DNA of 64,000 nt from Gelria sp. Kuro-4 (GTDB lineage: Bacteria > Bacillota > DTU030 > DUMP01): contig NZ_AP024619.1 of assembly GCF_019668485.1 (NCBI RefSeq), forward strand, positions 1,611,001-1,675,000, given 5' to 3'. The notes under the pieces are model-generated. The model searched no databases. It was given only the letters and a program-made list of their open reading frames with translations, and was not told the DNA's origin. Positions 1 through 64,000 of the stretch are shown piece by piece. Position 1 is the first letter of the stretch. Each line of letters opens with the position of its first letter. The position numbers and the translations under genes were made by a program.

Positions 1-1
1 C

Positions 2-1000
2 GCGGTCGTGGCGAAAACATCTTCGTTGATTATTGCCTTTGGGTTCCTGGTAAACCTGCTTGTCGCGCGAATTACTCCTTTCAAGTACATTTTCCTCACA
101 GGCCACATGATCTGGATCATGGCAGGGTTCTTGGCATTTGCCCTCTTCGATCTGGGCTTTTCTGAAACCGGCATCGTGGTAATTGGATCCCTTGTGCAAG
201 GCGTAGTCTTGACTCTGCTTCCAGCTATTGCCCAACCGATCATGCGGCGGGTGACCGGATCCGACCAGTTTGCCTACGGGCACCTCACGACCTTAGGGGT
301 GGTGGCTGGAGCCCTGGTCGGAAAAGTCTTCGGCGATCCTGAGCAAAGCAGTGAGGACGTAAAGGTGCCGGAAAGCCTTGAGTTCTTCAGGGACACCGCG
401 ATCTCGATTTCCGTGGTGATGCTTGTTATATACGTGGTTACAGTACTTGTTGCTGGCCCTGCCGCTGTGGCAAAGGCATCGGGTGGTCAGTCACCGCTGA
501 CCTACGCTGTTGTCCAGGCCCTGACTTTCACGGCGGGAGTGCTCATCCTCCTGCAAGGCGTAAGAATGTTCCTGGGCGAGATTATCCCCTCTTTTCGTGG
601 TATTGCGCTGAAGGTGGTTCCTGGTGCGATCCCTGCGCTGGACTGCCCGGTGGTTTTTCCTTATGCCCCTACAGCTCTAATGCTGGGGTTTGTTAGTTCT
701 GTGATGGGCATGATCGTCGGCATGTTTGTCTCCCGGCTGCTCGGAACCGTAATACCTCTTCCCTCGATCATCGGGGGCTTCTTTACGGGTGGTACCTCGG
801 GTATCTTTGGTAATGCTGTAGGAGGAAGGCGAGGCGCTGTCATCGCAGGCTTTGTCTACGGCTTAATCCTTACAATTCCAGTCGCACTTTTCTACCCACT
901 GTACGATCTCCCCAAGTATGGGATCACCGGGGTTGCCATGCTTGTCCCGGATGGGCTGGCTGTTTTAGCAATTATCAAAGCTATTGCCAGCATTTTCTAG
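2..1000 (+). CDS. PTS EIIC component, UlaA/SgaT (ascorbate-type) family, 5'-truncated
   Basis: Polytopic membrane permease of a phosphotransferase system, which would move a sugar or sugar acid across the membrane while EIIB phosphorylates it. The reading frame is open to the left edge, and about 330 residues are present against roughly 450 for the family, so the N-terminus lies outside the window. Family marks are the 'PALDCPVVFPYAPTALMLGF' stretch (about residues 208-227), glycine-rich 'GGFFTGGTSGIFGNA' and repeated hydrophobic helices. EIIA and EIIB are not seen and are probably upstream. The genes that follow (SIS isomerase, NagA, HPr, kinase, aldolase) suggest an acetylated amino sugar as substrate rather than ascorbate. 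Family confident, substrate inferred. Confidence 0.85.
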   Translation, partial: AVVAKTSSLIIAFGFLVNLLVARITPFKYIFLTGHMIWIMAGFLAFALFDLGFSETGIVVIGSLVQGVVLTLLPAIAQPIMRRVTGSDQFAYGHLTTLGVVAGALVGKVFGDPEQSSEDVKVPESLEFFRDTAISISVVMLVIYVVTVLVAGPAAVAKASGGQSPLTYAVVQALTFTAGVLILLQGVRMFLGEIIPSFRGIALKVVPGAIPALDCPVVFPYAPTALMLGFVSSVMGMIVGMFVSRLLGTVIPLPSIIGGFFTGGTSGIFGNAVGGRRGAVIAGFVYGLILTIPVALFYPLYDLPKYGITGVAMLVPDGLAVLAIIKAIASIF

Positions 1001-1013
1001 TGTTGCAGGCGAC

Positions 1014-1039
1014 GGGGAAACTGGCACACCGGTTTCCCC
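1014..1039 (+). terminator. Intercistronic hairpin after the EIIC gene
   Basis: An 11-bp stem (ggggaaactgg / ccggtttcccc, one G-U pair) closes a 4-nt loop. It sits 13 bases after the EIIC stop and ahead of the SIS gene. The tail is C then mixed AT rather than a clean T run, so it may be a processing or attenuation hairpin more than a full terminator. Confidence 0.5.
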
Positions 1040-1071
1040 CTATTATATCTATCTGGAGGTTGAATTGAAAA

Positions 1072-1806
1072 ATGAAAGCTTTAGAATACCTGAATAAGGT
1101 AGAGACAATCTTGAAGGAGGTCAAAGGAAGCCAGCTTCAAGCCATCCAGCAGGCTGCGGAGCTTGTGGCCCATACCATTGAGGGCAGCGGTTTACTTCAT
1201 GTATTCGGCTGCGGTCACTCCCAGATGTACGCCGAGGAGCTCTTCTACCGTGCAGGCGGCCTGGTTCCTGTAAACGCCATACTGGAGCCCGCCCTTTCGC
1301 TTCGGCCGGAGGCACCCAAAAGCACTTGGTTCGAGCGCTGCCCAGATTACGGTAAAGAAATCTTGAAGAACGAACCTGCGCAACCCGGCGATACGCTGAT
1401 TATCGCTTCTACGTCGGGGAGGAATGCAGTGCCAATCGACGCCGCCCTCCAAGCCAAGGATATGGGCCTCAAGGTGATTGCCTTGACCTCCATGGCTTTC
1501 ACGCGAAGCGTTAAGTCCCGTCACGCAAGCGGCAAGTTGCTGTATGAGCTGGCGGATGTAGTGTTGGACAATTGCGGTGTCAGCGGTGACGCGGTAATAG
1601 GGTTTGAGGGCATACCGTTTAAGGCCGGGCCGACATCGACAGTCGTTGGGTGTGCTATTCTCCAGGCTGTAATTGTGGAGGCCATAGAAAAGCTTTTGGC
1701 TCGAGGCATAACACCACCTGTATGGGTCAGCTCCAACCTGGACCAAGGTGATCAAATCAATTCCCGCTATATTAAAGAGTACAGAGGGAGGGTCAAATGT
1801 CTGTAA
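1072..1806 (+). CDS. SIS-domain sugar-phosphate isomerase-like protein (UPF0309 type)
   Basis: Cytoplasmic protein of 244 residues with one SIS (sugar isomerase) domain. The phosphosugar-binding signatures are 'VFGCGHSQMYAEELFYRAGG' (residues 44-63) and 'IIASTSGRN' (about 109-117). The length fits the single-domain UPF0309 group rather than the roughly 380-residue double-SIS AgaS deaminase. A GGAGG at 1055 lies 12 bases before the ATG. It is directly followed by nagA with no gap, so it probably acts on the amino sugar phosphate before or after deacetylation, as isomerase, deaminase or etherase-like enzyme. The exact reaction cannot be read from the sequence. Confidence 0.75.
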   Translation: MKALEYLNKVETILKEVKGSQLQAIQQAAELVAHTIEGSGLLHVFGCGHSQMYAEELFYRAGGLVPVNAILEPALSLRPEAPKSTWFERCPDYGKEILKNEPAQPGDTLIIASTSGRNAVPIDAALQAKDMGLKVIALTSMAFTRSVKSRHASGKLLYELADVVLDNCGVSGDAVIGFEGIPFKAGPTSTVVGCAILQAVIVEAIEKLLARGITPPVWVSSNLDQGDQINSRYIKEYRGRVKCL

Positions 1807-3006
1807 ATGCGGCCGGCGGGGAATGAATCTGACACGTTAACCGTTCTGACAAACGGGCGTATTCTCACACCTTATGTTGAAATAAAGACTGGAACGGCTG
1901 TTATCCAAGGACGGCAAATAGTGGAAGCGAAACCTGCTGCACTGAATGACTTTCCCTCAAGTGCACGAGTGCTGAATCTGAGAGGACTGACTGTAGTTCC
2001 AGGCTTTGTTGACATGCACATCCACGGTGCTCTTGGAGCGGACACGCTGGATGCCGCACCCGAGGCTATCTCGACCATAGCGCGCTTCTTGGCGAAAAAC
2101 GGGACTACTTCATTCTTACCGACAACGGTGAGTGCCGGCTGGGAGCAGCTGGGGAAAGTTGCAAGTGCTGCGGTGGAGGCAAAGAAGAGCAATACTCTTG
2201 GAGCCGAGATCCTGGGTTTGCACCTTGAAGGTCCTTTCCTAAACCCTGAAAAACGGGGCGCGCACAACCCTGCGGCCATCCAAGGCGTGGACCTTAACGC
2301 TGTCGCGGCGCTGCTTCACCGCTTTCCTGGTTTGGTACGGGTTGTCACCCTGGCGCCTGAGCTGCCAGGGGCGCTTGATTGCATTAAGTACATGGCAGGG
2401 CAAGGAGTCACAGCCGCAGCGGGACACACCAGTGCTGATTTTGCCACTATGAACGCAGCGTTCGAAGCTGGGCTCACCCACGGGGTTCATCTCTTTAACG
2501 GAATGGGGCCGTTGCATCACCGTGAACCCGGAGTAGTCGGAGCCATTCTAACCAGGCCGGGGGTTACTTGTGAGGTAATCGCCGATGGACATCACCTACA
2601 CCCGGCCACGGTACGGCTTACAGCCTCGCTGAAAGCTCCGGACGATCTGGTCCTTGTCACTGACGCCATGCGCGCGGCCGGTCTCGCTGACGGGCAGTAT
2701 GATCTGGGCGGTTTAACCGTTCGCGTTAAGGATGGGGTGGCGAAATTACCGACCGGCTCCCTGGCCGGTAGCACACTTACCTTGGTTAAGGCTGTTAAGA
2801 ACGCGGTGGCCTTTACCGGTTTTCCGTTGCAGAAAGTCGTTCAATGGGCGACGGTGAACCCGGCCCGTGTGCTGGGGGTAAGCGCGAAGAAAGGAGAAAT
2901 TGCCGCGGGGAAAGATGCCGACATTACGGTGCTTGATCAGGACTTCAATGTGGTCTTGACCATGGTTAGAGGGACAATCGTCTGGGACAGTCTGCAGAAG
3001 GAATAG
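1807..3006 (+). CDS. nagA: N-acetylglucosamine-6-phosphate deacetylase (or GalNAc-6-P deacetylase)
   Basis: Amidohydrolase-superfamily enzyme that removes acetate from an N-acetylhexosamine 6-phosphate in the cytoplasm. Visible signatures are the HxH metal site in 'FVDMHIHG' (His71, His73), 'LHLEGPF' with its metal-binding Glu (about 142), 'AAGHTSADF' (about 207), 'HLFNGMGPLHH' (about 229) and catalytic Asp in 'LVTDAM' (about 286). At 399 residues it has the family length. The ATG follows the SIS stop codon directly, which implies translational coupling. The tagatose-type kinase and aldolase downstream make AgaA (GalNAc-6-P) as plausible as NagA. Deacetylase identity is firm, sugar stereochemistry is not. 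Confidence 0.9.
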   Translation: MRPAGNESDTLTVLTNGRILTPYVEIKTGTAVIQGRQIVEAKPAALNDFPSSARVLNLRGLTVVPGFVDMHIHGALGADTLDAAPEAISTIARFLAKNGTTSFLPTTVSAGWEQLGKVASAAVEAKKSNTLGAEILGLHLEGPFLNPEKRGAHNPAAIQGVDLNAVAALLHRFPGLVRVVTLAPELPGALDCIKYMAGQGVTAAAGHTSADFATMNAAFEAGLTHGVHLFNGMGPLHHREPGVVGAILTRPGVTCEVIADGHHLHPATVRLTASLKAPDDLVLVTDAMRAAGLADGQYDLGGLTVRVKDGVAKLPTGSLAGSTLTLVKAVKNAVAFTGFPLQKVVQWATVNPARVLGVSAKKGEIAAGKDADITVLDQDFNVVLTMVRGTIVWDSLQKE

Positions 3007-3027
3007 TGGGATGGAGGAGGCTTGTTC

Positions 3028-3300
3028 TTGGTTCAGATCGTTGTCACAATAAAAAACCCTACGGGTTTGCACGCCCGCCCCGCAGCGGCCTTTGTGCAAG
3101 CGGCAGAGCGCTTCGAAGCTGCCGTTTGGCTTGAAAAAGATGATCGGAGGGTTAACGCTAAGAGCATTTTATCAGTGATGTCGCTGGGCGCGAAACAAGG
3201 AACTTCTCTAAAACTTGTAGCGGACGGAAAGGATGAGGCTGCAGCCGCGGCGACTCTAAGGGATCTGATCGAGCGGGGGTTAGGGGAAATGGTGGGATGA
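3028..3300 (+). CDS. HPr family phosphocarrier protein
   Basis: Small PTS phosphocarrier (90 residues) that takes phosphate from enzyme I and gives it to EIIA. I chose the TTG at 3028 over the TTG at 3022 for two reasons. The ribosome site GGAGGAGG ends at 3020 and would be too close to 3022. Counting from 3028 also puts the catalytic histidine of 'GLHARPA' at exactly residue 15 and the regulatory serine of 'AKSILSVMSLG' at exactly 46, the canonical HPr numbering. Ser46 is the HPr-kinase target in Bacillota. It lies inside the sugar operon and overlaps the next gene by 4 bases, so it is probably a pathway-dedicated HPr. Confidence 0.9.
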   Translation: MVQIVVTIKNPTGLHARPAAAFVQAAERFEAAVWLEKDDRRVNAKSILSVMSLGAKQGTSLKLVADGKDEAAAAATLRDLIERGLGEMVG

Positions 3301-4229
3301 TTCTCTGTGTCACGTTGAATGCCGCCATCGATAAAACGTACGTTATTGAAGGCTTCAAACCGGGGGAGATTTTCCGCGTAAAGGAGACAAAAGCCCTTCC
3401 CGGGGGCAAGGGAATCAACGTCTCCCGGGTTATCCATTCACTGGGCGGCGATGTTCTCGCCGCGGGTTTTATCGGCGGGCACAACGGGGCTTTTATTGAA
3501 GAGCGCCTTGCGGCTGAAGGGATTCCCTCAGCTTTTGTGAGGGTAAAACCCGAATCCCGGGTCACGATCAGCATAATCGACCCTATCTGTTCTTCCGAGA
3601 CGGGGCTATATGAACACGGGCCGGTTATTGACCGGGAAGATTGGGAAAGGTTCAAGGACCATTTTGCTCGCCAGCTCAACAAGGCCGATATGATCATGTT
3701 ATCCGGGAGCCTTCCCGCCGGCCTGCCTTCTTCTGCCTATGCGGAGCTAATCAGAATGGCAAAGGCAAGACAACGCTCTGTCATTCTGGACACGAGCGGG
3801 GAAGCACTGAGGGTTGGTCTGGCTGCCCACCCCTGGATGGTCAAGCCCAACCGTGTAGAAGCTGAAGAGCTCCTTGGCTGTCCGCTGGACAGTCAATCGT
3901 CTGTCGTTGAGGGCATAAAGAGACTGTTGGCCGACGGGTTGGAGGCAGTGGCCGTATCGCTCGGTAAAGATGGGGTCATTGGGGGCTGCGCAGATGGTAT
4001 CTGGAGCGTCCGGCCGCCGCAGGTAAAGGCAATAAGTAGCGTGGGTGCGGGAGATTCGTTTGTAGCGGGGTTCGCATTGTCGTGGTTAAGACAGGGCGAT
4101 TTTGCCGAAGCTCTGCGCTACGCGACGGCCTGCGCTGCGGCCGGCGTCACAAAGGTGGGTGCAGGAGTCTTGTCGCCCGCTGATGTTCAACACCTGGCCA
4201 AGGTTGTCCAGGTGGAGAAAATCGGTTAG
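3297..4229 (+). CDS. 1-phosphofructokinase/tagatose-6-phosphate kinase family (PfkB)
   Basis: Ribokinase-family hexose-phosphate kinase of 310 residues. The N-terminal substrate motif 'LPGGKGINVSRV' and the C-terminal 'GAGDSFVAGF', whose Asp (about residue 253) is the catalytic base, are both intact. The family covers FruK and LacC/AgaZ-like tagatose-6-phosphate kinases. Placed between a deacetylase and a class II bisphosphate aldolase, tagatose 6-phosphate to tagatose 1,6-bisphosphate is the likeliest reaction (inference). The ATG overlaps the HPr stop as ATGA. No anomalies seen. Confidence 0.85.
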   Translation: MILCVTLNAAIDKTYVIEGFKPGEIFRVKETKALPGGKGINVSRVIHSLGGDVLAAGFIGGHNGAFIEERLAAEGIPSAFVRVKPESRVTISIIDPICSSETGLYEHGPVIDREDWERFKDHFARQLNKADMIMLSGSLPAGLPSSAYAELIRMAKARQRSVILDTSGEALRVGLAAHPWMVKPNRVEAEELLGCPLDSQSSVVEGIKRLLADGLEAVAVSLGKDGVIGGCADGIWSVRPPQVKAISSVGAGDSFVAGFALSWLRQGDFAEALRYATACAAAGVTKVGAGVLSPADVQHLAKVVQVEKIG

Positions 4230-4263
4230 GTCGGAGGCCCGGGTGGAGAGGAGTGTGCAAGAC

Positions 4264-5103
4264 ATGGGCAAAAACGTGGGCAACATTCTCCAGGCTGCAC
4301 AGCAGGGCGGATACGCAGTGGGCGCGTTTAACATACACAACCTCGAGATGTTTCGCGCTGTGACCGATGCGGCAGCAGAAACGCACAGGCCGGTTTATAT
4401 CCAGACGACGCCGGGCACGGTGCGCTTCATTGGCGCAGGTTATCTGGTTGCATTGTTTAAAGAAGCACTCAAGCAGGCGCAGGTTCCCCTGATACTACAT
4501 TTGGATCATGGGGACAGTGTTGAAATTGTGAAAGAGTGTTTGGCAGCAGGATATCCTTCCGTAATGATCGACGGCTCCAGGTTGCCTTATGAAGAAAACG
4601 TGGCTTTAGTGCGTGAGGTGGTCGCCCTGGCCCGGAAGCAGGGAGCTGCGGTGGAAGCGGAATTGGGAGAAGTGGGGGGAACAGAAGAAAAAGAGCTGCC
4701 GGGAAGCGGATCAACCTCGCTCACTGACCCTGAACAAGCAAGAAGCTTCGTGGCTGAAACCGGAGTAGACAGCCTGGCGGTGGCGATTGGGACAGCACAC
4801 GGGGTCTATCGCGGCGAGCCGCATCTTGATCTCGACCGGCTGGATTTGATCAAGTCTGCCGTGAACGTTCCTTTGGTTCTTCACGGCGCCTCGGGAGTAC
4901 CTGACAGACAACTGCGCGATGCGATTTCCCGAGGCATCTGCAAGGTAAACATCGCCACGGACCTTAAGCTCACGTGGGCCCGGGAACTCAGGCGATCCCT
5001 TGATGAACAACCGAAGGAGACCGATCCACGAAAAGTGCTTAAACCTGTAATAGCGGCCGTAAAACAATTGGTGCAGGATAAGATCAGTCTGTTTAGGGAG
5101 TAG
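4264..5103 (+). CDS. Class II fructose/tagatose-bisphosphate aldolase (GatY/KbaY/FbaA type)
   Basis: Zinc aldolase that splits a ketose 1,6-bisphosphate to DHAP and glyceraldehyde 3-phosphate. Visible are 'AVGAFNIHN' (N-terminal), 'LHLDHG' with zinc ligand and catalytic Asp (about residues 78-83), 'EAELGEVGGTE', 'AIGTAHGVY' with a zinc His and 'LVLHGASGV'. I start at ATG 4264 (279 residues, family length). An in-frame start at 4102 would add 54 residues lying inside the kinase gene. The ribosome site gagaggag ends at about 4252. Last step of the amino-sugar operon. Confidence 0.88.
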   Translation: MGKNVGNILQAAQQGGYAVGAFNIHNLEMFRAVTDAAAETHRPVYIQTTPGTVRFIGAGYLVALFKEALKQAQVPLILHLDHGDSVEIVKECLAAGYPSVMIDGSRLPYEENVALVREVVALARKQGAAVEAELGEVGGTEEKELPGSGSTSLTDPEQARSFVAETGVDSLAVAIGTAHGVYRGEPHLDLDRLDLIKSAVNVPLVLHGASGVPDRQLRDAISRGICKVNIATDLKLTWARELRRSLDEQPKETDPRKVLKPVIAAVKQLVQDKISLFRE

Positions 5104-5316
5104 GCCTCTTTCGTACCGAGTTCCTCCACATGGACCGCAGCGATCTTCCCAGCGAGGAGGAGCAGTGCGAGGTGGAGGTGCCGGCGGCGGCACCCGCCGG
5201 CGATCTTCTGGTGCCAGCGGTTCCTGCCTGGACACTATCGCCGGATACCCGGTCTTGAAAAGTAACTGCCAAGGTGCTAAACTCAAACTGGAAGTATTAC
5301 ATTGTGGGGTGATGAC
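5104..5316 (+). other. Spacer between aldolase and toxin-antitoxin genes
   Basis: A 213-base stretch with no convincing gene. It holds a GC hairpin near 5178-5193 (gtgccg-gcgg-cggcac) that lacks a T tract but could end the sugar operon. Confidence 0.35.
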
Positions 5317-5571
5317 ATGCCGTCCATTGCCCGGGTATCCCCAAAAGGTTGGGTTGTTATACCGAAGGAGCTGCGGAAACACTACGGCCTTGCTGCCGGT
5401 TCTAAGGTTATGTTTGTGGAGCAAGAGGGTGCGCTTTTGTTACTTCCTGTGCCACGCGATCCCATTGCAACCGGACGCGGTATTCTAAAGGGACATGATC
5501 TCACTTCGGACCTTTTGTTCAATCGTGCCACAGAAAGGGAAGCAGAAGAACTGGAGATTGAAAGCAAATGA
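5317..5571 (+). CDS. AbrB/SpoVT-domain antitoxin (VapB type)
   Basis: Small DNA-binding protein (84 residues) with a swapped-hairpin AbrB fold at its N-terminus: 'ARVSPKGWVVIPKELRKHYGLAAGSKVMF' matches the MazE/AbrB pattern, described here in shortened form. The acidic C-terminus 'EREAEELEIESK' would wrap the toxin. ATG 5317 gives the usual 'MPSIARVSPKG' start and is preferred to the upstream TTG at 5302. It overlaps the PIN-domain gene by 4 bases, the classic antitoxin-first arrangement, and probably represses the pair. Confidence 0.85.
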   Translation: MPSIARVSPKGWVVIPKELRKHYGLAAGSKVMFVEQEGALLLLPVPRDPIATGRGILKGHDLTSDLLFNRATEREAEELEIESK

Positions 5572-5987
5572 CTCCTTACGTTTTGGACAGTTACGCGCTC
5601 CTGGTCTACTTCCAGGATGAACCCGGTGCCGATGAGGTGGAAAGCCTGTTCAGAAAGGCTTCCCAGGGTGAGGCGGTCCTTTTTCTGTCGGCTGTGAACT
5701 ACGGCGAAGTAGCGTACAGTGTCAAGAGAAAAGCAGGAGGCAGGGCCATGCGATCCTCCCTGGCGCTGCTGGACCTCCTGCCAATAGAGGTTGTCTCCAT
5801 CTCCAGAGACCTCGCTTTGACAGCAGCGCTTTACAAGGCCAAATATCCTATAGCCTATGCCGATTGTTTCTGTTTGGCGTTGGCTAAGCAGCAGGGGGCC
5901 GCCGTTGTCACAGGCGACCCCGAGTTTCACAAGGTGGAGTCTGAGATCACGTTTAAGTGGTTGCCGGAGAAACAAAAGAACTCTTAG
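5568..5987 (+). CDS. vapC: PIN-domain ribonuclease toxin (VapC family)
   Basis: Protein of 139 residues with the PIN acidic quartet: Asp7 in 'VLDSYALL', Glu46 in 'NYGEVAY', Asp in 'AYADCFCLALA' (about 98) and Asp in 'VTGDPEF' (about 116). VapC proteins are magnesium-dependent RNases that cut tRNA or rRNA when not held by their antitoxin. The ATGA overlap with the AbrB-type gene makes a typical type II module. All catalytic residues are present, so it is likely active. Its target is unknown. Confidence 0.88.
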   Translation: MTPYVLDSYALLVYFQDEPGADEVESLFRKASQGEAVLFLSAVNYGEVAYSVKRKAGGRAMRSSLALLDLLPIEVVSISRDLALTAALYKAKYPIAYADCFCLALAKQQGAAVVTGDPEFHKVESEITFKWLPEKQKNS

Positions 5988-6138
5988 TAAGGTGCAGTGG
6001 TTCCTAACAACCGGCGGGCAGAAACCTGACCTTTTACAGGCGCTCTTGGCGGGAGGTAACAACGTTGTTCAGGTATTGTACTCTTAATTAGATACCGAAG
6101 TGGGGAAAAGGTGCGTTGCCCAGGCATGAAGTGGATAA

Positions 6139-6179
6139 TAAGGCGGCCCGTCCTGATTTGTTCAGGGCGGGCTGCCTTA
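6139..6179. terminator. Long, nearly perfect hairpin, possible bidirectional terminator
   Basis: An 18-bp stem, taaggcggcccgtcctga against tcagggcgggctgcctta, pairs fully except two G-U positions around a short T-rich loop. The flanks are TAA/TTA rather than a strong T run. It separates the toxin-antitoxin pair from the GntR operon and would work on either strand. Confidence 0.6.
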
Positions 6180-6303
6180 CTATGTGCGTTTGCTAAGGCA
6201 TGCAACCTGAGCGATAGTTCCCCGCCAGGTTCGTGACTGAGGTTTTGAGCTGTGAGCCTGGGAGCCGGGCCGGTCTTTTTCATGTGCATTGACCTACGGT
6301 GCC

Positions 6304-6334
6304 TTGACACGATCCAATAATAAACCGTTATAAG
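6304..6334 (+). promoter_or_regulatory. Candidate sigma-A promoter of the GntR/transketolase operon
   Basis: A perfect TTGACA (6304-6309) is followed after 19 bases by TATAAG (6329-6334). The spacing is slightly long. It precedes the twin operators and is the best -35 box in the gap. Confidence 0.4.
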
Positions 6335-6399
6335 ATATGCAGAAAGATTTATTATACTGTGAGAGGAAAATGGGGAAACATGCCGAATACCTAAACCGA

Positions 6400-6431
6400 T
6401 ATACTAGTATACAAGTAAAGTACTAGTATAC
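6400..6431 (+). promoter_or_regulatory. Twin palindromic operators, probably for the adjacent GntR protein
   Basis: The 12-bp palindrome tatactagtata (6400-6411) recurs as gtactagtatac (6420-6431). They share the core tactagta, with centres 19 bp apart, close to two helical turns. FadR-branch GntR regulators bind short palindromes of this kind next to their own genes. The copies lie about 30-60 bases before the TTG start, where binding would block transcription. Confidence 0.6.
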
Positions 6432-6459
6432 CAGAGCTCTTGGGGAGGTCCGAGATAGG

Positions 6460-7086
6460 TTGCTACTTCAAGAAAAAGCCTACGAAATAATTAAAAAACG
6501 GATCTTGACCAACACCTACAAGACCGGGGAAATGTTATCAGAAAATGGCCTGGTCGAAGACTTGGGGATGAGTCGGAGCCCGATCCGCAACGCTCTGGTC
6601 AGGCTGAGCAAAGAGGGTTTCGTACAAATAGTTCCTCAGAAAGGCGCCATCGTCAACGACATGTCTGCCGAAGAGGTCAGGGACATTTTCGACCTTCGTA
6701 TTGCTGTGGAGGCCCACGCTGCTCAGAGGTTGCCGAATAGACTAAACTCAAAAGATGTTGAGGCGCTGCAAACATTACTGGTGGAACAACGAAAGATAGC
6801 GGAAAAAGGCAACGTAACGGACTTTGTAACCCTGGATTTCTCTTTCCATTTATACCTGCTGAAGAAATACGGCAACACAAAAATGGTAGCTATTCTAGAG
6901 AACTTGCGAGATCGCATGATACAGTGTGGCATATACGCTGCTCGCGATCAGCAACGTATGCGCCAAACCATAGAAGAACATGAGGCGATTTTACACGCCT
7001 TGATAAACGGAACCGACAGCCCATCAGCTCAACTCCTCATGGAGACACATCTGAACAACGGTAAGAATCGGTTCTTTGAGCAATAG
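6460..7086 (+). CDS. GntR family transcriptional regulator, FadR/FCD type
   Basis: Cytoplasmic repressor-type regulator of 208 residues. The N-terminal winged helix (about 1-70) has the recognition helix 'GMSRSPIRNALVRLSKEGFV', and the rest is an alpha-helical FCD ligand domain with metal-type histidines (for example 'FHLYL', 'EHEAILHAL'). The start is TTG at 6460, ten bases after GGGGAGGT. It heads the transketolase/GRE operon and two palindromes sit in its leader, so autoregulation and control of catabolon 1 are likely. The effector is probably the substrate or an intermediate. Confidence 0.85.
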   Translation: MLLQEKAYEIIKKRILTNTYKTGEMLSENGLVEDLGMSRSPIRNALVRLSKEGFVQIVPQKGAIVNDMSAEEVRDIFDLRIAVEAHAAQRLPNRLNSKDVEALQTLLVEQRKIAEKGNVTDFVTLDFSFHLYLLKKYGNTKMVAILENLRDRMIQCGIYAARDQQRMRQTIEEHEAILHALINGTDSPSAQLLMETHLNNGKNRFFEQ

Positions 7087-7100
7087 AAAGGGGCTGTATT

Positions 7101-7928
7101 ATGCAGAGGAGAGAACTTATCCGGCAGTTAGTCCAGAAAAGCTGCGAGCTGAGGGCAAACATCTTACGAATGATCCATGCCGCCGGCGCAGGGCACCCAG
7201 GGGGATCCTTGTCGGTGGCAGACATTGTAACGGCACTCTATTTCTATGAGCTTCATATTGACCCCACGAACCCTGCCTGGCCACAAAGGGATCGTTTCAT
7301 TCTTTCGAAAGGGCATGCCTGCCCTGCTTGGTATGCTGCCTTGGCAGAACGCGGTTTTTTCCCAAAGGATCAACTCCCTACTCTTCGCCAGCTTGACAGT
7401 ATGCTTCAAGGACACCCGGACAAGAAGAAGACTCCCGGAGTTGACATGACCACTGGTTCGTTGGGCCAGGGTTTGTCCCTGGCTTTCGGAATGGCGATGG
7501 CGAGTCGGATATCCGGTTTAGGTTTTCGGGTGTACGTGGTCTTAGGGGATGGAGAGGTTCAAGAGGGCCAGGTTTGGGAGGCGGCCATGGCCTGCGCTAA
7601 ATACAAGCTGGACAACCTGGTCGCATTTATTGATCGGAACAAAATGCAGGTGGACGGGCTTACTGAAAACGTTATGCCTGTTGAACCCCTGGCGGAAAAG
7701 TGGAAGGCGTTCGGCTGGGAGGTCCGAGAGATAGACGGACACAACATGGAAGAGATTGTTGGTGTTCTTGATTGGGCGCGAAGTATCGAAGGCAAACCGG
7801 TCATGGTGATTGCCCACACGATTAAGGGGAAGGGCGTGTCATTCATGGAAAACGTACGCGAGTGGCACGCGAAAGCCCCCACTGATGAGCAACTGGCGGC
7901 CGCGTTGCGTGAACTGGGGGTGGCGTAA
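7101..7928 (+). CDS. Transketolase-like protein, N-terminal (TPP-binding) subunit
   Basis: First half of a split transketolase, 275 residues. 'AGAGHPGGSLSVADIVTALYF' and 'ILSKGHACPAWYAALAERG' are the transketolase N-domain signatures, and 'GDGEVQEGQVWEAAM...DNLVAFIDRN' is the thiamine diphosphate/Mg motif. Split transketolases are common in catabolic gene sets for unusual ketoses: apulose-4-phosphate (AptAB) and sulfofructose (SqwGH) enzymes are known examples. Stop and start of the next subunit overlap (TAATG). In this operon it probably transfers a two-carbon ketol unit from or to a pathway intermediate. The donor is not determinable. Confidence 0.9.
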   Translation: MQRRELIRQLVQKSCELRANILRMIHAAGAGHPGGSLSVADIVTALYFYELHIDPTNPAWPQRDRFILSKGHACPAWYAALAERGFFPKDQLPTLRQLDSMLQGHPDKKKTPGVDMTTGSLGQGLSLAFGMAMASRISGLGFRVYVVLGDGEVQEGQVWEAAMACAKYKLDNLVAFIDRNKMQVDGLTENVMPVEPLAEKWKAFGWEVREIDGHNMEEIVGVLDWARSIEGKPVMVIAHTIKGKGVSFMENVREWHAKAPTDEQLAAALRELGVA

Positions 7929-8866
7929 TGCTCGGGTTGTCTACAAGAGAGGCTTTTGGGCAGGCCTTGGTGGAAATGGGAGCAAAATACCCGGACCTCG
8001 TCGTTCTGCAGGCAGACGGTACGAAATCAACTCAAACGATTCATTTCGCAGAGCGGTACCCATCCAGGTTTGTCAACGTTGGGATCGCTGAACAAAACCT
8101 GATGGGCGCCGCAGCAGGGATTGCCAGTACGGGAATGCGAGCTTTGGTTAGCACCTATGGTGTATTTGCAAGTATGCGTGCCTGTGAACAAGTCCGGACA
8201 TTTATCGCTTACCCCTGTTTGAATGTGACGATTGCTTCCAGCCATGCAGGGGTGACCCCTGGAAGTGATGGGCCCACGCACCAGGCCACGGAGGACATAG
8301 GCATTTTCCGAACGATCCCGGCCATGACCATTGTTATGCCTGCTGACGAAGTTGCTACGAAAGCGCTGCTTGACCAAGCTCTTGCATGGGAAGGGCCTGT
8401 TTACGTGAGGCTTACGCGGGGCCCGGTTCCGGTTATGTACTCTCAGGAACAGAAATTCGCGCTGGGGAAAGCAATCCAGCGACGAGATGGAACAGATCTG
8501 ACAATCATTGCCCTCGGTGACATGCTATGTTGGGCGGAGGAAGCGGCAAGGCGACTCGAACGAGAAGGTATTCAGGCGCGCGTCCTTGATATGCATACAG
8601 TCAAGCCCATAGACAAGGCGGCTGTGCTGCGCGCCGCCGAAGAAACAGGGGCAATTGTGACGGTTGAAGACCATAACATTATCAATGGCCTTGGCGGGGC
8701 GGTCGCAGAGACTGTCAGTGACGGTTGTCCGGTTCCCGTTAAGCGTATAGGGTTGGCCGACACCTTTGCAGAATCCGGCGCATACGAGAAACTGTTAACA
8801 AAATACGGGATGAGTCCGGAGCATATCGTAAGAGCAGCCTATGAAGTTCTCAAGATGAAGAAATGA
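7928..8866 (+). CDS. Transketolase-like protein, C-terminal subunit
   Basis: Second half of the split enzyme, 312 residues: pyrimidine-binding domain plus transketolase C domain. 'RFVNVGIAEQNLMGAAAGIAS' carries the glutamate (about residue 55) that activates TPP, and 'SSHAGVTPGSDGPTHQATEDIG' is the second signature. The C-terminal part ends with the Rossmann-like 'ALGDMLCWAEEAARRLEREGI' and 'VEDHNIINGLGGAVAE'. It overlaps the N-terminal subunit gene by one base, so equal synthesis of both halves is expected. No missing residues were noticed. Confidence 0.9.
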   Translation: MLGLSTREAFGQALVEMGAKYPDLVVLQADGTKSTQTIHFAERYPSRFVNVGIAEQNLMGAAAGIASTGMRALVSTYGVFASMRACEQVRTFIAYPCLNVTIASSHAGVTPGSDGPTHQATEDIGIFRTIPAMTIVMPADEVATKALLDQALAWEGPVYVRLTRGPVPVMYSQEQKFALGKAIQRRDGTDLTIIALGDMLCWAEEAARRLEREGIQARVLDMHTVKPIDKAAVLRAAEETGAIVTVEDHNIINGLGGAVAETVSDGCPVPVKRIGLADTFAESGAYEKLLTKYGMSPEHIVRAAYEVLKMKK

Positions 8867-8890
8867 TAGTTGTGTGGAGGATGACAAGAA

Positions 8891-9370
8891 GTGAAAACAA
8901 TCGTATCTGCATGCGGCCAGCCAGGTCGACTGGTGGTTGCCCGAATCGGTGCAAAAACCGACCTTCTTGAAGGCATCAAGGACATTTGCAGTAAGTACGA
9001 TATTAAGTCTGCAGTTATCCTTGGCCTTACCGGCAGTCTGTCTGAAGCTAAGTTTACATACATCGTGCCTAAGGAAGATAGCAAGCTTGGAGCCGGGAAA
9101 GGAGTTCCTTTTGTGCTTCCAGGTCCTCTAAACATTTTGGCAGCTGAGGGTACGGTCGCTCGAACAGAACGTGACGACTATTACATTCATATACATGCAG
9201 CCTTGGCGGACCAGTTGGATCACGTTTACGGTGGGCACATTTTCAAACCTACCACGGTGCTACTCACTATGGAAGTTGCTCTCTTGGAAACAGCGGGGGT
9301 TTCTCTTAGGCGCCGGTTTTACGAAGAAACCGGGTCGGAGCAGCTGAGCCCAGAGGAGGCAGAAAGTTGA
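8891..9370 (+). CDS. PPC-domain (DUF296) protein
   Basis: Protein of 159 residues with a PCC/DUF296 domain, the fold of plant AT-hook PD1-like proteins and of small bacterial trimeric metal-binding proteins. Visible are the N-terminal 'RLVVARIGAKTDLLEGI', the core 'SAVILGLTGSLSEAKFTY' and the His cluster 'YIHIHAALADQLDHVYGGHIF', the likely metal site. GTG start, GGAGG 10 bases upstream. Bacterial members have no settled function. Wedged between transketolase and the dehydrogenases, it may be an accessory or regulatory part of catabolon 1. It overlaps the next gene by 4 bases. Confidence 0.75.
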   Translation: MKTIVSACGQPGRLVVARIGAKTDLLEGIKDICSKYDIKSAVILGLTGSLSEAKFTYIVPKEDSKLGAGKGVPFVLPGPLNILAAEGTVARTERDDYYIHIHAALADQLDHVYGGHIFKPTTVLLTMEVALLETAGVSLRRRFYEETGSEQLSPEEAES

Positions 9371-10419
9371 CTACTTCTCGAGCGTTGGTGCTGGAACCGG
9401 ATGCTAATCGACGAATACAGGAGTTCTCTGTGCCTACTGTTCCCGAAGATGGACTCCTGTTGAAAGTGGAACTGGCACGCATCACGCAACGGGATAAAGC
9501 AGTGCTCTCCTGGGAAAAATTGACGGCTGCTGTGATTCCTGGCTGCATCGCACTGGGGTATGTTCAAGCTGTTGGTCAGAAAGCTGCCTCCTTTTATGAA
9601 GTGAAGACGGGTGACAGGGTAGTGGTTGAGCCCTTTACCACCTGCTACCGGTGTAAGCCGTGCCTTACAGCCAAGCGTCGGCTCTGCGCGCACAAGCGAT
9701 GGTATGGTGCAGGGTTCTCCCTGACGGAACACCCAGGTTTAGGCGGCGCCTACAGCGAGTACATGTATGTTCGTCCTGGATCACGGGTTCACAAGGTACC
9801 AGACTCCTGGGACGAGCGTGCAGCAGTTCTGCTTCCAGAAGCGATTTGGGTTTTTGATGCCCTGTTTGAAGTCGGTAAAGCCGGTTTGGGCAAGGGAATC
9901 CTTATCGATGCTCCCACTGTTCCTGGCCTTTTGGCTGCTGCCTTGGCACGGGAAAGCGGCCTGCAGCCGATTGTGATGAACTGTGATGACACGAATAAGG
10001 ACCTGGCCACCCGGATGGGAGCGCTGCGTGTCTTTCTGCGAGGAGAGAAAGTGGAAGATCTTCCAGAGAATATGCCAGCTCCAGACCTATTCTTGGTAAC
10101 ATCATGTGATGCGCGGACGTTTACGTCCGGTGTTAAGGCGCTAGTTCCAGGGGGGACAGTGGTCGTCGTAGATACCGTGGACGGTGTGCCCAAAGAGATA
10201 TTCCAGTATGGAATGAAGAAGGAGATAGCTTTCAAATCCATCAGCGGCCCTAGCTGGGATGTTAAAGGAGCTAGGAATCTCTTGGAAAAACGGCAGTATG
10301 CGTTCGCGGCTCTCGTCACGCACGTACTCTCCCTCAACGACCTACTTGGGACTAAGTGGGCTGATAAATGGGACTGGGCATGCGTGAGCCCCGGGGCCCC
10401 GCTGAAAGGGAGAGCGTAA
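9367..10419 (+). CDS. Degenerate zinc-type alcohol dehydrogenase (MDR) paralogue, likely catalytically dead
   Basis: Medium-chain dehydrogenase/reductase fold, 350 residues, but the catalytic zinc ligands are gone. Where the next gene has 'SICGSD' this one has 'ARITQRD', and where the next has 'GHEIVGYV' it has 'CIALGYV'. The nucleotide-binding 'GAGALGL' is replaced by 'DAPTVPGLLAA', so coenzyme binding is doubtful. The four structural-zinc cysteines ('CYRCKPCLTAKRRLC') and the downstream 'GGAYSEYMYV' remain, so the fold is kept under selection. It ends exactly one base before the intact paralogue starts. I infer a non-catalytic partner subunit or a regulatory protein. It is not a pseudogene, as the frame is intact. 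Confidence 0.8.
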   Translation: MTTSRALVLEPDANRRIQEFSVPTVPEDGLLLKVELARITQRDKAVLSWEKLTAAVIPGCIALGYVQAVGQKAASFYEVKTGDRVVVEPFTTCYRCKPCLTAKRRLCAHKRWYGAGFSLTEHPGLGGAYSEYMYVRPGSRVHKVPDSWDERAAVLLPEAIWVFDALFEVGKAGLGKGILIDAPTVPGLLAAALARESGLQPIVMNCDDTNKDLATRMGALRVFLRGEKVEDLPENMPAPDLFLVTSCDARTFTSGVKALVPGGTVVVVDTVDGVPKEIFQYGMKKEIAFKSISGPSWDVKGARNLLEKRQYAFAALVTHVLSLNDLLGTKWADKWDWACVSPGAPLKGRA

Positions 10420-11499
10420 ATGTCGAAGAGAACATCGTTGGCGGTAGTTCTGGAGGCTCCAGAGAAACTCTACCTCAAGGAATTTCCTCTGCCTGAAATT
10501 GGTCCAAGGGATCTTCTCCTGCGTGTCGAGATGGTATCCATTTGCGGAAGTGACCGGCTGCTGTTTCGGGGAACGCACAAAGCTTCCTCTTTCCCCAAAA
10601 TCCTGGGCCACGAGATAGTCGGCTACGTGGAAGAGGTGGGGGAAGAAGCAGCGGAGCGTTACGGGGTTAAGAAGGGGGATCGCGTGACGCCTGAACCGTA
10701 CCAAATGTGCGGCCACTGCGAGCACTGCCTCACGGGCAACTATGCTGCTTGCCAGCCGCGCAAGAACTATGGGGTGAGCTTCACGTGTGATGAGCCGCCG
10801 TATCTCCTCGGAGGATACAGTAAGTACATGTACATTGGGCCAGGAAGTAAAGTGCACAAGGTAAATGGCGATGTCCCGGCTGAGGCTGCCTGCCTTTCTT
10901 CCGTCCTTGGCAATGGTATTCGCTGGATTCGGACCAAGGCCCGAGTTGTGCCGGGCGAATCGGTAATTATTGTCGGAGCTGGTGCCTTGGGCCTGACTAC
11001 GGCTGTCGCGGCGGCGGAAGCTGGGGCTTCACCGGTGGTCGTCATCGGCCTTACCCGCGATGAGGCGAAGTTTCGGGTTGCGCATCAGTTGGGCGTAGAT
11101 GCGACTATCAACCTCGAGACGGAAAACGTGAAGGAAAAAGTTCGTGAGCTTACCGGAGGTAAGATGGCGGACGTGGTTGTGGAATGTGCCGGGGCGCCGG
11201 CGTCCATCGTGATGGGTTTAGATTTGGTGCGAGCTGAGGGCCGTTACGTGTTGGCCGGTGTTACCGGCGGGCAGGAGGTGAAGCTGGTCACAGACCAGAT
11301 CGTGAACAAAGAACTTCAGGTTATTGGTGGACACGGGCAGGCCTGGGAGGTGGAGGATGCAGTCAGGTTGCTCAACTCTCGCAAGTACCCGCTTGAGAAG
11401 CTTATTACGCACCACTTTCCGCTAGAAAGAACGGAAGATGCCATGAAGTTGTTCCTTAACCCGCCTGGGGACTGTATCAGGGTGGCGTTGGTGCCTTAA
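10420..11499 (+). CDS. Zinc-dependent alcohol dehydrogenase (MDR superfamily)
   Basis: NAD(P)-linked alcohol dehydrogenase, 359 residues. The catalytic zinc ligands Cys ('SICGSD', about residue 42) and His-Glu ('GHEIVGYV'), structural-zinc cysteines ('CGHCEHCLTGNYAAC') and Rossmann motif 'IIVGAGALGLTTAVAAAEAG' are all present. It starts right after the stop of its degenerate paralogue, and both share 'GGYSKYMYIGPGSKVHKV'-like sequence, so they arose by tandem duplication. It precedes the GRE by 25 bases. Likely role: oxidise the polyol substrate or reduce the carbonyl product of the radical enzyme. Confidence 0.88.
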   Translation: MSKRTSLAVVLEAPEKLYLKEFPLPEIGPRDLLLRVEMVSICGSDRLLFRGTHKASSFPKILGHEIVGYVEEVGEEAAERYGVKKGDRVTPEPYQMCGHCEHCLTGNYAACQPRKNYGVSFTCDEPPYLLGGYSKYMYIGPGSKVHKVNGDVPAEAACLSSVLGNGIRWIRTKARVVPGESVIIVGAGALGLTTAVAAAEAGASPVVVIGLTRDEAKFRVAHQLGVDATINLETENVKEKVRELTGGKMADVVVECAGAPASIVMGLDLVRAEGRYVLAGVTGGQEVKLVTDQIVNKELQVIGGHGQAWEVEDAVRLLNSRKYPLEKLITHHFPLERTEDAMKLFLNPPGDCIRVALVP

Positions 11500-11524
11500 A
11501 CAGCTTGTCAGGGGAGGGGATAGC

Positions 11525-13909
11525 ATGTTGGTGACAGAAGCGAGCCCGCGGATTGAAAAGCTTCGCACGTTAATTCGTGACAGTAGGCCGGCGGTCTGTG
11601 TCGAAAGGGCGAGGCTGATTACGCTGTCTTACCGCGAAACGGAAAGCGACCCGATAGTCGTTCGTAAGGCAAAGGCACTTGCCAGAATCCTAAACGAGAT
11701 GACGATCTACATTTCCGATGGGGAATTGATTGTAGGTAACCTGGCGAGCCATCCGCGCTGGGCGCCTGTCTTTCCAGAGACGGCGGCTGTTTGGGTGGGC
11801 GAGCAACTTGATTATTTTGATAAACGGGAGAAGTACCGTTTTGATGTGCCTGAAGAAACCAAGAAAGAACTTCAGGAGCAAATACTGCCCTATTGGAAAG
11901 GTAAAACCGTTCAAGAACGCGCACTGGCCATGCTCCCCGAAGAAACACGCCAAGTCTTTGACATGGAGTACCCGGTAGTCTCCCCAACCCTTTATTTAAG
12001 AAACTCCGTCGGCCATCTAATCGTTGATTACCCTAAAGTCCTGAGGATTGGGTTTGCGGGGATCTACCGCAAGATCGAGGAACAGGAAAAGCGCCTGGAC
12101 CAGACCGATCCGGAAGCCATCGCAAAGCTCCAGTTCTATTATGCCGGCAAGATTGTGGCCAAGGCGGCGGTGAACTTCGCACATCGTTACGCCGCAAAAG
12201 CGCGGGAGTTGGCCCGAACGACAACGGACCAGGAGCGGCGGCGTGAGCTGGAGAAGATCGCCGAGGTGTGCGACTGGGTGCCGGAGCACCCGGCGCGTAC
12301 GTTCCAGGAGGCATTACAAGCGTTCTGGTTTGTTCATCTTATTGTTCATATTGAGACCGACGGACTTGCCGAGTCCCCGGGACGGTTCGATCAGTACGTG
12401 TATCCCTATCTGGCAGCTGACCTGGAAAACGGGAGATTGACTAAGGACCAGGCCCAAGAACTCCTTGATTGCCTTTGGGTCAAGTTCGGTGAAGTCATAA
12501 AGCTTGCAGATGTTCCCCCGGCGACAAAATACTTTGGCGGCGTGAGCATGTCACAAAACTTGATTTTAGGTGGCGTTGACGGCCAGGGACGGGATGCAAC
12601 TAACGAGCTTTCGTACATGTGCCTGGTGGCTGAAAGCCATGTTCGTTTGGATCAGCCAGCGTTGAGCATTCGTATCCACCAAGGCACGCCGGAAGAGTTC
12701 CTCCGGTGGGCTGCAGCAGTCATAAGGCTCGGGGACGGAAAGCCAGCGGTTTACAACGACGAAGCTATCATACCGGCCCTTCTGAGTGATGGCGTTACTC
12801 TTGATGATGCTTTGAACTATGCCATAGTGGGTTGTGTTGAACCTGCTCCTTCTTACAACTGCAACGGTTGGACGAACGCCGCAATGTTCAATATGGCCAA
12901 ATGCCTCGAATTAGCGGTCAATCGCGGCGTGTGCCGGCTTTCTGGGAAGCAGGTTGGTCCCGTTACGCCAGACCCGAGAGAAATGGCCACTTTCGAAGAC
13001 GTCTTGGCGGCATACAAAACCCAAATCAGCTACTTTGTCCGGCACATGGTGACAATGCTCAACACCTGGGACATCGTCCAGGCAGAGGTCAATCCAACTC
13101 CGTTCGCTTCCATTCTTACTGACGGCTGTATCGAGAACGGTCTAGACATGACGGCCGGTTCGGCCAAGTACAACTATACCGGTCCCCAAGGGATCGGTTT
13201 AGGAGATGTGGCTGATTCGCTGGCGGCCATTCGAAAGTTGGTGTACGAGGATAAGGTCCTTACATGGGACCAATTGAATGCAGCTCTCGAGCATGATTTT
13301 CAGGGCTACGAACTGGTACGCCAGCGCTTGCTAAACAAGGCACCCAAATACGGTAACGATGATGATTACGCTGATGAACTCGCGCGTTTGGTGGGCGACA
13401 TCTATTGCCTGGAAGTCAAGAAATACAAAAACCCGAGGGGCGGCAAATACCGGCCTGGCCTGTACCCCGTAGCTTCGAACGTCCCACTGGGTCGTGTGGT
13501 AGGAGCGCTTCCTAGCGGGCGACGTGCCGCTACACCGCTCGCGGATGGGATCTCGCCCTGCCACGGGTCTGACCGGCTTGGGCCGACCGCCGTCCTCAAA
13601 TCAGTCGCAAAAGTACCGCACGTGCTGGCAACGAACGGTACTTTGCTGAACCTAAAGTTCCAGGCAGATACACTCGCCGGTGACGATGGGCTTACCAGGC
13701 TGTGTGCCTTCTTGCGGACGTTCTGCAGCCTCAAGCTAAACCATGTCCAATTCAATACCGTTTCGGCAGAAACGCTGCGGCAAGCCCAAGAACACCCTGA
13801 AGACTACCGCAATTTGCTCGTCCGCGTTGCCGGCTATAGTGCCTTTTTTGTGGAGATCAACCGCGATCTGCAAGATGACATCATCGATCGCACAGAACAT
13901 GCGCTGTGA
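11525..13909 (+). CDS. Glycyl radical enzyme, dehydratase/lyase branch (catabolon 1)
   Basis: Oxygen-sensitive radical enzyme of 794 residues in the PFL-like superfamily. The active-site loop 'YAIVGCVEPAP' gives Cys437 (thiyl radical) and Glu439 (general base). Cys-x-Glu marks the diol dehydratase/C-N or C-S lyase branch, while pyruvate formate-lyase has two adjacent cysteines. The C-terminal glycyl loop 'VRVAGYSAFF' places the radical at Gly770. Family members include glycerol and propanediol dehydratases, choline lyase, hydroxyproline dehydratase and the sulfonate lyases IslA/HpsG. The neighbours (TRAP uptake, dehydrogenases, split transketolase) do not match one of these sets clearly. Superfamily certain, substrate unknown. 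Confidence 0.9.
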   Translation: MLVTEASPRIEKLRTLIRDSRPAVCVERARLITLSYRETESDPIVVRKAKALARILNEMTIYISDGELIVGNLASHPRWAPVFPETAAVWVGEQLDYFDKREKYRFDVPEETKKELQEQILPYWKGKTVQERALAMLPEETRQVFDMEYPVVSPTLYLRNSVGHLIVDYPKVLRIGFAGIYRKIEEQEKRLDQTDPEAIAKLQFYYAGKIVAKAAVNFAHRYAAKARELARTTTDQERRRELEKIAEVCDWVPEHPARTFQEALQAFWFVHLIVHIETDGLAESPGRFDQYVYPYLAADLENGRLTKDQAQELLDCLWVKFGEVIKLADVPPATKYFGGVSMSQNLILGGVDGQGRDATNELSYMCLVAESHVRLDQPALSIRIHQGTPEEFLRWAAAVIRLGDGKPAVYNDEAIIPALLSDGVTLDDALNYAIVGCVEPAPSYNCNGWTNAAMFNMAKCLELAVNRGVCRLSGKQVGPVTPDPREMATFEDVLAAYKTQISYFVRHMVTMLNTWDIVQAEVNPTPFASILTDGCIENGLDMTAGSAKYNYTGPQGIGLGDVADSLAAIRKLVYEDKVLTWDQLNAALEHDFQGYELVRQRLLNKAPKYGNDDDYADELARLVGDIYCLEVKKYKNPRGGKYRPGLYPVASNVPLGRVVGALPSGRRAATPLADGISPCHGSDRLGPTAVLKSVAKVPHVLATNGTLLNLKFQADTLAGDDGLTRLCAFLRTFCSLKLNHVQFNTVSAETLRQAQEHPEDYRNLLVRVAGYSAFFVEINRDLQDDIIDRTEHAL

Positions 13910-13920
13910 AGGATAGCACC

Positions 13921-14874
13921 ATGCGTGGCATTGTGTTTAACATTCAGCGTTTTTCCTTACACGATGGCCCGGGCATCCGGACAACGGTGTTTTTAAAGGG
14001 CTGTCCTCTTCGATGCCAGTGGTGCTCTAATCCCGAGTCGCAGACAGCGGAACCGCAGATCATGTACCTGGAGCGCCGCTGCCTGCACTGTGGGACCTGC
14101 TCTGCCGTCTGTCCCCAAGGAGCGATTGTCTCGGGGACAGCTGGTCAACGCATAATCGACCGCAGAAAGTGCACTGCGTGCGGGCTATGTGTGAACGAAT
14201 GCATGGCCGAAGCACTGCGCTGGTCAGGCGAACACAAATCTGCCCGTGAGATTGCAGAGGTAATCGAAAGAGATCAGCCTTTTTACCGTGCGTCAGGCGG
14301 GGGCGTTACCTTCTCGGGTGGAGAGCCCCTCCTGCAGGCTGAATTCGTGCAGGAAATTGCTCTCCTTTGCCGGGAGAGAGGCATTCCCACGGCCATTGAA
14401 ACCTCTGGGTATGCACCGGAAGAAAGAATCGCGGAGCTAATGGGTTTGATAGACCTATGGCTGGTTGACATCAAGCACCCCGACGAGGACAAGCATCGCG
14501 CTTACACAGGCGTCAGCAATGCTCAAATCATCTCCAATCTAAGGTATTTGGCGGAACACCAGGCAACGGTTGTGGCGAGGATACCGTTCATCGGCCGAGT
14601 CAACGCGGATACTGAGACCGTTGAGAGAACCATCCAACTGTTGCGCTCTATCGGTGGCATACGCGAAGTTCATCTCTTGCCTTATCACGAATTGGGTGTG
14701 CGAAAGTACGATCAGCTTGGTCGGACCTACAAGACCCAAGCCTGCACAGTAGCGGCGGAGGACGTTGAGGAAGCTCTCGCCCGATTCCACGCAGCGGGCT
14801 ACACGGCACGCAATGACGGCGTGACGCCTAGACGAACTTTGTCCAGGCTTGGGTTGACACACTATGCAAGATAG
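13921..14874 (+). CDS. Glycyl radical enzyme activating enzyme (radical SAM)
   Basis: Uses S-adenosylmethionine to install the glycyl radical on the enzyme encoded just upstream. The radical-SAM triad is 'GCPLRCQWC' (Cys28, Cys32, Cys35 from the ATG). An inserted two-cluster ferredoxin domain follows ('CLHCGTCSAVCPQGA' and 'CTACGLCVNECMAEA'), as in activases of non-PFL GREs. I chose ATG 13921 because gaagga lies 7 bases upstream and the homologue at 60337 begins at the same alignment point. A GTG at 13906 overlapping the GRE stop is the alternative. 317 residues. Confidence 0.92.
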   Translation: MRGIVFNIQRFSLHDGPGIRTTVFLKGCPLRCQWCSNPESQTAEPQIMYLERRCLHCGTCSAVCPQGAIVSGTAGQRIIDRRKCTACGLCVNECMAEALRWSGEHKSAREIAEVIERDQPFYRASGGGVTFSGGEPLLQAEFVQEIALLCRERGIPTAIETSGYAPEERIAELMGLIDLWLVDIKHPDEDKHRAYTGVSNAQIISNLRYLAEHQATVVARIPFIGRVNADTETVERTIQLLRSIGGIREVHLLPYHELGVRKYDQLGRTYKTQACTVAAEDVEEALARFHAAGYTARNDGVTPRRTLSRLGLTHYAR

Positions 14875-14913
14875 GCTCAGTTGCCTGGAAATCTGGTACA
14901 AGGGGGTATCGGC

Positions 14914-15393
14914 ATGCTCGACCAGCTAACACGAGGAGTCCGGCGCGCTGAGGAAGGAATTATTGCTTTACTTATGGCAGAGACGATTGTTGTCGGCATC
15001 ATGCAGGTAGCAGCACGTTATGTGTTCCATTCTTCTTTGCCCTGGTCAGAGGAGTTGCTGCGTTTCTCTTTCATATGGATATCTTTTCTCGCGGCCAGCG
15101 TGGGTGTGGCCGAGAAGGCGCATGTATCGGTTTCAGTGCTTGTGGATCGGCTGCCCAAAAAGGCAGCGCTGCTGGTCAACATCATAGCATCGATGATAAG
15201 TGCTGCATTTTGCGCTGCCATCGCTTACTTTGGGTACGGCTTGGTGGCACTTCAGGCTGAGACCCAGCAGCTTTCGCCGGCAATGGAAATACCTATGTGG
15301 GGGCCCTACCTTGCTGTGGTAGTGGGCAGCTTCTCCATGGCTGTGCGCTTCCTGCTACAAGCGGCCCCGCTGTTACGATCTCTGATCGGATAA
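14914..15393 (+). CDS. dctQ: TRAP transporter small membrane subunit DctQ (catabolon 1)
   Basis: Four-helix membrane protein (159 residues) that joins the large permease of a tripartite ATP-independent periplasmic transporter. The DctQ hallmark 'ARYVFHSSLPWSEELLRFSFIWISFLAASVG' (cut here as described) is present, and the C-terminus 'PAMEIPMWGPYLAVVVGS' is typical. I prefer ATG 14914, which follows aaggggg, over the TTG at 14881. dctM follows 13 bases later. Gene order in this operon is Q-M-P. Confidence 0.88.
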   Translation: MLDQLTRGVRRAEEGIIALLMAETIVVGIMQVAARYVFHSSLPWSEELLRFSFIWISFLAASVGVAEKAHVSVSVLVDRLPKKAALLVNIIASMISAAFCAAIAYFGYGLVALQAETQQLSPAMEIPMWGPYLAVVVGSFSMAVRFLLQAAPLLRSLIG

Positions 15394-15406
15394 GGGGAGT
15401 GGAAAC

Positions 15407-16693
15407 ATGGCGACAGGAATTCTGGTTTTTGTCCTTCTCCTCTTCTTCATGCTGCTCAACGTGCCAATAGCTGTAGCTATCGGGGCCGGGACCTTGCTCA
15501 GTCTTGCTATGACGACGGGTACGTCCCCAGCCATCATCGCGCAACGCATGTATGCGGCTGTAGACTCCTTTCCCCTGATGGCGATACCGTTCTTTATTGT
15601 CGCCGGGAACTTCATGGAGCGCGGCGGAATCTCCCGCCAATTGGTCGACTTGGCCGAACTTTTCGTAGGACGCCTGGCCGGCGGCCTAGGGCAGATCGCT
15701 GTTGTGACCAGTGCCTTCTTTGCGGCTATTTCAGGTTCTGGACCGGCCACTACCGCTGCCATCGGCAGCATAATGATACCAGCCATGGAGAGGAACAACT
15801 ATGACCGGGCCTTTGCCACAGCGCTTGAGGCAATCGCTGGAGCATTAGGTCCCTTGATCCCTCCGAGTATCCTTTTCGTAACCTATGGAGTGGCCACCGG
15901 CATATCCATCAGCGATCTCTTCCTGGCAGGAGTTGTGCCAGGGATTCTTACCGCACTATCACTTATGGTGGCCGTATACGTCATTTCTAAGAAACGGGGA
16001 TACGTGGGGACCGAGACGCAGGTAACCGGCACTGTGCTTTGGCAAAGAACATTAAAAGCCTCCTGGGCTCTCTTTTTGCCGGTGCTGATCCTTGGCGGGA
16101 TCTATGGTGGGATTTTTACGCCTACGGAAGCAGCTGTTGTCTCTGCCGGTTACGGATTGCTCGTGGGCATGTTTGTTTATAAGGAACTCAAGCTTCGTGA
16201 TCTTCCAGGTATACTGGTCAAGTCCGCCATCACTTCCGCCATGGTTATGTATGTGATTGCAACGGCATCTGCACTTAGCTGGGTTCTCTCCAACGCGGAG
16301 ATACCGAGCAACCTTGCAAGATTCGTGGTTGAGCGCAATTTCAATGTCAATGTGCTGTTTATTCTCCTGAACGCGTTGCTACTGTTTACCGGCTGCTTCA
16401 TCGAATTAAATGCAACTATCGTTATCCTTGCGCCACTCCTTATGCCCATCTTTACCCATCTGGGCGTGGATCCTGTTCACCTGGGCGCTGTTATGGTGAC
16501 CAACCTTTGCTTGGGCTTGGTGACCCCGCCCTTTGGCGTTAACCTCTACGTAGCTTGTGGGATCGCAAAGATGAAGATCGAGGAAGTAACCAGGTGGTTG
16601 ATCCCGCTCTTAGGGGCTGCCTTGGTCCCGCTTCTTCTGGTTACCTATATTCCACAGCTTTCCTTGTTCCTCGTTCGTTTGGCAGGTCGGTAG
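15407..16693 (+). CDS. dctM: TRAP transporter large permease DctM (catabolon 1)
   Basis: Permease of 428 residues with about a dozen hydrophobic helices, driving solute uptake with the sodium gradient. Signatures: 'MAIPFFIVAGNFMERGGIS', 'AAISGSGPATTAAIGSIMIPAM', 'GALGPLIPPSILFVTYGV', 'GGIYGGIFTPTEAAVVSAGYG' and 'NLCLGLVTPPFGVNLYVACGI'. It starts 13 bases after dctQ. TRAP systems usually carry carboxylates, sialic acids or sulfonates. Confidence 0.92.
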   Translation: MATGILVFVLLLFFMLLNVPIAVAIGAGTLLSLAMTTGTSPAIIAQRMYAAVDSFPLMAIPFFIVAGNFMERGGISRQLVDLAELFVGRLAGGLGQIAVVTSAFFAAISGSGPATTAAIGSIMIPAMERNNYDRAFATALEAIAGALGPLIPPSILFVTYGVATGISISDLFLAGVVPGILTALSLMVAVYVISKKRGYVGTETQVTGTVLWQRTLKASWALFLPVLILGGIYGGIFTPTEAAVVSAGYGLLVGMFVYKELKLRDLPGILVKSAITSAMVMYVIATASALSWVLSNAEIPSNLARFVVERNFNVNVLFILLNALLLFTGCFIELNATIVILAPLLMPIFTHLGVDPVHLGAVMVTNLCLGLVTPPFGVNLYVACGIAKMKIEEVTRWLIPLLGAALVPLLLVTYIPQLSLFLVRLAGR

Positions 16694-16811
16694 CTGTCTG
16701 TCTGAGTGTGGAAGGGGGTGGGCAGAAAAGTGGTTCGTTCTGGCTCTTGAGGATAACGGGGCTGAGGGGTTTGGACGGTAACACAGAGACGAAGAAGAAG
16801 GAGACGTGTTA

Positions 16812-17843
16812 GTGTTGAGGAAAAAACCGTTCGCGTTCATGGCTGCGATGCTCGTTGGACTGCTTGTGCTAAGCGGTTGTGGTGGAAGTGGGAATAAGGC
16901 GAGCAGCAATGCCGGGGAAAAACAGCAAGAGGGACCCATTGTCTTGAAGCTTGGTCATGTCCTAAATGAAGCCAGTCCTTTCCACAAGGGTGCGGAAGAG
17001 TTTGCCCGCGCTGTGAAGGAAAAGAGCGGCGGACGCCTTGAAGTTAAGATTTTCCCCAATGGTCAGCTGGGAAACGACCGCACCCTGGCTGAGGCCATGC
17101 AGATGGGGACGCTGGATATGGAAGTGGCCGGGAGTGCCACCCTGGTCGGTTTCGTTCCCCGGCTGCAGCTGTTCGATCTGCCCTTCCTTTTCCGTGATCA
17201 ACAGCACGCTTACAAAGTCCTGGACGGGCCGATCGGCAAAGAAGTATTAAAGGACTTTGACCAAAAAGGCATAGTAGGTTTGGCCTTCTGGGAAAATGGG
17301 CTCAGGCACCTGACCAACTCCGTACGACCGATCAAGACGCCGAACGACGTCAAGGGCCTAAAGATTCGCGTGCAGGAGATTCCTCTGCATGTTTCTTTCT
17401 GGAAGATACTCGGTGCTGACCCCACCCCAATGGCCTGGACGGAGGTTTACACCGCCCTCCAACAAAAGACGGTGGACGGCGAAGAAAACCCCATTCAGAC
17501 CATTTACACCCAGAAGATTTACGAAGTGCAAAAGTATATCTCCCTGACGGGCCACGTTTATGGTGCAGCAGTGATTATGGTGAGCAAAAAGACCTACGAC
17601 AAACTCCCTGCTGACCTGCAAAAGGTGCTGGTGGAAGCCGCGCAGGAGACGGCCGATTGGGAGCGCAATTACGTTAAGGATCTGGAAGACAAGGCTTTGA
17701 AAGAGCTACCTGGTTTGGGCATGGAGATCGAGCATAATCCTGACAGGGAAGCCTTCAAAGCAGCTGTACAGCCTGTTTACGACGAGTACGCAGAGAAGCT
17801 GAACGCAAAAGACCTGATCGAACAGATTTTGAACACGAAGTAA
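16812..17843 (+). CDS. dctP: TRAP solute-binding lipoprotein DctP (catabolon 1)
   Basis: Extracellular binding protein, 343 residues from GTG 16812. The start is chosen for its spacing of 9 from AAGGAG, since GTG 16806 is too close. The signal peptide ends in the lipobox 'LVLSGC' with Cys23 as the lipid anchor, followed by a Gly/Ser/Asn linker. The DctP core is clear: 'FPNGQLGNDRTLAEAMQMG', 'WENGLRHLTNSVRPIKTP' and 'LKIRVQE', whose Arg normally pairs with the ligand's acidic group. An acidic substrate is therefore likely (inference). Confidence 0.9.
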   Translation: MLRKKPFAFMAAMLVGLLVLSGCGGSGNKASSNAGEKQQEGPIVLKLGHVLNEASPFHKGAEEFARAVKEKSGGRLEVKIFPNGQLGNDRTLAEAMQMGTLDMEVAGSATLVGFVPRLQLFDLPFLFRDQQHAYKVLDGPIGKEVLKDFDQKGIVGLAFWENGLRHLTNSVRPIKTPNDVKGLKIRVQEIPLHVSFWKILGADPTPMAWTEVYTALQQKTVDGEENPIQTIYTQKIYEVQKYISLTGHVYGAAVIMVSKKTYDKLPADLQKVLVEAAQETADWERNYVKDLEDKALKELPGLGMEIEHNPDREAFKAAVQPVYDEYAEKLNAKDLIEQILNTK

Positions 17844-17867
17844 CGGTTGGAGCACAGCTAAGACGGC

Positions 17868-17923
17868 GGGAGCCTTTTCCTGCGTCCACGGTAAGGCTTA
17901 GCCAAGGCCGAGGAAAGGCTCCC
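17868..17923 (+). promoter_or_regulatory. Large stem-loop between dctP and the tautomerase gene
   Basis: Arms gggagccttttcct and aggaaaggctcccc pair over about 13 positions around a 27-base loop. No T tract follows, so it is more likely an RNA stability or attenuation element than a terminator. Confidence 0.45.
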
Positions 17924-17946
17924 CCACAGCAGGAAGGAAGTGCAGC

Positions 17947-18138
17947 ATGCCGGTAATCCATGTGTCCATGCTAGGTGGGAAAAGTGCTGAAGAAAAGCGC
18001 AACCTCGTCCGTGGGATCACCAACGCGGTGGTAAAGGCGTTGGGGGTGGAACCAGGTAAGGTGACGATCTTCCTTAAGGAGTACGGAGCGCAAGACATAG
18101 GGAAAGGTGGCAACTTGTACGGCGAAATTGGAGGGTAA
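17947..18138 (+). CDS. 4-oxalocrotonate tautomerase family protein
   Basis: Protein of 63 residues with the amino-terminal catalytic proline (Pro2, Pro1 after Met removal) in 'MPVIHVSMLGGKSAEEKRNLV' (first 20 residues form the first strand and helix). Members interconvert enol and keto forms of small acids or dehalogenate them, working as hexamers. GGAAGG lies 7 bases before the ATG. Its presence after the TRAP genes suggests that an enol/keto acid occurs in the pathway, or that it is an accessory. Only the family is certain. Confidence 0.82.
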   Translation: MPVIHVSMLGGKSAEEKRNLVRGITNAVVKALGVEPGKVTIFLKEYGAQDIGKGGNLYGEIGG

Positions 18139-18174
18139 AGTGGCCAAGGAGGCTGCCGGTAAAGGAGTGATTGT

Positions 18175-19104
18175 TTGATCGTTCCCTCACCCTACTTGGC
18201 CGAGATTTCACTTTTGGGGACTGTTTTAATCTGGGGCGGTAACTTCGTTGTGTCTAAGGTCGCGATGAACTACTTTCCCCCATCCGTGTTCGTGACCGTA
18301 CGGTACGTCATGGCGACGCCGCTGCTGTTTCTGCTGCTGAAGCTTCGGGAAGAGAAGGCTGGCATCGACTGTGGTGAGCTCATCCCGCTGGCCTTTTTGG
18401 GCCTCACGGGCGTAGCCATGTACCAGATGTTCTTCATCCATGCCGTGGCTTATACCACAGCAACCAACGCCAGCCTTCTCAACAACACCTCCCCGCTGTT
18501 CGGGGCTGTGCTCACGGTAGTGAGCCGCCAGGAGAAGGCTTCTTTAGTCAAGTACGCGGGCATGCTCCTCGCCTTTTTCGGCGTCGCTGCCTTTATTGGA
18601 ACCTCATCCCTGCCTTTGGGCGGAAGGCACTTCCTGGGCGATGCTTTAGGGCTGGCTGGTGCGGCCTGTTTCGCGGTCTACTCGACGCTGAGTGTACCTA
18701 TTCTGCGGAAACACTCGCCCTTGAAAGTGACAGCTTATGCCGCACTGTTCGGTACCGTGGTGCTTTTGGCTTTGAATCTAGTTCAGGTAGTACGGCTCGA
18801 TTGGCAGCAGGTGCCTGCTTCCGGGTGGCTGGCCCTCATGTACACCACCGTTCTGTCGACTGTCTTTGCCTTCGTCGCGTGGTACACGGGGCTCAAGGCG
18901 GTGGGGGCCACGGGCGCCATGGTCTACCAGTACCTGGTCCCGGTCGTCGGTGCCCTGTGCTCGGTGATCTTCCTTGGAGAAGTGATCACGCTGAAACAGG
19001 CCGCGGCTGGGCTGATCGTGATCTCCGGCATCGCGCTCGTGAAAGGCGCCGATGGGCGCCAAACGGGCCAAACCCAGAAGCTAGGTAAATCCCATGCCGG
19101 CTAA
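18175..19104 (+). CDS. EamA/DMT-family membrane transporter
   Basis: Membrane protein of 309 residues with ten predicted helices in two EamA repeats (about 10-145 and 160-290). 'LIWGGNFVVSKVAMNYFPP' and 'TNASLLNNTSPLFGAVLTV' are typical of the first repeat, 'VGATGAMVYQYLVPVVGAL' of the second. TTG start after aaaggagtg. DMT proteins usually export metabolites or amino acids. The cluster position suggests efflux of a by-product, but substrate and direction cannot be read. Ends with a charged tail. Confidence 0.85.
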   Translation: MIVPSPYLAEISLLGTVLIWGGNFVVSKVAMNYFPPSVFVTVRYVMATPLLFLLLKLREEKAGIDCGELIPLAFLGLTGVAMYQMFFIHAVAYTTATNASLLNNTSPLFGAVLTVVSRQEKASLVKYAGMLLAFFGVAAFIGTSSLPLGGRHFLGDALGLAGAACFAVYSTLSVPILRKHSPLKVTAYAALFGTVVLLALNLVQVVRLDWQQVPASGWLALMYTTVLSTVFAFVAWYTGLKAVGATGAMVYQYLVPVVGALCSVIFLGEVITLKQAAAGLIVISGIALVKGADGRQTGQTQKLGKSHAG

Positions 19105-19187
19105 GCCTTAAACCTCGCTGCTTTTTGGCCCAGAGTGAATCCACGGATCTATGAATCTAGCTTGAGAGGGGGTGACCTGCCAGGAAA

Positions 19188-19883
19188 GTGGACCACAAGG
19201 AAATAAACGAAGCTGGACCTTTGAGCATCAAGATCGCCAAAGAGCTCCGACAGGCCATTTTGCACGGGGAATTCGGCCCTTGGTCACGGCTCAACGTCAG
19301 CGCCATAGCGGAGCAGCTGCAGGTAAGCCGCACTCCGGTTAAGGAAGCCATTCACAAGCTGGAGCAGGAGGGGCTGGTGGCCATCCCGCCGAATGGCGGG
19401 GCGGTAGTGGTGGAACTGTCGCCACAGGACATCGAGATTATCTACACTGTAAGAAGTATGCTGGAGGGCTTAGCTGCCCGTATCGCGGCGCAGCGCCTGA
19501 CTGCTGAAGAACTGCGAATGCTGGGCGACATCTTGGACGAGGCGACGCTTTACGCTAGCAAGAGGCGGATGTGCCAAGTGGCGGAGCGTAACCGGCGGTT
19601 CCACCGCCTGATCTACCTTGGTTCCAAGAGCGTACCGCTGTCCAAGATGATCTCAACGGTTACCGAGCAGCTGGACGGGTTACGAGTGTCGTCATTGGAA
19701 GTGCCGGGGCGAGTACACAAGGCCGAGGAGGAACACTACGCCATCCTACAGGCCCTGGAGGCGCGGGATGGCGAAGCGGCCGAACGGTTGATGCGCGAGC
19801 ACATCTACATGACAGGATACAAGTTGATCCGTTTGCCCGAGGGTGAACTGTCCGCTCGGGCGGGCGCGTCAGGAGAGGAGTAG
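19188..19883 (+). CDS. GntR family transcriptional regulator, FCD type (second)
   Basis: Regulator of 231 residues: winged helix ('LQVSRTPVKEAIHKLEQEGLV', about residues 44-64) plus helical FCD domain containing 'RNRRFHRLIY' and 'EEHYAILQALEARD' with metal-binding histidines. GTG start with aggaaa just before. Ten bases separate it from the dehydrogenase gene, so it probably controls the dehydrogenase/AOR gene set that follows. It is a different GntR protein from the one at 6460, with only general similarity. Confidence 0.85.
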   Translation: MDHKEINEAGPLSIKIAKELRQAILHGEFGPWSRLNVSAIAEQLQVSRTPVKEAIHKLEQEGLVAIPPNGGAVVVELSPQDIEIIYTVRSMLEGLAARIAAQRLTAEELRMLGDILDEATLYASKRRMCQVAERNRRFHRLIYLGSKSVPLSKMISTVTEQLDGLRVSSLEVPGRVHKAEEEHYAILQALEARDGEAAERLMREHIYMTGYKLIRLPEGELSARAGASGEE

Positions 19884-19892
19884 ATCGAGAAC

Positions 19893-20801
19893 ATGGAACA
19901 GCAAGCTAGAGCAGTGCGCCTGGGATTTGTCGGAGTAGGGCGCATGGGCAGGGCCATGGCCAGCAATTTGGTGCGGGCCGGGTACGAGGTGCGTGTCTAC
20001 GACCGTTATGCGGCGGCCATGGAAGCCATGGCAGAGGCGGGAGCCATACCGGCAGAGCTTCCCAAGCTAGTGAAGGAGAGCGACATCATCCTGCTGTCCT
20101 TGCCCAACCCAGCCATCGTTGAAGACGTTGTCCTGGGCTCCGGGGGCATATTCGCTGCGGCGCGAGCGGGGCAACTGCTGATTGACCTCAGTTCATCCAC
20201 TCCCCAAAGTGAGCATAAGATCGCCGCCCAAGGCCAAGCCATCGGCGTAGACTTTCTGGATGCGCCGGTAAGCGGCGGCGTGGCTGGGGCCGTAGCCGGC
20301 ACCCTGACCATCATGGTTGGCGGGCCGGAAAAGCTGGTGGCACGGGCCAGGCCGATTCTCGAAGTGCTTGGCAAGAAAATCGTGCATGTCGGTCCGGTTG
20401 GTACGGGACAGGCAGTCAAGCTGGTAAACCAGCTCCTTTTCGGGGTCAATATGGCAGCCCTAGCGGAAGGCCTGAAACTTGCTGAAGCCTTGGGATTGGA
20501 TCAGAACGTAGTTTACGAGGTCGTCAGCGCCGGCGCTGGGAACAGTTATGCCCTACAAACCAGGTGCCCCAAGTTTATCTTTGCTGACAACTTCGAGCCG
20601 GGGTTCAGTCTGGAGCTGGCGGCCAAGGACTTGAGACTGGCTGTGTCGGCTGCTCTAGAAGCAGGACAACCGTTGCTGCTTGGAGCCTTAGGACTGCAGC
20701 TTTTCGAGGCGGCAAAACACCAAGGCTATGGGGCTAAGGACATCTCCGGCATTTACAAATATCTATCCGAGCATTTAAGTCCGGTTGTGGAGGAGGGTTA
20801 A
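19893..20801 (+). CDS. 3-hydroxyisobutyrate dehydrogenase family (beta-hydroxyacid dehydrogenase)
   Basis: NAD(P)-dependent enzyme, 302 residues. N-terminal Rossmann 'GFVGVGRMGRAMASNLVRAG' (about 11-30), substrate motif 'DAPVSGGVAGAVAGTLTIMVGG' and catalytic lysine in 'GTGQAVKLVNQ' (about residue 172) are complete. The family includes tartronate semialdehyde reductase (GarR), hydroxyisobutyrate dehydrogenase and sulfolactaldehyde-type reductases. Gene context suggests a small aldehyde or 3-hydroxyacid as substrate. It ends two bases before the next ATG. Confidence 0.88.
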   Translation: MEQQARAVRLGFVGVGRMGRAMASNLVRAGYEVRVYDRYAAAMEAMAEAGAIPAELPKLVKESDIILLSLPNPAIVEDVVLGSGGIFAAARAGQLLIDLSSSTPQSEHKIAAQGQAIGVDFLDAPVSGGVAGAVAGTLTIMVGGPEKLVARARPILEVLGKKIVHVGPVGTGQAVKLVNQLLFGVNMAALAEGLKLAEALGLDQNVVYEVVSAGAGNSYALQTRCPKFIFADNFEPGFSLELAAKDLRLAVSAALEAGQPLLLGALGLQLFEAAKHQGYGAKDISGIYKYLSEHLSPVVEEG

Positions 20802-20802
20802 C

Positions 20803-21534
20803 ATGCGTATCGACGAGGACAAGTGTATAGGTTGCGGGGTTTGCATGCCCTACTGCCCCGCCGGCGCTATCAGCATCCAAAACAAGAAGGCGCATATTGA
20901 TCGGGACAAGTGCTTGGAGTGCGGAACCTGTGGCCGGGCGCGGGTAGTGCGGTGCCCTCGCGGAGCCATTCACGAAGACGAGGACGTCTACCAGCGGCCG
21001 CGCTCCATCAGGAAGTACTTCAGTGATCCCATGGCCTACCATGTGGAGACGAAGGTTCCAGGCCGCGGCACAGAAGAGGTAAAGACCAACGATGTTACTG
21101 GGCGGGTGAAAAAGGGGCAGTTTGGTATCGCCATTGAGATGGGGCGTCCGTGCCTGGGGGCTTCGTTTGTGGACATTGAGAAAGTGACGATGGCCCTGGC
21201 GCGGGAAGGCATAACCCGCTTCGAGCGGGACAACCCCCTGACACATCTCATGGCAGATCCCGAGAAGGGCATCTTTACCGACGAAGCCAAACAGTGCCGG
21301 GTGGTGTCTGCAATCATCGAGTTCACCATTCCGGATGAGATGTTGGAGCGTACTCTGGCTACCATCAAAGAGGTCGCGCAGGAGATAGACACCGTCTTCT
21401 CCTTGGATCTCATTTCGCGCCTAGAAAACGAGCCTACTATCGCAGTAGCCCCACAGTTGGAAGTCCTAGGGATTACGCCCAGACCGAACGCCAAGGTTAA
21501 CTTGGGGCTCGGTCGACCGCTGAAGGAGGACTAA
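20803..21534 (+). CDS. 4Fe-4S dicluster protein with unrecognised C-terminal domain (AOR locus)
   Basis: Protein of 243 residues. The first 60 form a two-cluster ferredoxin ('CIGCGVCMPYCPAGA' and 'CLECGTCGRARVVRCPRGA', the second with a widened spacing). The remaining ~180 residues carry 'GIAIEMGRPCLGASFVDIEKV' and 'LDLISRLENEPTIA' and match no family I recognise. ATG 20803 follows GGAGGAGGG. I would guess electron transfer or a sensory role tied to the AOR. The reading is a firm ferredoxin head with an unknown tail. Confidence 0.7.
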   Translation: MRIDEDKCIGCGVCMPYCPAGAISIQNKKAHIDRDKCLECGTCGRARVVRCPRGAIHEDEDVYQRPRSIRKYFSDPMAYHVETKVPGRGTEEVKTNDVTGRVKKGQFGIAIEMGRPCLGASFVDIEKVTMALAREGITRFERDNPLTHLMADPEKGIFTDEAKQCRVVSAIIEFTIPDEMLERTLATIKEVAQEIDTVFSLDLISRLENEPTIAVAPQLEVLGITPRPNAKVNLGLGRPLKED

Positions 21535-21536
21535 AA

Positions 21537-22163
21537 ATGACGCACTCTCTTCACAGAACGGGAACGCCCGAAAACCTAAAAGATGATTTCGTCGTCTTGG
21601 TTACACCGGCCGTTGGCATAAACAACAAAGGAAGCCAGGACAAGCTGAGGGAAATCCTCGACTTTATCTTTGACCTCGGACCGACCAACATTGGTTCGTA
21701 CGAAACGGGTACCGTCTTTTCTGGAGCTACCATCGAAGAGATCAAGGAGAAATTGTCGGAAACACCGAGGGTACGGGTTTGCTTTTCTAGCAAAGAGAAG
21801 GTGAAAAAGCTGGTTGAGTTTATCAAGGAACGAGACTTCGGACTGTCTGTAACTGTCAGCGGTTTGGTGGACGAGATCAAGGACATAACGCAAGCCGTAA
21901 ACATCCAGCCTCACTCGATCAACCTGTCCCTCGGCATCCACGGCAAGACCGAGGCACTGCCCTCCCCTGAGGTCCTAGAATTCGTTACCATGTGCGGTCA
22001 CGGTATGATCTCGGCCAGCTTGGTGGAGAGACTGATCGCCGACGTAAAGGCGGGGCGCCGTACCCCTCGACAGGCCGCAGAGGAGATGGCGCGGCCCTGT
22101 GTGTGCGGCATCTTTAACCCCGATCGGGCTGCCAAGTTGCTGCAGAAGTATGAGCGGCAGTAG
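21537..22163 (+). CDS. Conserved-looking unknown protein with C-terminal Cys/His motif (AOR locus)
   Basis: Soluble 208-residue protein that I do not recognise. It has an alpha/beta appearance, with hydrophobic strands ('DFVVLVTPAVGINNKG', 'SINLSLGIHG') alternating with charged helices ('IKEKLSETPRVRVCFSSKEKV'). The C-terminal third holds 'MCGHGMISASLVERLI' and 'RPCVCGIFNPDRAAKLL', four Cys/His residues that could bind a metal or cluster. AAGGAGGA lies 6 bases before the ATG, and it sits between two ferredoxin genes upstream of the AOR, so an AOR accessory or maturation role is possible. No function assigned. Confidence 0.65.
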   Translation: MTHSLHRTGTPENLKDDFVVLVTPAVGINNKGSQDKLREILDFIFDLGPTNIGSYETGTVFSGATIEEIKEKLSETPRVRVCFSSKEKVKKLVEFIKERDFGLSVTVSGLVDEIKDITQAVNIQPHSINLSLGIHGKTEALPSPEVLEFVTMCGHGMISASLVERLIADVKAGRRTPRQAAEEMARPCVCGIFNPDRAAKLLQKYERQ

Positions 22164-22196
22164 GCAAGGAATCTTTCTCGGGAGAGGAGACAGAGC

Positions 22197-22595
22197 ATGA
22201 AACTGGCGTATGATCAATCCAAGTGCACCGGCTGCGCGGTGTGTGCTAGCGTCTGTTCTTTTAGGCTGAAAGGCTTAGTGCACCCAGGCGGCACCCGGAT
22301 CAAGTTCGCTTACGTCAGCCCTACAGACAGCCATGTGATCTACTGTCGTCAATGTGAAAACGCCCCTTGTGCCCTGGCTTGTCCCCAAGGGGCTATTCAA
22401 AAGGACGGTAAGACCAGCGCCTGGGTGGTGGACGCCGAGAAGTGCGTCGGCTGTGGCCTTTGCCTGGAAGCCTGTCCCTATGGCGCTATCCGCCTGGATA
22501 CTGAATCAGGTAAGGCGGACAAATGCGACCTGTGCCAGGGCGATCCGGCCTGCGTGAAGCACTGCCTGGCCCAGGCTCTGACGGTGCAAGATTAA
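22197..22595 (+). CDS. Ferredoxin-like 4Fe-4S electron transfer subunit of the AOR
   Basis: Protein of 132 residues with many cysteines: 'CTGCAVCASVCSF' (residues 10-22), 'CRQCENAPCALACPQGA', 'CVGCGLCLEACPYGA' and a final 'CDLCQGDPACVKHC', enough for about four 4Fe-4S clusters. This is the HycB/AOR-B layout of polyferredoxin subunits found beside aldehyde oxidoreductases. It lies 18 bases before the AOR gene and should pass electrons between AOR and ferredoxin or another acceptor. No signal peptide, cytoplasmic. Confidence 0.88.
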   Translation: MKLAYDQSKCTGCAVCASVCSFRLKGLVHPGGTRIKFAYVSPTDSHVIYCRQCENAPCALACPQGAIQKDGKTSAWVVDAEKCVGCGLCLEACPYGAIRLDTESGKADKCDLCQGDPACVKHCLAQALTVQD

Positions 22596-22613
22596 CTAGG
22601 GGGAGAGGTTTGT

Positions 22614-24476
22614 ATGTTGAAGTACGGGGGATACTGTGGACGCTTTCTTCGGGTAGATCTTACGGCCAAGAAAATAACCACGGAAGAATTGACCGAGGAG
22701 TTTGTAAAAAAGTACGTCGGCTGCAACGGCTTCGGTGCCGCCATCCTGTACAACGAACTTCCGGCAAGAATTGACCCTTTTTCGGCCGCTAACAAGGTGG
22801 TGGTTGCTACCGGTCCCCTCACGGGTACTGTGGTGCCGTGCACCCCTAAGGTTGGTTTCTTCACCAAGTCTCCCCTCACGGGCGGCTTCATGGATTCTTA
22901 TGCCGGCGGGCACTTTGGGGCAGAGCTCAAGTTCGCCGGCTTTGACGGCGTGATTATAGAAGGTGCCAGCGAGGCTCCCACTTGGCTTTACATTGAGGAC
23001 GGTCAGGCTGAGCTACGTGACGCCTCCAAGCTGTGGGGGCTTTCGGTACCCGAGACAGAGGCCGCCGTCCGTCGCGATCTAAACAACGACGCCGTGCACG
23101 TTGCCTCTATAGGCCCCGCCGGGGAGCAACTAGTGCGCTTTAGCTGCGTCATGGTGGACATGTCGCATGCCGCCGGACGAGGTGGCGTTGGGGCGGTCCT
23201 CGGCAGCAAGAAACTCAAGGCCATCGCTGTGTATGGTAGAAAGAACCCGATCCCGGTTGCCGATCCCGAGGCTGTGCTGGCGCTTGCAGAGAAGATCTAC
23301 CAGCACATTCAAGAAACCCCGTCTTTGGCTACCGGCATGCCCAAGTATGGCACCACAGGAGCGCTGAAGGCGAACCAGACCTCGGGGATTTTGGGAACGC
23401 GCAACTGGCAAAGTGAAACCTTTGAACACGCCTCGAGCATCGACGGAGATGCTTGCCTCAGAGAGCTGTTCGAAAAGAACCTGGCTTGCTTCCAGTGTCC
23501 GTTGCGGTGCACGCATTTTTCGAGAATCAAAGAAGGCAAGTATGCCGGCACCACCACCATCGGTCCGCAATACGAGACCATGTACAGCCTGGGTTCAGTT
23601 TGCGGCCTTACAGACATTAAGGCTGTCGCCAAGGCCAATGAGTACTGCAATGCGATGGGTCTCGATACTATCTCGGCCGGGGTCACCGTGGCTTTTGCCA
23701 TGGAGCTTTACGAGCGGGGCATACTGAGCTACGAAGAGCTGGGGGGGCTGGATCTCACCTTCGGCAATGATGAGGGTTTGCTTGCTGCTTTGGAGTCCAT
23801 CGTGGCCCGCCGCGGCATCTATAAACTCTTGGGTGAAGGTACCAAGCGGGCGGCGGAAGTCCTGGGCCGGGAAACGTACAAGTATGCCATCAATGTCAAG
23901 GGCTTGGAGTTGGCCGGCCACAGCGTTCGGGGCTATAAAGGCATGAGCTTGGGCTATGCCACCAGCACGCGCGGTGGTAGCCACCAGGATATGCGGCATA
24001 TTCCTGAACGTGCCGGGTTATTCGATAGACGCGACCCCAGCGGCAAAGCACAGCTCAACTACGATATCACCTCCACAACAACTATTCGTGATACCCTAAA
24101 CTACTGCGCTATGATCGAAGATGTGGTCGGGCGCGTGGGCATCACGGAAAAACATGCGGAAATGGTCAATGCCGTAACCGGCCTGAACCTCTCCGTGAAT
24201 GAGGTGCAGCAGCTGGCGGACAGAATCTGGAACCTGGAGCGCGCCTTCAATGTACGCGAGGGTATGAGCCGCAAAGATGATGTTCTACCCTACCGCTTCA
24301 TGCACGAGCCGATTCCGGAAGGCCCCTCCGAGGGCATGTACTGCCCGCCGGAGGAGCTGGAAAAAATGAAAGACGAACTCTACGAGATCCGAGGGTGGAC
24401 TCGGGACGGAATTCCTTCGCGCGACAAGTTGCTAGAATTAGGACTCGACCAAGTAGCAGAGGAACTTTGGCCTTAA
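22614..24476 (+). CDS. aor: Aldehyde:ferredoxin oxidoreductase
   Basis: Tungsten- or molybdenum-pterin enzyme (620 residues) oxidising aldehydes to acids with ferredoxin reduction, or the reverse. The N-terminal domain shows 'VVVATGPLTGTVVPCTPKVG' and 'SPLTGGFMDSYAGGHFGAELK'. The middle has the cluster cysteines 'CFQCPLRCTHF' and the 'GLDTISAG' signature. The length fits the family. Its operon has a polyferredoxin gene before it and a MoaD-like gene after it. In catabolon 1 it is the likely sink for toxic aldehydes and a source of reduced ferredoxin (inference). Confidence 0.92.
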   Translation: MLKYGGYCGRFLRVDLTAKKITTEELTEEFVKKYVGCNGFGAAILYNELPARIDPFSAANKVVVATGPLTGTVVPCTPKVGFFTKSPLTGGFMDSYAGGHFGAELKFAGFDGVIIEGASEAPTWLYIEDGQAELRDASKLWGLSVPETEAAVRRDLNNDAVHVASIGPAGEQLVRFSCVMVDMSHAAGRGGVGAVLGSKKLKAIAVYGRKNPIPVADPEAVLALAEKIYQHIQETPSLATGMPKYGTTGALKANQTSGILGTRNWQSETFEHASSIDGDACLRELFEKNLACFQCPLRCTHFSRIKEGKYAGTTTIGPQYETMYSLGSVCGLTDIKAVAKANEYCNAMGLDTISAGVTVAFAMELYERGILSYEELGGLDLTFGNDEGLLAALESIVARRGIYKLLGEGTKRAAEVLGRETYKYAINVKGLELAGHSVRGYKGMSLGYATSTRGGSHQDMRHIPERAGLFDRRDPSGKAQLNYDITSTTTIRDTLNYCAMIEDVVGRVGITEKHAEMVNAVTGLNLSVNEVQQLADRIWNLERAFNVREGMSRKDDVLPYRFMHEPIPEGPSEGMYCPPEELEKMKDELYEIRGWTRDGIPSRDKLLELGLDQVAEELWP

Positions 24477-24499
24477 TAGTCGGGCAAAGGGGATGGCCC

Positions 24500-24790
24500 A
24501 TGTTTAAACAGATGGCACATGTTAAGTTTCTCGGCGAGTTCCGGGACGTAGCGGGAACCGATGAATTAGACGTAGCCATAGACCCGCCTTACAGCTTGGG
24601 GCAGCTCATAGAGAAGCTTGCAGAGACGTTGCCCCCACTGCGCAGTCTTCTCTACAAGCCGCGGGAAGAGGCTATCGCCCCGTTTTCTATGCTTTTGAAC
24701 GGCAGGGAGGTTTATTCCCAAGGCGACCTTACCATTCCTGTTCCGCATGACAGCGAAGTGGTGTTTTTCTTCTGGGGTGTCGGTGGCTGA
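24500..24790 (+). CDS. MoaD/ThiS-family sulfur carrier protein
   Basis: Ubiquitin-fold protein of 96 residues ending in the diagnostic 'GVGG' whose C-terminal Gly-Gly becomes a thiocarboxylate. Such proteins donate sulfur for molybdopterin or tungstopterin synthesis. The ATG at 24500 follows an AAAGGGG site, and an earlier in-frame start would run into the AOR gene. Placement right after aor fits a dedicated pterin-cofactor supply. Residues 1-30 carry the 'VKFLGEFRDVAG' first strand typical of MoaD. Confidence 0.85.
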   Translation: MFKQMAHVKFLGEFRDVAGTDELDVAIDPPYSLGQLIEKLAETLPPLRSLLYKPREEAIAPFSMLLNGREVYSQGDLTIPVPHDSEVVFFFWGVGG

Positions 24791-24841
24791 AGGGACTGTA
24801 TGAATGGGGGTGATTTTGCCGGAAAGGAGGCTACCTGGCAC

Positions 24842-25795
24842 ATGGAATTTCGCGCCCTAGGGCCAATGGACCTCAGGGTAACGGAACTTTGTTTTGGTTT
24901 GCTGCCGCTCGGGCCTTTGCAGAAAAACCTGGATGAGAAAAGCATAGTATCGTTGCTACAACATGCCTTGTCACTTGGGATCAACTTTTTCGATACTGCA
25001 GAACTATACGGAACCCAGGAGTACCTCGGCAAAGCACTAAAAGGGTGGGATCGCAGTAGAGTAGTGGTGGCGACGAAGTCGGCTGCGACGACCTATGAGG
25101 ACATGCGCCGGAGCGTGGAGAAGTCCCTGGTTGAACTTAGGACTGACTACATTGATATATACCATCTTCATGCCTCACGCGAAACGGCGACTGTGTTCGC
25201 TTCGCGAGCAGGAGCTATTGGTTGTTTAAGTGAGTATAAGTCCAAGGGACGAATTCGGGCCATCGGTGTATCGACTCATTCTGTAGCAGTGGTTGAAGCA
25301 GCGGCGAAGCGCAATGACATAGATGTTATTTTCCCCATTATTAATAAAGCCGGACGCGGTATTCAGGATGGTTCGAGAGGGGAAATGGAAGCCGCAATTC
25401 GTGATGCAGCCGGTGCGGGCAAGGGTGTTTATGCAATGAAAGCCCTGGCAGGGGGGCACCTCGTATCCGATGTTCCTTCGAGCATCAATTACGTGCGCAG
25501 TTTGCCTGGAATTAGTGCCGTAGCTGTAGGAATGGTTAACGAGCAGGAATTACTGTATAATGTGGAACTGTTCACCCGTGGAAAAATGCCGACGAAATCA
25601 GCAGGAAATCTGGGCAGGGATCAGAAACGGGTTGTGATTATGGGCTTTTGTAAGGGCTGCGGCACGTGCGCCAGGGCCTGTCCTAATCTGGCTATTACAG
25701 TGCGTAACGGTCGTGCACAAGTTGATCCGACCAAGTGCATACTGTGCGGATACTGCAACCCAGTATGTCCAGAGTTTGCCATCAGGGTAGTTTGA
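24842..25795 (+). CDS. Aldo/keto reductase with C-terminal 4Fe-4S ferredoxin domain
   Basis: Protein of 317 residues. The TIM-barrel part has the AKR tetrad in 'FFDTAELYG' (Asp, Tyr), 'VVVATKSA' (Lys) and 'IYHLHA' (His). The last 55 residues are a dicluster ferredoxin ('CKGCGTCARACPNLA' and 'CILCGYCNPVCPEFA'). AKRs with ferredoxin tails are a recognised subgroup of anaerobes, thought to take electrons from ferredoxin rather than only NAD(P)H. ATG 24842 gives the standard 'MEFRALG' start behind GGAAAGGAGG. It is the last gene before a strong terminator. Confidence 0.85.
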   Translation: MEFRALGPMDLRVTELCFGLLPLGPLQKNLDEKSIVSLLQHALSLGINFFDTAELYGTQEYLGKALKGWDRSRVVVATKSAATTYEDMRRSVEKSLVELRTDYIDIYHLHASRETATVFASRAGAIGCLSEYKSKGRIRAIGVSTHSVAVVEAAAKRNDIDVIFPIINKAGRGIQDGSRGEMEAAIRDAAGAGKGVYAMKALAGGHLVSDVPSSINYVRSLPGISAVAVGMVNEQELLYNVELFTRGKMPTKSAGNLGRDQKRVVIMGFCKGCGTCARACPNLAITVRNGRAQVDPTKCILCGYCNPVCPEFAIRVV

Positions 25796-25821
25796 TTTAA
25801 GAGAGACTAGGTTGAGTGCTT

Positions 25822-25847
25822 AAGGGGCTCTAGAAAGGGCCCCTTTT
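25822..25847 (+). terminator. Rho-independent terminator of the AOR operon
   Basis: Nine-pair stem aaggggctc / gggcccctt with loop tagaaa, followed by TTTTT. It lies 26 bases after the aldo/keto reductase stop. Confidence 0.85.
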
Positions 25848-25859
25848 TGTTCGCTCGGC

Positions 25860-26193
25860 ATGGGTGTTGCTCAATCATAGTCCAGTGCTTGAAGCTGGGC
25901 AAGAAAGCCCTCTGCCATCCCCGTCAGCCTGAGCTTACGCCAGCTTCTCCACGGTCGGCTGGCTTAGCACGGCAGAAGCGGCGGACGCGCTTTGTCGGCA
26001 TTACCGGGGTACAGCTTTCTTTCCAAGTCGACATCGCTGAGGTCTGCGGGAAGCGGCCAGGTAAGGCCTGCCGCCTTGGCCCGTTCAAGGAGGCCGCTCA
26101 CGGTGCTGTGCGCCTGGAGAGGCTGCGGGCGATCTGCTGCACTCCGATTTCCAGCTCGTAACGTAGGCGAAGAATCTCTTTGATCTTGTGCAT
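25860..26193 (-). pseudogene. IS21-family relic: truncated istA joined to the start of istB
   Basis: On the minus strand, ATG at 26193 (after AGGAGG) opens 'MHKIKEILRLRYELEIGVQQ', the IstA N-terminus, which is frameshifted after about 28 codons. 'TVSGLLERAKAAGLTWPLPAD' continues in another frame. Near 25960 the sequence changes abruptly to the IstB N-terminus ('LSQPTVEKL' then, frameshifted, 'LRLTGMAEGFLAQLQALDYD'). The DDE catalytic part of istA and most of istB are missing, so this is an internal-deletion derivative. The same istA start occurs at 49883. Confidence 0.8.
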
Positions 26194-26423
26194 GGATAAC
26201 CTCCTGTTGGCCACGCTCTTGACCCCTTCCCCGTAAAACTTGCTTGTTTGCTAGTTCCGGGCCTCGGGACTAAAGTCCTCTGGCCGAGTGGTCTCCAGCG
26301 CTGCTTTAGAGCTTCCGGCCCAACAACTGATGGTCGGTTTGGCCGGAACGGGTGGACGATTTCAGTCGCAACGGGTGGACGATTTGCTTCGGAACCGGTG
26401 CTCGCTTTGGGCCGGAATCCACA
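26194..26423 (-). mobile_element. IS21-family left end and leader (copy A)
   Basis: Read on the minus strand from 26423, the segment begins tgtggattccggcccaaa and carries repeated ccg..c/aaatcgtcca blocks, as expected of the multiple transposase-binding repeats of IS21 ends. The next ~100 bases, including agaccactcggcc and ggggaaggggtcaag before the Shine-Dalgarno, match the leader of the second copy at 47972-48220. The outer limit is judged only from where the two copies stop resembling each other. Confidence 0.65.
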
Positions 26424-26542
26424 CCTCTGACGTGTTGGCAAGAGGCCCCATAAAACTCGGCAGATATCCTTACAAAAAAATATAGAAAACTAGAAGGATT
26501 TTTGGGGGCTAGTACAGAATTAGATTCATCAACTAATTTCAC

Positions 26543-26571
26543 TGGGACACATGTCCCGAAAGGTGGGACAC
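26543..26571 (+). promoter_or_regulatory. Candidate operator of the IclR regulator
   Basis: Perfect inverted repeat gggac-acat-gtccc (26545-26558) followed by a third half-site gtgggacac at 26563-26571 that abuts the start codon. The position would allow autorepression. IclR proteins bind such short palindromes. Confidence 0.45.
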
Positions 26572-26572
26572 A

Positions 26573-27325
26573 ATGAGTGCCAAGATACAACTTGTTGAGA
26601 AAATAACCGACCTTCTGGAATTACTCGCAGACTCAGACTCGGGTATTGGGGTGAGGGAACTTGCTAGACTAAGTGGAATTCCACGCAACACTGTCTCTCG
26701 CTTGCTTGCATCGTTGCAGGAAGAGGGATGGGCTTTCCATGACCCGTTGACCGACAAGTACAGGATTGGCTTGAGATTGCTGTCGTTTGCTAATCGCTGG
26801 CGCTTGAATCTCGAAATTGTTCAACAAAGCATGCCAGTCCTCGAAAAACTGGCTGCCGATACGAGAGAAACAGCCATACTTTCGGTTGTTGAAGATAGCG
26901 TAGCTGGCAGGTGTGTCAACAAAGTGGATTCAAAGAACCGAATCAAGCTTGTTTCTGAAGTCGGTTCTTCAATCCCATTGCATGCCGGGGCTTCGGGCAA
27001 AGTCCTTCTCGCGTTCTTGCCGTCTGCCGTTCAAGAAGAAGTACTGACTAAGCCGTTGAAGCGTTTTACGCCGAGAACCATTACTGAGCCCGGATCTCTT
27101 AGAGAAGAACTCCGCCGGATAAGAGAAAGAGGATACGCAATAAGCGTGGAGGAAGTGGATCCGGGAGCTGCGGCCATCGGGGCCCCAATTCTTGATGCGA
27201 AAGGAAGGCTAATAGCTGGGCTCAGCATAGCAGGGCCAAGATTCGATTTCGAAGGAGGAGAATTTGAAAGGCTCACACCCTTGGTTCTAAATGCGGCTGC
27301 AGAGATTTCCAAGCTTCTTGGGTGA
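26573..27325 (+). CDS. IclR family transcriptional regulator
   Basis: Regulator of 250 residues: winged helix at about 8-68 ('GIGVRELARLSGIPRNTVSRL') and an effector-binding GAF-like domain at about 80-250 ('ETAILSVVEDSVAGRCVNKV', 'PLHAGASGKVLLAFLP', 'GYAISVEEVDPGAAAIGAPI'). The family includes AllR of allantoin use. Its stop overlaps a possible GTG of the next gene, and the ribosome site of the deacylase gene follows 15 bases later, so it is cotranscribed with and probably controls the amidohydrolase operon. Confidence 0.9.
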   Translation: MSAKIQLVEKITDLLELLADSDSGIGVRELARLSGIPRNTVSRLLASLQEEGWAFHDPLTDKYRIGLRLLSFANRWRLNLEIVQQSMPVLEKLAADTRETAILSVVEDSVAGRCVNKVDSKNRIKLVSEVGSSIPLHAGASGKVLLAFLPSAVQEEVLTKPLKRFTPRTITEPGSLREELRRIRERGYAISVEEVDPGAAAIGAPILDAKGRLIAGLSIAGPRFDFEGGEFERLTPLVLNAAAEISKLLG

Positions 27326-27354
27326 AGAAAGCTTGTCGGAAGGAGAATTGTGAG

Positions 27355-28998
27355 ATGTATGATGTCCTGATCCGGGGCGGCACGGTGATCGATGGCACAG
27401 GCAGCCCGGGCCTGAGGCAGGATGTGGCGATTAAAGACGGGAAGATCGCCGCGCTGGCCAACAACGTCAGAGATACAGCGACCACTACGATTGATGCCGG
27501 TGGGCAAATCGTGGCACCTGGGTTCATCGACACCCACAGCCACAGCGATCTCATGCTTCTGGCCAATCCGGCGCTCGAGGAAAAGGTACGGCAGGGAGTG
27601 ACTACAGAGATCCTGGGGCAGGACGGGCTGGGGCTGGCGCCGGTGTACTCCGACACTGCCAAAGCGATGTTGCAGGAGCACCTGGCCGGGCTGCTGGGCA
27701 GCCCAGCTGTGGTTTGGAACTGGTCAAGCTTCGCCAGCTATCTGAAATGCTACCAGCACCGCGGTACGATACTGAACGTGGCTGCTCTCGTGAGCCACGG
27801 GGCGCTCCGGATTGCCGCCATGGGAATGGAGGACCGGCCGGCTACGAAGGTGGAGCTGGCGGAGATGAAACGCCTCCTGGACGAGGCACTGGCGACGGGG
27901 GCGCCGGGCTTGTCCACCGGGCTCATCTACCCGCCCTGCAATTACGCAACGCACGAGGAACTGGTGGAACTTGCCCGCGTGGTGGCCAGCCACGGCGGCG
28001 CCTTCGTAGTTCATGTGCGCAACGAGGCAGATACACTTCTCGAGTCGCTTCAGGAGATGGTGGACCTCGCGCGCGCTTCGGGGGTGCACCTGCACATCTC
28101 GCACCTTAAAACCATCGGTAAGAAGAACTGGGGCAAGGTAGATGCTGCCCTTACTCTCCTGGAAACGGCGCAGCAGGAAGGTCTGGTTGTGACGGCCGAC
28201 CAGTACCCCTACCTGGCCGGTTCCACCGCCCTCGCGGCCTGCCTACCGCCCTGGGCGCCGGCCGGTGGGCCGCAGGCCATGCTGGCGCGGCTGAGGAGCC
28301 CTGAAGAACGGGCGCGAATCAAAGCAGCCTTTCGGGAGACCATTCCGAACTGGCAAAACCGGGGTGAAACCGAGGGCTGGGAGAACGTAATCGTCGCGTC
28401 GTTGGGGAGCGGTAACCCGGCGGTGATAGGCAAAAGCATCGCGCAACTAGCTGCAGAACGGGGCGCAGACCCGGTGGATGTCATCATGGACATCATCCTA
28501 GCGGAAGAAAACCGGGCCACCATGGTTTGTTTCCAGAACTGCGAGGAGAACCTGGTGAAAGTGATGCAGAAGCCCTGGGTAATGGTGTGCACCGACGGCA
28601 TCCTGGGCGCGGGCAAGCCGCACCCGCGCCTTTACGGGACTTTCCCGCGGGTGCTGGGGCGGTATGTGCGTGAGCAGGGAGCGCTCACGCTGGAGGAGGC
28701 CATCCGCAAGATGACGGCGCTCCCGGCGGCGAGCTTCGGGCTGACAGACCGCGGCGTGCTCAAAGAGGGGCTGGCTGCGGATGTGGTGGTCTTCGAGCCG
28801 GCTGTGGTGCTTGACCGGGCGACCTATGCGGAGCCCCAGGCCTGGCCGGAGGGCATAAGCCACGTCCTGGTGAACGGCGAACTGGTCCTGGCCGAGGGGA
28901 TGCCCACTGGGGCTCTTCCCGGCCGGGTTTTGGCCGGAAAAAGATCCATGATCCAACAAGGAGGTGAACCGGACGCGTCATCTGGAAGCCGTTCATAA
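27355..28998 (+). CDS. N-acyl-D-amino-acid deacylase family amidohydrolase (D-aminoacylase)
   Basis: Metal-dependent hydrolase of 547 residues. 'GFIDTHSHSDL' supplies the metal histidines (about residues 64-70), 'TEILGQDGLGLAPVYSD' and 'VVHVRNEADTLLESLQEMV' are D-aminoacylase signatures, and 'VHLHISHLKTIGKKNWGKV' carries further ligands. The family removes N-acyl groups from D-amino acids or acts on related cyclic amides. ATG 27355 with AAGGAG upstream gives the standard 'MYDVLIRGGTVIDGTG' start. First structural gene of the IclR operon. GC-rich relative to its neighbours. Confidence 0.88.
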   Translation: MYDVLIRGGTVIDGTGSPGLRQDVAIKDGKIAALANNVRDTATTTIDAGGQIVAPGFIDTHSHSDLMLLANPALEEKVRQGVTTEILGQDGLGLAPVYSDTAKAMLQEHLAGLLGSPAVVWNWSSFASYLKCYQHRGTILNVAALVSHGALRIAAMGMEDRPATKVELAEMKRLLDEALATGAPGLSTGLIYPPCNYATHEELVELARVVASHGGAFVVHVRNEADTLLESLQEMVDLARASGVHLHISHLKTIGKKNWGKVDAALTLLETAQQEGLVVTADQYPYLAGSTALAACLPPWAPAGGPQAMLARLRSPEERARIKAAFRETIPNWQNRGETEGWENVIVASLGSGNPAVIGKSIAQLAAERGADPVDVIMDIILAEENRATMVCFQNCEENLVKVMQKPWVMVCTDGILGAGKPHPRLYGTFPRVLGRYVREQGALTLEEAIRKMTALPAASFGLTDRGVLKEGLAADVVVFEPAVVLDRATYAEPQAWPEGISHVLVNGELVLAEGMPTGALPGRVLAGKRSMIQQGGEPDASSGSRS

Positions 28999-29092
28999 GG
29001 GAGATTGTGGGCAAAACGGCAGACACGAGGCTCCTCAGGCTGAAGCCAAATGTTCCGGTTGAGATTTCAAGTTTAATTGGAGGAAGATGCTT

Positions 29093-30475
29093 ATGGTTGA
29101 CCTGATCATCAAAAATGCCCGCGTCGTAACAGAAGACGGCGAATTCGAAGGAGGTGTCGCCGTCCACGAGGGCAGGATCGTTTCTTTGGGGAGCAACGAA
29201 ACGCTCCCTGCCGCCGCAAGAGCCATTGATGCCGAAGGAGCATACCTGTTACCCGGGGGTGTTGATCCCCACGTGCATATCAGGTACCCTGGAGGGGCGC
29301 ACCGCGAGACGTTTGAGACCGGGAGCGCAGCGGCAGCGGCAGGGGGCATCACCACGATTATTGAGCACCCGATATCCTCCCCGCCGCAGTATTCCGTTGA
29401 AATCCTCATGGATAGGGTTGAAGCGGCAAAAAGACAGTCACTTGTTGACGTGGCATTCCTGGGGGCAGCGGGCGGAGAGAAGCTTGAGCACATTCCTCAA
29501 ATCGCTGCAGCCGGCATTGTGGGCTACAAGACATTCCTTCATGCGGCCCCAGAAGGCCGAGAAAAAGAATTCGTCGGTTTGACCATGAAGAACAACTACG
29601 AGCTATATTCCGGTTTCAAGGAGGTCAGCCGAACCGGTCTGCCGATAGCCGCCCATTCAGAGGATAACGACATAATTGCCGGACTTATACACCAGTTTCG
29701 AGCTGAAGGAAAGACAAGTCCTCTCGACCATGCCAGGTCACGTCCGCCACTCTCGGAAGTGATGGCTGTGGAGAAGTTGATCCGGATTGCGAAAGAGACG
29801 GGGGCAACTCTCTACCTTGTCCACATCTCCACCCCGGAAGCTGTTGCCCTGGCACTCGAAGCGCGTCGGCACGGGCAAAAGATATTCATAGAGACTTGCC
29901 CACACTACCTCTACTTGACACAAGACGCACTCACAAAGCATGGCCCTTATGCGAAGTGCAACCCCCCTCTTCGGACTCGGGCGGAGGTTGATGCCCTTTG
30001 GGGATACGTGCTTGACGGGACAATTGACACTATCGGCAGCGACCACGGACCTTTCACGACTGAGGAGAAGGACAAAGGTTCGGTGGACATTTTCGTTGCA
30101 CCTGCCGGCTTTCCTGGACTTGAGACGCGCTTGCCCCTAATACTGACGGCGGTGAAGCAAGGGCGGCTCTCTATGAAACGGGCAATTGAACTTCTAAGCA
30201 CCAACCCCAGCAAGGTTTTTGGCCTGTACCCGCGGAAAGGAACTATCGCGGTAGGGGCCGACGCAGACTTTGTAGTCGTTGATTTGAACACGCCCTTCGT
30301 AATTGATCACCACCAGATGCTCACTAAATCACGGGACGCTTGCCGCGTGTTTGATGGGCTGCCTGTTTATGGAAAAGTGCTGAAAACCCTTGTCAGGGGA
30401 CAAGTGGTTTATTCGGACGGTAAAGTGACCGCAGAACCGGGTTACGGACAGTGGGTTACTCGTGAGGTCAGGTAG
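29093..30475 (+). CDS. Dihydropyrimidinase/hydantoinase/allantoinase family cyclic amidohydrolase
   Basis: Binuclear amidohydrolase of 460 residues that opens a cyclic ureide. 'GGVDPHVHIRYPGG' supplies the HxH, 'GYKTFLHAAPEG' the lysine that is carbamylated, and 'AAHSEDN', 'LYLVHISTPEA' and 'IGSDHGPFTTEEK' the remaining ligands. I start at ATG 29093, 6 bases after GGAGGAAG, rather than at ATG 29087 which abuts it. With the N-carbamoylase at 32125 it forms a hydantoin-to-amino-acid or allantoin route, and the substrate cannot be decided from sequence. Confidence 0.9.
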   Translation: MVDLIIKNARVVTEDGEFEGGVAVHEGRIVSLGSNETLPAAARAIDAEGAYLLPGGVDPHVHIRYPGGAHRETFETGSAAAAAGGITTIIEHPISSPPQYSVEILMDRVEAAKRQSLVDVAFLGAAGGEKLEHIPQIAAAGIVGYKTFLHAAPEGREKEFVGLTMKNNYELYSGFKEVSRTGLPIAAHSEDNDIIAGLIHQFRAEGKTSPLDHARSRPPLSEVMAVEKLIRIAKETGATLYLVHISTPEAVALALEARRHGQKIFIETCPHYLYLTQDALTKHGPYAKCNPPLRTRAEVDALWGYVLDGTIDTIGSDHGPFTTEEKDKGSVDIFVAPAGFPGLETRLPLILTAVKQGRLSMKRAIELLSTNPSKVFGLYPRKGTIAVGADADFVVVDLNTPFVIDHHQMLTKSRDACRVFDGLPVYGKVLKTLVRGQVVYSDGKVTAEPGYGQWVTREVR

Positions 30476-30508
30476 TACACAGCAAAGGCGGGAAAGGAGA
30501 CTGGGCAG

Positions 30509-30607
30509 ATGATTCCAGGTGGTTTGATGGCGTTTTGGATCATGTTCTTGGTGCTGTGCTTTTCGCCCATGTTGATTGTCACCCTTAAGTACAAGAACAA
30601 GAATTGA
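30509..30607 (+). CDS. 32-residue hydrophobic peptide, symporter small accessory protein type
   Basis: A 32-codon gene with AAAGGAG 9 bases upstream, encoding 'MIPGGLMAFWIMFLVLCFSP' and a basic tail 'LKYKNKN'. One transmembrane helix, positive-inside C-terminus. It lies 24 bases before the sodium:solute symporter gene. Small single-helix proteins are encoded upstream of symporters in many anaerobes and are annotated as symporter accessory proteins. Inferred to bind and stabilise the transporter. Confidence 0.75.
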   Translation: MIPGGLMAFWIMFLVLCFSPMLIVTLKYKNKN

Positions 30608-30631
30608 GACGACGGAGGGGCGTGAGCAAAT

Positions 30632-32092
30632 ATGGAACTTGCGGTCAGTATAGTCCTATTTCTCGTAGCCCTGTTTCTGATTGGGGTCTATGTTTCCCGA
30701 AAGATAAAGAGCGCAGAGGACTGGTGGATAGCCGGACGTGGCCTGGGCATAGTACCGCTCGTCGGTACGTATTTTGCGACGATCATAAGTACTGCGTCCA
30801 TCGTCGGCTACCTTGGCTACTACTATCAAGTTGGCTGGGCCGGCTGGTGGAACTGGACGGGAACGGCAATAACCAGCTTGGTTGCTGCGGCGTGGTTTGC
30901 GGAAAAGATAAGGTCCTTTGGCCAAGTCACTCTTCCCGACTTTCTTGAAGCACGTTATGGACGGGTGCACAGTCTCATTGCCGGTGCCTTGATTCTGGTA
31001 GCGATGGTCTTTTTCACTTGTGCGCAGCTTGCCGGCGCATCTGCCGTGGTGACAACGGCTACGGGACTGGGCAGGACACCGGCGATTGTCATCATCGGTG
31101 CGGTGTTCATCGTGTTTACGGTCCTCGGGGGGATGGAGTCTGTTGCTTGGACGGACACTTTCTGCAGCCTTGTAATACTGGTAGGTGTATGGATTCTAAT
31201 GGCCAAGGTCGTATCTATGGCGGGCGGCGTTGTCAACATTCACCGAACCTTGGCCCAAACGAAACCCGGGATGCTGGACCCGTTTGGGGGTGGGGCGGTA
31301 CCACTCGGTGTAGCCATTTCCTGGACGGTTACGTGGGGTGTGGGCAATTTCGGTGCTCCACAATTCATCACCCGCTTCTATGCGGCGAAAGACGCTAAGA
31401 ATGCGGCGCTCAGCCAAGGGTATACTGGAATGGCCCTCCTGGCCTTCTATCTGCCTGTAATGCTGATTGCTCTGGCCAGCAGCATACTTTTCCCCGGCAT
31501 CAAAGTCGCGGACACAGTAACGCCGACGATAATCAAGAACGTGCTTAATCCCTGGCTGGGTGGGATCCTGATGGCTTCGATCCTAGCCGCAGCAATTTCA
31601 ACGGCCGACTCGGTGTTGCTCTTGGGAGGCACAACTTTTGTCCGCGACCTGTATCAGAAACTGTCCTCCAAACCTGTATCTTCAGCACAATTGCTGAGGC
31701 TGTCGAGAATAGTGACTTTGATCATTGGTGCAGCCGCAATTCTGTCCACAATTTACATTGAATCGGGCGTCATGTGGATACAGGCCAACATGGTAGGCAT
31801 AATGGGTTCGACCCTGGCGGTGGTTGTCCTCGCCGGCTTCGCCTGGAAGCGGGCCAATTCCCAGGGTGCCTTGGCCGCAATGCTTGTCGGTTTGCTCACG
31901 GCTGCTATTTGGTATGCACTGGATAAGCCTTTCGGTTGGTTCCCGATCCTACCCTCAATCTTTACTTCACTTTTTACTCTAGTTGTGGTCAGCCTCCTTA
32001 CTCCTGCTCCTTCCGAGAGCGTGCAAGAGCGTTTTTTCGGGATAAAGAATGATCAAGGAGACTTCAACGTGTCTATCAGCTCGGCCGAGTAG
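30632..32092 (+). CDS. Sodium:solute symporter (SSS family)
   Basis: Membrane transporter of 486 residues with about 13 helices. It shows 'EDWWIAGRGLGIVPLVGTYF' near the N-terminus, 'FGQVTLPDFLEARYGRVHS', 'FTVLGGMESVAWTDTFCSL' and the Na2-site-like 'LAAAISTADSVLLLGGTTFV', all classic SSS features of the PutP/PanF branch. It imports the substrate of this operon with sodium: probably hydantoin, allantoin or N-carbamoyl/N-acyl amino acid (inference from neighbours). Confidence 0.92.
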   Translation: MELAVSIVLFLVALFLIGVYVSRKIKSAEDWWIAGRGLGIVPLVGTYFATIISTASIVGYLGYYYQVGWAGWWNWTGTAITSLVAAAWFAEKIRSFGQVTLPDFLEARYGRVHSLIAGALILVAMVFFTCAQLAGASAVVTTATGLGRTPAIVIIGAVFIVFTVLGGMESVAWTDTFCSLVILVGVWILMAKVVSMAGGVVNIHRTLAQTKPGMLDPFGGGAVPLGVAISWTVTWGVGNFGAPQFITRFYAAKDAKNAALSQGYTGMALLAFYLPVMLIALASSILFPGIKVADTVTPTIIKNVLNPWLGGILMASILAAAISTADSVLLLGGTTFVRDLYQKLSSKPVSSAQLLRLSRIVTLIIGAAAILSTIYIESGVMWIQANMVGIMGSTLAVVVLAGFAWKRANSQGALAAMLVGLLTAAIWYALDKPFGWFPILPSIFTSLFTLVVVSLLTPAPSESVQERFFGIKNDQGDFNVSISSAE

Positions 32093-32124
32093 ATTTGTTG
32101 ATTCTTGGATTGTGAGGGATCAGG

Positions 32125-33315
32125 TTGGTCAACAAAGATAGACTGGAAAGGGATTTAAAAAGGCTGGGAGCCATAGGCTGGCGGGAGGAACACGGATTGG
32201 CGCGGATGGCTTACTCAGAGCAGTACATTGAAGCTCGAGACTACGTCCAAAGACTCATGACGGAAGCAGGCATGCTAACACGCGTCGATCCGGTTGGCAA
32301 CCTGTTCGGCTTTGTTGCCGGAAGCTGTCCTGAAACCAAAACCATCCTTTTAGGTTCCCACCTGGACGCGGTACCCGGCGGCGGGATCTATGATGGAGCC
32401 GTTGGCGTGATCGGGGCCCTCGAAGCAGTCCGTGGGATCAGGGAGCAGGGTTTAGTGACTAGACATTCGTTGGAGGTGGCGGCGTTCATAGCGGAAGAAG
32501 GGGGTGACCTGGGCGGTACTTTCGGGAGCAGGGCTTTTGTCGGAGAAGTTCCTACGGATATGCCGGATGAGGTGCTGGGTCAGTACAGGCTTTCAATTGC
32601 AGACGTACAGGCTTCAAGAGGAAACACAGACTCGTATTGCTGCTACTTGGAGCTTCATATCGAGCAAGGCCCCGTACTTTGGGAAAAGGGAATACCTATC
32701 GGTATTCCCACGGCCATAGTCGGAATAAGCCGTTACAAAGTTCGAATTGTAGGGGAAGCGAATCATGCAGGGACCACACCAATGATCAACAGAAAGGACG
32801 CCTTGCGCGCAGCGGTGCGTGTGTTGGACAGATGGTATGATCATGTGGACCATGCCCACGGATTCGTGTGCAACATCGGAACACTGAAAATCCAGCCTGG
32901 GTCGGTTGCTGTTGTACCCGGTGAAGTTGAGTTTGTTCTGGAGTTGAGATCAACCGATGATGCAACAACTGAACTGGGCGCCAGGGAGTTTAAAGAGATG
33001 CTGCATACGACTGTTGCCATTCCAAGCCAGTTTGAACTGTTGGTCCGCAAACCTGCAGTCAGAATGAGCGAATCATTAGTGAATGTGATCCAGACCAGCT
33101 GTCGAGAGCTAGGGGTTCAGTACCTGTTAATACCGAGCGGTGCTTCGCATGATGCGAGCCCGTTGGCGCGCCATATCCCGGCAGGAATGGTGTTTGTGCC
33201 GAGCGTCAAGGGAGTAAGCCATCGCAAGGACGAGTTCACGCCTATTGATGACATTGCTACAGGAGTGGAAGTCCTGATGCGTGCTGTGCTTGGAGCGGAC
33301 GGCCGAATCCCTTGA
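32125..33315 (+). CDS. N-carbamoyl-L-amino acid hydrolase / allantoate amidohydrolase (M20 family)
   Basis: Zinc/manganese amidase of 396 residues that cleaves the carbamoyl (ureido) group to amino acid, CO2 and ammonia. Metal motifs: 'LLGSHLDAVPGGGIYDGAVGV' (His, Asp; written in part), 'EEGGDLGGTFGSRAFVG' with catalytic Glu-Glu, 'LELHIEQGPVLWEKG' and 'PSGASHDASPLARHIP'. It has the TTG start at 32125 after GTGAGGGA. It completes the hydantoinase-carbamoylase (or allantoinase-AllC) pair. The terminator at 33348 closes the operon. Confidence 0.9.
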   Translation: MVNKDRLERDLKRLGAIGWREEHGLARMAYSEQYIEARDYVQRLMTEAGMLTRVDPVGNLFGFVAGSCPETKTILLGSHLDAVPGGGIYDGAVGVIGALEAVRGIREQGLVTRHSLEVAAFIAEEGGDLGGTFGSRAFVGEVPTDMPDEVLGQYRLSIADVQASRGNTDSYCCYLELHIEQGPVLWEKGIPIGIPTAIVGISRYKVRIVGEANHAGTTPMINRKDALRAAVRVLDRWYDHVDHAHGFVCNIGTLKIQPGSVAVVPGEVEFVLELRSTDDATTELGAREFKEMLHTTVAIPSQFELLVRKPAVRMSESLVNVIQTSCRELGVQYLLIPSGASHDASPLARHIPAGMVFVPSVKGVSHRKDEFTPIDDIATGVEVLMRAVLGADGRIP

Positions 33316-33347
33316 TAAATCCGTTGCCGTGAATGGACCAGCCTTGG

Positions 33348-33376
33348 ACCGCCTTGCAGCGCAAGGCGGTTTTCTT
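33348..33376 (+). terminator. Rho-independent terminator of the amidohydrolase operon
   Basis: Perfect stem accgccttg / caaggcggt with loop cagcg, followed by TTTTCTT. It lies 33 bases after the carbamoylase stop. Confidence 0.85.
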
Positions 33377-33707
33377 CTTGGCGGTGTACAAGATGTCCAG
33401 ATTGGCCTGAGTGGATTACCAAGAATATTTGCGGGTGTTCTTTGGGGTCCATAGGCTGAAGCTGTTGTTGGCGGAACATCCGTGTCCTCGCGTACGCTTT
33501 CTTCATCCGGGCATTTATCCGATGTAAAAAATTAGTGAGGGGAATGGAGGACGAACGCTTTTGAAATCACGACTAGGTGGCTGTAAGCCGAGCAAGAATT
33601 TCGACTGCCCGAGCAAGAAAGTGTGTAGGAGCTTCACCTATAAACGAGGAACATAATGAGTGCTAAATAAACAAGAAATGAAATTAAAAGCTAAAGGAGT
33701 TAGAAGC
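33377..33707 (+). other. Spacer before the fhs relic
   Basis: About 330 bases with no gene I trust. A minus-strand reading frame here continues into the carbamoylase gene and is probably a shadow. Two gagcaagaa repeats occur near 33589 and 33612. Further fhs sequence is not recognisable. Confidence 0.4.
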
Positions 33708-33794
33708 ATGCTTTCCATGCCCGGTCTTCCTAAGCACCCGGCGGCGCTCGACATGGACATAGACGACACAGGGCGCATCACCGGCCTCTTTTAG
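33708..33794 (+). pseudogene. fhs: 3' relic of formate-tetrahydrofolate ligase
   Basis: The 28 codons from ATG 33708 to TAG 33792 read '[16 protein letters not shown]' then 'DTGRITGLF', the invariant C-terminus of formyl-THF synthetase. Nothing of the remaining ~530 codons is seen. It lies 36 bases before folD, the usual neighbour of fhs in acetogens. AAAGGAG happens to precede the ATG, so the remnant could still be translated. Its proximity keeps the folD ribosome site intact. Confidence 0.8.
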
Positions 33795-33830
33795 GCCGGC
33801 CAAGAGATCTTTAAGGCAGGAGGGCGGGAA

Positions 33831-34688
33831 ATGAGGGCGGAGATTCTCGACGGCAGGAAGGTGGCGGCGCAGGTTAAGGCTGCGCTCAAAGAAGAGGTGA
33901 CACAGCTGAAAGGCCGGGGCCTGACCCCCGGCCTGGCGGTGATCCTGGTGGGGGACGACCCGGCCTCCCAGGTGTACGTAGGGAACAAAGAGAAGGCCTG
34001 CCGGGCGGTGGGCATTGCCTCCTTTCCCCACCGGTTGCCGGCGGCTACCGGCGAGGAACACCTGCTGCAGCTCATCGGGCGCCTCAACGCCGACCCGGCC
34101 GTGCACGGGATCCTGGTCCAGCTGCCCCTGCCGCGCCAACTGGACGCGAACCGGGTAATCCAGGCCATCGACCCGGCCAAGGACGTGGACGGCTTCCACC
34201 CCGTGAACGCCGGCCGGCTGGCGGCGGGTTTGCCGGCCTTTGTACCCTGCACGCCCCAGGGGGTTATGCACCTGCTCACAGCCTATAACATCCCGGTTGC
34301 GGGGCGGCACGCCGTGGTGGTGGGGCGGAGCAACATCGTGGGCAAACCCCTGGTGCAGCTTCTCCTGGCCGCGGATGCCACCGTCACCGTCTGCCACAGC
34401 AAGACCAGGGACCTGGCCGCCTTCACCCGCACAGCCGATATCCTGGTGGCGGCGGTGGGTAGGCCGCGCCTCATCACCTGCGACATGGTAAAACCCGGGG
34501 CGGTGGTGGTGGACGTAGGCATCAACCGGCTGCCGGAAGGGCTGGTGGGCGACGTGGATTTCGAGGCGGTGCGCGAGGTGGCGCGTTACATTACGCCCGT
34601 TCCGGGCGGCGTAGACCCCCTGACCATCGCCATGCTGCTCAAAAACACGGTGGCAGTCGCAAGGGGATTACTACAGCACTTAGATTGA
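33831..34688 (+). CDS. folD: Bifunctional methylene-THF dehydrogenase / methenyl-THF cyclohydrolase
   Basis: Cytosolic C1 enzyme of 285 residues interconverting 5,10-methylene-, methenyl- and 10-formyl-THF. Catalytic lysine in '[16 protein letters not shown]' (about residue 56), '[11 protein letters not shown]' with Gln-Leu-Pro, Asp in 'KDVDGFHP', NADP loop '[18 protein letters not shown]' and '[17 protein letters not shown]' are present. The last motif has Asp where Gly is usual. Base composition is clearly more GC-rich than panB and the following genes, in line with its being old core sequence beside newer DNA. Confidence 0.93.
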
Positions 34689-34742
34689 CCTTTTCCTTTC
34701 CCTGTGGGGAAATATCACAAATATAAGACTGGAGGAATGATG

Positions 34743-35579
34743 ATGGAAAAGCGTAAAGTTGCCATCCCGCAGCTCAAGGAGATGAAGAAGACTGGTTGTA
34801 AACTAAAGATGGTTACGGCGTACGATTATTCGATGGCATCACTTGTAGACAAAAGCGAAATCGAAATGATCCTCGTGGGTGATTCACTAGGGATGGTAGT
34901 TCTGGGCTACGAAGGCACCGTACCTGTCACCATGGAGGACATGATTCACCACATCCGCTCGGTGGTGAAAGGTGCAGCGCATACCTTAGTGGTCGGAGAC
35001 ATGCCGTTTATGTCGTATAATATCAGCCGCGAAGAAGCCATACGCAACGCCGGTCGCCTTATGAAAGAGGGTGGAGCAGACTGCGTAAAGCTGGAAGGCG
35101 GCCAGGAAATGGCGACTATAGTCCGTGCTATCGTGGACGCCGGAATCCCGGTGATGGCGCACATCGGGCTTACTCCCCAGACGGCCTCGGCCCTGGGCGG
35201 CTTTAAGGTACAGGGTAAGGATGCTGCCAGGGCCGCGAAACTCCTAGCAGATGCTCAGGCCTTAGAGGAGGCCGGAGCCTTTGCTATTGTACTCGAGTGT
35301 ATCCCAGCCCAGCTTGCCCGACTTATTACGGAGAAGCTTTCCATCCCAACCATCGGTATCGGCGCAGGTCCTTGGTGTGACGGCCAGGTGCTCGTTACGC
35401 ACGATATGCTAGGTCTCTTTGACCGTTTTGTACCTAAGTTCGTTAAACAATACGCCAACGTGGGAAAGGTTATACTGGAAGCCTTCCAGGCATATGCTCA
35501 AGAGGTGAACGCCAGCACCTTCCCAGATATGGAACACTCCTTCACAATGAAAGAAGAGGAACTAGCAAAGCTAGAGTAA
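34743..35579 (+). CDS. panB: 3-methyl-2-oxobutanoate hydroxymethyltransferase (ketopantoate synthase)
   Basis: Adds the methylene-THF one-carbon unit to ketoisovalerate, first step to pantothenate. 'MVTAYDYSMASLVDKSEIEM' and 'LVGDSLGMVVLGY' (metal aspartate), 'EGGADCVKLEGG', 'VMAHIGLTPQTASALGGFKV' and 'GIGAGPWCDGQVLV' are family signatures. Three ATG codons follow GGAGG; I use the third (34743) because spacing is 7. 278 residues. It neighbours folD, which supplies methylene-THF, and panE. Confidence 0.92.
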   Translation: MEKRKVAIPQLKEMKKTGCKLKMVTAYDYSMASLVDKSEIEMILVGDSLGMVVLGYEGTVPVTMEDMIHHIRSVVKGAAHTLVVGDMPFMSYNISREEAIRNAGRLMKEGGADCVKLEGGQEMATIVRAIVDAGIPVMAHIGLTPQTASALGGFKVQGKDAARAAKLLADAQALEEAGAFAIVLECIPAQLARLITEKLSIPTIGIGAGPWCDGQVLVTHDMLGLFDRFVPKFVKQYANVGKVILEAFQAYAQEVNASTFPDMEHSFTMKEEELAKLE

Positions 35580-35602
35580 TGGAATACGAGGAAGGGATCA
35601 GA

Positions 35603-36517
35603 ATGCAGATTTCAGTAGTTGGCGCAGGGGCGATGGGGTGTATTTACGGTGGCACCTTATCTGAGGCCGGCCATGATGTAACCCTGATTGATGTTTGGGC
35701 CGAGCACGTTAAGGCCCTCAACGAGCAAGGCCTTAAGCTTACTGGCGTGAGTGGTGACCGGACCATTCCCGTGCATGCTGTTACCAGTCCTGTGGGCCTG
35801 CCGGTGCAGGACCTAGTGATCATCTTTGTCAAGTCGGCCTTCACGGAAGCGGCAATACGTGAGGTAGCCAATCTGATCGGCCCGGAGACCACGGTTCTTA
35901 CTCTGCAGAATGGCTTGGGCAATGCCGAGAAAATTGGTGCCATCGTCGGGGTGGAGAAAGTAGTAGCTGGGGTTACCTCCCACGGTGGAACCATGCTTGG
36001 CCCTGGTCAGGTGCGCCATGCCGGCCGCGGTGAAACGGTGTTAGGGGAGCTCGTAGGTGGGCTCACCCCCCGGCTTGAGAACCTGGCTGCTGCCTTCACC
36101 GCTGCTGGTCTAGAGACACGAGCTGTGGAGAGTGTCGACAGCCTGATCTGGAGCAAACTCCTCGTGAACGTGGGGATTAATGCCGTGACGGCCCTCCTGC
36201 GGGTTACCAACGGCGAACTGCCGAAACACGAAGCGACGCGGGAGCTGGTGCGTTTGGCAGTGGAGGAAGGGGCACGTGTTGCGGCAGCAAAGGGGATTAA
36301 ACTGATCTACCCAGACCCTGTGGCAAACTGCCTGAAAGTGGCAGAGCTCACAGGGCCAAATCTCTCTTCCATGCTCCAGGATGTGCAAGCTAAACGGCGT
36401 ACCGAAGTGGACGTGATTAACGGGGCTGTCGTTGATGAAGGGAAGAAATTGGGTGTTGCTGCTCCTGTTAATCAAACCCTAAGACATCTCATCAAAGCTA
36501 TCGAAGAGTGCTACTAA
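35603..36517 (+). CDS. panE: 2-dehydropantoate 2-reductase (ketopantoate reductase)
   Basis: NADPH-dependent reduction of ketopantoate to pantoate. N-terminal 'SVVGAGAMGCIYGGTLSEAG' (Rossmann), 'FVKSAFTEAA' with the conserved Lys, 'LQNGLGNAEKIGAIVG' and catalytic Lys in 'SLIWSKLLVNVGINAVTALL'. I start at ATG 35603 (304 residues) preceded by gaggaaggg. An ATG at 35579 overlapping the panB stop would add eight residues. panC and panD are not in the window. Confidence 0.9.
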   Translation: MQISVVGAGAMGCIYGGTLSEAGHDVTLIDVWAEHVKALNEQGLKLTGVSGDRTIPVHAVTSPVGLPVQDLVIIFVKSAFTEAAIREVANLIGPETTVLTLQNGLGNAEKIGAIVGVEKVVAGVTSHGGTMLGPGQVRHAGRGETVLGELVGGLTPRLENLAAAFTAAGLETRAVESVDSLIWSKLLVNVGINAVTALLRVTNGELPKHEATRELVRLAVEEGARVAAAKGIKLIYPDPVANCLKVAELTGPNLSSMLQDVQAKRRTEVDVINGAVVDEGKKLGVAAPVNQTLRHLIKAIEECY

Positions 36518-36523
36518 GTGCAG

Positions 36524-36559
36524 AAAAGGCCGGGGACATATTGTGCCCCGACCTTTTTA
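36524..36559 (+). terminator. Rho-independent terminator after panE
   Basis: Stem aaaaggccgggg / ccccgacctttt with one mismatch, loop acatattgtg, then a short T run (TTTTTAT). It starts 7 bases after the stop codon. Confidence 0.85.
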
Positions 36560-36608
36560 TACCTTCAGTAAGTATCAATACTGGGTGTACAACAGGATGA
36601 GAGGAAAT

Positions 36609-36626
36609 TTTCGAGTCGAGTCGAAA
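36609..36626 (+). promoter_or_regulatory. Inverted repeat upstream of the sensor kinase
   Basis: tttcga-gtcgag-tcgaaa: perfect 6-bp arms with 6-bp spacer, 60 bases before the kinase start. Possible operator, unproven. Confidence 0.3.
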
Positions 36627-36685
36627 TATAGGATATTGACCTGAGACCAGTACCAAGATTCATATACTGGGGAGAGGATTTCTTG

Positions 36686-38284
36686 ATGACGGCAGCGGCA
36701 TTGAATATAAAGGAAGGCAAGCAAGTGTTCCCCTGGGGGGACATAGAATGGTTGCACTCACCAGGCATCAGGGGAAGAGGAAGCGTCAGCTTAGGTATTG
36801 TTAGCCTGTTACCGGGATCCTGTCAAGAACCGCACAACCATTATGCTGACGAACAAATCCTTTATGGTATCCAGGGGTCAAGCACGCACTATATTAATGA
36901 GCAAACGTATGAGCTAGGGCCCGGGTCGTGGCTCTACTTGGAACCGTATGTGAACCACGGCATGAGCAACAGCAGCCTTGAAGAAGCACGTTTTCTCCTT
37001 GTGGCCAATCCAGTCTCCCAAGCCGCAGAAATCGGGGAACACGATAACAGCGTTCTTGAGGGCTCGTTTACACCTGTGAGAATTGCGGACCTGACTGACC
37101 AGACAAATTTGCAGGAAGTGCAAGATAAGTTTGCTTCTGTAACAGGGTTAGCAGTAAGTATTGTCGGACCGACAGGTCTGCTCCTTACTGAGCCCGCAGC
37201 TCCGCCAGCGTTTTGCCGCTTGTGCATTCTTCATCATGGGCAGTGTGAGTTTCTAGTTGAAAAGCACCGAGAGGCTTGTACTGAAAACGAACTTGAGTTA
37301 CTAAAGTGTTCCTATGGCGTGGTAGCAGTTCGAATGCCTGTGCAGGTTCATGGGGCCCCAGTAATGTCAATAGTGTGTGGATATGTATTGCTGGACAAAC
37401 CTGGTCAGCTCGAGACAGAGAGAGTGTTCAAATTAGCCAAGTGTGGCGGCTACCCACAAGAGGAAGTGCTTCAGTTTTACAAGAGAATTGAACTAGTCAC
37501 TAGAAATCGTCTTATTTCTGCGGCAGAGCTGTTAAGGGTTACAGCATTCAGTTTAAGCCGAATCTTTGTGACTGCGGCGAAAGAAAGAGAGCTTAAAGAC
37601 TACCGGTGGCGTTTCCTGAAGGAACAAAACGACAGGGTGATGCTGGAGGCAGATCTCCAACGTACACGTTTAGCTTTAATAGAATCGCAGATAAACCCAC
37701 ATTTTCTATTCAATACACTGAATCTTATCGCCGAGTCCTCAGTTATGAGGGGAGACGAGGATATCTCCGAGCTGGTTTACGCTCTTTGTGGTTTACTGCG
37801 TTTTTCCCTAAAACAGGTCGGGCATTTAGTAAAACTAAAAGACGAACTGCAGTATGTCAAGAACTATCTGTGCATCCAGGAACACCGATTTCCGGGAAGC
37901 TTCATAGTCTCAATTAACGTATCAGATGAGCTCCAAGAGTGCAAAGTGCCAGCCATGATACTTCAACCCCTTGTAGAAAACTTCTTCGTTCACGCCCTGA
38001 CTATGAACAGGGAAATAAAATGCACACTTAAGATTACTGGAAGTGCTGACAACAGCATAGCGAGAATCGCCGTAGAGGACGACGGGCGAGGAATTCCTCC
38101 CGAACGGTTGGCCGAAGTTCAGAGTTGGTTAAAGTCTGATCCTTGTGAAATGCCTCCTGGCTCAGGTATTCGCGGAGTTTTTTGGCGCTTACAACGCTAC
38201 TTCAACGGAAAAGGCTCTTTAGAGATAAGGTCTGTTTTGGGTCATGGAACAACAGTTAGTATAATGTTGCCCTGGGTTCGATAG
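36686..38284 (+). CDS. Cupin-PocR-LytS/YesM-type sensor histidine kinase
   Basis: Cytoplasmic-looking sensor kinase, 532 residues, with no transmembrane segment. Three parts are visible. Residues 30-115 are a cupin barrel ('HNHYADEQILYGIQGSSTHY'). Residues 130-290 are a PocR-type sensory domain with clustered Cys ('FCRLCILHHGQC', 'EACTENELELLKC'). Residues 320-530 are the LytS/YesM kinase core with His339 in 'ESQINPHFLFNTLN' and the ATPase motifs 'VEDDGRGIPPE' and 'GSGIRGV'. ATG 36686 follows ggagagga. The response regulator follows 20 bases later. PocR domains sense small metabolites such as diols. Confidence 0.85.
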   Translation: MTAAALNIKEGKQVFPWGDIEWLHSPGIRGRGSVSLGIVSLLPGSCQEPHNHYADEQILYGIQGSSTHYINEQTYELGPGSWLYLEPYVNHGMSNSSLEEARFLLVANPVSQAAEIGEHDNSVLEGSFTPVRIADLTDQTNLQEVQDKFASVTGLAVSIVGPTGLLLTEPAAPPAFCRLCILHHGQCEFLVEKHREACTENELELLKCSYGVVAVRMPVQVHGAPVMSIVCGYVLLDKPGQLETERVFKLAKCGGYPQEEVLQFYKRIELVTRNRLISAAELLRVTAFSLSRIFVTAAKERELKDYRWRFLKEQNDRVMLEADLQRTRLALIESQINPHFLFNTLNLIAESSVMRGDEDISELVYALCGLLRFSLKQVGHLVKLKDELQYVKNYLCIQEHRFPGSFIVSINVSDELQECKVPAMILQPLVENFFVHALTMNREIKCTLKITGSADNSIARIAVEDDGRGIPPERLAEVQSWLKSDPCEMPPGSGIRGVFWRLQRYFNGKGSLEIRSVLGHGTTVSIMLPWVR

Positions 38285-38304
38285 TGTCCTCGGGGGGATA
38301 GATA

Positions 38305-39855
38305 GTGCGCGTTTTAGTTGCAGATGATGAGACCTCCGTTAGGAAGTTTGTTAATTTTGTGGTAACAAAACATTGCCCAGGTGTTAGTATCGTGGGGGAG
38401 GCCTCAAATGGCAAACAAGCAATCGCACAGGGCCTAAGTCTACACCCCGATGTCTTACTAACAGATATCCGTATGCCTGAAGTGGATGGTATTGCTGCTG
38501 CCAAGCAATTAAAGAGGCAGTTGCCTCATCTTCAAATCGTTTTTCTTACGGCTTACGAGGAATTCGATTATGCCCGCGAAGCTGTTGCACTTAAAGCGCA
38601 GAACTACCTGGTCAAGCCTGTTAGGGTGGATGAGTTAAAGGGAGTATTGCAGCAGTGCGCAGATAATCTCCGTAAGCGGGAGCTTGGTAACTCCTTGGTT
38701 CTTACGATGACGTCCATAGTACGTGAAACACAGCCATATTTGAGATCTTATCTAATGGGTCAGCTTCTTAACGGGGACATCACGAACCGTGGATACAAGA
38801 GACTCATTCAAATAATAGGATCCCAACTCTGCCCGAGTTTTCTGGTAGTACTCAAGTCAGAATACGTCCTTACAGAACATGGTTGTTTGTGGCACGCTCT
38901 GCAGGCTTTATGTAAGAGCAATAGAGAGATAATAACATCGTCGCCAACTAAAGGGGGTGCAGTACTTCTTGTTCGAACTCATGCAGAACGAGGTTCAACT
39001 GAAGATGCAATGTGGATTCGACAGTGGGCTGAAGGTATAAGAAGCGACCTAGAAACACGACTCAAAACTCGAATCACGATTGGAGTCGGAGGTGTGGCTC
39101 AGAACGCAAGCGATATTCCAAGATCGTATCACCAGGCCCAACTCGCCCTTAGTTTTGAATTTATCCTCGGAAGGGGAAACGTAATAACTCTTAGAGACAT
39201 CATTAGCGACCGGCCAGAAAACCTCTACTTGTTACCCTTGGAATCTGAATTGGCAGGCTCTATACAAAATGGGAGCTGCGAGAAAGCACTACACCATTTG
39301 GAAAGACTGCTCAAAAAAATAGAGTCTATCGCTCACCGCTCTCCAGAAGTGGCTCGGCAGTTTTTACAAAACCTCGTACACATCATCGTTGGCGCTGCCG
39401 AAGAACAAGGGGCTAAGGATTTAAACCTGCTTGATGATTACGTTTCCAGGGTGAAATTAGCTAACACATTTTCTCAGGCGGCACAGGAGCTAAAGCAATT
39501 GACTAGCAGCGTTGTATCAATATCCCAAAGTAGAAAACAGGAGGGGAACCTTGACGCAATACGTAGGGCCATTTCGTTTGTGGAATCTAATTACGACAAA
39601 AAACTCACTCTGGAATCAGTAGCTAAGAATGTGTACCTTAGCCCATGCTACTTCAGCCGGTTATTCAAGAAGGAAACCGGGGTTAACTTTGCCAGGTACG
39701 TGTCTCTCGTACGGATTAATACTGCCAAGAAGCTTTTATTGGAAAGGAGACTATCAATTAAAGAGGTTGCTGGTAAAGTAGGGTACAATGATCCGCGCTA
39801 TTTTAGCTACACGTTTAAAAAGTTAACCGGTATTCTACCGAGTGAATACAAATAG
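38305..39855 (+). CDS. YesN-type response regulator (REC + AraC)
   Basis: Partner of the kinase. The receiver domain (1-120) has Asp7-Asp8, phospho-acceptor Asp54 in 'VLLTDIRMPEVDG' and Lys in 'NYLVKPVR'. A middle region of about 270 residues is helical and not assigned. The C-terminal 100 residues are an AraC DNA-binding domain with two helix-turn-helices ('LTLESVAKNVYLSPCYFSRL' and 'SIKEVAGKVGYNDPRYFSYT'). GTG start, GGGGGGATA upstream. It probably activates the TRAP gene set downstream and formerly the dehydratase. Confidence 0.9.
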   Translation: MRVLVADDETSVRKFVNFVVTKHCPGVSIVGEASNGKQAIAQGLSLHPDVLLTDIRMPEVDGIAAAKQLKRQLPHLQIVFLTAYEEFDYAREAVALKAQNYLVKPVRVDELKGVLQQCADNLRKRELGNSLVLTMTSIVRETQPYLRSYLMGQLLNGDITNRGYKRLIQIIGSQLCPSFLVVLKSEYVLTEHGCLWHALQALCKSNREIITSSPTKGGAVLLVRTHAERGSTEDAMWIRQWAEGIRSDLETRLKTRITIGVGGVAQNASDIPRSYHQAQLALSFEFILGRGNVITLRDIISDRPENLYLLPLESELAGSIQNGSCEKALHHLERLLKKIESIAHRSPEVARQFLQNLVHIIVGAAEEQGAKDLNLLDDYVSRVKLANTFSQAAQELKQLTSSVVSISQSRKQEGNLDAIRRAISFVESNYDKKLTLESVAKNVYLSPCYFSRLFKKETGVNFARYVSLVRINTAKKLLLERRLSIKEVAGKVGYNDPRYFSYTFKKLTGILPSEYK

Positions 39856-39944
39856 GTATATATGTAGTTGCGCAAAATTACTGTACCACAACGACAAAGA
39901 ATTCGACAGGTCAAGAACAAAATGTGGCTAATCTTCTTTTATGC

Positions 39945-41065
39945 TGCAGGGCTCGATGAGAAAGACATAAATAAACCTCATCGCGTCGTCAATGCGCACG
40001 ATAATATAACCCGGGTCATGGAACCATAGACACTCTAGCAGAGCGTGTTAAGGCTGGGATTTGGGCAGCTGGCGGTATACCATGTGAATGTTCCTAATTG
40101 GTATATGTAATGGTTTAGCCTAAGATCATGGTGTTCCCAGCTCCAAGTCATGAACTCATTGCTGATTCTATTGAAACTGTGGTTTCCGCACACATATATT
40201 TAATGGTATGTGTACTGCTACTGACTAACTGTGAAAAGATTACTCCTGAAATGCTAGACATTCCAGCCATCCTCCTTGGCAGTGGTTCAACGCTGGCAGG
40301 TGTCGTAAACGGAAAGCGCATGCAATCTGTTTTGACATGGTCTTGGGGGGGTCTACAAACACGGTATTGCATTTGTTAGCAGTAGCACATGAAATAGGAG
40401 TTCGGCTGGAACTTCAGACTTTTCATCAAATCAGTAGGATCGTAAAGCTTAAACCGGCCGACGAGTATTTCTTAAAGGATTTTTGGTATGTCGGTGGTGT
40501 ACAAGCAGTAATGATGCGGCTGTAGAATCTTGGGGTACTACATGAGGATGCCTTGATGTTTTGGGAACAATCAAGGGCATCATAAGTGCAGCAACCATTA
40601 AGAACAACACTGTTATCTCTTCTGTTTCCAATCCCTATTCACCCACAGGCGGGATAGCAGCATTAAGGGGTAATGGCACCCAAGGGGGCCGTAGTGAAGT
40701 CCAGAGCTGTAGTTAAGTCCATGCTTCACCACGTAGGCCCGGCACTTTGATAATGAACAGGACGCTGTTACTGCCATTCTTGATAAGAACGTTCATGCAG
40801 GTGAGTAGTAATCATTAGGTACGAAAGAAGGGTGGCCTGGGATGCACGAAATGCTTACGGCAACTGCTGCTTTGGCCGGGGTGGAGCTTGACGATAGTGT
40901 AGCGTTGAATTACTGATGGCCGTTTTTCAGGTGCCACACGTGGCGCGGCAATTGGACATTTCTCCCTGGAAGCTTTCGAGGGAGGCCAGATTGCGCCCGG
41001 GCTCAGTGGTGTGCCCCGGAACCAAAAGTTGAGCGTGGGCATCTTACACGGTACGCGAAGGTGGT
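39945..41065 (+). pseudogene. Decayed IlvD/Edd-family dehydratase gene
   Basis: Three frames together give IlvD/Edd family sequence in the right order. Near the start are 'AERVKAGIWAAGGIPCE' and then 'PSHELIADSIETVV' and 'LLLTNCEKITPEML'. Next come 'GGSTNTVLHLLAVAHEIGV' and 'AVMMRL', later 'VIRYE' and 'WPGMHEMLTATAALAGVELD'. The end has '[21 protein letters not shown]'. Stops and frameshifts interrupt every part, and the central cluster-binding Cys regions are damaged. The family dehydrates dihydroxyacids or sugar acids with an Fe-S cluster. It fills the gap between regulator and LarA-like gene, so it was probably the substrate-specific enzyme of this locus. Confidence 0.8.
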
Positions 41066-41120
41066 TTCTTCTGCGAGTGACAGGACGATTATGTAGTAGT
41101 CTAGAAAGGTGGCGAATCAA

Positions 41121-42383
41121 ATGAGATTTCCACGTATGGTGACCCTGAAACAACATTTTTCTCATCACGGAATTTCTAATGTCGAAGAGAAGGTTCGAGA
41201 AGAGGTAGGTAGAGTCTTACCCTACACAAACATAAGGCATGGAGATTCGGTGGCAATTACGGTAGGCAGTAGGGGTATCGCGAATTTATCTTCTATCGTT
41301 AGAACACTTGTCAGAGCACTAATTAGTTATGGTTGTAAGCCGTTTATAGTGCCGTGCATGGGGAGCCATGGTGGAGCTACTGCTGAGGGGCAAAAAAGGA
41401 TTTTAGAACATTACGGGATCACAGAGAAGACCATGGGCGCACCTGTTATATCATCAATGGAAGTAAAGAAGGTAGGAAAAACAGATGACGGACTAGATGT
41501 GTATGTTGATAGCAACGCAGTTTTAGCCGACCACATTGTAGTATTTAACCGGATCAAGCCACACACAGATTTCCGGGGTCAGGTTGAGAGCGGACTCTTA
41601 AAAATGATGACTATAGGACTAGGGAAGCACAAGGGAGCACAGTACTATCATCAAGCAGCGGTTACCTACGGCGGAAGCCATGTAATAGAGACAGTGGGTA
41701 AAACAGTTCTTAAGGTGTGTAATGTGGCCTTCGGATTGGCGTGCATAGAAGATGCCTATGATCAGACAGCTTTAGTCGAAGCAATTTTGCCCGAACGAAT
41801 TGAGCAACGGGAAAAAGAATTACTAGTGAAGGCACGCGAGCTCATGGCTAAACTCCCCTTTGAAGAAATGGATATTCTACTCGTCGATCAAATTGGGAAA
41901 AACATAAGCGGGACTGGTATGGATACTAATGTGGTTGGCAGAATAATGAATATTTATACACCTGATCCAGAAAAGCCCAAAATTACCCGTATTGTAGTAC
42001 GGGACCTGACTGATCAAACGGAAGGCAATGCTATCGGTATAGGAATGGCTGATTTTATCACAAAACGCCTAGCTGATAAGATTGATTATAAGGCTATGTA
42101 TACCAACACAATAACTGGGTTAGTTGTTGAAAAGGCCCGGCTCCCTATTGTGTGCAGCTGTGACCGTGATGCTCTTGAGAAAGCACTACTGACCATCGGG
42201 CTGGTCGCTCCCGAAGAAGCTCGGGTAATTTGGATAAGAGACACTTTGAGTTTGGAAACGGTTGCGGTGTCAGAGGAGTTCTTAAAAGACGCACTAATGC
42301 GGAAGGACTTGGAAGTACTAGGTACACCATGGGAGATGAAGTTTGATGTTGATGGATCTCTAGAAAGCCCCTGGTTGGTTTAG
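41121..42383 (+). CDS. LarA-like protein (lactate racemase domain, DUF2088)
   Basis: Protein of 420 residues. The N-terminal half matches the LarA/DUF2088 domain: '[20 protein letters not shown]', '[19 protein letters not shown]', '[20 protein letters not shown]' and '[14 protein letters not shown]'. LarA itself isomerises lactate with a nickel-pincer cofactor, and several paralogues act on other hydroxyacids. The C-terminal half ('[19 protein letters not shown]') is shared with the DUF2088 group. ATG 41121 is chosen for its spacing to aaaggtgg, over GTG 41109. Likely a hydroxyacid epimerase or racemase feeding the lost dehydratase (inference). Confidence 0.75.
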
Positions 42384-42474
42384 AGCAATGGAAATGGAGG
42401 AGGGGAGTGATTGATTTATCAAACTTCTATAGTATTGCAAATATAAGCAAAACGAAGAGAAAGGGGAGTGTAAG

Positions 42475-43521
42475 ATGAAACTCAAATGGCTTGTGGCTAT
42501 GGTTCTGGTTACAGTTCTAGCCGTGAGCGGCTGCTCTGGACAAAGCAAGACAACACCTTCCGCTAAAGATTCTGATAACAAGGTCTACGTGATCAAGGCT
42601 ACCCACCCATTTACTGCAGCTCATCCATGGAATAAAGGACTTGAGAAATTTGCAGAATTAGTTCAGCAGAAGACAAATGGGAGAATAAAAGTTGAAGTGT
42701 ATCCAGCTGGACAGCTCTCTGGAGGAAATCCTCGTACACAGAACGAACAGGTTCAGGCTGGCACGCTGCAAATGGTTATTCAGTCTCCCATAATCTGGAC
42801 TAACTGGGACTCACGATATATGGTATACAACCTTCCATTCTTGTTTCCTGATCGAGATACGGCCTTTAAAGTGGTAGAGAACAGTGACGTGGTGAAGGAA
42901 ACGCTAAGTTTCCTAGAACCTAAAGGTGTCAAATTTTTGGGAATCTGGGAAAACGGCTTCAGGCATGTAACAAACTCTAAGCGTGCTATAAAGACCCCTG
43001 ATGACATGCGCGGTTTAAAACTTAGGATTCCAGAAACAAACTTGTTTATTAGTACTTTTAAAGCTCTTGGCGCACAGCCGACTGTAATCCCCATGGGTGA
43101 GGTCTACACGGCGTTACAACAAGGTACCGCAGACGGGCAAGAAAACCCACTGTCGGTAATCGAGTCCAATAAACTCTATGAAGTACAAAAGCACGTGACG
43201 ATTTGGCACGCATGCTGGGATCCTGCCCTGGTGGCCATCAATAAGAAGTTCTACGATGAACTTCCTCAGGAATTGCAGAAGGCAGTCCAAGAAGCTGTCA
43301 ATGAAGCAGGAGAATACGAGATTAATCTTATAGCGCAAGATGACGAACGACTACTTGGAGAGCTCGCTACGAAAGGCATGGAGGTTACCCAGCTCACTCC
43401 TGAACAGGAAGAGCAGTTCCGGAAAGCAACCTCAGGAGTCTATGATGAGTTCCAAAACACCATTGGGAAAGATCTAATAGATCGATTCAAAAAAGCGATT
43501 GAAGAAGCCAAGAAGGGATAA
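42475..43521 (+). CDS. dctP: TRAP solute-binding lipoprotein DctP (second system)
   Basis: Extracellular binding protein of 348 residues. Lipobox 'LAVSGC' with Cys20 ends the signal peptide. DctP features: 'THPFTAAHPWNKGLEKFAEL', 'YPAGQLSGGNPRTQNEQVQ', 'WENGFRHVTNSKRAIKTP', 'LKLRIPETN' with the ligand-binding Arg. GGGGAG lies 8 bases before the ATG. The codon use is more AT-rich than catabolon 1, in keeping with a separate origin. A hairpin separates it from dctQ. Confidence 0.9.
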   Translation: MKLKWLVAMVLVTVLAVSGCSGQSKTTPSAKDSDNKVYVIKATHPFTAAHPWNKGLEKFAELVQQKTNGRIKVEVYPAGQLSGGNPRTQNEQVQAGTLQMVIQSPIIWTNWDSRYMVYNLPFLFPDRDTAFKVVENSDVVKETLSFLEPKGVKFLGIWENGFRHVTNSKRAIKTPDDMRGLKLRIPETNLFISTFKALGAQPTVIPMGEVYTALQQGTADGQENPLSVIESNKLYEVQKHVTIWHACWDPALVAINKKFYDELPQELQKAVQEAVNEAGEYEINLIAQDDERLLGELATKGMEVTQLTPEQEEQFRKATSGVYDEFQNTIGKDLIDRFKKAIEEAKKG

Positions 43522-43545
43522 TAGGAAAAACGAGAGACCTTACAT

Positions 43546-43569
43546 GGGCCTGCATTAGGCTGCAGGCCC
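43546..43569 (+). terminator. Intercistronic hairpin between dctP and dctQ (second system)
   Basis: Perfect 9-bp stem gggcctgca / tgcaggccc, loop ttaggc. No T run follows, so partial termination or mRNA end protection is likely, which would favour dctP over the membrane genes. Confidence 0.55.
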
Positions 43570-43612
43570 GCTTCTCTCAATACGGTTAAGTATTCAAAGG
43601 TGGGAAACAAGT

Positions 43613-44092
43613 ATGCCGAACCAGAAGGGTGTAACACATTACCTGAATGACCTGGAAGAAATTCTTCTCATTCCGTTAATGGTAGTAATGACTGTCCTGG
43701 CCTTTGTTCAAGTAGTAACTCGTTTCCTTCTCCATCTGCCTGTTCCTTGGCTGGAAGAGCTACTCAGATTCCTATTTATTTGGAGTAGCGTTGTAGGTGC
43801 TAGCGCGGGAATCAAAAGACATGCACACCCGAACCTGGATTTTGTAATTTCCATGTTTCCTAGACCTGTTCATCGATTTCTTCAGATGTTCGGTGTAGGT
43901 TGTGTTATTCTGTTTTCTGGCTTAATGATTTGGGCTTCTATTGGACTGGTTTTAATCCAAGCAGGTTCGGGGCAACTTTCTGCTGCGATGCGTATTCCAA
44001 TGTACTTTGGTACCCTAGCGATTCCAGTGGGCTTCATGCTCCTGGGGGTAAGAAGCGCACAGGTACTCATAACCAAGAAGTTCTCGCAGTAA
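43613..44092 (+). CDS. dctQ: TRAP transporter small membrane subunit DctQ (second system)
   Basis: Four-helix membrane subunit of 159 residues: 'VTRFLLHLPVPWLEELLRFL' and 'GQLSAAMRIPMYFGTLAIPV' are DctQ signatures. Its partner dctM lies 1182 bases downstream instead of adjacent, because transposon relics separate them. The gene itself looks intact, with a start at ATG 43613 after aggtggg. Confidence 0.88.
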   Translation: MPNQKGVTHYLNDLEEILLIPLMVVMTVLAFVQVVTRFLLHLPVPWLEELLRFLFIWSSVVGASAGIKRHAHPNLDFVISMFPRPVHRFLQMFGVGCVILFSGLMIWASIGLVLIQAGSGQLSAAMRIPMYFGTLAIPVGFMLLGVRSAQVLITKKFSQ

Positions 44093-44271
44093 GGTGTTGT
44101 TCCAGATTTCGTGGAATTTAGACGTAGGCGGCCTCCTGCTCCTGCATGATATAACAGGGGTAGGAAAGAAAAGTAAAAGAGGTACCTACACACATATTGG
44201 CATACCACAAAAGACGTACTAGCAAGAGTTCCTGAGCAAGTAACCTTGCAAATTTCGTCGGGCCGGGCTGA
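44093..44271 (+). other. Spacer after dctQ
   Basis: About 180 bases of AT-rich DNA between the dctQ stop and the IS110 end. I see no gene, only a possible Shine-Dalgarno-free remnant. Confidence 0.4.
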
Positions 44272-44665
44272 AGGATTTATCGCCACCTTTAGCCGGCCGT
44301 CAAAACCTTCCGCTCCGCTCCGGCCCTGTCGGGAGGCGGCTTAAGCCGCCGGTCTTGACCGCCGGCAACAAGGTGTAGGACTTACCACTGCGCCAGATGT
44401 AGTAGATGGTTACCATTAGTTTACGCATGAGAGCCAGCGTAGCGACTTTAGGGTGCTTACCTTCTTGAAGTTTGCGCTGATAAAAGACATGGAAGTTCAG
44501 GTCAAAGCGCTTGGCGGCTTGGGTGCAGTACCAGAGCGCTCGGCGCAGGTAAGGGGAGCCGCGCTTGGAGACCTGTATGCGGGTACCTTGGAATTCCCCC
44601 AATTCCCGGATGCCGGCATCAAGACAGCTAAAGCTACGAAGCGGGCGCCCGGAGCGCCCTGGCAG
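44272..44665 (-). pseudogene. IS110-family transposase C-terminal relic (copy 1) with its 3' non-coding end
   Basis: On the minus strand about 90 codons encode the Transposase_20 part: 'CLDAGIRELGEFQGTRIQVS', 'KRGSPYLRRALWYCTQ' and 'LMVTIYYIWRSGKSY'. The N-terminal RuvC-like DEDD domain is absent. Downstream (44275-44385) is a structured end holding ggcggcttaagccgcc, shared with copy 2 at 46598. It is truncated at 44650-44665 where another transposase relic starts. Confidence 0.8.
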
Positions 44666-45250
44666 AACTCCTGACGCGACGCCTAGACCAGGAAAGATAC
44701 CTTGTCCTGATGATCGACGGAGTGGTAGTAGCACAGCATACGGTGGTGGTCGCCCTAGGGATTGCTGCCAACGGAAAAGCACACCCTTGGGCTGTGGGAG
44801 GGCGCCACGGAAAACAAGGCCGTCTACCAGGCGCTGCTGGCGGACATCGTGGAAAGGGGATACAGAGCAACGAGGGCATCTTGGTCGTCATCGACGGGAG
44901 CAAAGCCCTAGCGGCAGCCGTGAAGGATGCCTTTGGGGATCGGGCCTTCATCCAGCGCTGTCGCGTGCACAAGAAGCGGAACGTCATGGAGCACCTGCCT
45001 GAAGGCGAGCAGTCCTGGGCGGCGCGGAAGCTTGACTTGTCGCAACGTGAAGAGATGGCGGCATGGGGAACAAATCCTTCGCTGGATGGCGGCGGCCTAC
45101 CTGGAGGCCGAACAGGGCATTCACCGCATCAAGGGATACCAGGAGCTGGTCGTCATGGAGAAGGCGATGCGGAAGGAACTCTTCCCAGAACGATCCACGG
45201 TCGCCGAAAACGGCCGTCCCGAAAATCGAAGAACGGGACAACGCCTACAG
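44650..45250 (+). pseudogene. IS256/Mutator-family transposase relic
   Basis: Plus-strand fragments of an IS256-type DDE transposase in several frames: 'LAELLTRRLDQERYLVLMID', 'GVVVAQHTVVVALGIAANGK', 'ATENKAVYQALLADIVERGY', 'VVIDGSKAL', 'GDRAFIQRCRVHKKRNVMEH' and 'AAAYLEAEQGIHRIKGYQEL'. The Asp of 'LMIDG' and of 'VVIDGSKAL' are the first catalytic positions. At least three frameshifts and a missing N-terminus make it inactive. It ends about 25 bases before dctM. Confidence 0.8.
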
Positions 45251-45274
45251 TAATATCAGGGAGGTTTTCATCCC

Positions 45275-46549
45275 ATGGCTCTAATTGCTGCATTGCTGTT
45301 CGTGCTGTTCCTGGCTTTAAGCATACCCATCGCTGCGTCGCTTGGCTTGGCTTCACTGATTGCTGTATTGGTTACTAATAAGGTTCCTCTTGTTATTGTC
45401 TCGCAAATGGTTTATGCTTCTGCCGATTCGTTTTCACTTATGGCGATACCTTTTTTTATGCTGGCGGGAACAGTAATGGAAGCAGGAGGCCTTTCCAGGA
45501 GACTTATTAACTTCGCAAACTGTGTGGTTGGTGGGACGACAGGTGGCTTAGGGGCAATTGCAGTCTTGACCAGTATGTTTTTTGCTGCGATCTCTGGATC
45601 CGGACCAGCAACTGTGGCAGCCTTGGGTACAATTCTCATTCCGGCAATGATGGAGGCCGGATATGATGCTGCCTATGCTTCTGCACTCATGGCCACCGCA
45701 GGGGCAATCGGTATAGTCATTCCACCTAGCATTCCGATGGTCGTTTATGGAGTTCAATCTGACGTCTCTGTCGGGGCCCTCTTCTTAGGTGGGTTCCTTC
45801 CCGGAATCTTGTTCGGGGGAGCATTGCTTGCTTATAATTATGTACGTTCCAAGCACCAACAGTGGGGTGGAACTTCAAGACCATCTTTACGGGAAGCTAT
45901 GTTAGCTGCAAAAGATGCTCTTCCGGCTTTGCTTACGCCGGTAATAATTCTTGGCGGGATCTACGGTGGCGTTTTTACACCGACAGAGGCAGCTGCTGTT
46001 GCAGTCGTCTATGGAGTAATGGTGGGAAGGTTTGTGTACAAGGAACTAGACTGGGGAAAGTTCCCAAAGGCCCTAGTTGATGCAGGTATCAATTCAGCTG
46101 TGGTTGTGTTGATTATCATGGGCGCTTCAATTTTCTCGTGGATCATTGTCAGTGAAAACGTACCAGCCCTCCTCGTAGACTTGGTAAGAAGCATTTCTCA
46201 AAGCAGTGTAGTTGTTCTCTTGTTAATCAACATTCTTCTACTCATAGCAGGATGTTTATTGGACGCGTCGTCGGCAATAATCGTATTGACGCCCCTTTTG
46301 CTACCGGTGATCAAGGCCTTTAATGTTGATCCTTTGCACTTTGGTATAATAATGGTGGTAAACTTAGCCGTTGGGCTAATTACGCCGCCAGTTGGGTTGG
46401 ATCTTTATGTAGCAGCAGGTATTGCTAAGCTAAGCCTTGAACAAATCTCCAGGGCTGTTGTTCCTCTTATTGTTGTTACGATAGTGGCATTGCTTGTTAC
46501 AACGTACGTGCCTTCTTTGTCACTAGCATTGCCGCATCTGCTTAAGTAG
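45275..46549 (+). CDS. dctM: TRAP transporter large permease DctM (second system)
   Basis: Permease of 424 residues with about twelve hydrophobic helices. 'MAIPFFMLAGTVMEAGGLS', 'AAISGSGPATVAALGTILIP', 'GGIYGGVFTPTEAAAVAVVY' and 'NLAVGLITPPVGLDLYVAAG' are DctM hallmarks. AGGGAGG at about 45257 precedes ATG 45275, so translation is intact though the transcript must cross IS relics. Sequence is complete, suggesting the transporter may still work or was interrupted recently. Confidence 0.9.
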   Translation: MALIAALLFVLFLALSIPIAASLGLASLIAVLVTNKVPLVIVSQMVYASADSFSLMAIPFFMLAGTVMEAGGLSRRLINFANCVVGGTTGGLGAIAVLTSMFFAAISGSGPATVAALGTILIPAMMEAGYDAAYASALMATAGAIGIVIPPSIPMVVYGVQSDVSVGALFLGGFLPGILFGGALLAYNYVRSKHQQWGGTSRPSLREAMLAAKDALPALLTPVIILGGIYGGVFTPTEAAAVAVVYGVMVGRFVYKELDWGKFPKALVDAGINSAVVVLIIMGASIFSWIIVSENVPALLVDLVRSISQSSVVVLLLINILLLIAGCLLDASSAIIVLTPLLLPVIKAFNVDPLHFGIIMVVNLAVGLITPPVGLDLYVAAGIAKLSLEQISRAVVPLIVVTIVALLVTTYVPSLSLALPHLLK

Positions 46550-46597
46550 GCATGTGATGTCCCTAAGCTGCTGTAGAATCACTTTAACCCGGCTTGC

Positions 46598-46800
46598 GAT
46601 TATCGCCACCTTTAGCCGGCCGTCAAGACTCTCCGCTCCGGCCCTGTCGGGCGGCGGCTTAAGCCGCCGGTCCTGACTGCCGGCAGCAAGGTGACGGGCA
46701 TGGCAAATAAGCCCGACCCACTCTGCGGGACGGATGGATCGTTCTTAGGCGTGTTGATGGGCCACAGGATGCCACACGTACTCTGAATCGTAGGACTTAC
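46598..46800 (-). mobile_element. Structured non-coding end of IS110-family copy 2
   Basis: About 200 bases after the transposase stop on the minus strand, sharing atcgccacctttagccggcc and a ggcggcttaagccgcc palindrome with copy 1 at 44275. Copy 1 lacks roughly 100 bases of this end (the part around 46690-46790). In IS110/IS1111 elements the non-coding end holds a structured bridge (seek) RNA. Whether this one does is inference. Confidence 0.5.
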
Positions 46801-47500
46801 CACTGCGCCAGATGTAGTAGATGGTTACCATTAGTTTACGCATGAGAGCTACCGTAGCGACTTTTAGGTGTTTGCCTTCCTGAAGTTTACGCTGATAAAA
46901 GGCATAGAAGTTCGGGTCAAAGCGCTTGGTAGCTTGGGCACAGTACCAGAGCGCTCGGCGCAGGTAAGGGGAGCCGCGCTTGGAGACGTGCATGCGGGTA
47001 CCTTGGAATTCCCCTGACTCCCGAACGCTGGCGTCAAGACCGGCGAAAGCTACGAAGGGCCTGGGGTTGGTGAAAGCAGAGATATCCGGGATCTCGCCCA
47101 AACCACCAGGCCAACACCCGGTATGGTTTCAAGGACATGCTGGGGCGACTTTGCCTCTGTTGCCTTTTCGCCCTCCTCGGCTGCCTTCTGAGCGCCGCAT
47201 ACTTCCGTGAGCACCTGGTCAATGGCTTCTTCCACGGTTTCGACTTAGTCCTCGAGAAACTTAATTTGGGCAAAGAGGAGCTTGAGCTCGAGGGCGAAAC
47301 TGTCGAGGCCCATAGTAATGCCGAAGCTGTTGCGCGCCAGATTTTGGGCTTCTACGGCTTTGCCTTCACCAAAGCGGCCCCGGGAGGCCTGCGAAAGCAG
47401 GGTCACCAGTTCAGAAAGGTCAGCAGCAGCCAGTTCTTCTGGGGTGGGGTAGCTCCGGAGCAGTTCCCGGGAGCTGCGGGCGACGTCGATCCACAGTAGT
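46745..47500 (-). pseudogene. IS110-family transposase relic (copy 2)
   Basis: Minus strand. 'GEIPDISAFTNPRPFVAFAG' and 'LDASVRESGEFQGTRMHVSK' then 'RGSPYLRRALWYCAQATKRF' give the C-terminal Transposase_20 domain. Upstream, in another frame, 'SPQHVLETIPGVGLVV' and a coiled-coil-like 'EEAIDQVLTEVCGAQKAAEE' precede it, and a third frame carries the piece before that ('YPTPEELAAADLSELVTLLS'). At least two frameshifts separate them, and the catalytic DEDD N-terminus is not seen. Confidence 0.8.
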
Positions 47501-47971
47501 ACAAGGGAACAGCTCCTTCTTCCAAAGTAAAGGGCAGGTTCCCGGTGCCCTACGGAGCCACAACCTTGCTGGTTACTCGCGCTAAGCAGGAAAACCTGTT
47601 GCGCAACGTGCTCAATCGTAGTTCCCCGTAGGGGTGGGGCAGCAGTCTTTTGTTCAAGCTAGCCCAAGAGAGTGCCTTTGGGACCCTTCGCTGTCGCCCA
47701 CCCTTACGAGGAATTGTCTCTTATCAGGCTCTCTTTTTCAAGAACCTAACCGATTATATTGTACAAGGTACCTACTTTGCTAACGAAAAGGAACCACCCC
47801 GGCTAAGGCTACACTGAGGGGTGGCCCATTTCTTGTTGCCAGAATGGATAGCCTTCTTATCGAACAGTACACCGTACGCAGGTAACGTGGTACTATCTTA
47901 CAATCTCAAGGAGGATATGCCGGAAGATTGGCGAGCTTTGCTATGGTATCCGGGCCGTTGGTTAGGCCTGA
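47501..47971 (+). other. Unassigned stretch between the IS110 and IS21 relics
   Basis: About 470 bases without a recognisable gene. A hairpin ccacccc / ggggtgg lies at 47794-47824, followed by a pyrimidine-rich stretch, and could be a terminator. An open frame from 47821 encodes a ~50-residue fragment that I do not recognise. Confidence 0.4.
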
Positions 47972-48219
47972 TGCGGATTCCGGCCCAAATTGAACCGGTT
48001 CCGGACCAAATCGTCCAGCTGTTCCGAATTAAAGCGACCGCTGATTCCGGTTCAAAGCGTCCCGCGACTACCTATTCCGACCAAGTGACCAATCGTTGCT
48101 GGGACACCGGAAAAGGCTAAGGCTGCGCTGGAGTGGAGACCACTCGGCCTGAGGACTTTGACCAGACCAGGCCTGGAAGTTGCCAAGGAGCAAGTTGTAA
48201 GGGGAAGGGGTCAAGGCCG
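47972..48219 (+). mobile_element. IS21-family left end and leader (copy B, first part)
   Basis: Starts tgcggattccggcccaaa and continues with repeated attccgg..caaa blocks (for example around 48030 and 48050), then agaccactcggcc and ggggaaggggtcaag, matching copy A at 26194-26423 read in reverse. Copy B is cut at 48220 by an ISNCY-like element and resumes at 49869. Confidence 0.7.
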
Positions 48220-49868
48220 TAGCTAGAGTCCCCTGAAAAACCATAGTGCCGAAATGGAAAAGGAATCCTCAATCCGGTTGGCGAAGATGTTCGGGAGCAA
48301 GCCAAAAACACTTCCCCGCCGGTGAGGATTCCTCGATAACCGTATTCGCTGGCCGGCAGGGAAATCCTGCTGGAGGGATCAAACATGTTGGTACTCCGTC
48401 GAGAACAACTAAGCCTGTGGGATGCGATACTCCCGGAAGAGGTTCGTACTTTCAACGCGGAATTAACCGATGTCAATCGGTGGCTCGACGACGAGCGATT
48501 CATGGAGCCATTTGTTAAGAAGTTCTCTACCCACATCGGTCGGCCTACGGTTCCGGTAGATACGTACCTCCGGCTGATGTTCCTCAAGTTCCGGTATCAA
48601 CTGGGATACGAGACCTTAGTGGCGGAAGTTCAAGACAGCATTACCTGGCGACTGTTCTGCCGCCTTCCGCTTGATATGGCCGTACCTCACTCTACGACGC
48701 TCATCAAGCTGACCAAGAAGTACGGAGAGAAAACCTTGGAAGAACTCAATACCCTTCTTGTCCCAAAAGCAAGAAGGGAACGCATCATCAAGACCAAGAA
48801 GCTGCGGATTGACACCACCGTAGTAGAAGCGGACATCAAACACCCTACGGATGCAGGGCTGCTGGCCGACGGCGTGCGCGTTATCAGCTGGACGGTAAAG
48901 AAAATAAAGGCTGCTGTAGAGAAAGCGGGAGAAAACCTTGCCTCTTTCCGGGATCGGACACGAACGGTTAAGCCGGCGCTCCTGGCCATTGGCAAGGTCC
49001 TTAAGCGGCGCAGTGGTGAAGCCGTCAAGGAAGTGCGCAAGATCACCGGTAAGCTTATCACTGTGGCCAAGAAAACGGTAACCGAAGCGAAGACAGTTCT
49101 TGAGCTGTGCAAAGAGAAATCGGATGGTAGAGTGGCGCGCTTGACCATCACCTTGGAGAAGTTTGTTTCGGCCACTGAGCAGGTTATTGCTCAAACTGAG
49201 GAAGTGCAATCAGGTAACCGCCGCATTCCGGAAAAGCTTGTCAGCTTGTTTGACCCTGAGGCCCGCCCGATCAAAAAAGGCAAGCTCAAGTCCCCCACTG
49301 AGTTTGGCCGTAAGGTTATCCTTGAAGAAAGCGAAGAGAGGATCATAGTAGGCTTCCCAGTGCTGAAAGGCAATCCGTCCGATAACACCCTGCTTGAAGA
49401 CTCCATCGACCGTTACCGAAAGGTTTTCCACCGGCCACCGCTTGCAGTATCCACAGACCGCGGCTTTTACAGTAAAGACAATGAGGAAATGCTTCGTGGC
49501 AAGTACGTCCCGCAGTTCGCTATCCCCAAGCCAGGGAAACGCTCAGCGGAAAGAAAGCAGCTCGAGTCTTCGTCCCGATTTAAGCGCCTGCAGAAATGGC
49601 GTGCCGGTGGCGAAGGCACGATAGGCCTACCGAAAAGAAAGTATGGTTTGCGGCGTAGCCTGTTTAGGGGTACCCTTGGCAATAACTGCTGGGTGGCCTT
49701 GTCTATCCTCACCTATAACTTTACGAGAATAGCGACGCTGAGCCTCGAGGCGGGGAGCTAACCAAGGACAGGGATTAGAGGCAAAGGTCGACAAGAAACC
49801 AGGACGCAAAAGCTCAGGATGATAAGGGTTGATACTACTGTGAAGACTTTTTCAGGGGACTCTAGCTA
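48220..49868 (+). mobile_element. ISNCY-like insertion sequence with perfect 21-bp terminal inverted repeats
   Basis: The 21-bp ends (48220-48240 starting tagctagagtcccctg, and 49848-49868 its exact complement) bound a 1649-bp element carrying one transposase gene. It sits inside the IS21 leader: removing it brings ggggaaggggtcaaggccgt next to aacaggaggg, which reconstitutes the leader of copy A. Its intact ends and gene suggest a recent insertion. Confidence 0.85.
48385..49761 (+). CDS. Transposase of the ISNCY-like element
   Basis: DDE-type transposase of 458 residues, uninterrupted. N-terminal helices ('LGYETLVAEVQDSITWRLFC'), then 'KLRIDTTVVEADIKHPTDAG' with a catalytic Asp, a long charged helical insert (about 180-290), 'AVSTDRGFYSKDNEEML' with the second Asp, and a basic C-terminus. 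The arrangement resembles IS5-superfamily/ISNCY transposases. Start at ATG 48385 follows ggaggga. Exact family assignment is from memory of sequence style. Confidence 0.8.
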   Translation: MLVLRREQLSLWDAILPEEVRTFNAELTDVNRWLDDERFMEPFVKKFSTHIGRPTVPVDTYLRLMFLKFRYQLGYETLVAEVQDSITWRLFCRLPLDMAVPHSTTLIKLTKKYGEKTLEELNTLLVPKARRERIIKTKKLRIDTTVVEADIKHPTDAGLLADGVRVISWTVKKIKAAVEKAGENLASFRDRTRTVKPALLAIGKVLKRRSGEAVKEVRKITGKLITVAKKTVTEAKTVLELCKEKSDGRVARLTITLEKFVSATEQVIAQTEEVQSGNRRIPEKLVSLFDPEARPIKKGKLKSPTEFGRKVILEESEERIIVGFPVLKGNPSDNTLLEDSIDRYRKVFHRPPLAVSTDRGFYSKDNEEMLRGKYVPQFAIPKPGKRSAERKQLESSSRFKRLQKWRAGGEGTIGLPKRKYGLRRSLFRGTLGNNCWVALSILTYNFTRIATLSLEAGS

Positions 49869-50490
49869 ACAGGAGGGTATCCATGCGCAAGATCAAAGAG
49901 ATTCTTCGCCTGCGTTACGAACTAGAGATCGGGGTGCGGCAGATCGCCCGCAGCCTCTCCGTGGCCCACAGGCACCGTGAGCGACCTCCTTGAACGGGCC
50001 GAGGTGGCAGGCCTCACCTGGCCGCTTCCGGCCGACCTCAGCGAAGCCGACCAGGAAAAAAGGTCTATCCCGGCAATACTGACAAAGCGCGTCCGCGCTC
50101 TATGCCGGACCTGGAGTGGGTCCAGGCGTGACCCTGTAGCTTCTTTGACTGGAGTACAAGTAGAACCAGCCGGACGGGTATCAATACAGCCAGTTCTGTC
50201 AGCTTTAACGTAAATGGTGTCGCAAGCTCAACGTCGTCATGCGCTAGAGCCACCAGGCAGGCGAGAAGCTGTTCGTCGATTACACTGGCCAGACCGTCCC
50301 CGTGGTTGGCCCGGCGACGGGCGAAGTGCGGCCCGCCCAGATCTTCGTGGCGGTACTTGGCGCCAGCAGTTACGCTTACGCCGAAGCCGCTTGGAGCCAA
50401 GACCTGAGCTTCTGGATTGCTACGCACCCGCAGGCTTTTGCCTTCTTTCACAGGGTAACCGAGGTGATCGTGCTCCAGCAGAATAGGACT
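49869..50490 (+). pseudogene. IS21 istA relic (copy B, second part)
   Basis: AGGAGGG then ATG 49883 opens 'MRKIKEILRLRYELEIGVRQ' and 'IARSL', and a frameshift follows after about 27 codons. 'LLERAEVAGLTWPLPADLSE' is in a second frame. Later '[13 protein letters not shown]' and '[20 protein letters not shown]' in a third frame is the DDE domain start (Asp of 'FVDYTG'). It ends abruptly near 50490, before the remaining catalytic region. istB is not present here. Confidence 0.85.
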
Positions 50491-50497
50491 TAGAAAG

Positions 50498-50514
50498 ACC
50501 GGGTTTTACCCGGC
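50498..50514. repeat. Left 17-bp direct repeat flanking the IS1182 element
   Basis: accgggttttacccggc, identical to 52078-52094. It contains a ccgggt-ttt-acccgg hairpin. See the element entry. Confidence 0.85.
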
Positions 50515-50550
50515 GAGGCTGTTGACAAAGAAGGTCAGCAGCCTCTTTTT
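50515..50550 (+). terminator. Terminator-like hairpin at the IS1182 left end
   Basis: 12-bp stem with one mismatch (gaggctgttgac / gtcagcagcctc), loop aaagaag, then TTTTTG. It would shield the transposase gene from read-through transcription. Confidence 0.7.
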
Positions 50551-50602
50551 GTTGAATACTATATTAATGTAGTCAATAGAAAAAGGAGTGAAAGCAAGAT
50601 AG

Positions 50603-52174
50603 ATGTTTAGAACTCGTAAAACCCAACAACTGAGCTATGAATTCGTTAACATAGAAGACCTGGTTCCCAAGGACCATCTACTTCGAAAGATCACCAAGTA
50701 CATAGATTTTGGGTTTATCACAGAGAAGACCAAGAACTTATATTGTGAGGATAACGGTCGGCCGTGTATTGATCCGGTGATTCTCTTTAAGATGTTGTTC
50801 ATTGGTTACATTTATGGGATACGTTCAGAGCGTCGTTTGGTTGAAGAGATCAAAGTTAACGTGGCCTATCGCTGGTTCCTAGGGCTTTCTCTTTCAGATC
50901 TAGTACCCCATCACTCCACCATAAGCCAGAATCGACGTCGGCGGTTCAATGGAACAGATGTATTCCAGCAGATATTTGACGAGATAGTATTTCAGGCAAT
51001 GTCCAAAGGGCTGATCGACGGGAAAGAATTGTTTTCCGACTCTACGTTCCTAAAAGCAAACGCCAGCAAAAGCAAATTCACCATTGAAAAAGTAGCCAAG
51101 TCAACAAAGGACTACGTAGAGGAACTGGACAAAGCAGTAGAGGATGACCGTTTAGAACATGGGAAGAAGCCGTTAAAGGATAAGGGAAAAGAACCTCCCG
51201 AAACAAGGCAAACCCGAATCAGTACAACTGACCCCGAAAGCGGGCATATGGTACGGGAAGGTAAGCCACGGGGATTCTTTTACCTGGAACATAGAACTGT
51301 AGACGGGAAGTTGAACCTAATCACAGACTCTTATGTAACCGCTGGGAATGTCCATGATTCTGTTCCCTATCTCAGTCGACTTGACAGGCAAATCCATCGC
51401 TTTGGTTTTAAAGTCGAGGCTGTGGCGCTTGATGCAGGCTATCTCACTAATCCTATTGCCCATGGTCTAAGGCAAAAAGGAATTTATGCTGTCATCGCTC
51501 ATAGGAGGTTCCGTCCTAAGAAAGGGGTCTTTCACAAGTGGCAGTACAAATATGATCCTGAACAGGATCACTACACCTGTCCTGCTGGTAGCGTCCTCAC
51601 CTATCGCACAACCAATCGTGAAGGGTACCGGGAGTATAAATCTGACCCCGAAGTATGTAAAAAGTGCCCAATGCTAAGCCGTTGTACACATTCCAAAAAC
51701 CATACTAAAGTTTTAACCAGACATGTTTGGGAAGACGATAAGGAATGGATAAGGGAAAATCGTCTTAGCGTGCGCGGGAAAGAACTATACCGGCGAAGGA
51801 AGCTAACCATTAAAAGAAGCTTCGCAGATTCTAAAGAACTGCATGGTCTAAGATATTGCCGTATGCGGGGGCGCAGCAAAGTCACAGAGCAGTGCCTCCT
51901 TACGGCCGCTTGCCAGAACATGAAAAAGATGGCCCTCTTCTTGTGGAAACAGGGACAAGGACCATCTCCTAGTTCTCGCCTACATCAACTTTTACAGCAT
52001 CTCTTCTCCTTCATAAGCCCGATATTAAGATTAAACCCCTGCACCGCTTCACGTTGCAGGGGTTTGTCAGCAATCTCACCGGGTTTTACCCGGCTTTTTG
52101 TTTGCGGTGCGCCCGGCATTGGCACTGTCTTTAGGGTGAAAGTCCTGAACGGTGAAGGTAGCAGTAGCCGTTAG
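50603..52174 (+). CDS. IS1182-family transposase, frame runs past the element end
   Basis: DDE transposase of 523 codons. 'PVILFKMLFIGYIYGIRSER' and 'VAYRWFLGLSLSDLVPHHST' form the N-domain. 'LFSDSTFLKANASKSK' and 'VALDAGYLTNP' hold the two Asp, and 'LTIKRSFADSKELHGLRYCR' holds the Glu region. The frame has no stop inside the element. The last ~32 codons, from about 52078 on, lie in the repeat and the intron relic, so the natural C-terminus or stop has been lost, probably by a frameshift or the insertion itself. Otherwise the catalytic core is intact. Confidence 0.82.
   Translation: MFRTRKTQQLSYEFVNIEDLVPKDHLLRKITKYIDFGFITEKTKNLYCEDNGRPCIDPVILFKMLFIGYIYGIRSERRLVEEIKVNVAYRWFLGLSLSDLVPHHSTISQNRRRRFNGTDVFQQIFDEIVFQAMSKGLIDGKELFSDSTFLKANASKSKFTIEKVAKSTKDYVEELDKAVEDDRLEHGKKPLKDKGKEPPETRQTRISTTDPESGHMVREGKPRGFFYLEHRTVDGKLNLITDSYVTAGNVHDSVPYLSRLDRQIHRFGFKVEAVALDAGYLTNPIAHGLRQKGIYAVIAHRRFRPKKGVFHKWQYKYDPEQDHYTCPAGSVLTYRTTNREGYREYKSDPEVCKKCPMLSRCTHSKNHTKVLTRHVWEDDKEWIRENRLSVRGKELYRRRKLTIKRSFADSKELHGLRYCRMRGRSKVTEQCLLTAACQNMKKMALFLWKQGQGPSPSSRLHQLLQHLFSFISPILRLNPCTASRCRGLSAISPGFTRLFVCGAPGIGTVFRVKVLNGEGSSSR
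52038..52066 (+). terminator. Perfect hairpin near the IS1182 right end
   Basis: aaacccctgca / tgcaggggttt around a loop of about 11 bases, directly before the right inverted repeat. Positions are approximate to one or two bases. Confidence 0.5.
52078..52100 (+). terminator. Rho-independent terminator, right copy of the duplicated hairpin
   Basis: accgggttttacccggc followed by TTTTTG (52095-52100). This looks like the original target terminator, and its stem is duplicated at 50498-50514 without the T tract. Confidence 0.75.
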
Positions 52175-52310
52175 CTCAAGGCAAGGGTGTCTGCGGCGAC
52201 GCAGAATTCGAAGGAAGCCGGTGGCAAACCTCCGGCCCGAAGACCAGGAATTCCAGGTGAAGCTGCTAACAGTCCGCTGCTAGTGTACACGACAGGTACT
52301 GTTTGATTCT
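52107..52310 (+). mobile_element. Group II intron 5' relic (bacterial class C-like)
   Basis: Starts at GTGCGCCC, the expected 5' splice site. It continues with family-typical blocks: gggtgaaagtcctgaac, gtagccgttagctcaaggc, gacgcagaattcgaaggaagcc and ggcaaacctccggcccgaag. These are parts of domain I. The reverse transcriptase gene, domains V-VI and 3' end are absent. It begins 7 bases after the terminator T tract, the site class C introns prefer. The 3' limit is approximate. Confidence 0.75.
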
Positions 52311-52509
52311 TGGCGCTTTACTGGTATCTCCTTCAATCGAGGAACACGGCATTTCTGTAGATTTCCCTTTCCGCAATCTTTCTAGAAAAAATTCTTGAAG
52401 CGTGGAAGGAAATTTGTCCTTGATAGCGAATATAATGATATACCAACTTAGGGTAGGTATTCAAAATTCGATATATCCCATACGTCTTGACTGAAAGGAA
52501 TGTTGCCAG
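52311..52509 (+). other. Leader of the GntR/UTRA gene
   Basis: About 200 AT-rich bases. A TATAAT at 52431 could be a -10 box, but I find no good -35 partner. An inverted repeat atacc-N11-ggtat (52440-52460) is a candidate operator. Confidence 0.45.
52440..52460 (+). promoter_or_regulatory. Candidate GntR/HutC-type operator
   Basis: Inverted repeat atacc (52440-52444) and ggtat (52456-52460) with an 11-bp spacer. It lies 50 bases before the regulator start and just after a TATAAT box, where binding would repress. Confidence 0.4.
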
Positions 52510-53262
52510 ATGGAGTTGCTGCCAAGAAACAACGGATTACCCCTTTACAGCCAGTTGGCCGAACTCTTGAGAGAAAAAATTGTTGAGGGTGAGCTGGCGC
52601 CGGGTGAAAAGCTGCCGTCAGAAACGCAATTGGCGGAGATGTATGGAGTCAGCCGGATCACGACCAAGCAGGCATTGAACGAGCTGGCGGCACAGGGTCT
52701 GATCTACAGGCTTCAAGGCTCGGGAAGCTACGTTAGCCCCAAAAGACTCAAACGGCAGCTCAGCCAGCTAGGCGGCTTTAGCGAGGATATGCGACGAAAC
52801 GGCGTGTTTGTTCGGCGCAAGGTCTTGGAACTTAACTTGAGCAAGCCGCCAAAAACTGTCCGTTCGCGTTTGAAACTGGCCGAAAGGGAAATGGCTCTTG
52901 TAGTAAGGAGGTTGATAATCGTAGACCAGGAACCAATTGCTTTGTTCAAGAGTTACCTGCCGGAGCACTTGGTAAGAGGATTGCTCTTGGAAGACTTAGA
53001 GGAGAACGGTCTCTATGAGTTGCTTCAGAACAAATTAGGGCTCTGTCTTGGCTGGGCTGATCAGATCCTTGAGATTGGGAGTGCTACGACCGAAGAGGCT
53101 TACCTCCTCTCAGTGTCGACCGGAGTTCCTGTCTTCAGAACTACCCGGAACACTAACCTGTGTGACGGGACCCCCATTGAGACAGCGGAAGCTGTTTTCA
53201 GGGGTGACCGAGTTGAATTCCACACTAGGCTTGAAGCTGCACAAGGCCAAGGAGGGTTGTAG
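52510..53262 (+). CDS. GntR family regulator, HutC/UTRA type
   Basis: Regulator of 250 residues: winged helix (1-75; 'LPSETQLAEMYGVSRITTKQ') and UTRA ligand-binding domain (about 95-240; 'VVRRLIIVDQEPIALFKSYL', 'VPVFRTTRNTNLCDGTPIE'). GAAAGGA lies about 8 bases before the ATG. UTRA domains commonly bind a sugar or amino-acid derivative. It heads catabolon 2 and probably represses it. The UTRA type differs from the two FCD-type GntR proteins of catabolon 1, so the two loci evolved separate control. Confidence 0.9.
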   Translation: MELLPRNNGLPLYSQLAELLREKIVEGELAPGEKLPSETQLAEMYGVSRITTKQALNELAAQGLIYRLQGSGSYVSPKRLKRQLSQLGGFSEDMRRNGVFVRRKVLELNLSKPPKTVRSRLKLAEREMALVVRRLIIVDQEPIALFKSYLPEHLVRGLLLEDLEENGLYELLQNKLGLCLGWADQILEIGSATTEEAYLLSVSTGVPVFRTTRNTNLCDGTPIETAEAVFRGDRVEFHTRLEAAQGQGGL

Positions 53263-53297
53263 AAGCGTGCAGCAAGGAAATCATTTAGGGGGTGTTT

Positions 53298-54734
53298 ATG
53301 GTGGCAACAGTTAAAGAGATTCGCGAAGCAGCCCGAACGATTCCTGTGTTGCGTGAAGTTGACGTGTTGGTTGCCGGAGGGGGAACCGCTGGCATGGTGG
53401 CCGGCCTAGCAGCTGCGCGGGCGGGGGCACAGACGCTTGTTCTGGAAAGGCTCAATTGTCTGGGCGGAAACTTTACCGCTGGGCTCATGGGTACCACCTG
53501 GACTTTTAGTGACCAAAAGAAGTTAATCGTTAGAGGTATTCCCCTGGAAATCATAGAGCGGCTAGCTGAACAGGGCGGCACAGTAGTTGGCAACATTTCC
53601 AAGGATTGCTTCACTATCTACGATACCGAACTTGCGAAATTCGTCTTACAAGATATGTACGAAGCCGAACTGAACCTCGAAGTACTCTATTATACCTGGG
53701 TTGTCGATACAATCGTCGAGGACAACGTTGTTAAAGGCGTCATCATAGAAAGCAAATCCGGCCGCCAGGCGATCCTGGCAAAGACCACAGTGGATGCCAC
53801 GGGCGATGCCGACGTTGCTGCGCGGGCAAAAGCGGAATTCATGATGGCTGCTAAGCAAGACTTGCACCCGGTAAGCCTCTTGTGCAAGATTGCCAACGTC
53901 GACCTCGACGAGATGTTCGAATTCTACGAGAGGAACCCGTCCTTTATAGGTAACTTCACCGGCGGGTGGCAGCATAGTGGCTTTCACTGCTTCCGCCTGA
54001 ACGAAGAACTTCAGAATGCAGATCTGCCGCTAGAAATGGAATACCTGCGCGATTGGTTTATCCTGTTCTATACGACGCCCAGGCCGGGTGAGATAATATT
54101 CAACATGACCGGTGAAACCCAAATCGACGGCACCGATGTTGTAGAACTCACCAAGGGTGAACTGGTGTCCAGGAAGAGGCTATCCCAGGCTTTGTGGTGC
54201 CTGCGCCAGTATGTCCCTGGCTTTAAGAACGCGTATATCACAACTACAGCCTCGTCTCTCGGGGTGCGGGAGACAAGGCGCATCGTCGGAGAACATATCC
54301 TCACGAAAGATGAGATTGTAGCCAACACCCGATTCCCGGACGCAGTCTGCAGTTACGGTGCCCCTGTGGGAGTCCACACGGCCGACGGCACCAACGCAGT
54401 GTTCGCTCGACTAAAACCAGGCACGTCGTACGACATTCCTTACCGGTGTCTGCTACCCAAGAAGATCGATGGACTGCTGGTGACAGGTCGCTGCATTTCG
54501 GTTACTCCTGAAGCCACAGGATCCACCAGAAACATGACCGCCTGCATGGCCCTAGGCCAGGCCAGTGGAGTTGCCGCTGCATTAGCTAGTGCTAAAGGAA
54601 TTGTACCCAGGGCGTTAGGAACCGAGGAGCTGGTGTCCGCTTTGTTGAGTCAGGGGGTATACCTAGAAGGGAGGAGTGCTTTGGCCGAAAAAGCTGGGGA
54701 ACAGAAGCCCAACTTAAACGATAGCACGAAATAG
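53298..54734 (+). CDS. FAD-dependent oxidoreductase (PF12831-type)
   Basis: Flavoprotein of 478 residues with the dinucleotide motif 'DVLVAGGGTAGMVAGLAAAR' (about 22-41) and 'LVLERLNCLGGNFTAGLMG'. It lacks a signal peptide. The C-terminal 'TGRCISVTPEATGSTRNMTA' is typical of the FAD_oxidored family, whose members are mostly uncharacterised and include enzymes acting on organic acids or polyols. ATG 53298 is preferred, 7 bases after AGGGGG. Second gene of catabolon 2, before the TRAP genes, so it is likely to oxidise the imported compound. Confidence 0.85.
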   Translation: MVATVKEIREAARTIPVLREVDVLVAGGGTAGMVAGLAAARAGAQTLVLERLNCLGGNFTAGLMGTTWTFSDQKKLIVRGIPLEIIERLAEQGGTVVGNISKDCFTIYDTELAKFVLQDMYEAELNLEVLYYTWVVDTIVEDNVVKGVIIESKSGRQAILAKTTVDATGDADVAARAKAEFMMAAKQDLHPVSLLCKIANVDLDEMFEFYERNPSFIGNFTGGWQHSGFHCFRLNEELQNADLPLEMEYLRDWFILFYTTPRPGEIIFNMTGETQIDGTDVVELTKGELVSRKRLSQALWCLRQYVPGFKNAYITTTASSLGVRETRRIVGEHILTKDEIVANTRFPDAVCSYGAPVGVHTADGTNAVFARLKPGTSYDIPYRCLLPKKIDGLLVTGRCISVTPEATGSTRNMTACMALGQASGVAAALASAKGIVPRALGTEELVSALLSQGVYLEGRSALAEKAGEQKPNLNDSTK

Positions 54735-54805
54735 GGTAGTACAAGGCAACGAAAAGTCCAGTAAGGCAAATGGTGTTTTAGGCCCAGAATGAGGGAGGTG
54801 CTATC

Positions 54806-55861
54806 ATGAAGATTAACAAAGGTTGCTTTTGGAGGTTTACCATCGTAGCTTCATTGGTTCTGTCGCTCGTGGCGGTCGCGGGGGGGTGTGGCTCGTCCAA
54901 TTCATCCACGCCCAAAGGGAGTGAAGGTGCCCAGGCATCCAAACAGGCCGAGAAAAAATATGTTATCAAGTACGGTTTTGTCGCCAGCCCCCAGTCGCCA
55001 CACCTTGCAGGCGGGGCTGACTTCAAAAAGAGGGTGGAAGAACTTTCCGGAGGGCGGATCGAGGTTCAACTTTATCCTAGCTCGCAGTTGGGTGACAAAC
55101 TCCAGATGGTGGAGGGGGTAAGGGCTGGTACGATTGAGATGACCGAGGTCGCGGCTACGGACCTCTCCGGTTTCAGCAGGAAATGGTCGGTTTTCAGCCT
55201 GCCTTACCTGTTCAATGACCGGGACCACATGTTCAGGGTGCTTCGAGATAAGGAAGTCAAAGAGATCCTGTCCAAGGATGCTGAACAATGCGGCGTCAAG
55301 GTTCTCATGTACTGGGGGATGGGCACCAGAAGCATCATCAACGCCAAACGGCCGGTCTACAGGCCTGAAGACCTCAATGGCCTCAAGATCCGCGTGATGC
55401 AGGATCCCATCCTGGCCGAAACTGTCAACGCCATGGGTGCCAACGGGGTACCCCTGGCCTGGAGCGAAGTTTATACTGCACTTCAGCAGAAAACCATCGA
55501 TGGGTTGGAGCAGTCGGCTCCTCTGTACGTGGACGCCAAGCTGTACGAAGTGGCCAAGTACTTCTCCCTTACCGAACATTTCCTGATCCCCGACGCGCAT
55601 CTGATCAGCCTGAAGTTCTGGAACAGCCTTCCTAAGGACCTCCAGGACGTACTGCTCAAGGCCGCGCAGCAGACGGAAGAGGAATTCTTCAAGATCTGGG
55701 ATAAGTATGAGGAGGATTCTCTGAAGACCCTTAAGGATAGCGGAGTTCAAATCAACCAAGTTGACAAAGCGGCTTTCCGCGATCGAGTGAAGCCCATATA
55801 CGACAAGTACGCGTCGCAGATTGGCCCGGATCTGATCCAGAAGATGCAGAAGGTACAGTAG
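54806..55861 (+). CDS. dctP: TRAP solute-binding lipoprotein DctP (catabolon 2)
   Basis: Binding protein of 351 residues. Signal peptide ends in the lipobox 'VAGGC' with Cys28. Body motifs are 'YPSSQLGDKLQMVEGVRAG', 'NAKRPVYRPEDLNGLKIRVM' with the ligand-binding Arg and 'WSEVYTALQQKTIDGLEQSA'. The usual 'ENG.RH.TNS' block is changed to 'WGMGTRSIINAKR', and this divergence from the other two may reflect a different ligand. GGGAGG lies before the ATG. A hairpin follows before dctQ. Confidence 0.9.
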   Translation: MKINKGCFWRFTIVASLVLSLVAVAGGCGSSNSSTPKGSEGAQASKQAEKKYVIKYGFVASPQSPHLAGGADFKKRVEELSGGRIEVQLYPSSQLGDKLQMVEGVRAGTIEMTEVAATDLSGFSRKWSVFSLPYLFNDRDHMFRVLRDKEVKEILSKDAEQCGVKVLMYWGMGTRSIINAKRPVYRPEDLNGLKIRVMQDPILAETVNAMGANGVPLAWSEVYTALQQKTIDGLEQSAPLYVDAKLYEVAKYFSLTEHFLIPDAHLISLKFWNSLPKDLQDVLLKAAQQTEEEFFKIWDKYEEDSLKTLKDSGVQINQVDKAAFRDRVKPIYDKYASQIGPDLIQKMQKVQ

Positions 55862-55872
55862 CATTGCGCAAC

Positions 55873-55898
55873 GCCGGGGGGCATCGGTCCCTCCCGGC
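55873..55898 (+). terminator. Intercistronic hairpin between dctP and dctQ (catabolon 2)
   Basis: Stem gccgggggg / cctcccggc with one G-U pair, loop catcggtc. No T tract. Same position as the hairpin after dctP at 43546. Confidence 0.5.
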
Positions 55899-55928
55899 GG
55901 CGATATACCTTGACGGGGGGTGCCTTCT

Positions 55929-56429
55929 TTGAGTGGTCAGAGATGGAAAGGACTGCGTACATTGGAAGAGTGGTTGATAGTGATTCCTCTGGTGATCATC
56001 ATCGTACTGACGCTTATCCAGGTTTTCGCACGCTACGTGCTTTTGTCGGGGATCCTTTGGAGCGATGAAGCCGTAGGTTACCTCTTTGTGCTCATGGCCA
56101 TGATCGGAGCTGCAGTGGCCCTACGAGAGAGAATGCATACTGATCTCCAGTTGCTGGTGAACAAAGCACCAAGATGGTTGGCCTGGATCATGAGGTTGTT
56201 AGCAGGCTTTACGGTCGGTGGCTTCCTCATCATGTTGTTGATCTCGGGGTTGGACTTCGCCTACGAAAACCGGGGACAGGTTTCCCCCATGCTCGGCCTG
56301 CCGATGTTCATCGCTTACGGGTTGCTCCCGTTAGGTGCGATCCTGATGCTGGTGGAATTCGGGCGATTGATCTTCGCGCGCTCGTGTGGTTCAGAACCGG
56401 CAGAATCCGAGAGAATCTTCGTTGAGTAG
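55929..56429 (+). CDS. dctQ: TRAP transporter small membrane subunit DctQ (catabolon 2)
   Basis: Small membrane subunit of 166 residues: 'ARYVLLSGILWSDEAVGYLF', four helices, and 'GLDFAYENRGQVSPMLGLPM'. Starts at TTG 55929, spaced about 8 from GGGGGGTG, rather than the in-frame GTG 55920 inside that site. It precedes dctM by 24 bases, giving the order P-Q-M. Confidence 0.85.
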   Translation: MSGQRWKGLRTLEEWLIVIPLVIIIVLTLIQVFARYVLLSGILWSDEAVGYLFVLMAMIGAAVALRERMHTDLQLLVNKAPRWLAWIMRLLAGFTVGGFLIMLLISGLDFAYENRGQVSPMLGLPMFIAYGLLPLGAILMLVEFGRLIFARSCGSEPAESERIFVE

Positions 56430-56453
56430 CGCCCCGGGAAGGAAGGGACTACG

Positions 56454-57743
56454 TTGACAACGGCTCTGATTCTACTGGGTCTAGTCTTCGGATTGATCTT
56501 CATAGGGGTTCCAATCGCCTTCGCCTTAGGAGCGACCGCTGCCATTGGGCTGGTGGTCGTCCACGGCCAGCCGCTTCAGGTGTTACCACAGTGTGTCTTT
56601 AGCGGAATCAATTACTTCCCGCTTCTTGCCATCCCGTTCTTCATCTTCTCCGGTGAACTAATGAATAAGGCCGGCATCACTGAAAGGCTGGTCCGCTTCG
56701 CGGCCCTCCTGGTCGGCAAAGCTCCAGGAGGGTTGGCCCACACCTCTGTCCTGGCCTGCATGTTCTTCGGGGGAGTGACTGGGTCGGCGCCTGCCGACAC
56801 CTCAGCCATCGGGTCTCTCTTAATCCCGGCCATGGAGGAAGAGGGATACCCGGTGGACTTTGCGGCCGCATTAATAGCTAGTGCTTCGACCATGGGGCCG
56901 ATCATTCCGCCGAGCATCATCATGGTGATCTACGGCGCCACGGTGGGGGTTTCCGTGGGCGGCCTCTTCGCGACTGGGATCACTGCGGGAATCCTTGTAG
57001 CGCTCGGCCTGATGATCACTGTCCTCCTCACTAACCGCGCCGGGAAGTTTCCAGCCCGGAAGGAAAGAATCACGCTAGTCGAGGTATCGTCGACGCTTCG
57101 CGAAGCCATCTGGCCTTTGGGAATGCCCCTGGTAGTCGTCGGTGGAATCTTGGGCGGGGTGTTCACTCCGACAGAAGCGGGGGCTGTGGCCGTCCTATAT
57201 GGCCTAATCGTGGGGTTCTTCATCTTGAAGACTTTGAAGGTCGTGGATCTCCTACCAATGCTTCACCGCACGGTGGTGCTGACCTCCACGGTGCTCATGA
57301 TCATTGGGACGGCTAAAGTCCTGGGTTGGGTTTTCACGGTATTGCAGATCCAGCGCTATCTAGGGGAGGCCTTCTTGAATATATCAGGGAACCCCGGGGT
57401 GTTTCTCCTTTTGGTCAACATCTTACTGCTGATCATGGGTACCTTCATGGATGCTGGTGCCAGCGTTGTTCTGCTGGCCCCGATCTTGGCCCCGATTGCT
57501 GCGTCTCTGGGAATCAACCCGTTACATTTCGGGCTGATCGTGGTCCTCAACCTGACCATTGGTCACGCCACGCCGCCTCTAGGGCTGTGTCTCTTCGTGG
57601 CCTCTGGGATTGCAAAAATTTCTTTGGAGCGGATTTCCAGGGCAATAGCGCCTTTCCTGATGGCCGAAGTTGCGACTCTAATGGTCGTTACGTACCTGCC
57701 GGAAGTGGTGATGTTCGTACCGCGTTTGCTTAAATACGCGTAG
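56454..57743 (+). CDS. dctM: TRAP transporter large permease DctM (catabolon 2)
   Basis: Permease of 429 residues, TTG start. 'LAIPFFIFSGELMNKAGIT', 'GGVTGSAPADTSAIGSLLIP', 'GGILGGVFTPTEAGAVAVLY' and 'NLTIGHATPPLGLCLFVASG' show the DctM layout. The 'SGSGPAT' motif of the other two permeases is 'TGSAPADT' here, and with the divergent DctP this hints at another solute class. Confidence 0.9.
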   Translation: MTTALILLGLVFGLIFIGVPIAFALGATAAIGLVVVHGQPLQVLPQCVFSGINYFPLLAIPFFIFSGELMNKAGITERLVRFAALLVGKAPGGLAHTSVLACMFFGGVTGSAPADTSAIGSLLIPAMEEEGYPVDFAAALIASASTMGPIIPPSIIMVIYGATVGVSVGGLFATGITAGILVALGLMITVLLTNRAGKFPARKERITLVEVSSTLREAIWPLGMPLVVVGGILGGVFTPTEAGAVAVLYGLIVGFFILKTLKVVDLLPMLHRTVVLTSTVLMIIGTAKVLGWVFTVLQIQRYLGEAFLNISGNPGVFLLLVNILLLIMGTFMDAGASVVLLAPILAPIAASLGINPLHFGLIVVLNLTIGHATPPLGLCLFVASGIAKISLERISRAIAPFLMAEVATLMVVTYLPEVVMFVPRLLKYA

Positions 57744-57818
57744 CAGCGACTACAAGCCGTTGAAAGAGGCCAAGAGTATCCCTGGGAAACAAGACTTAAA
57801 CAGAAAGGAGTTAAAGAC

Positions 57819-60275
57819 ATGGTTCCGTTTAAATTGCTTGCCGAGACTCACATTCTTTCGAGTGATAGCCAACGCGAGCAGAGGATCCAACGCTTGAGGA
57901 ACCAGATCCTGGCTGCCAAGGGTAGAAAGGGAGAATATGTCGGCTACGTCTGTATCGAGCGGGCGAGGCTAGTGACCCAGTCTTACCGCGAGACTGAAGG
58001 ACAACCCGAGGTGATCAGAAGAGCCAAAGCGCTCCGGAACGTTCTGGAAGGGATGCCGGTTTACATTCTTCCTGACGAACTCATCGTCGGACAGGTTGCA
58101 AGCAAGCACCGTAGCGTCGAGGTTTTCCCGGAGAACTCGGTTGATTGGCTCGAGACTGAACTAGACTTGATCGAAACCAGGTCCCAGGACCGGTTCCTGA
58201 TTCCCCCAGAGGTGAAGAAGGAACTTCGGGAAAGCATCATTCCTTATTGGAAAGGCAAGACCCTGCAGGATTACGTGGATAGTTCAATGCCGGAGGACAC
58301 GTGGTTTTACCGGAAGAATGCCGGGGTCTTCTTCATGCAACTACACGAACGCGGCGGTATGGGTCACGTCATCCCAAATTACGCGAGGGCTCTGTCCACC
58401 GGGCTCGACGGGCTGATCGCCGGGGTAAACGACCTTATTAATCAGATTGATCTGTCCAGACCTAAAGGGCTTTCGGACATTGCCAAGGTACAGTATTTAC
58501 AAGCAGCACGGATCGCCCTGCAAGCCGCTAGCATCTTCATTGAGAGATACGCCGACGAGGCACAACGGCTGGCAGCCCAGGAGGCAGGACCTGGAAGGAA
58601 GGACGAGCTCCTGAAGATCGCCCGAGTTTGCCGCAAAATCGCTCATTACCCGGCCGAGACCTGGTGGGAAGCTCTGCAACTTCTTTGGTTCCTTCACATT
58701 ATTATCCAACTTGAAATGGACGGCGTTTCAATTTCAGTAGGCAGGTTTGATCAGTACGCGCTAAAGTACCTGCGCAGCGACCCATCATACAACCCGGATG
58801 GGCTTGAAGAAGCTCAAGAGCTTCTGGAGGCTTTCTTCGTCAAGTTCAACGAGGTGTTGAAGCTTTGGGATTATGACAGCGCCACCACGCATGCCGGATT
58901 CCCCATGGGTCAGAACTTGACGGTAGGCGGAGTAGACGCCTACGGCAACGACGCCACCAACGAACTAACCTACATGTGCTTGGAAGCATACGAACACGTG
59001 CATCTTTTCCAACCGGCCCTGACCCTCAGGATCCACCGGAATACACCTCAGGAACTTTTTCTGAGAGGCCTAGAGGTCATCAGGCTTGGCGGGGGAATGC
59101 CGCAACTGGCCAATGACGAAGTCATCATTCCCTCTCTCCTGAGCCGGGGTGTGTCCTTGGATGATGCTCGCAATTATGCCCCGGTCGGCTGCCTCGAAAA
59201 TGCCACCGACACTAACCTGGCTCGCTCGACCTGGGGGGCGCGAATTGGGGGCTTTTACTCCCTGCCTCGTCCGGTCGAACTGGCGCTCCATAATGGAGTG
59301 GATCCCTTGACTGGCCTTCAGGTCGGGCCGCAAACAGGTGACGCGACTACTTTCACAACCTTCGACCAGCTCATGGAAGCCGTGCGAAAACAAGATGAGT
59401 TCTTCGCGGCCCACATGGCCAAGGAGTCCAATATCCTGGACTACGTGCACTCGACTTATCGGCCTACGCCCTTCCTGGCGTCATTACTAGACGGCTGCCT
59501 TGAGTCGGGCCTCGACCCGTCAGCTGGCGGTGCTTACTATAACTGGTCGGGAGTGCTTGCAGCTTCTTCAGCAACGGCAGGAGACATGCTCTATGCCATC
59601 AAGCATCTGGTCTTCGACACCCGAAAAATTAGTATGAAGGAAATAATCGAGGCCCTCAAGGCTAATTGGGAGGGTTACGAACACCTCCGGCAGAAGTGCC
59701 TGAGAGTTGTTAAGTACGGAAACGATCAGGACGAGGTGGATGCTGTCCACCGGGCCCGGATGGCCAGCTACTATGACGCTTTGGAGAAAAACCGGACACC
59801 CAGGGGCGGCACCTTCCACCCTGGCGTAATTTCTGGTTGCCGATATATCAAGTTTGGAAAGTTAATGGGAGCCACCCCTGACGGGCGCAAGGCCCGGGAG
59901 CCCCTTGCTGATGGCGTTGCCCCGATCAGCGGCTTTGACCTCAAGGGGCCGACGGCGGTGGTCAAGTCGGTGGCAAAATTGGATCATATCCGACTGACGG
60001 GGGGCGTTACCTTTAACCTGAAAATCTCCCCCGGCATGGTCGACGATCGCGCCGGCCTCCTGAAGTGGATGGAGCTGACCAAGACCTACTTCGAGATGGG
60101 CGGGATGCAGATTCAATACAACATAGTTTCCAGGGCCGTACTGGAGGACGCTCAGAAGCATCCCGAGAAGCACCAAGATCTAATCGTCCGAGTTGCCGGC
60201 TACAGCGCTTTCTTCAACGAACTTAGTCGAGAGGTCCAGGACACCATCATCGCACGTACTGAGCACACTTTCTAG
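57819..60275 (+). CDS. Glycyl radical enzyme with GCLEN active-site loop (catabolon 2)
   Basis: Radical enzyme of 818 residues, paralogue of the one at 11525. Active loop 'NYAPVGCLENATDTN' gives Cys458 and Glu460, and the C-terminal loop 'VRVAGYSAFFNELSRE' puts the radical on Gly794. The Cys-x-Glu signature places it in the dehydratase/lyase branch, but 'GCLEN' followed by 'STWGARIGG' differs from 'GCVEP' with 'NGWTNAAMF' in the other, so the pocket is different. 'VGGVDAYGNDATNELTYMCL' is conserved in both. Substrate unknown. The FAD oxidoreductase, SDR and kinase beside it suggest a polyol or sugar acid. Confidence 0.9.
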   Translation: MVPFKLLAETHILSSDSQREQRIQRLRNQILAAKGRKGEYVGYVCIERARLVTQSYRETEGQPEVIRRAKALRNVLEGMPVYILPDELIVGQVASKHRSVEVFPENSVDWLETELDLIETRSQDRFLIPPEVKKELRESIIPYWKGKTLQDYVDSSMPEDTWFYRKNAGVFFMQLHERGGMGHVIPNYARALSTGLDGLIAGVNDLINQIDLSRPKGLSDIAKVQYLQAARIALQAASIFIERYADEAQRLAAQEAGPGRKDELLKIARVCRKIAHYPAETWWEALQLLWFLHIIIQLEMDGVSISVGRFDQYALKYLRSDPSYNPDGLEEAQELLEAFFVKFNEVLKLWDYDSATTHAGFPMGQNLTVGGVDAYGNDATNELTYMCLEAYEHVHLFQPALTLRIHRNTPQELFLRGLEVIRLGGGMPQLANDEVIIPSLLSRGVSLDDARNYAPVGCLENATDTNLARSTWGARIGGFYSLPRPVELALHNGVDPLTGLQVGPQTGDATTFTTFDQLMEAVRKQDEFFAAHMAKESNILDYVHSTYRPTPFLASLLDGCLESGLDPSAGGAYYNWSGVLAASSATAGDMLYAIKHLVFDTRKISMKEIIEALKANWEGYEHLRQKCLRVVKYGNDQDEVDAVHRARMASYYDALEKNRTPRGGTFHPGVISGCRYIKFGKLMGATPDGRKAREPLADGVAPISGFDLKGPTAVVKSVAKLDHIRLTGGVTFNLKISPGMVDDRAGLLKWMELTKTYFEMGGMQIQYNIVSRAVLEDAQKHPEKHQDLIVRVAGYSAFFNELSREVQDTIIARTEHTF

Positions 60276-60336
60276 CAAAAATCCGGCGGGGAGGGCCCCT
60301 GCCGAAGGTCCTTCCCCCAATTAAGGAGCTGGGATA

Positions 60337-61248
60337 ATGGCTGGACGCGGTCTCATCTTCAACATCCAGCGTTTCAGCCTTCACGACGGGCCGGGAATTC
60401 GAACCACTGTCTTCCTTAAGGGATGCCCTCTTCGATGCATCTGGTGCTCCAACCCCGAGTCGCAAAGTAGGCGTCCAGAACTGGCCCATCTAGAATTCCG
60501 GTGTCAACAGTGCGACGTCTGCCTCAAAGTTTGCGAACGCCAGGCAATCAAGCCGACATTCGGGAAGCTGAAGAGGGTTGATCGGCGGAAGTGCAATCTC
60601 TGCGGGCGTTGCGTAGAGATCTGCCCGCAAAATGCATGGAGGGTCTACGGCACTGAAGTGACCGTTGACCAGGTCCTTTCCGAAGTGGTGCGAGACCGCG
60701 AATTCTACCGTAAGTTACATGGGGGTATGACCCTGAGCGGCGGGGAACCGCTGATGCAGCCTTCTTTCGCCCTGGAGTTGCTCAAAGCTGCCCGCAGCGA
60801 GGGACTCCACACCGCCCTGGAAACTTCGGGATACGGCAGCTGGAAGCACTTGGAGCGGATGGCGCGGTATTTGGACCTAGTGCTCTTGGACATAAAGCAC
60901 ATGGACTCTACGGAGCACCAACTCTTAACCGGTAAAGGTAACGAGGTCGTGCTTGAGAACGCCCGGCGCTTGGCCGAGGTTGGGTTAGAGGTTGTGCTTC
61001 GGTTGCCTGTGATTCCGACGATGAACGATTCGAAGGAGAACCTGACGGCCCTGGGTGCTTTCGCCCAGTCCCTCGGGATTAAGAGGATTGACATCCTGCC
61101 ATTCCATCAACTTGGCGAGAGCAAGTACGCGCGCTTAGGAAAGCGCTACCGTCTGAAAGGGAAGGCGGCCCTGGAAAAGAAGCAGGTTCTACCGGCCAAG
61201 CAGTTATTGAGCAATTTTGTCCCCGAAGTAACGATCGGGGGAGCATAG
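60337..61248 (+). CDS. Glycyl radical enzyme activating enzyme (radical SAM, catabolon 2)
   Basis: Activates the GRE just upstream using S-adenosylmethionine. Radical-SAM cysteines are 'GCPLRCIWC' (Cys30, Cys34, Cys37), followed by a two-cluster ferredoxin insert ('CQQCDVCLKVCERQA', 'CNLCGRCVEICPQNA'). At 303 residues it is slightly shorter than the catabolon 1 activase but colinear, sharing 'FNIQRFSLHDGPGIRTT'. ATG with a GGAGCTGG-like site 6 bases upstream. Confidence 0.92.
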   Translation: MAGRGLIFNIQRFSLHDGPGIRTTVFLKGCPLRCIWCSNPESQSRRPELAHLEFRCQQCDVCLKVCERQAIKPTFGKLKRVDRRKCNLCGRCVEICPQNAWRVYGTEVTVDQVLSEVVRDREFYRKLHGGMTLSGGEPLMQPSFALELLKAARSEGLHTALETSGYGSWKHLERMARYLDLVLLDIKHMDSTEHQLLTGKGNEVVLENARRLAEVGLEVVLRLPVIPTMNDSKENLTALGAFAQSLGIKRIDILPFHQLGESKYARLGKRYRLKGKAALEKKQVLPAKQLLSNFVPEVTIGGA

Positions 61249-61268
61249 AAAGGACCAGGAGGTTCACT

Positions 61269-62312
61269 ATGAACACCATGAAAGCGGCTGTGTACCGCGG
61301 TATCGAAGACATAGTCATCGAAGAACGACCTGTCCCAGTCCCCGCTCCTGGCGAAGTGATCCTCAAAGTAGAGGCCTGCGCTATTTGTGGTACCGATGTC
61401 CGGATTTATTATCACGGCAACGACCGATTGAAGCCCCCAATCATCATTGGTCATGAAATCGCCGGGTCCGTGTTCCAAATCGGCTCTGGAGTAGGGGGAC
61501 TCAAAGTCGGGGATCCCGTCGTTGTGGGCCCGGGTGTGGTTTGCAACGACTGCCATCCCTGCCGGTCAGGGAACCCAAACCTCTGCGTCAACAAACGCGC
61601 TTTCGGTTATGAGTACGATGGAGGATTCGCCGAATACGTCAGGATACCATCCGAAGCCGTGAAAGGAGGAAACTTGATCAGGATCCCTGACAACGTGTCA
61701 TGGGAGGAGGCTTCACTAGCCGAGCCTCTTTCCTGTTGTATCAACGGGCAGAAGAACTTGACCTTGAGAGAAGGCCAGACCGTAGTTATCTATGGGGCTG
61801 GTCCCATCGGACTGATGCACATGCAACTGGCGAGAATGAGAGGAGCCCGTGTTGGGATCGTCGACGTTTCTCCTGAACGCCTGGCGTTGACTGGCCAGTT
61901 CAGGCCCGATTTCACCATCGACTCGTCGACGACCGACCCAGTAAAAGAGGTCCTCGCGACAACCTCTGGGCAGGGCGCAGATGTCAGCATCATCTGTTGC
62001 ACAGCCAAAAAAGCCCTGGAGCAGGCACTGCAGTGCACCTGCCGAGGTAGCAAGATACTCTTCTTCGCCGGCTTTCCGAAGAATGACTCAGTCATTGCCT
62101 TGGATGCGAACTACGTTCACTATAAAGAAATCACCCTACTGGGTTCCTTTGCTTCGACGTTGGAACAGATGAAGCTGGCGATCAGGTACATCGGCGACGG
62201 ATTGGTAAAGGTTAAGCCGTTGATTACCCAGGTGGTATCCCTTGACACCCTGACTCACGGAATACAAGCAGTTCGTAAGCAGCAGGGCTTAAAAGTGGTT
62301 GTCAAGCCCTGA
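61269..62312 (+). CDS. Zinc-dependent alcohol/polyol dehydrogenase (sorbitol dehydrogenase-like MDR)
   Basis: NAD-linked medium-chain dehydrogenase of 347 residues with a complete catalytic zinc set: 'ACAICGTDVRIYYHG' (Cys, about 39), 'GHEIAG' (His-Glu), and structural cysteines 'CNDCHPCRSGNPNLC'. 'VVIYGAGPIGLMHMQLARMR' is the coenzyme site. The sequence style is that of sorbitol/threonine dehydrogenases. In this operon it probably oxidises a polyol or reduces the GRE product. Start ATG 61269 after GGAGG. Confidence 0.88.
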   Translation: MNTMKAAVYRGIEDIVIEERPVPVPAPGEVILKVEACAICGTDVRIYYHGNDRLKPPIIIGHEIAGSVFQIGSGVGGLKVGDPVVVGPGVVCNDCHPCRSGNPNLCVNKRAFGYEYDGGFAEYVRIPSEAVKGGNLIRIPDNVSWEEASLAEPLSCCINGQKNLTLREGQTVVIYGAGPIGLMHMQLARMRGARVGIVDVSPERLALTGQFRPDFTIDSSTTDPVKEVLATTSGQGADVSIICCTAKKALEQALQCTCRGSKILFFAGFPKNDSVIALDANYVHYKEITLLGSFASTLEQMKLAIRYIGDGLVKVKPLITQVVSLDTLTHGIQAVRKQQGLKVVVKP

Positions 62313-62341
62313 AAGAAGAATTGAGGCTAGGAGGATGCTAA

Positions 62342-63106
62342 ATGGCGGTAAGTATCGACCTAGGAGGACAAGTAGCTATCGTCACCGGGGGAAACCGGGG
62401 ACTCGGTTTTGCCATCGCCGAGACTCTAGCAGAAGCTGGAGCTCAGGTTGTCATCATCGCCCGCAATCAGGAAGAAAACGAGAAAGCAGTCGCAAAAGTC
62501 ACCTCGAGGGGTTTGAGGTGTAGCGGTGTGTCAGCAGATGTTACGGATACCGTGAGTGTTCAGCAAGCGGTCGGATCAATTCTGGATCAGTTCGGCAAGA
62601 TTGACATACTGGTCAACTCTGCTGGCGTGGATATCACAGTTCCAGCAACTGAAGCGACCGAGGAGCAGTGGCGAAAAATTATGGATACCAATCTAAAGGG
62701 GGCATTCTTCTTTTGCCAGCTTGTCGGTCGGAGCATGGTGGAACGCCGCAAGGGGAAGATCGTTTCAATTGCCTCCATCCTGTCACAGGTGGTCAAAGTC
62801 AACGAGGCCCTTTATGGTGCCAGCAAGGGCGGTCTGGTGCAAATGAGCCGCTGTCTTGCCGCTGAATGGGCACCCTATAACATCAACGTTAACGTAATCT
62901 CGCCCGGAAGCGTTCCGACCGAGCTAAACCGTACCTACCTTTCGGTCGAAGAGAATCGCCAGCGCAACCTCCGCAAGATCCCCATGGGGAGGCTGGGGAC
63001 GCCGGCGGAGATCGCTGGGGTGGCGCTGTTCCTGGTATCGGATCTTGCTTCCTACGTGACCGGTCAAAATATATTTGTCGACGGCGGCTGGACGTTAGGC
63101 TGGTGA
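62342..63106 (+). CDS. Short-chain dehydrogenase/reductase (gluconate 5-dehydrogenase-like)
   Basis: Rossmann oxidoreductase of 254 residues: 'AIVTGGNRGLGFAIAETLAE' (residues 12-31), 'ILVNSAGVDI' (about 84-93), catalytic Ser in 'VSIASILSQ' and Tyr-x-x-x-Lys in 'ALYGASKGG'. The closest feel is to SDRs acting on keto sugar acids or polyols. It has only weak sequence support for cofactor choice. The stop at 63104-63106 is followed in the same frame by the kinase TTG. Confidence 0.88.
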   Translation: MAVSIDLGGQVAIVTGGNRGLGFAIAETLAEAGAQVVIIARNQEENEKAVAKVTSRGLRCSGVSADVTDTVSVQQAVGSILDQFGKIDILVNSAGVDITVPATEATEEQWRKIMDTNLKGAFFFCQLVGRSMVERRKGKIVSIASILSQVVKVNEALYGASKGGLVQMSRCLAAEWAPYNINVNVISPGSVPTELNRTYLSVEENRQRNLRKIPMGRLGTPAEIAGVALFLVSDLASYVTGQNIFVDGGWTLGW

Positions 63107-63112
63107 ACTCGC

Positions 63113-64000
63113 TTGGGATGGTACCTTGGATTTGACCTGGGAACGACGACTTCTAAGGGCATCCTGGTCGACCGATGTGGACGGCCATTGGGCAGCGAGG
63201 CGGTTACCCACGAGGTTTCTTTCCCGAGACCCGGGTGGGCCGAGCAAGATCCTGAGGCCTGGTGGGAGGAGTTCTCGCGCATCTGCCGTGTCCTTCTGAG
63301 CCGCGGGGATGTCAGACCGGAGGAAGTCAAGGCTATCGGGTGCAGCGGAATGATGCCCACAGTGGTGGCGCTGGATGCATCCAGTACCCCCCTGAGGCCC
63401 GCAATCCTTTACGGGATCGATTCCCGAGCGGCGGATGAGATCCGGATCATACAGCAGATTCAGGCTTCATCCGGCGAAACCGGCCGTGCCTTGACGTCGC
63501 AGTCGGCGGCTCCGAAGGTTCTCTGGCTAAAACGAAACGAACCGGAGGTGTTTCGGAAAGCTTGTACAATCGTCAGCGCAACCGGCTTCTTGGTCTACAG
63601 GTTAACGGGAATCGCCACCATTGACGTGCCTACCGCTGTCGAGTTCAATCCGCTGTTTGACCCGGTCAAGCTGGAGTGGGATCCGAGGTGGTGTTGCGAG
63701 TTGGGTATTCCCCAGGCGATACTTCCGCGGGTCGTGCCGGCCACGGAAGTAGTCGGTAGGGTTACCCCCTGGGCCGCTCAGAAAACTGGTATCCCGGCGG
63801 GGACGCCTGTGATTGCGGGGACGGGCGATGTGCTGGCCGACCGGCTCGCCATGGGAATGACGCTACCTGGGGATTCTGCGTTAACCTACGGGACGACGAT
63901 GACCGTCAGCGTGTTGGTCAAGAGCATCAAAAACGACAGCAGGTTGCTGATCGGACCTTACGTTATTCCCGGCTTGTATCGGGTTTCTGGGGCTACGAAC
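63113..64000 (+). CDS. FGGY-family carbohydrate kinase (xylulokinase-like), 3' end outside the window
   Basis: Sugar kinase, first 296 codons. 'LGFDLGTTTSKGILVD' is the phosphate-1 site of the FGGY fold, followed by 'GWAEQDPEAWWEEFSRI', 'AIGCSGMMPTVVALD', 'ATGFLVYRLTG' and 'VIAGTGDVLADRLAMG'. The only start after the SDR stop in this frame is TTG 63113, with GGTGA 6 bases before. The frame is open to the last base. It would phosphorylate the ketose or polyol made by the dehydrogenases. The sugar is not determinable. Confidence 0.87.
   Translation, partial: MGWYLGFDLGTTTSKGILVDRCGRPLGSEAVTHEVSFPRPGWAEQDPEAWWEEFSRICRVLLSRGDVRPEEVKAIGCSGMMPTVVALDASSTPLRPAILYGIDSRAADEIRIIQQIQASSGETGRALTSQSAAPKVLWLKRNEPEVFRKACTIVSATGFLVYRLTGIATIDVPTAVEFNPLFDPVKLEWDPRWCCELGIPQAILPRVVPATEVVGRVTPWAAQKTGIPAGTPVIAGTGDVLADRLAMGMTLPGDSALTYGTTMTVSVLVKSIKNDSRLLIGPYVIPGLYRVSGATN

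Follow-up and report, generated by a model that had tools for sequence, protein, structure and literature searches.

The window, a 64,000-nucleotide stretch of DNA from Gelria sp. Kuro-4, contains an IS1182-family insertion sequence (IS) that is bounded on both sides by the same complete hairpin. The locus raises the question of whether this hairpin belongs to the element or to its target and, if to the target, what sets the length of the DNA that is duplicated on insertion. From the comparison of this copy with its relatives, it is probable that a subgroup of the IS1182 family targets DNA that can form a hairpin, usually an intrinsic terminator, and duplicates the whole hairpin, with the structure of the target, rather than a fixed transposase stagger, setting the length of the repeat.

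The element and its surroundings

Two identical, unstranded copies of the 17-mer ACCGGGTTTTACCCGGC are present in the 64-kb window, at 50498-50514 (repeat search and palindrome scoring) and 52078-52094 (repeat search), with no third match in the window at up to two mismatches and none in 100 shuffles. It is a palindrome centred on the repeat: a 6-bp stem encloses a loop of 3 nt, and a single base is left unpaired on either side. Between the copies lies the IS, delimited by sequence comparison and the family model to 1563 bp (50515-52077, forward strand), and an alignment of its ends gives the terminal inverted repeats GAGGCTGTTGACAAA on the left (50515-50529, forward strand) and GAGATTGCTGACAAA on the right (52063-52077, reverse strand), which match by eye at 12 of 15 positions, or at 12 of 16 when 16 positions are compared. 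The right hairpin is followed by TTTTTG, the original T tract still lying 3′ of it, and the left hairpin runs directly into the IS. The preliminary description had reported both features, namely inverted ends matching at 12 of 15 positions and directly bounded by the same 17 bp, and a T tract on the right copy only, and the repeat search of the window and the sequences that follow the two copies bear it out. The left IS end (50515-50550, forward strand) itself folds at -21.8 kcal/mol as an inward-facing terminator, GAGGCTGTTGAC-loop-GTCAGCAGCCTC-TTTTT, in which a 12-bp stem precedes the TTTTT, and folding of the right end yields a hairpin (52033-52065, reverse strand) that is terminator-like for transcription coming in from the right.

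In the manner of the IS1182 family, short terminal inverted repeats enclose one DDE transposase frame, and the targets of the window element and its relatives are palindromic. Against the NCBIfam IS1182 model NF033551 (cut-off 270), the window transposase reaches 473.5 bits, and it contains the Pfam domains DUF772 and DDE_Tnp_1_6. Comparison with relatives indicates that its frame (50603-52174, forward strand) no longer stops at codon 483 (52049-52051) but runs on beyond the IS into the right hairpin and flank, and that residue 404, E in every relative in which the motif was found, is K in the window copy only. From the position of the motif, E404 is presumably the catalytic glutamate of the presumptive triad. 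The window copy differs at four positions from the other two copies in the genome, which agree there and have E404 and the stop codon intact. Because of E404K and the lost stop, the window copy is probably no longer active.

Other mobile DNA lies close by. To the left of the IS, a broken remnant at 49977-50493 looks like an IS21-type integrase gene, with a weak Pfam rve match below the cut-off, and a second DDE transposase frame, at 48385-49761, includes a DUF772 domain and shares about 22% identity with the IS1182 transposase over part of its length. To the right, a group II intron is represented by its 5′ part (52107-52300, the start being approximate), which begins immediately beyond the T tract of the terminator that the IS interrupts and includes a match to Rfam group-II-D1D4-3 at 52190-52270 (36.9 bits); seven such intron starts in the genome were examined, the one in the window among them, and all come after a hairpin.

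The hairpin as target

The Gelria sp. Kuro-4 genome (2.88 Mb, one contig) holds two further copies of the IS, at 2352637 and 1600473, which are 99.74% identical over the full 1563 bp. Their direct repeats, AGCCCGGGAACGAGCCCGGGCT and AGGGAGGAGGTATCTCCTCCCT, are 22 bp each and each a complete hairpin. Three near-identical copies thus lie in three different hairpins of 17, 22, and 22 bp, which identifies the hairpin as target and not element. Nor is there the one duplication length per element of a conventional DDE element, either among these three copies or in four other genomes with a similar spread. The preliminary description had proposed that the whole stem-loop was duplicated on insertion, and had given the same 17 bp at other copies as the observation that would speak against this; AGCCCGGGAACGAGCCCGGGCT and AGGGAGGAGGTATCTCCTCCCT were found instead, and the proposal gains support both from the differing hairpins and from empty sites in relatives. 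It is scarcely credible that the hairpin belongs to the element, or that the flanks were made by recombination: the hairpin does abut both IS ends exactly, but each copy has a different one, and the single-hairpin sites of relatives are uninterrupted, which already refutes this reading for those relatives. A hairpin that is part of the element is accordingly rejected on both counts.

For the empty sites, 27 single-hairpin sites were rebuilt by script, the window's own was joined by hand, and nine sites were searched. Uninterrupted single-hairpin sites were found for five of the nine insertions tried (L069, L067, L012, L027, and L033). The 460-bp site of a Klebsiella plasmid (L069) is uninterrupted at 100% in all 12 records listed, with 814 records matching, 725 of them at 80% coverage or more, and the site of a Bacillus subtilis plasmid (L067) is uninterrupted at 99.6-100% in five of seven matching records, the other two carrying the IS. 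Among congeneric genomes, counted by rows, the L012 site aligns end to end in 16 of 44 (best 99%), the L027 site aligns end to end in two, and the L033 site is present without size change in seven. No empty site was found for L073, and none among 13 genomes of the class for the window's copy, L002, or L003, so that the check for single-hairpin empty sites proposed in the preliminary description succeeded for relatives (five of nine insertions) but not for the three copies of the window genome.

Two of these terminators have been occupied repeatedly. The L033 terminator is occupied in G824 by a full-length IS whose repeat is 20 bp long, and in G833 by an internally deleted copy whose repeat measures about 20-22 bp; the L027 terminator is occupied in G821, G826, and G833 by inserts of about 175 bp with repeats of 22-23 bp. 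Since the repeats at both terminators carry each species' own hairpin sequence, this reuse would most simply reflect independent insertions. L230, L232, and L239 are short, non-autonomous inserts of about 175 bp whose ends resemble those of IS1182; they lie in the same terminator in three related species, and each is flanked by a hairpin repeat of its own.

Repeat length and symmetry among relatives

Relatives were gathered by genome searches, one contig scan, and plasmid records. A scan of 156 distinct loci for inverted ends and direct repeats gave 54 with a repeat score of at least 11; after removal of L100, L196, and L197 as spurious and of L052 for an imperfect repeat, 50 insertions remained. 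This count includes L001, L148, and L152 after manual re-anchoring, and L182 and L024 were retained despite imperfection. The 50 insertions comprise 35 distinct element ends and are not all phylogenetically independent, and the repeat search applies no selection for palindromes.

Direct repeats in these 50 insertions are 16-35 bp long, with nearly every value from 16 to 30 occupied and helical spacing absent, and the two members of the pair are identical in 47. The palindrome dyad falls at the exact midpoint of the repeat in 46 of 50, four being off-centre. Random windows of the same length from the same loci scored as high in 137 of 15,000 cases, and 101 of these 137 come from L182 alone, which is itself no better than 101 of its 300 controls. 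Copies of one element type differ within G147 (20, 21, and 23 bp), G048 (35, 20, and 23), G341 (20, 25, 22, and 20), and G209 (22, 34, and 27), so a single element can have repeats of different lengths. In sum, the repeats are whole hairpins of target DNA, their lengths vary even between near-identical copies, and for relatives there are single-hairpin empty sites.

A quick tree, with long branches and warnings, was used solely for the well-supported hairpin-repeat clade, which comprises 48 rows at support 99: 34 have hairpin repeats, nine either have different hairpins or end at a contig edge, and five are unscored. Different hairpins at the two ends were seen by eye at L016, L018, L040, L047-L049, L053, L071, L074, and L097. 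Three of these are copies in Dechloromonas denitrificans that show a cyclic exchange, the left hairpin of L047 equalling the right of L049, the right of L048 equalling the left of L049, and the right of L047 differing from the left of L048 by one mismatch; recombination between copies, or misassembly, would explain this pattern. Further exceptions are L017, which is without a left hairpin, and L072, which is without a left hairpin and whose right end was not found; several loci stop at a contig edge. In a Salmonella plasmid copy (L070), the two flanks are mutually reverse complementary beyond the hairpins.

Applied to distant IS1182 relatives, the same repeat search found hairpin repeats in one genome only, G239 (L145, L182, and L183), on a distant branch, with two of the three in the tree. 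A looser short-repeat scan of 60 loci, nearly all from distant relatives, found no repeat longer than 9 bp, its counts being only indicative since it missed both 4-bp cases; GGCC-type 4-bp repeats seen in other IS1182 relatives are likewise only indicative. The distant relatives L141 and L193 have 9-bp repeats, GGACGGTTC and GGACCGTCC, perhaps a common repeated target motif. The G385 element is the neighbour of the hairpin-repeat clade in the quick tree. Its target is a 24-bp palindrome at the empty site in the congener G346, and the IS lies at the centre of this palindrome with a 4-bp repeat (L031), which indicates that the pipeline does not force whole-hairpin repeats. L025 has a CCAG repeat by eye, and L037 fits neither mode. 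A split of the palindrome arms with inverted-repeat replacement was considered for the G385 element and is ruled out by the continuous palindrome in G346 and the central 4-bp repeat at L031. Whole-hairpin duplication is real and general in its IS1182 subgroup.

Terminator context, cut position, and element ends

Terminator-like tracts, defined as at least five T of eight positions to the right or at least five A of eight to the left, adjoin 44 of the 50 sites, against 1082 of 9880 control positions (11%). Six sites have neither tract, and among these only L024 is not exactly dyad-centred; a T tract is hence not required. The preliminary description had proposed checking whether the targets of other copies are also terminator stems; most are, in that 44 sites have an adjoining A- or T-rich tract, and six are without one.

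The first base of the repeat is A in 42 of 50 insertions and G in eight, and it is A in 16 of the 20 sites whose left flank is not A-rich. All 54 cuts in or beside A-runs of at least 4 leave zero to three A's inside the repeat (one in 25, two in 18, none in nine, and three in two); uniform choice along the A-run would place about 34 of 54 in this range. At 34 of the 50 sites the palindrome arms could pair beyond the cut, which therefore does not mark the outermost junction available. It tracks the G/C stem, with a preference for a 5′ A.

The base preference at the cut and the A- or T-rich flanks of 44 sites would suit a transposase dimer that reads two-fold symmetric double-stranded DNA, or the A/T tracts around a G/C block, with flexible spacing and without extrusion. 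We regard this as unlikely, given that a spacing of 16-35 bp without helical phase suits no rigid double-stranded complex and that six sites are without A/T tracts, five of them exactly dyad-centred. Another candidate target is a hairpin on single-stranded DNA, such as the lagging-strand template or the transcription bubble at a terminator, in place of a double cruciform. Terminators are transcribed hairpins, and IS200/IS605 elements are known to target single strands. Sites with a T tract only on the right (14) and those with an A tract only on the left (12) are, however, nearly balanced, which indicates no orientation bias relative to the terminator, and DDE enzymes join two ends to two strands; a single-stranded target is on these grounds distinctly unlikely.

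Inward-facing hairpins with a T-rich tract are present at 23 left and 28 right ends among the 35 distinct element ends, and in two of 350 internal windows of these same elements. We infer that the left-end terminator may make up for the termination that is lost once the left hairpin and its T tract are separated.

A proposed structure-guided mechanism

Insertion guided by the structure of the target is the best reading of these observations, an unproved one. A hairpin or cruciform would be extruded and bound at its base by the transposase, which would join the two IS ends to the hairpin's 5′ foot on each strand, at 0-3 nt from the outside of the G/C stem. However long the stem, the two target phosphates would lie close together at this junction, so that gap filling would copy the whole hairpin. 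Upstream transcription, which the T-less left copy no longer stops, would then end at the inward-facing terminators of the element. Counting against this reading are the scope for pairing beyond the cut in 34 of 50 sites, the base preference at the cut, the four off-centre repeats and the poor score of L182, the missing left hairpins of L017 and L072, and the failure to find an empty site for L073 or for the three copies of the window genome. In a broader form, to which we give even chances, a DDE transposase would have its duplication length set by target secondary structure, a four-way junction at the feet of the extruded hairpin would replace the fixed stagger, and subgroups would have switched between feet (whole hairpin), tip (4 bp), and deletion.

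Target-duplication length is normally taken as a fixed property of the transposase; here it ranges over 16-35 bp and follows the target hairpin, and these natural elements make structure-guided integration directly testable. They also illustrate a way for a mobile element to establish itself in terminators, where its own inward-facing terminators could replace the interrupted function. For annotation, the element boundary in this IS1182 subgroup belongs inside the hairpin repeats.

Comparison with known systems

Class C group II introns lie after terminators. They share the terminator association of the present elements, and a fragment lies 3′ of the window element's own terminator, but they are RNA-based retroelements and sit after the hairpin.

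ISfinder reportedly lists variable repeats for the IS1182 family. The variable direct repeats and palindromic targets that the preliminary description names for the family agree with PMC5678879 and PMC4923244, both of which cite a review. According to the same papers, IS1272 and TnSha1 of the IS1182 family use palindromic targets, hairpins of unrelated sequence that are often terminators, and IS1272 deletes or replaces the stem-loop without forming a target duplication (PMC4923244, PMC5678879). The present subgroup resembles them in family and in hairpin targets that are often terminators, and differs from them in that the whole stem-loop, instead of being deleted or replaced, is duplicated, in the window element as in relatives such as L069 and L067. 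In the open-access literature searched, whole-hairpin duplication appears only in a model legend of PMC5678879, and a prior description is possible in subscription papers and ISfinder, which lie outside that search.

In that legend (Fig 13), pathway b of the IS1272 model draws duplication of the whole stem-loop as a possibility, and a large set of natural insertions here has such an outcome. Palindromic targets have already been published, as has the deletion of hairpins by IS1272, and whole-hairpin duplication is a documented variant of this known kind. Other IS1182 subgroups likewise have palindromic targets but short repeats, of 4 bp in ISPse1 (PMC3281130), in the G385 element, and in the GGCC type. 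Within the IS1182 family, then, both the feet and the tip of the palindrome are used, and IS1272 deletes it (PMC4923244, PMC5678879).
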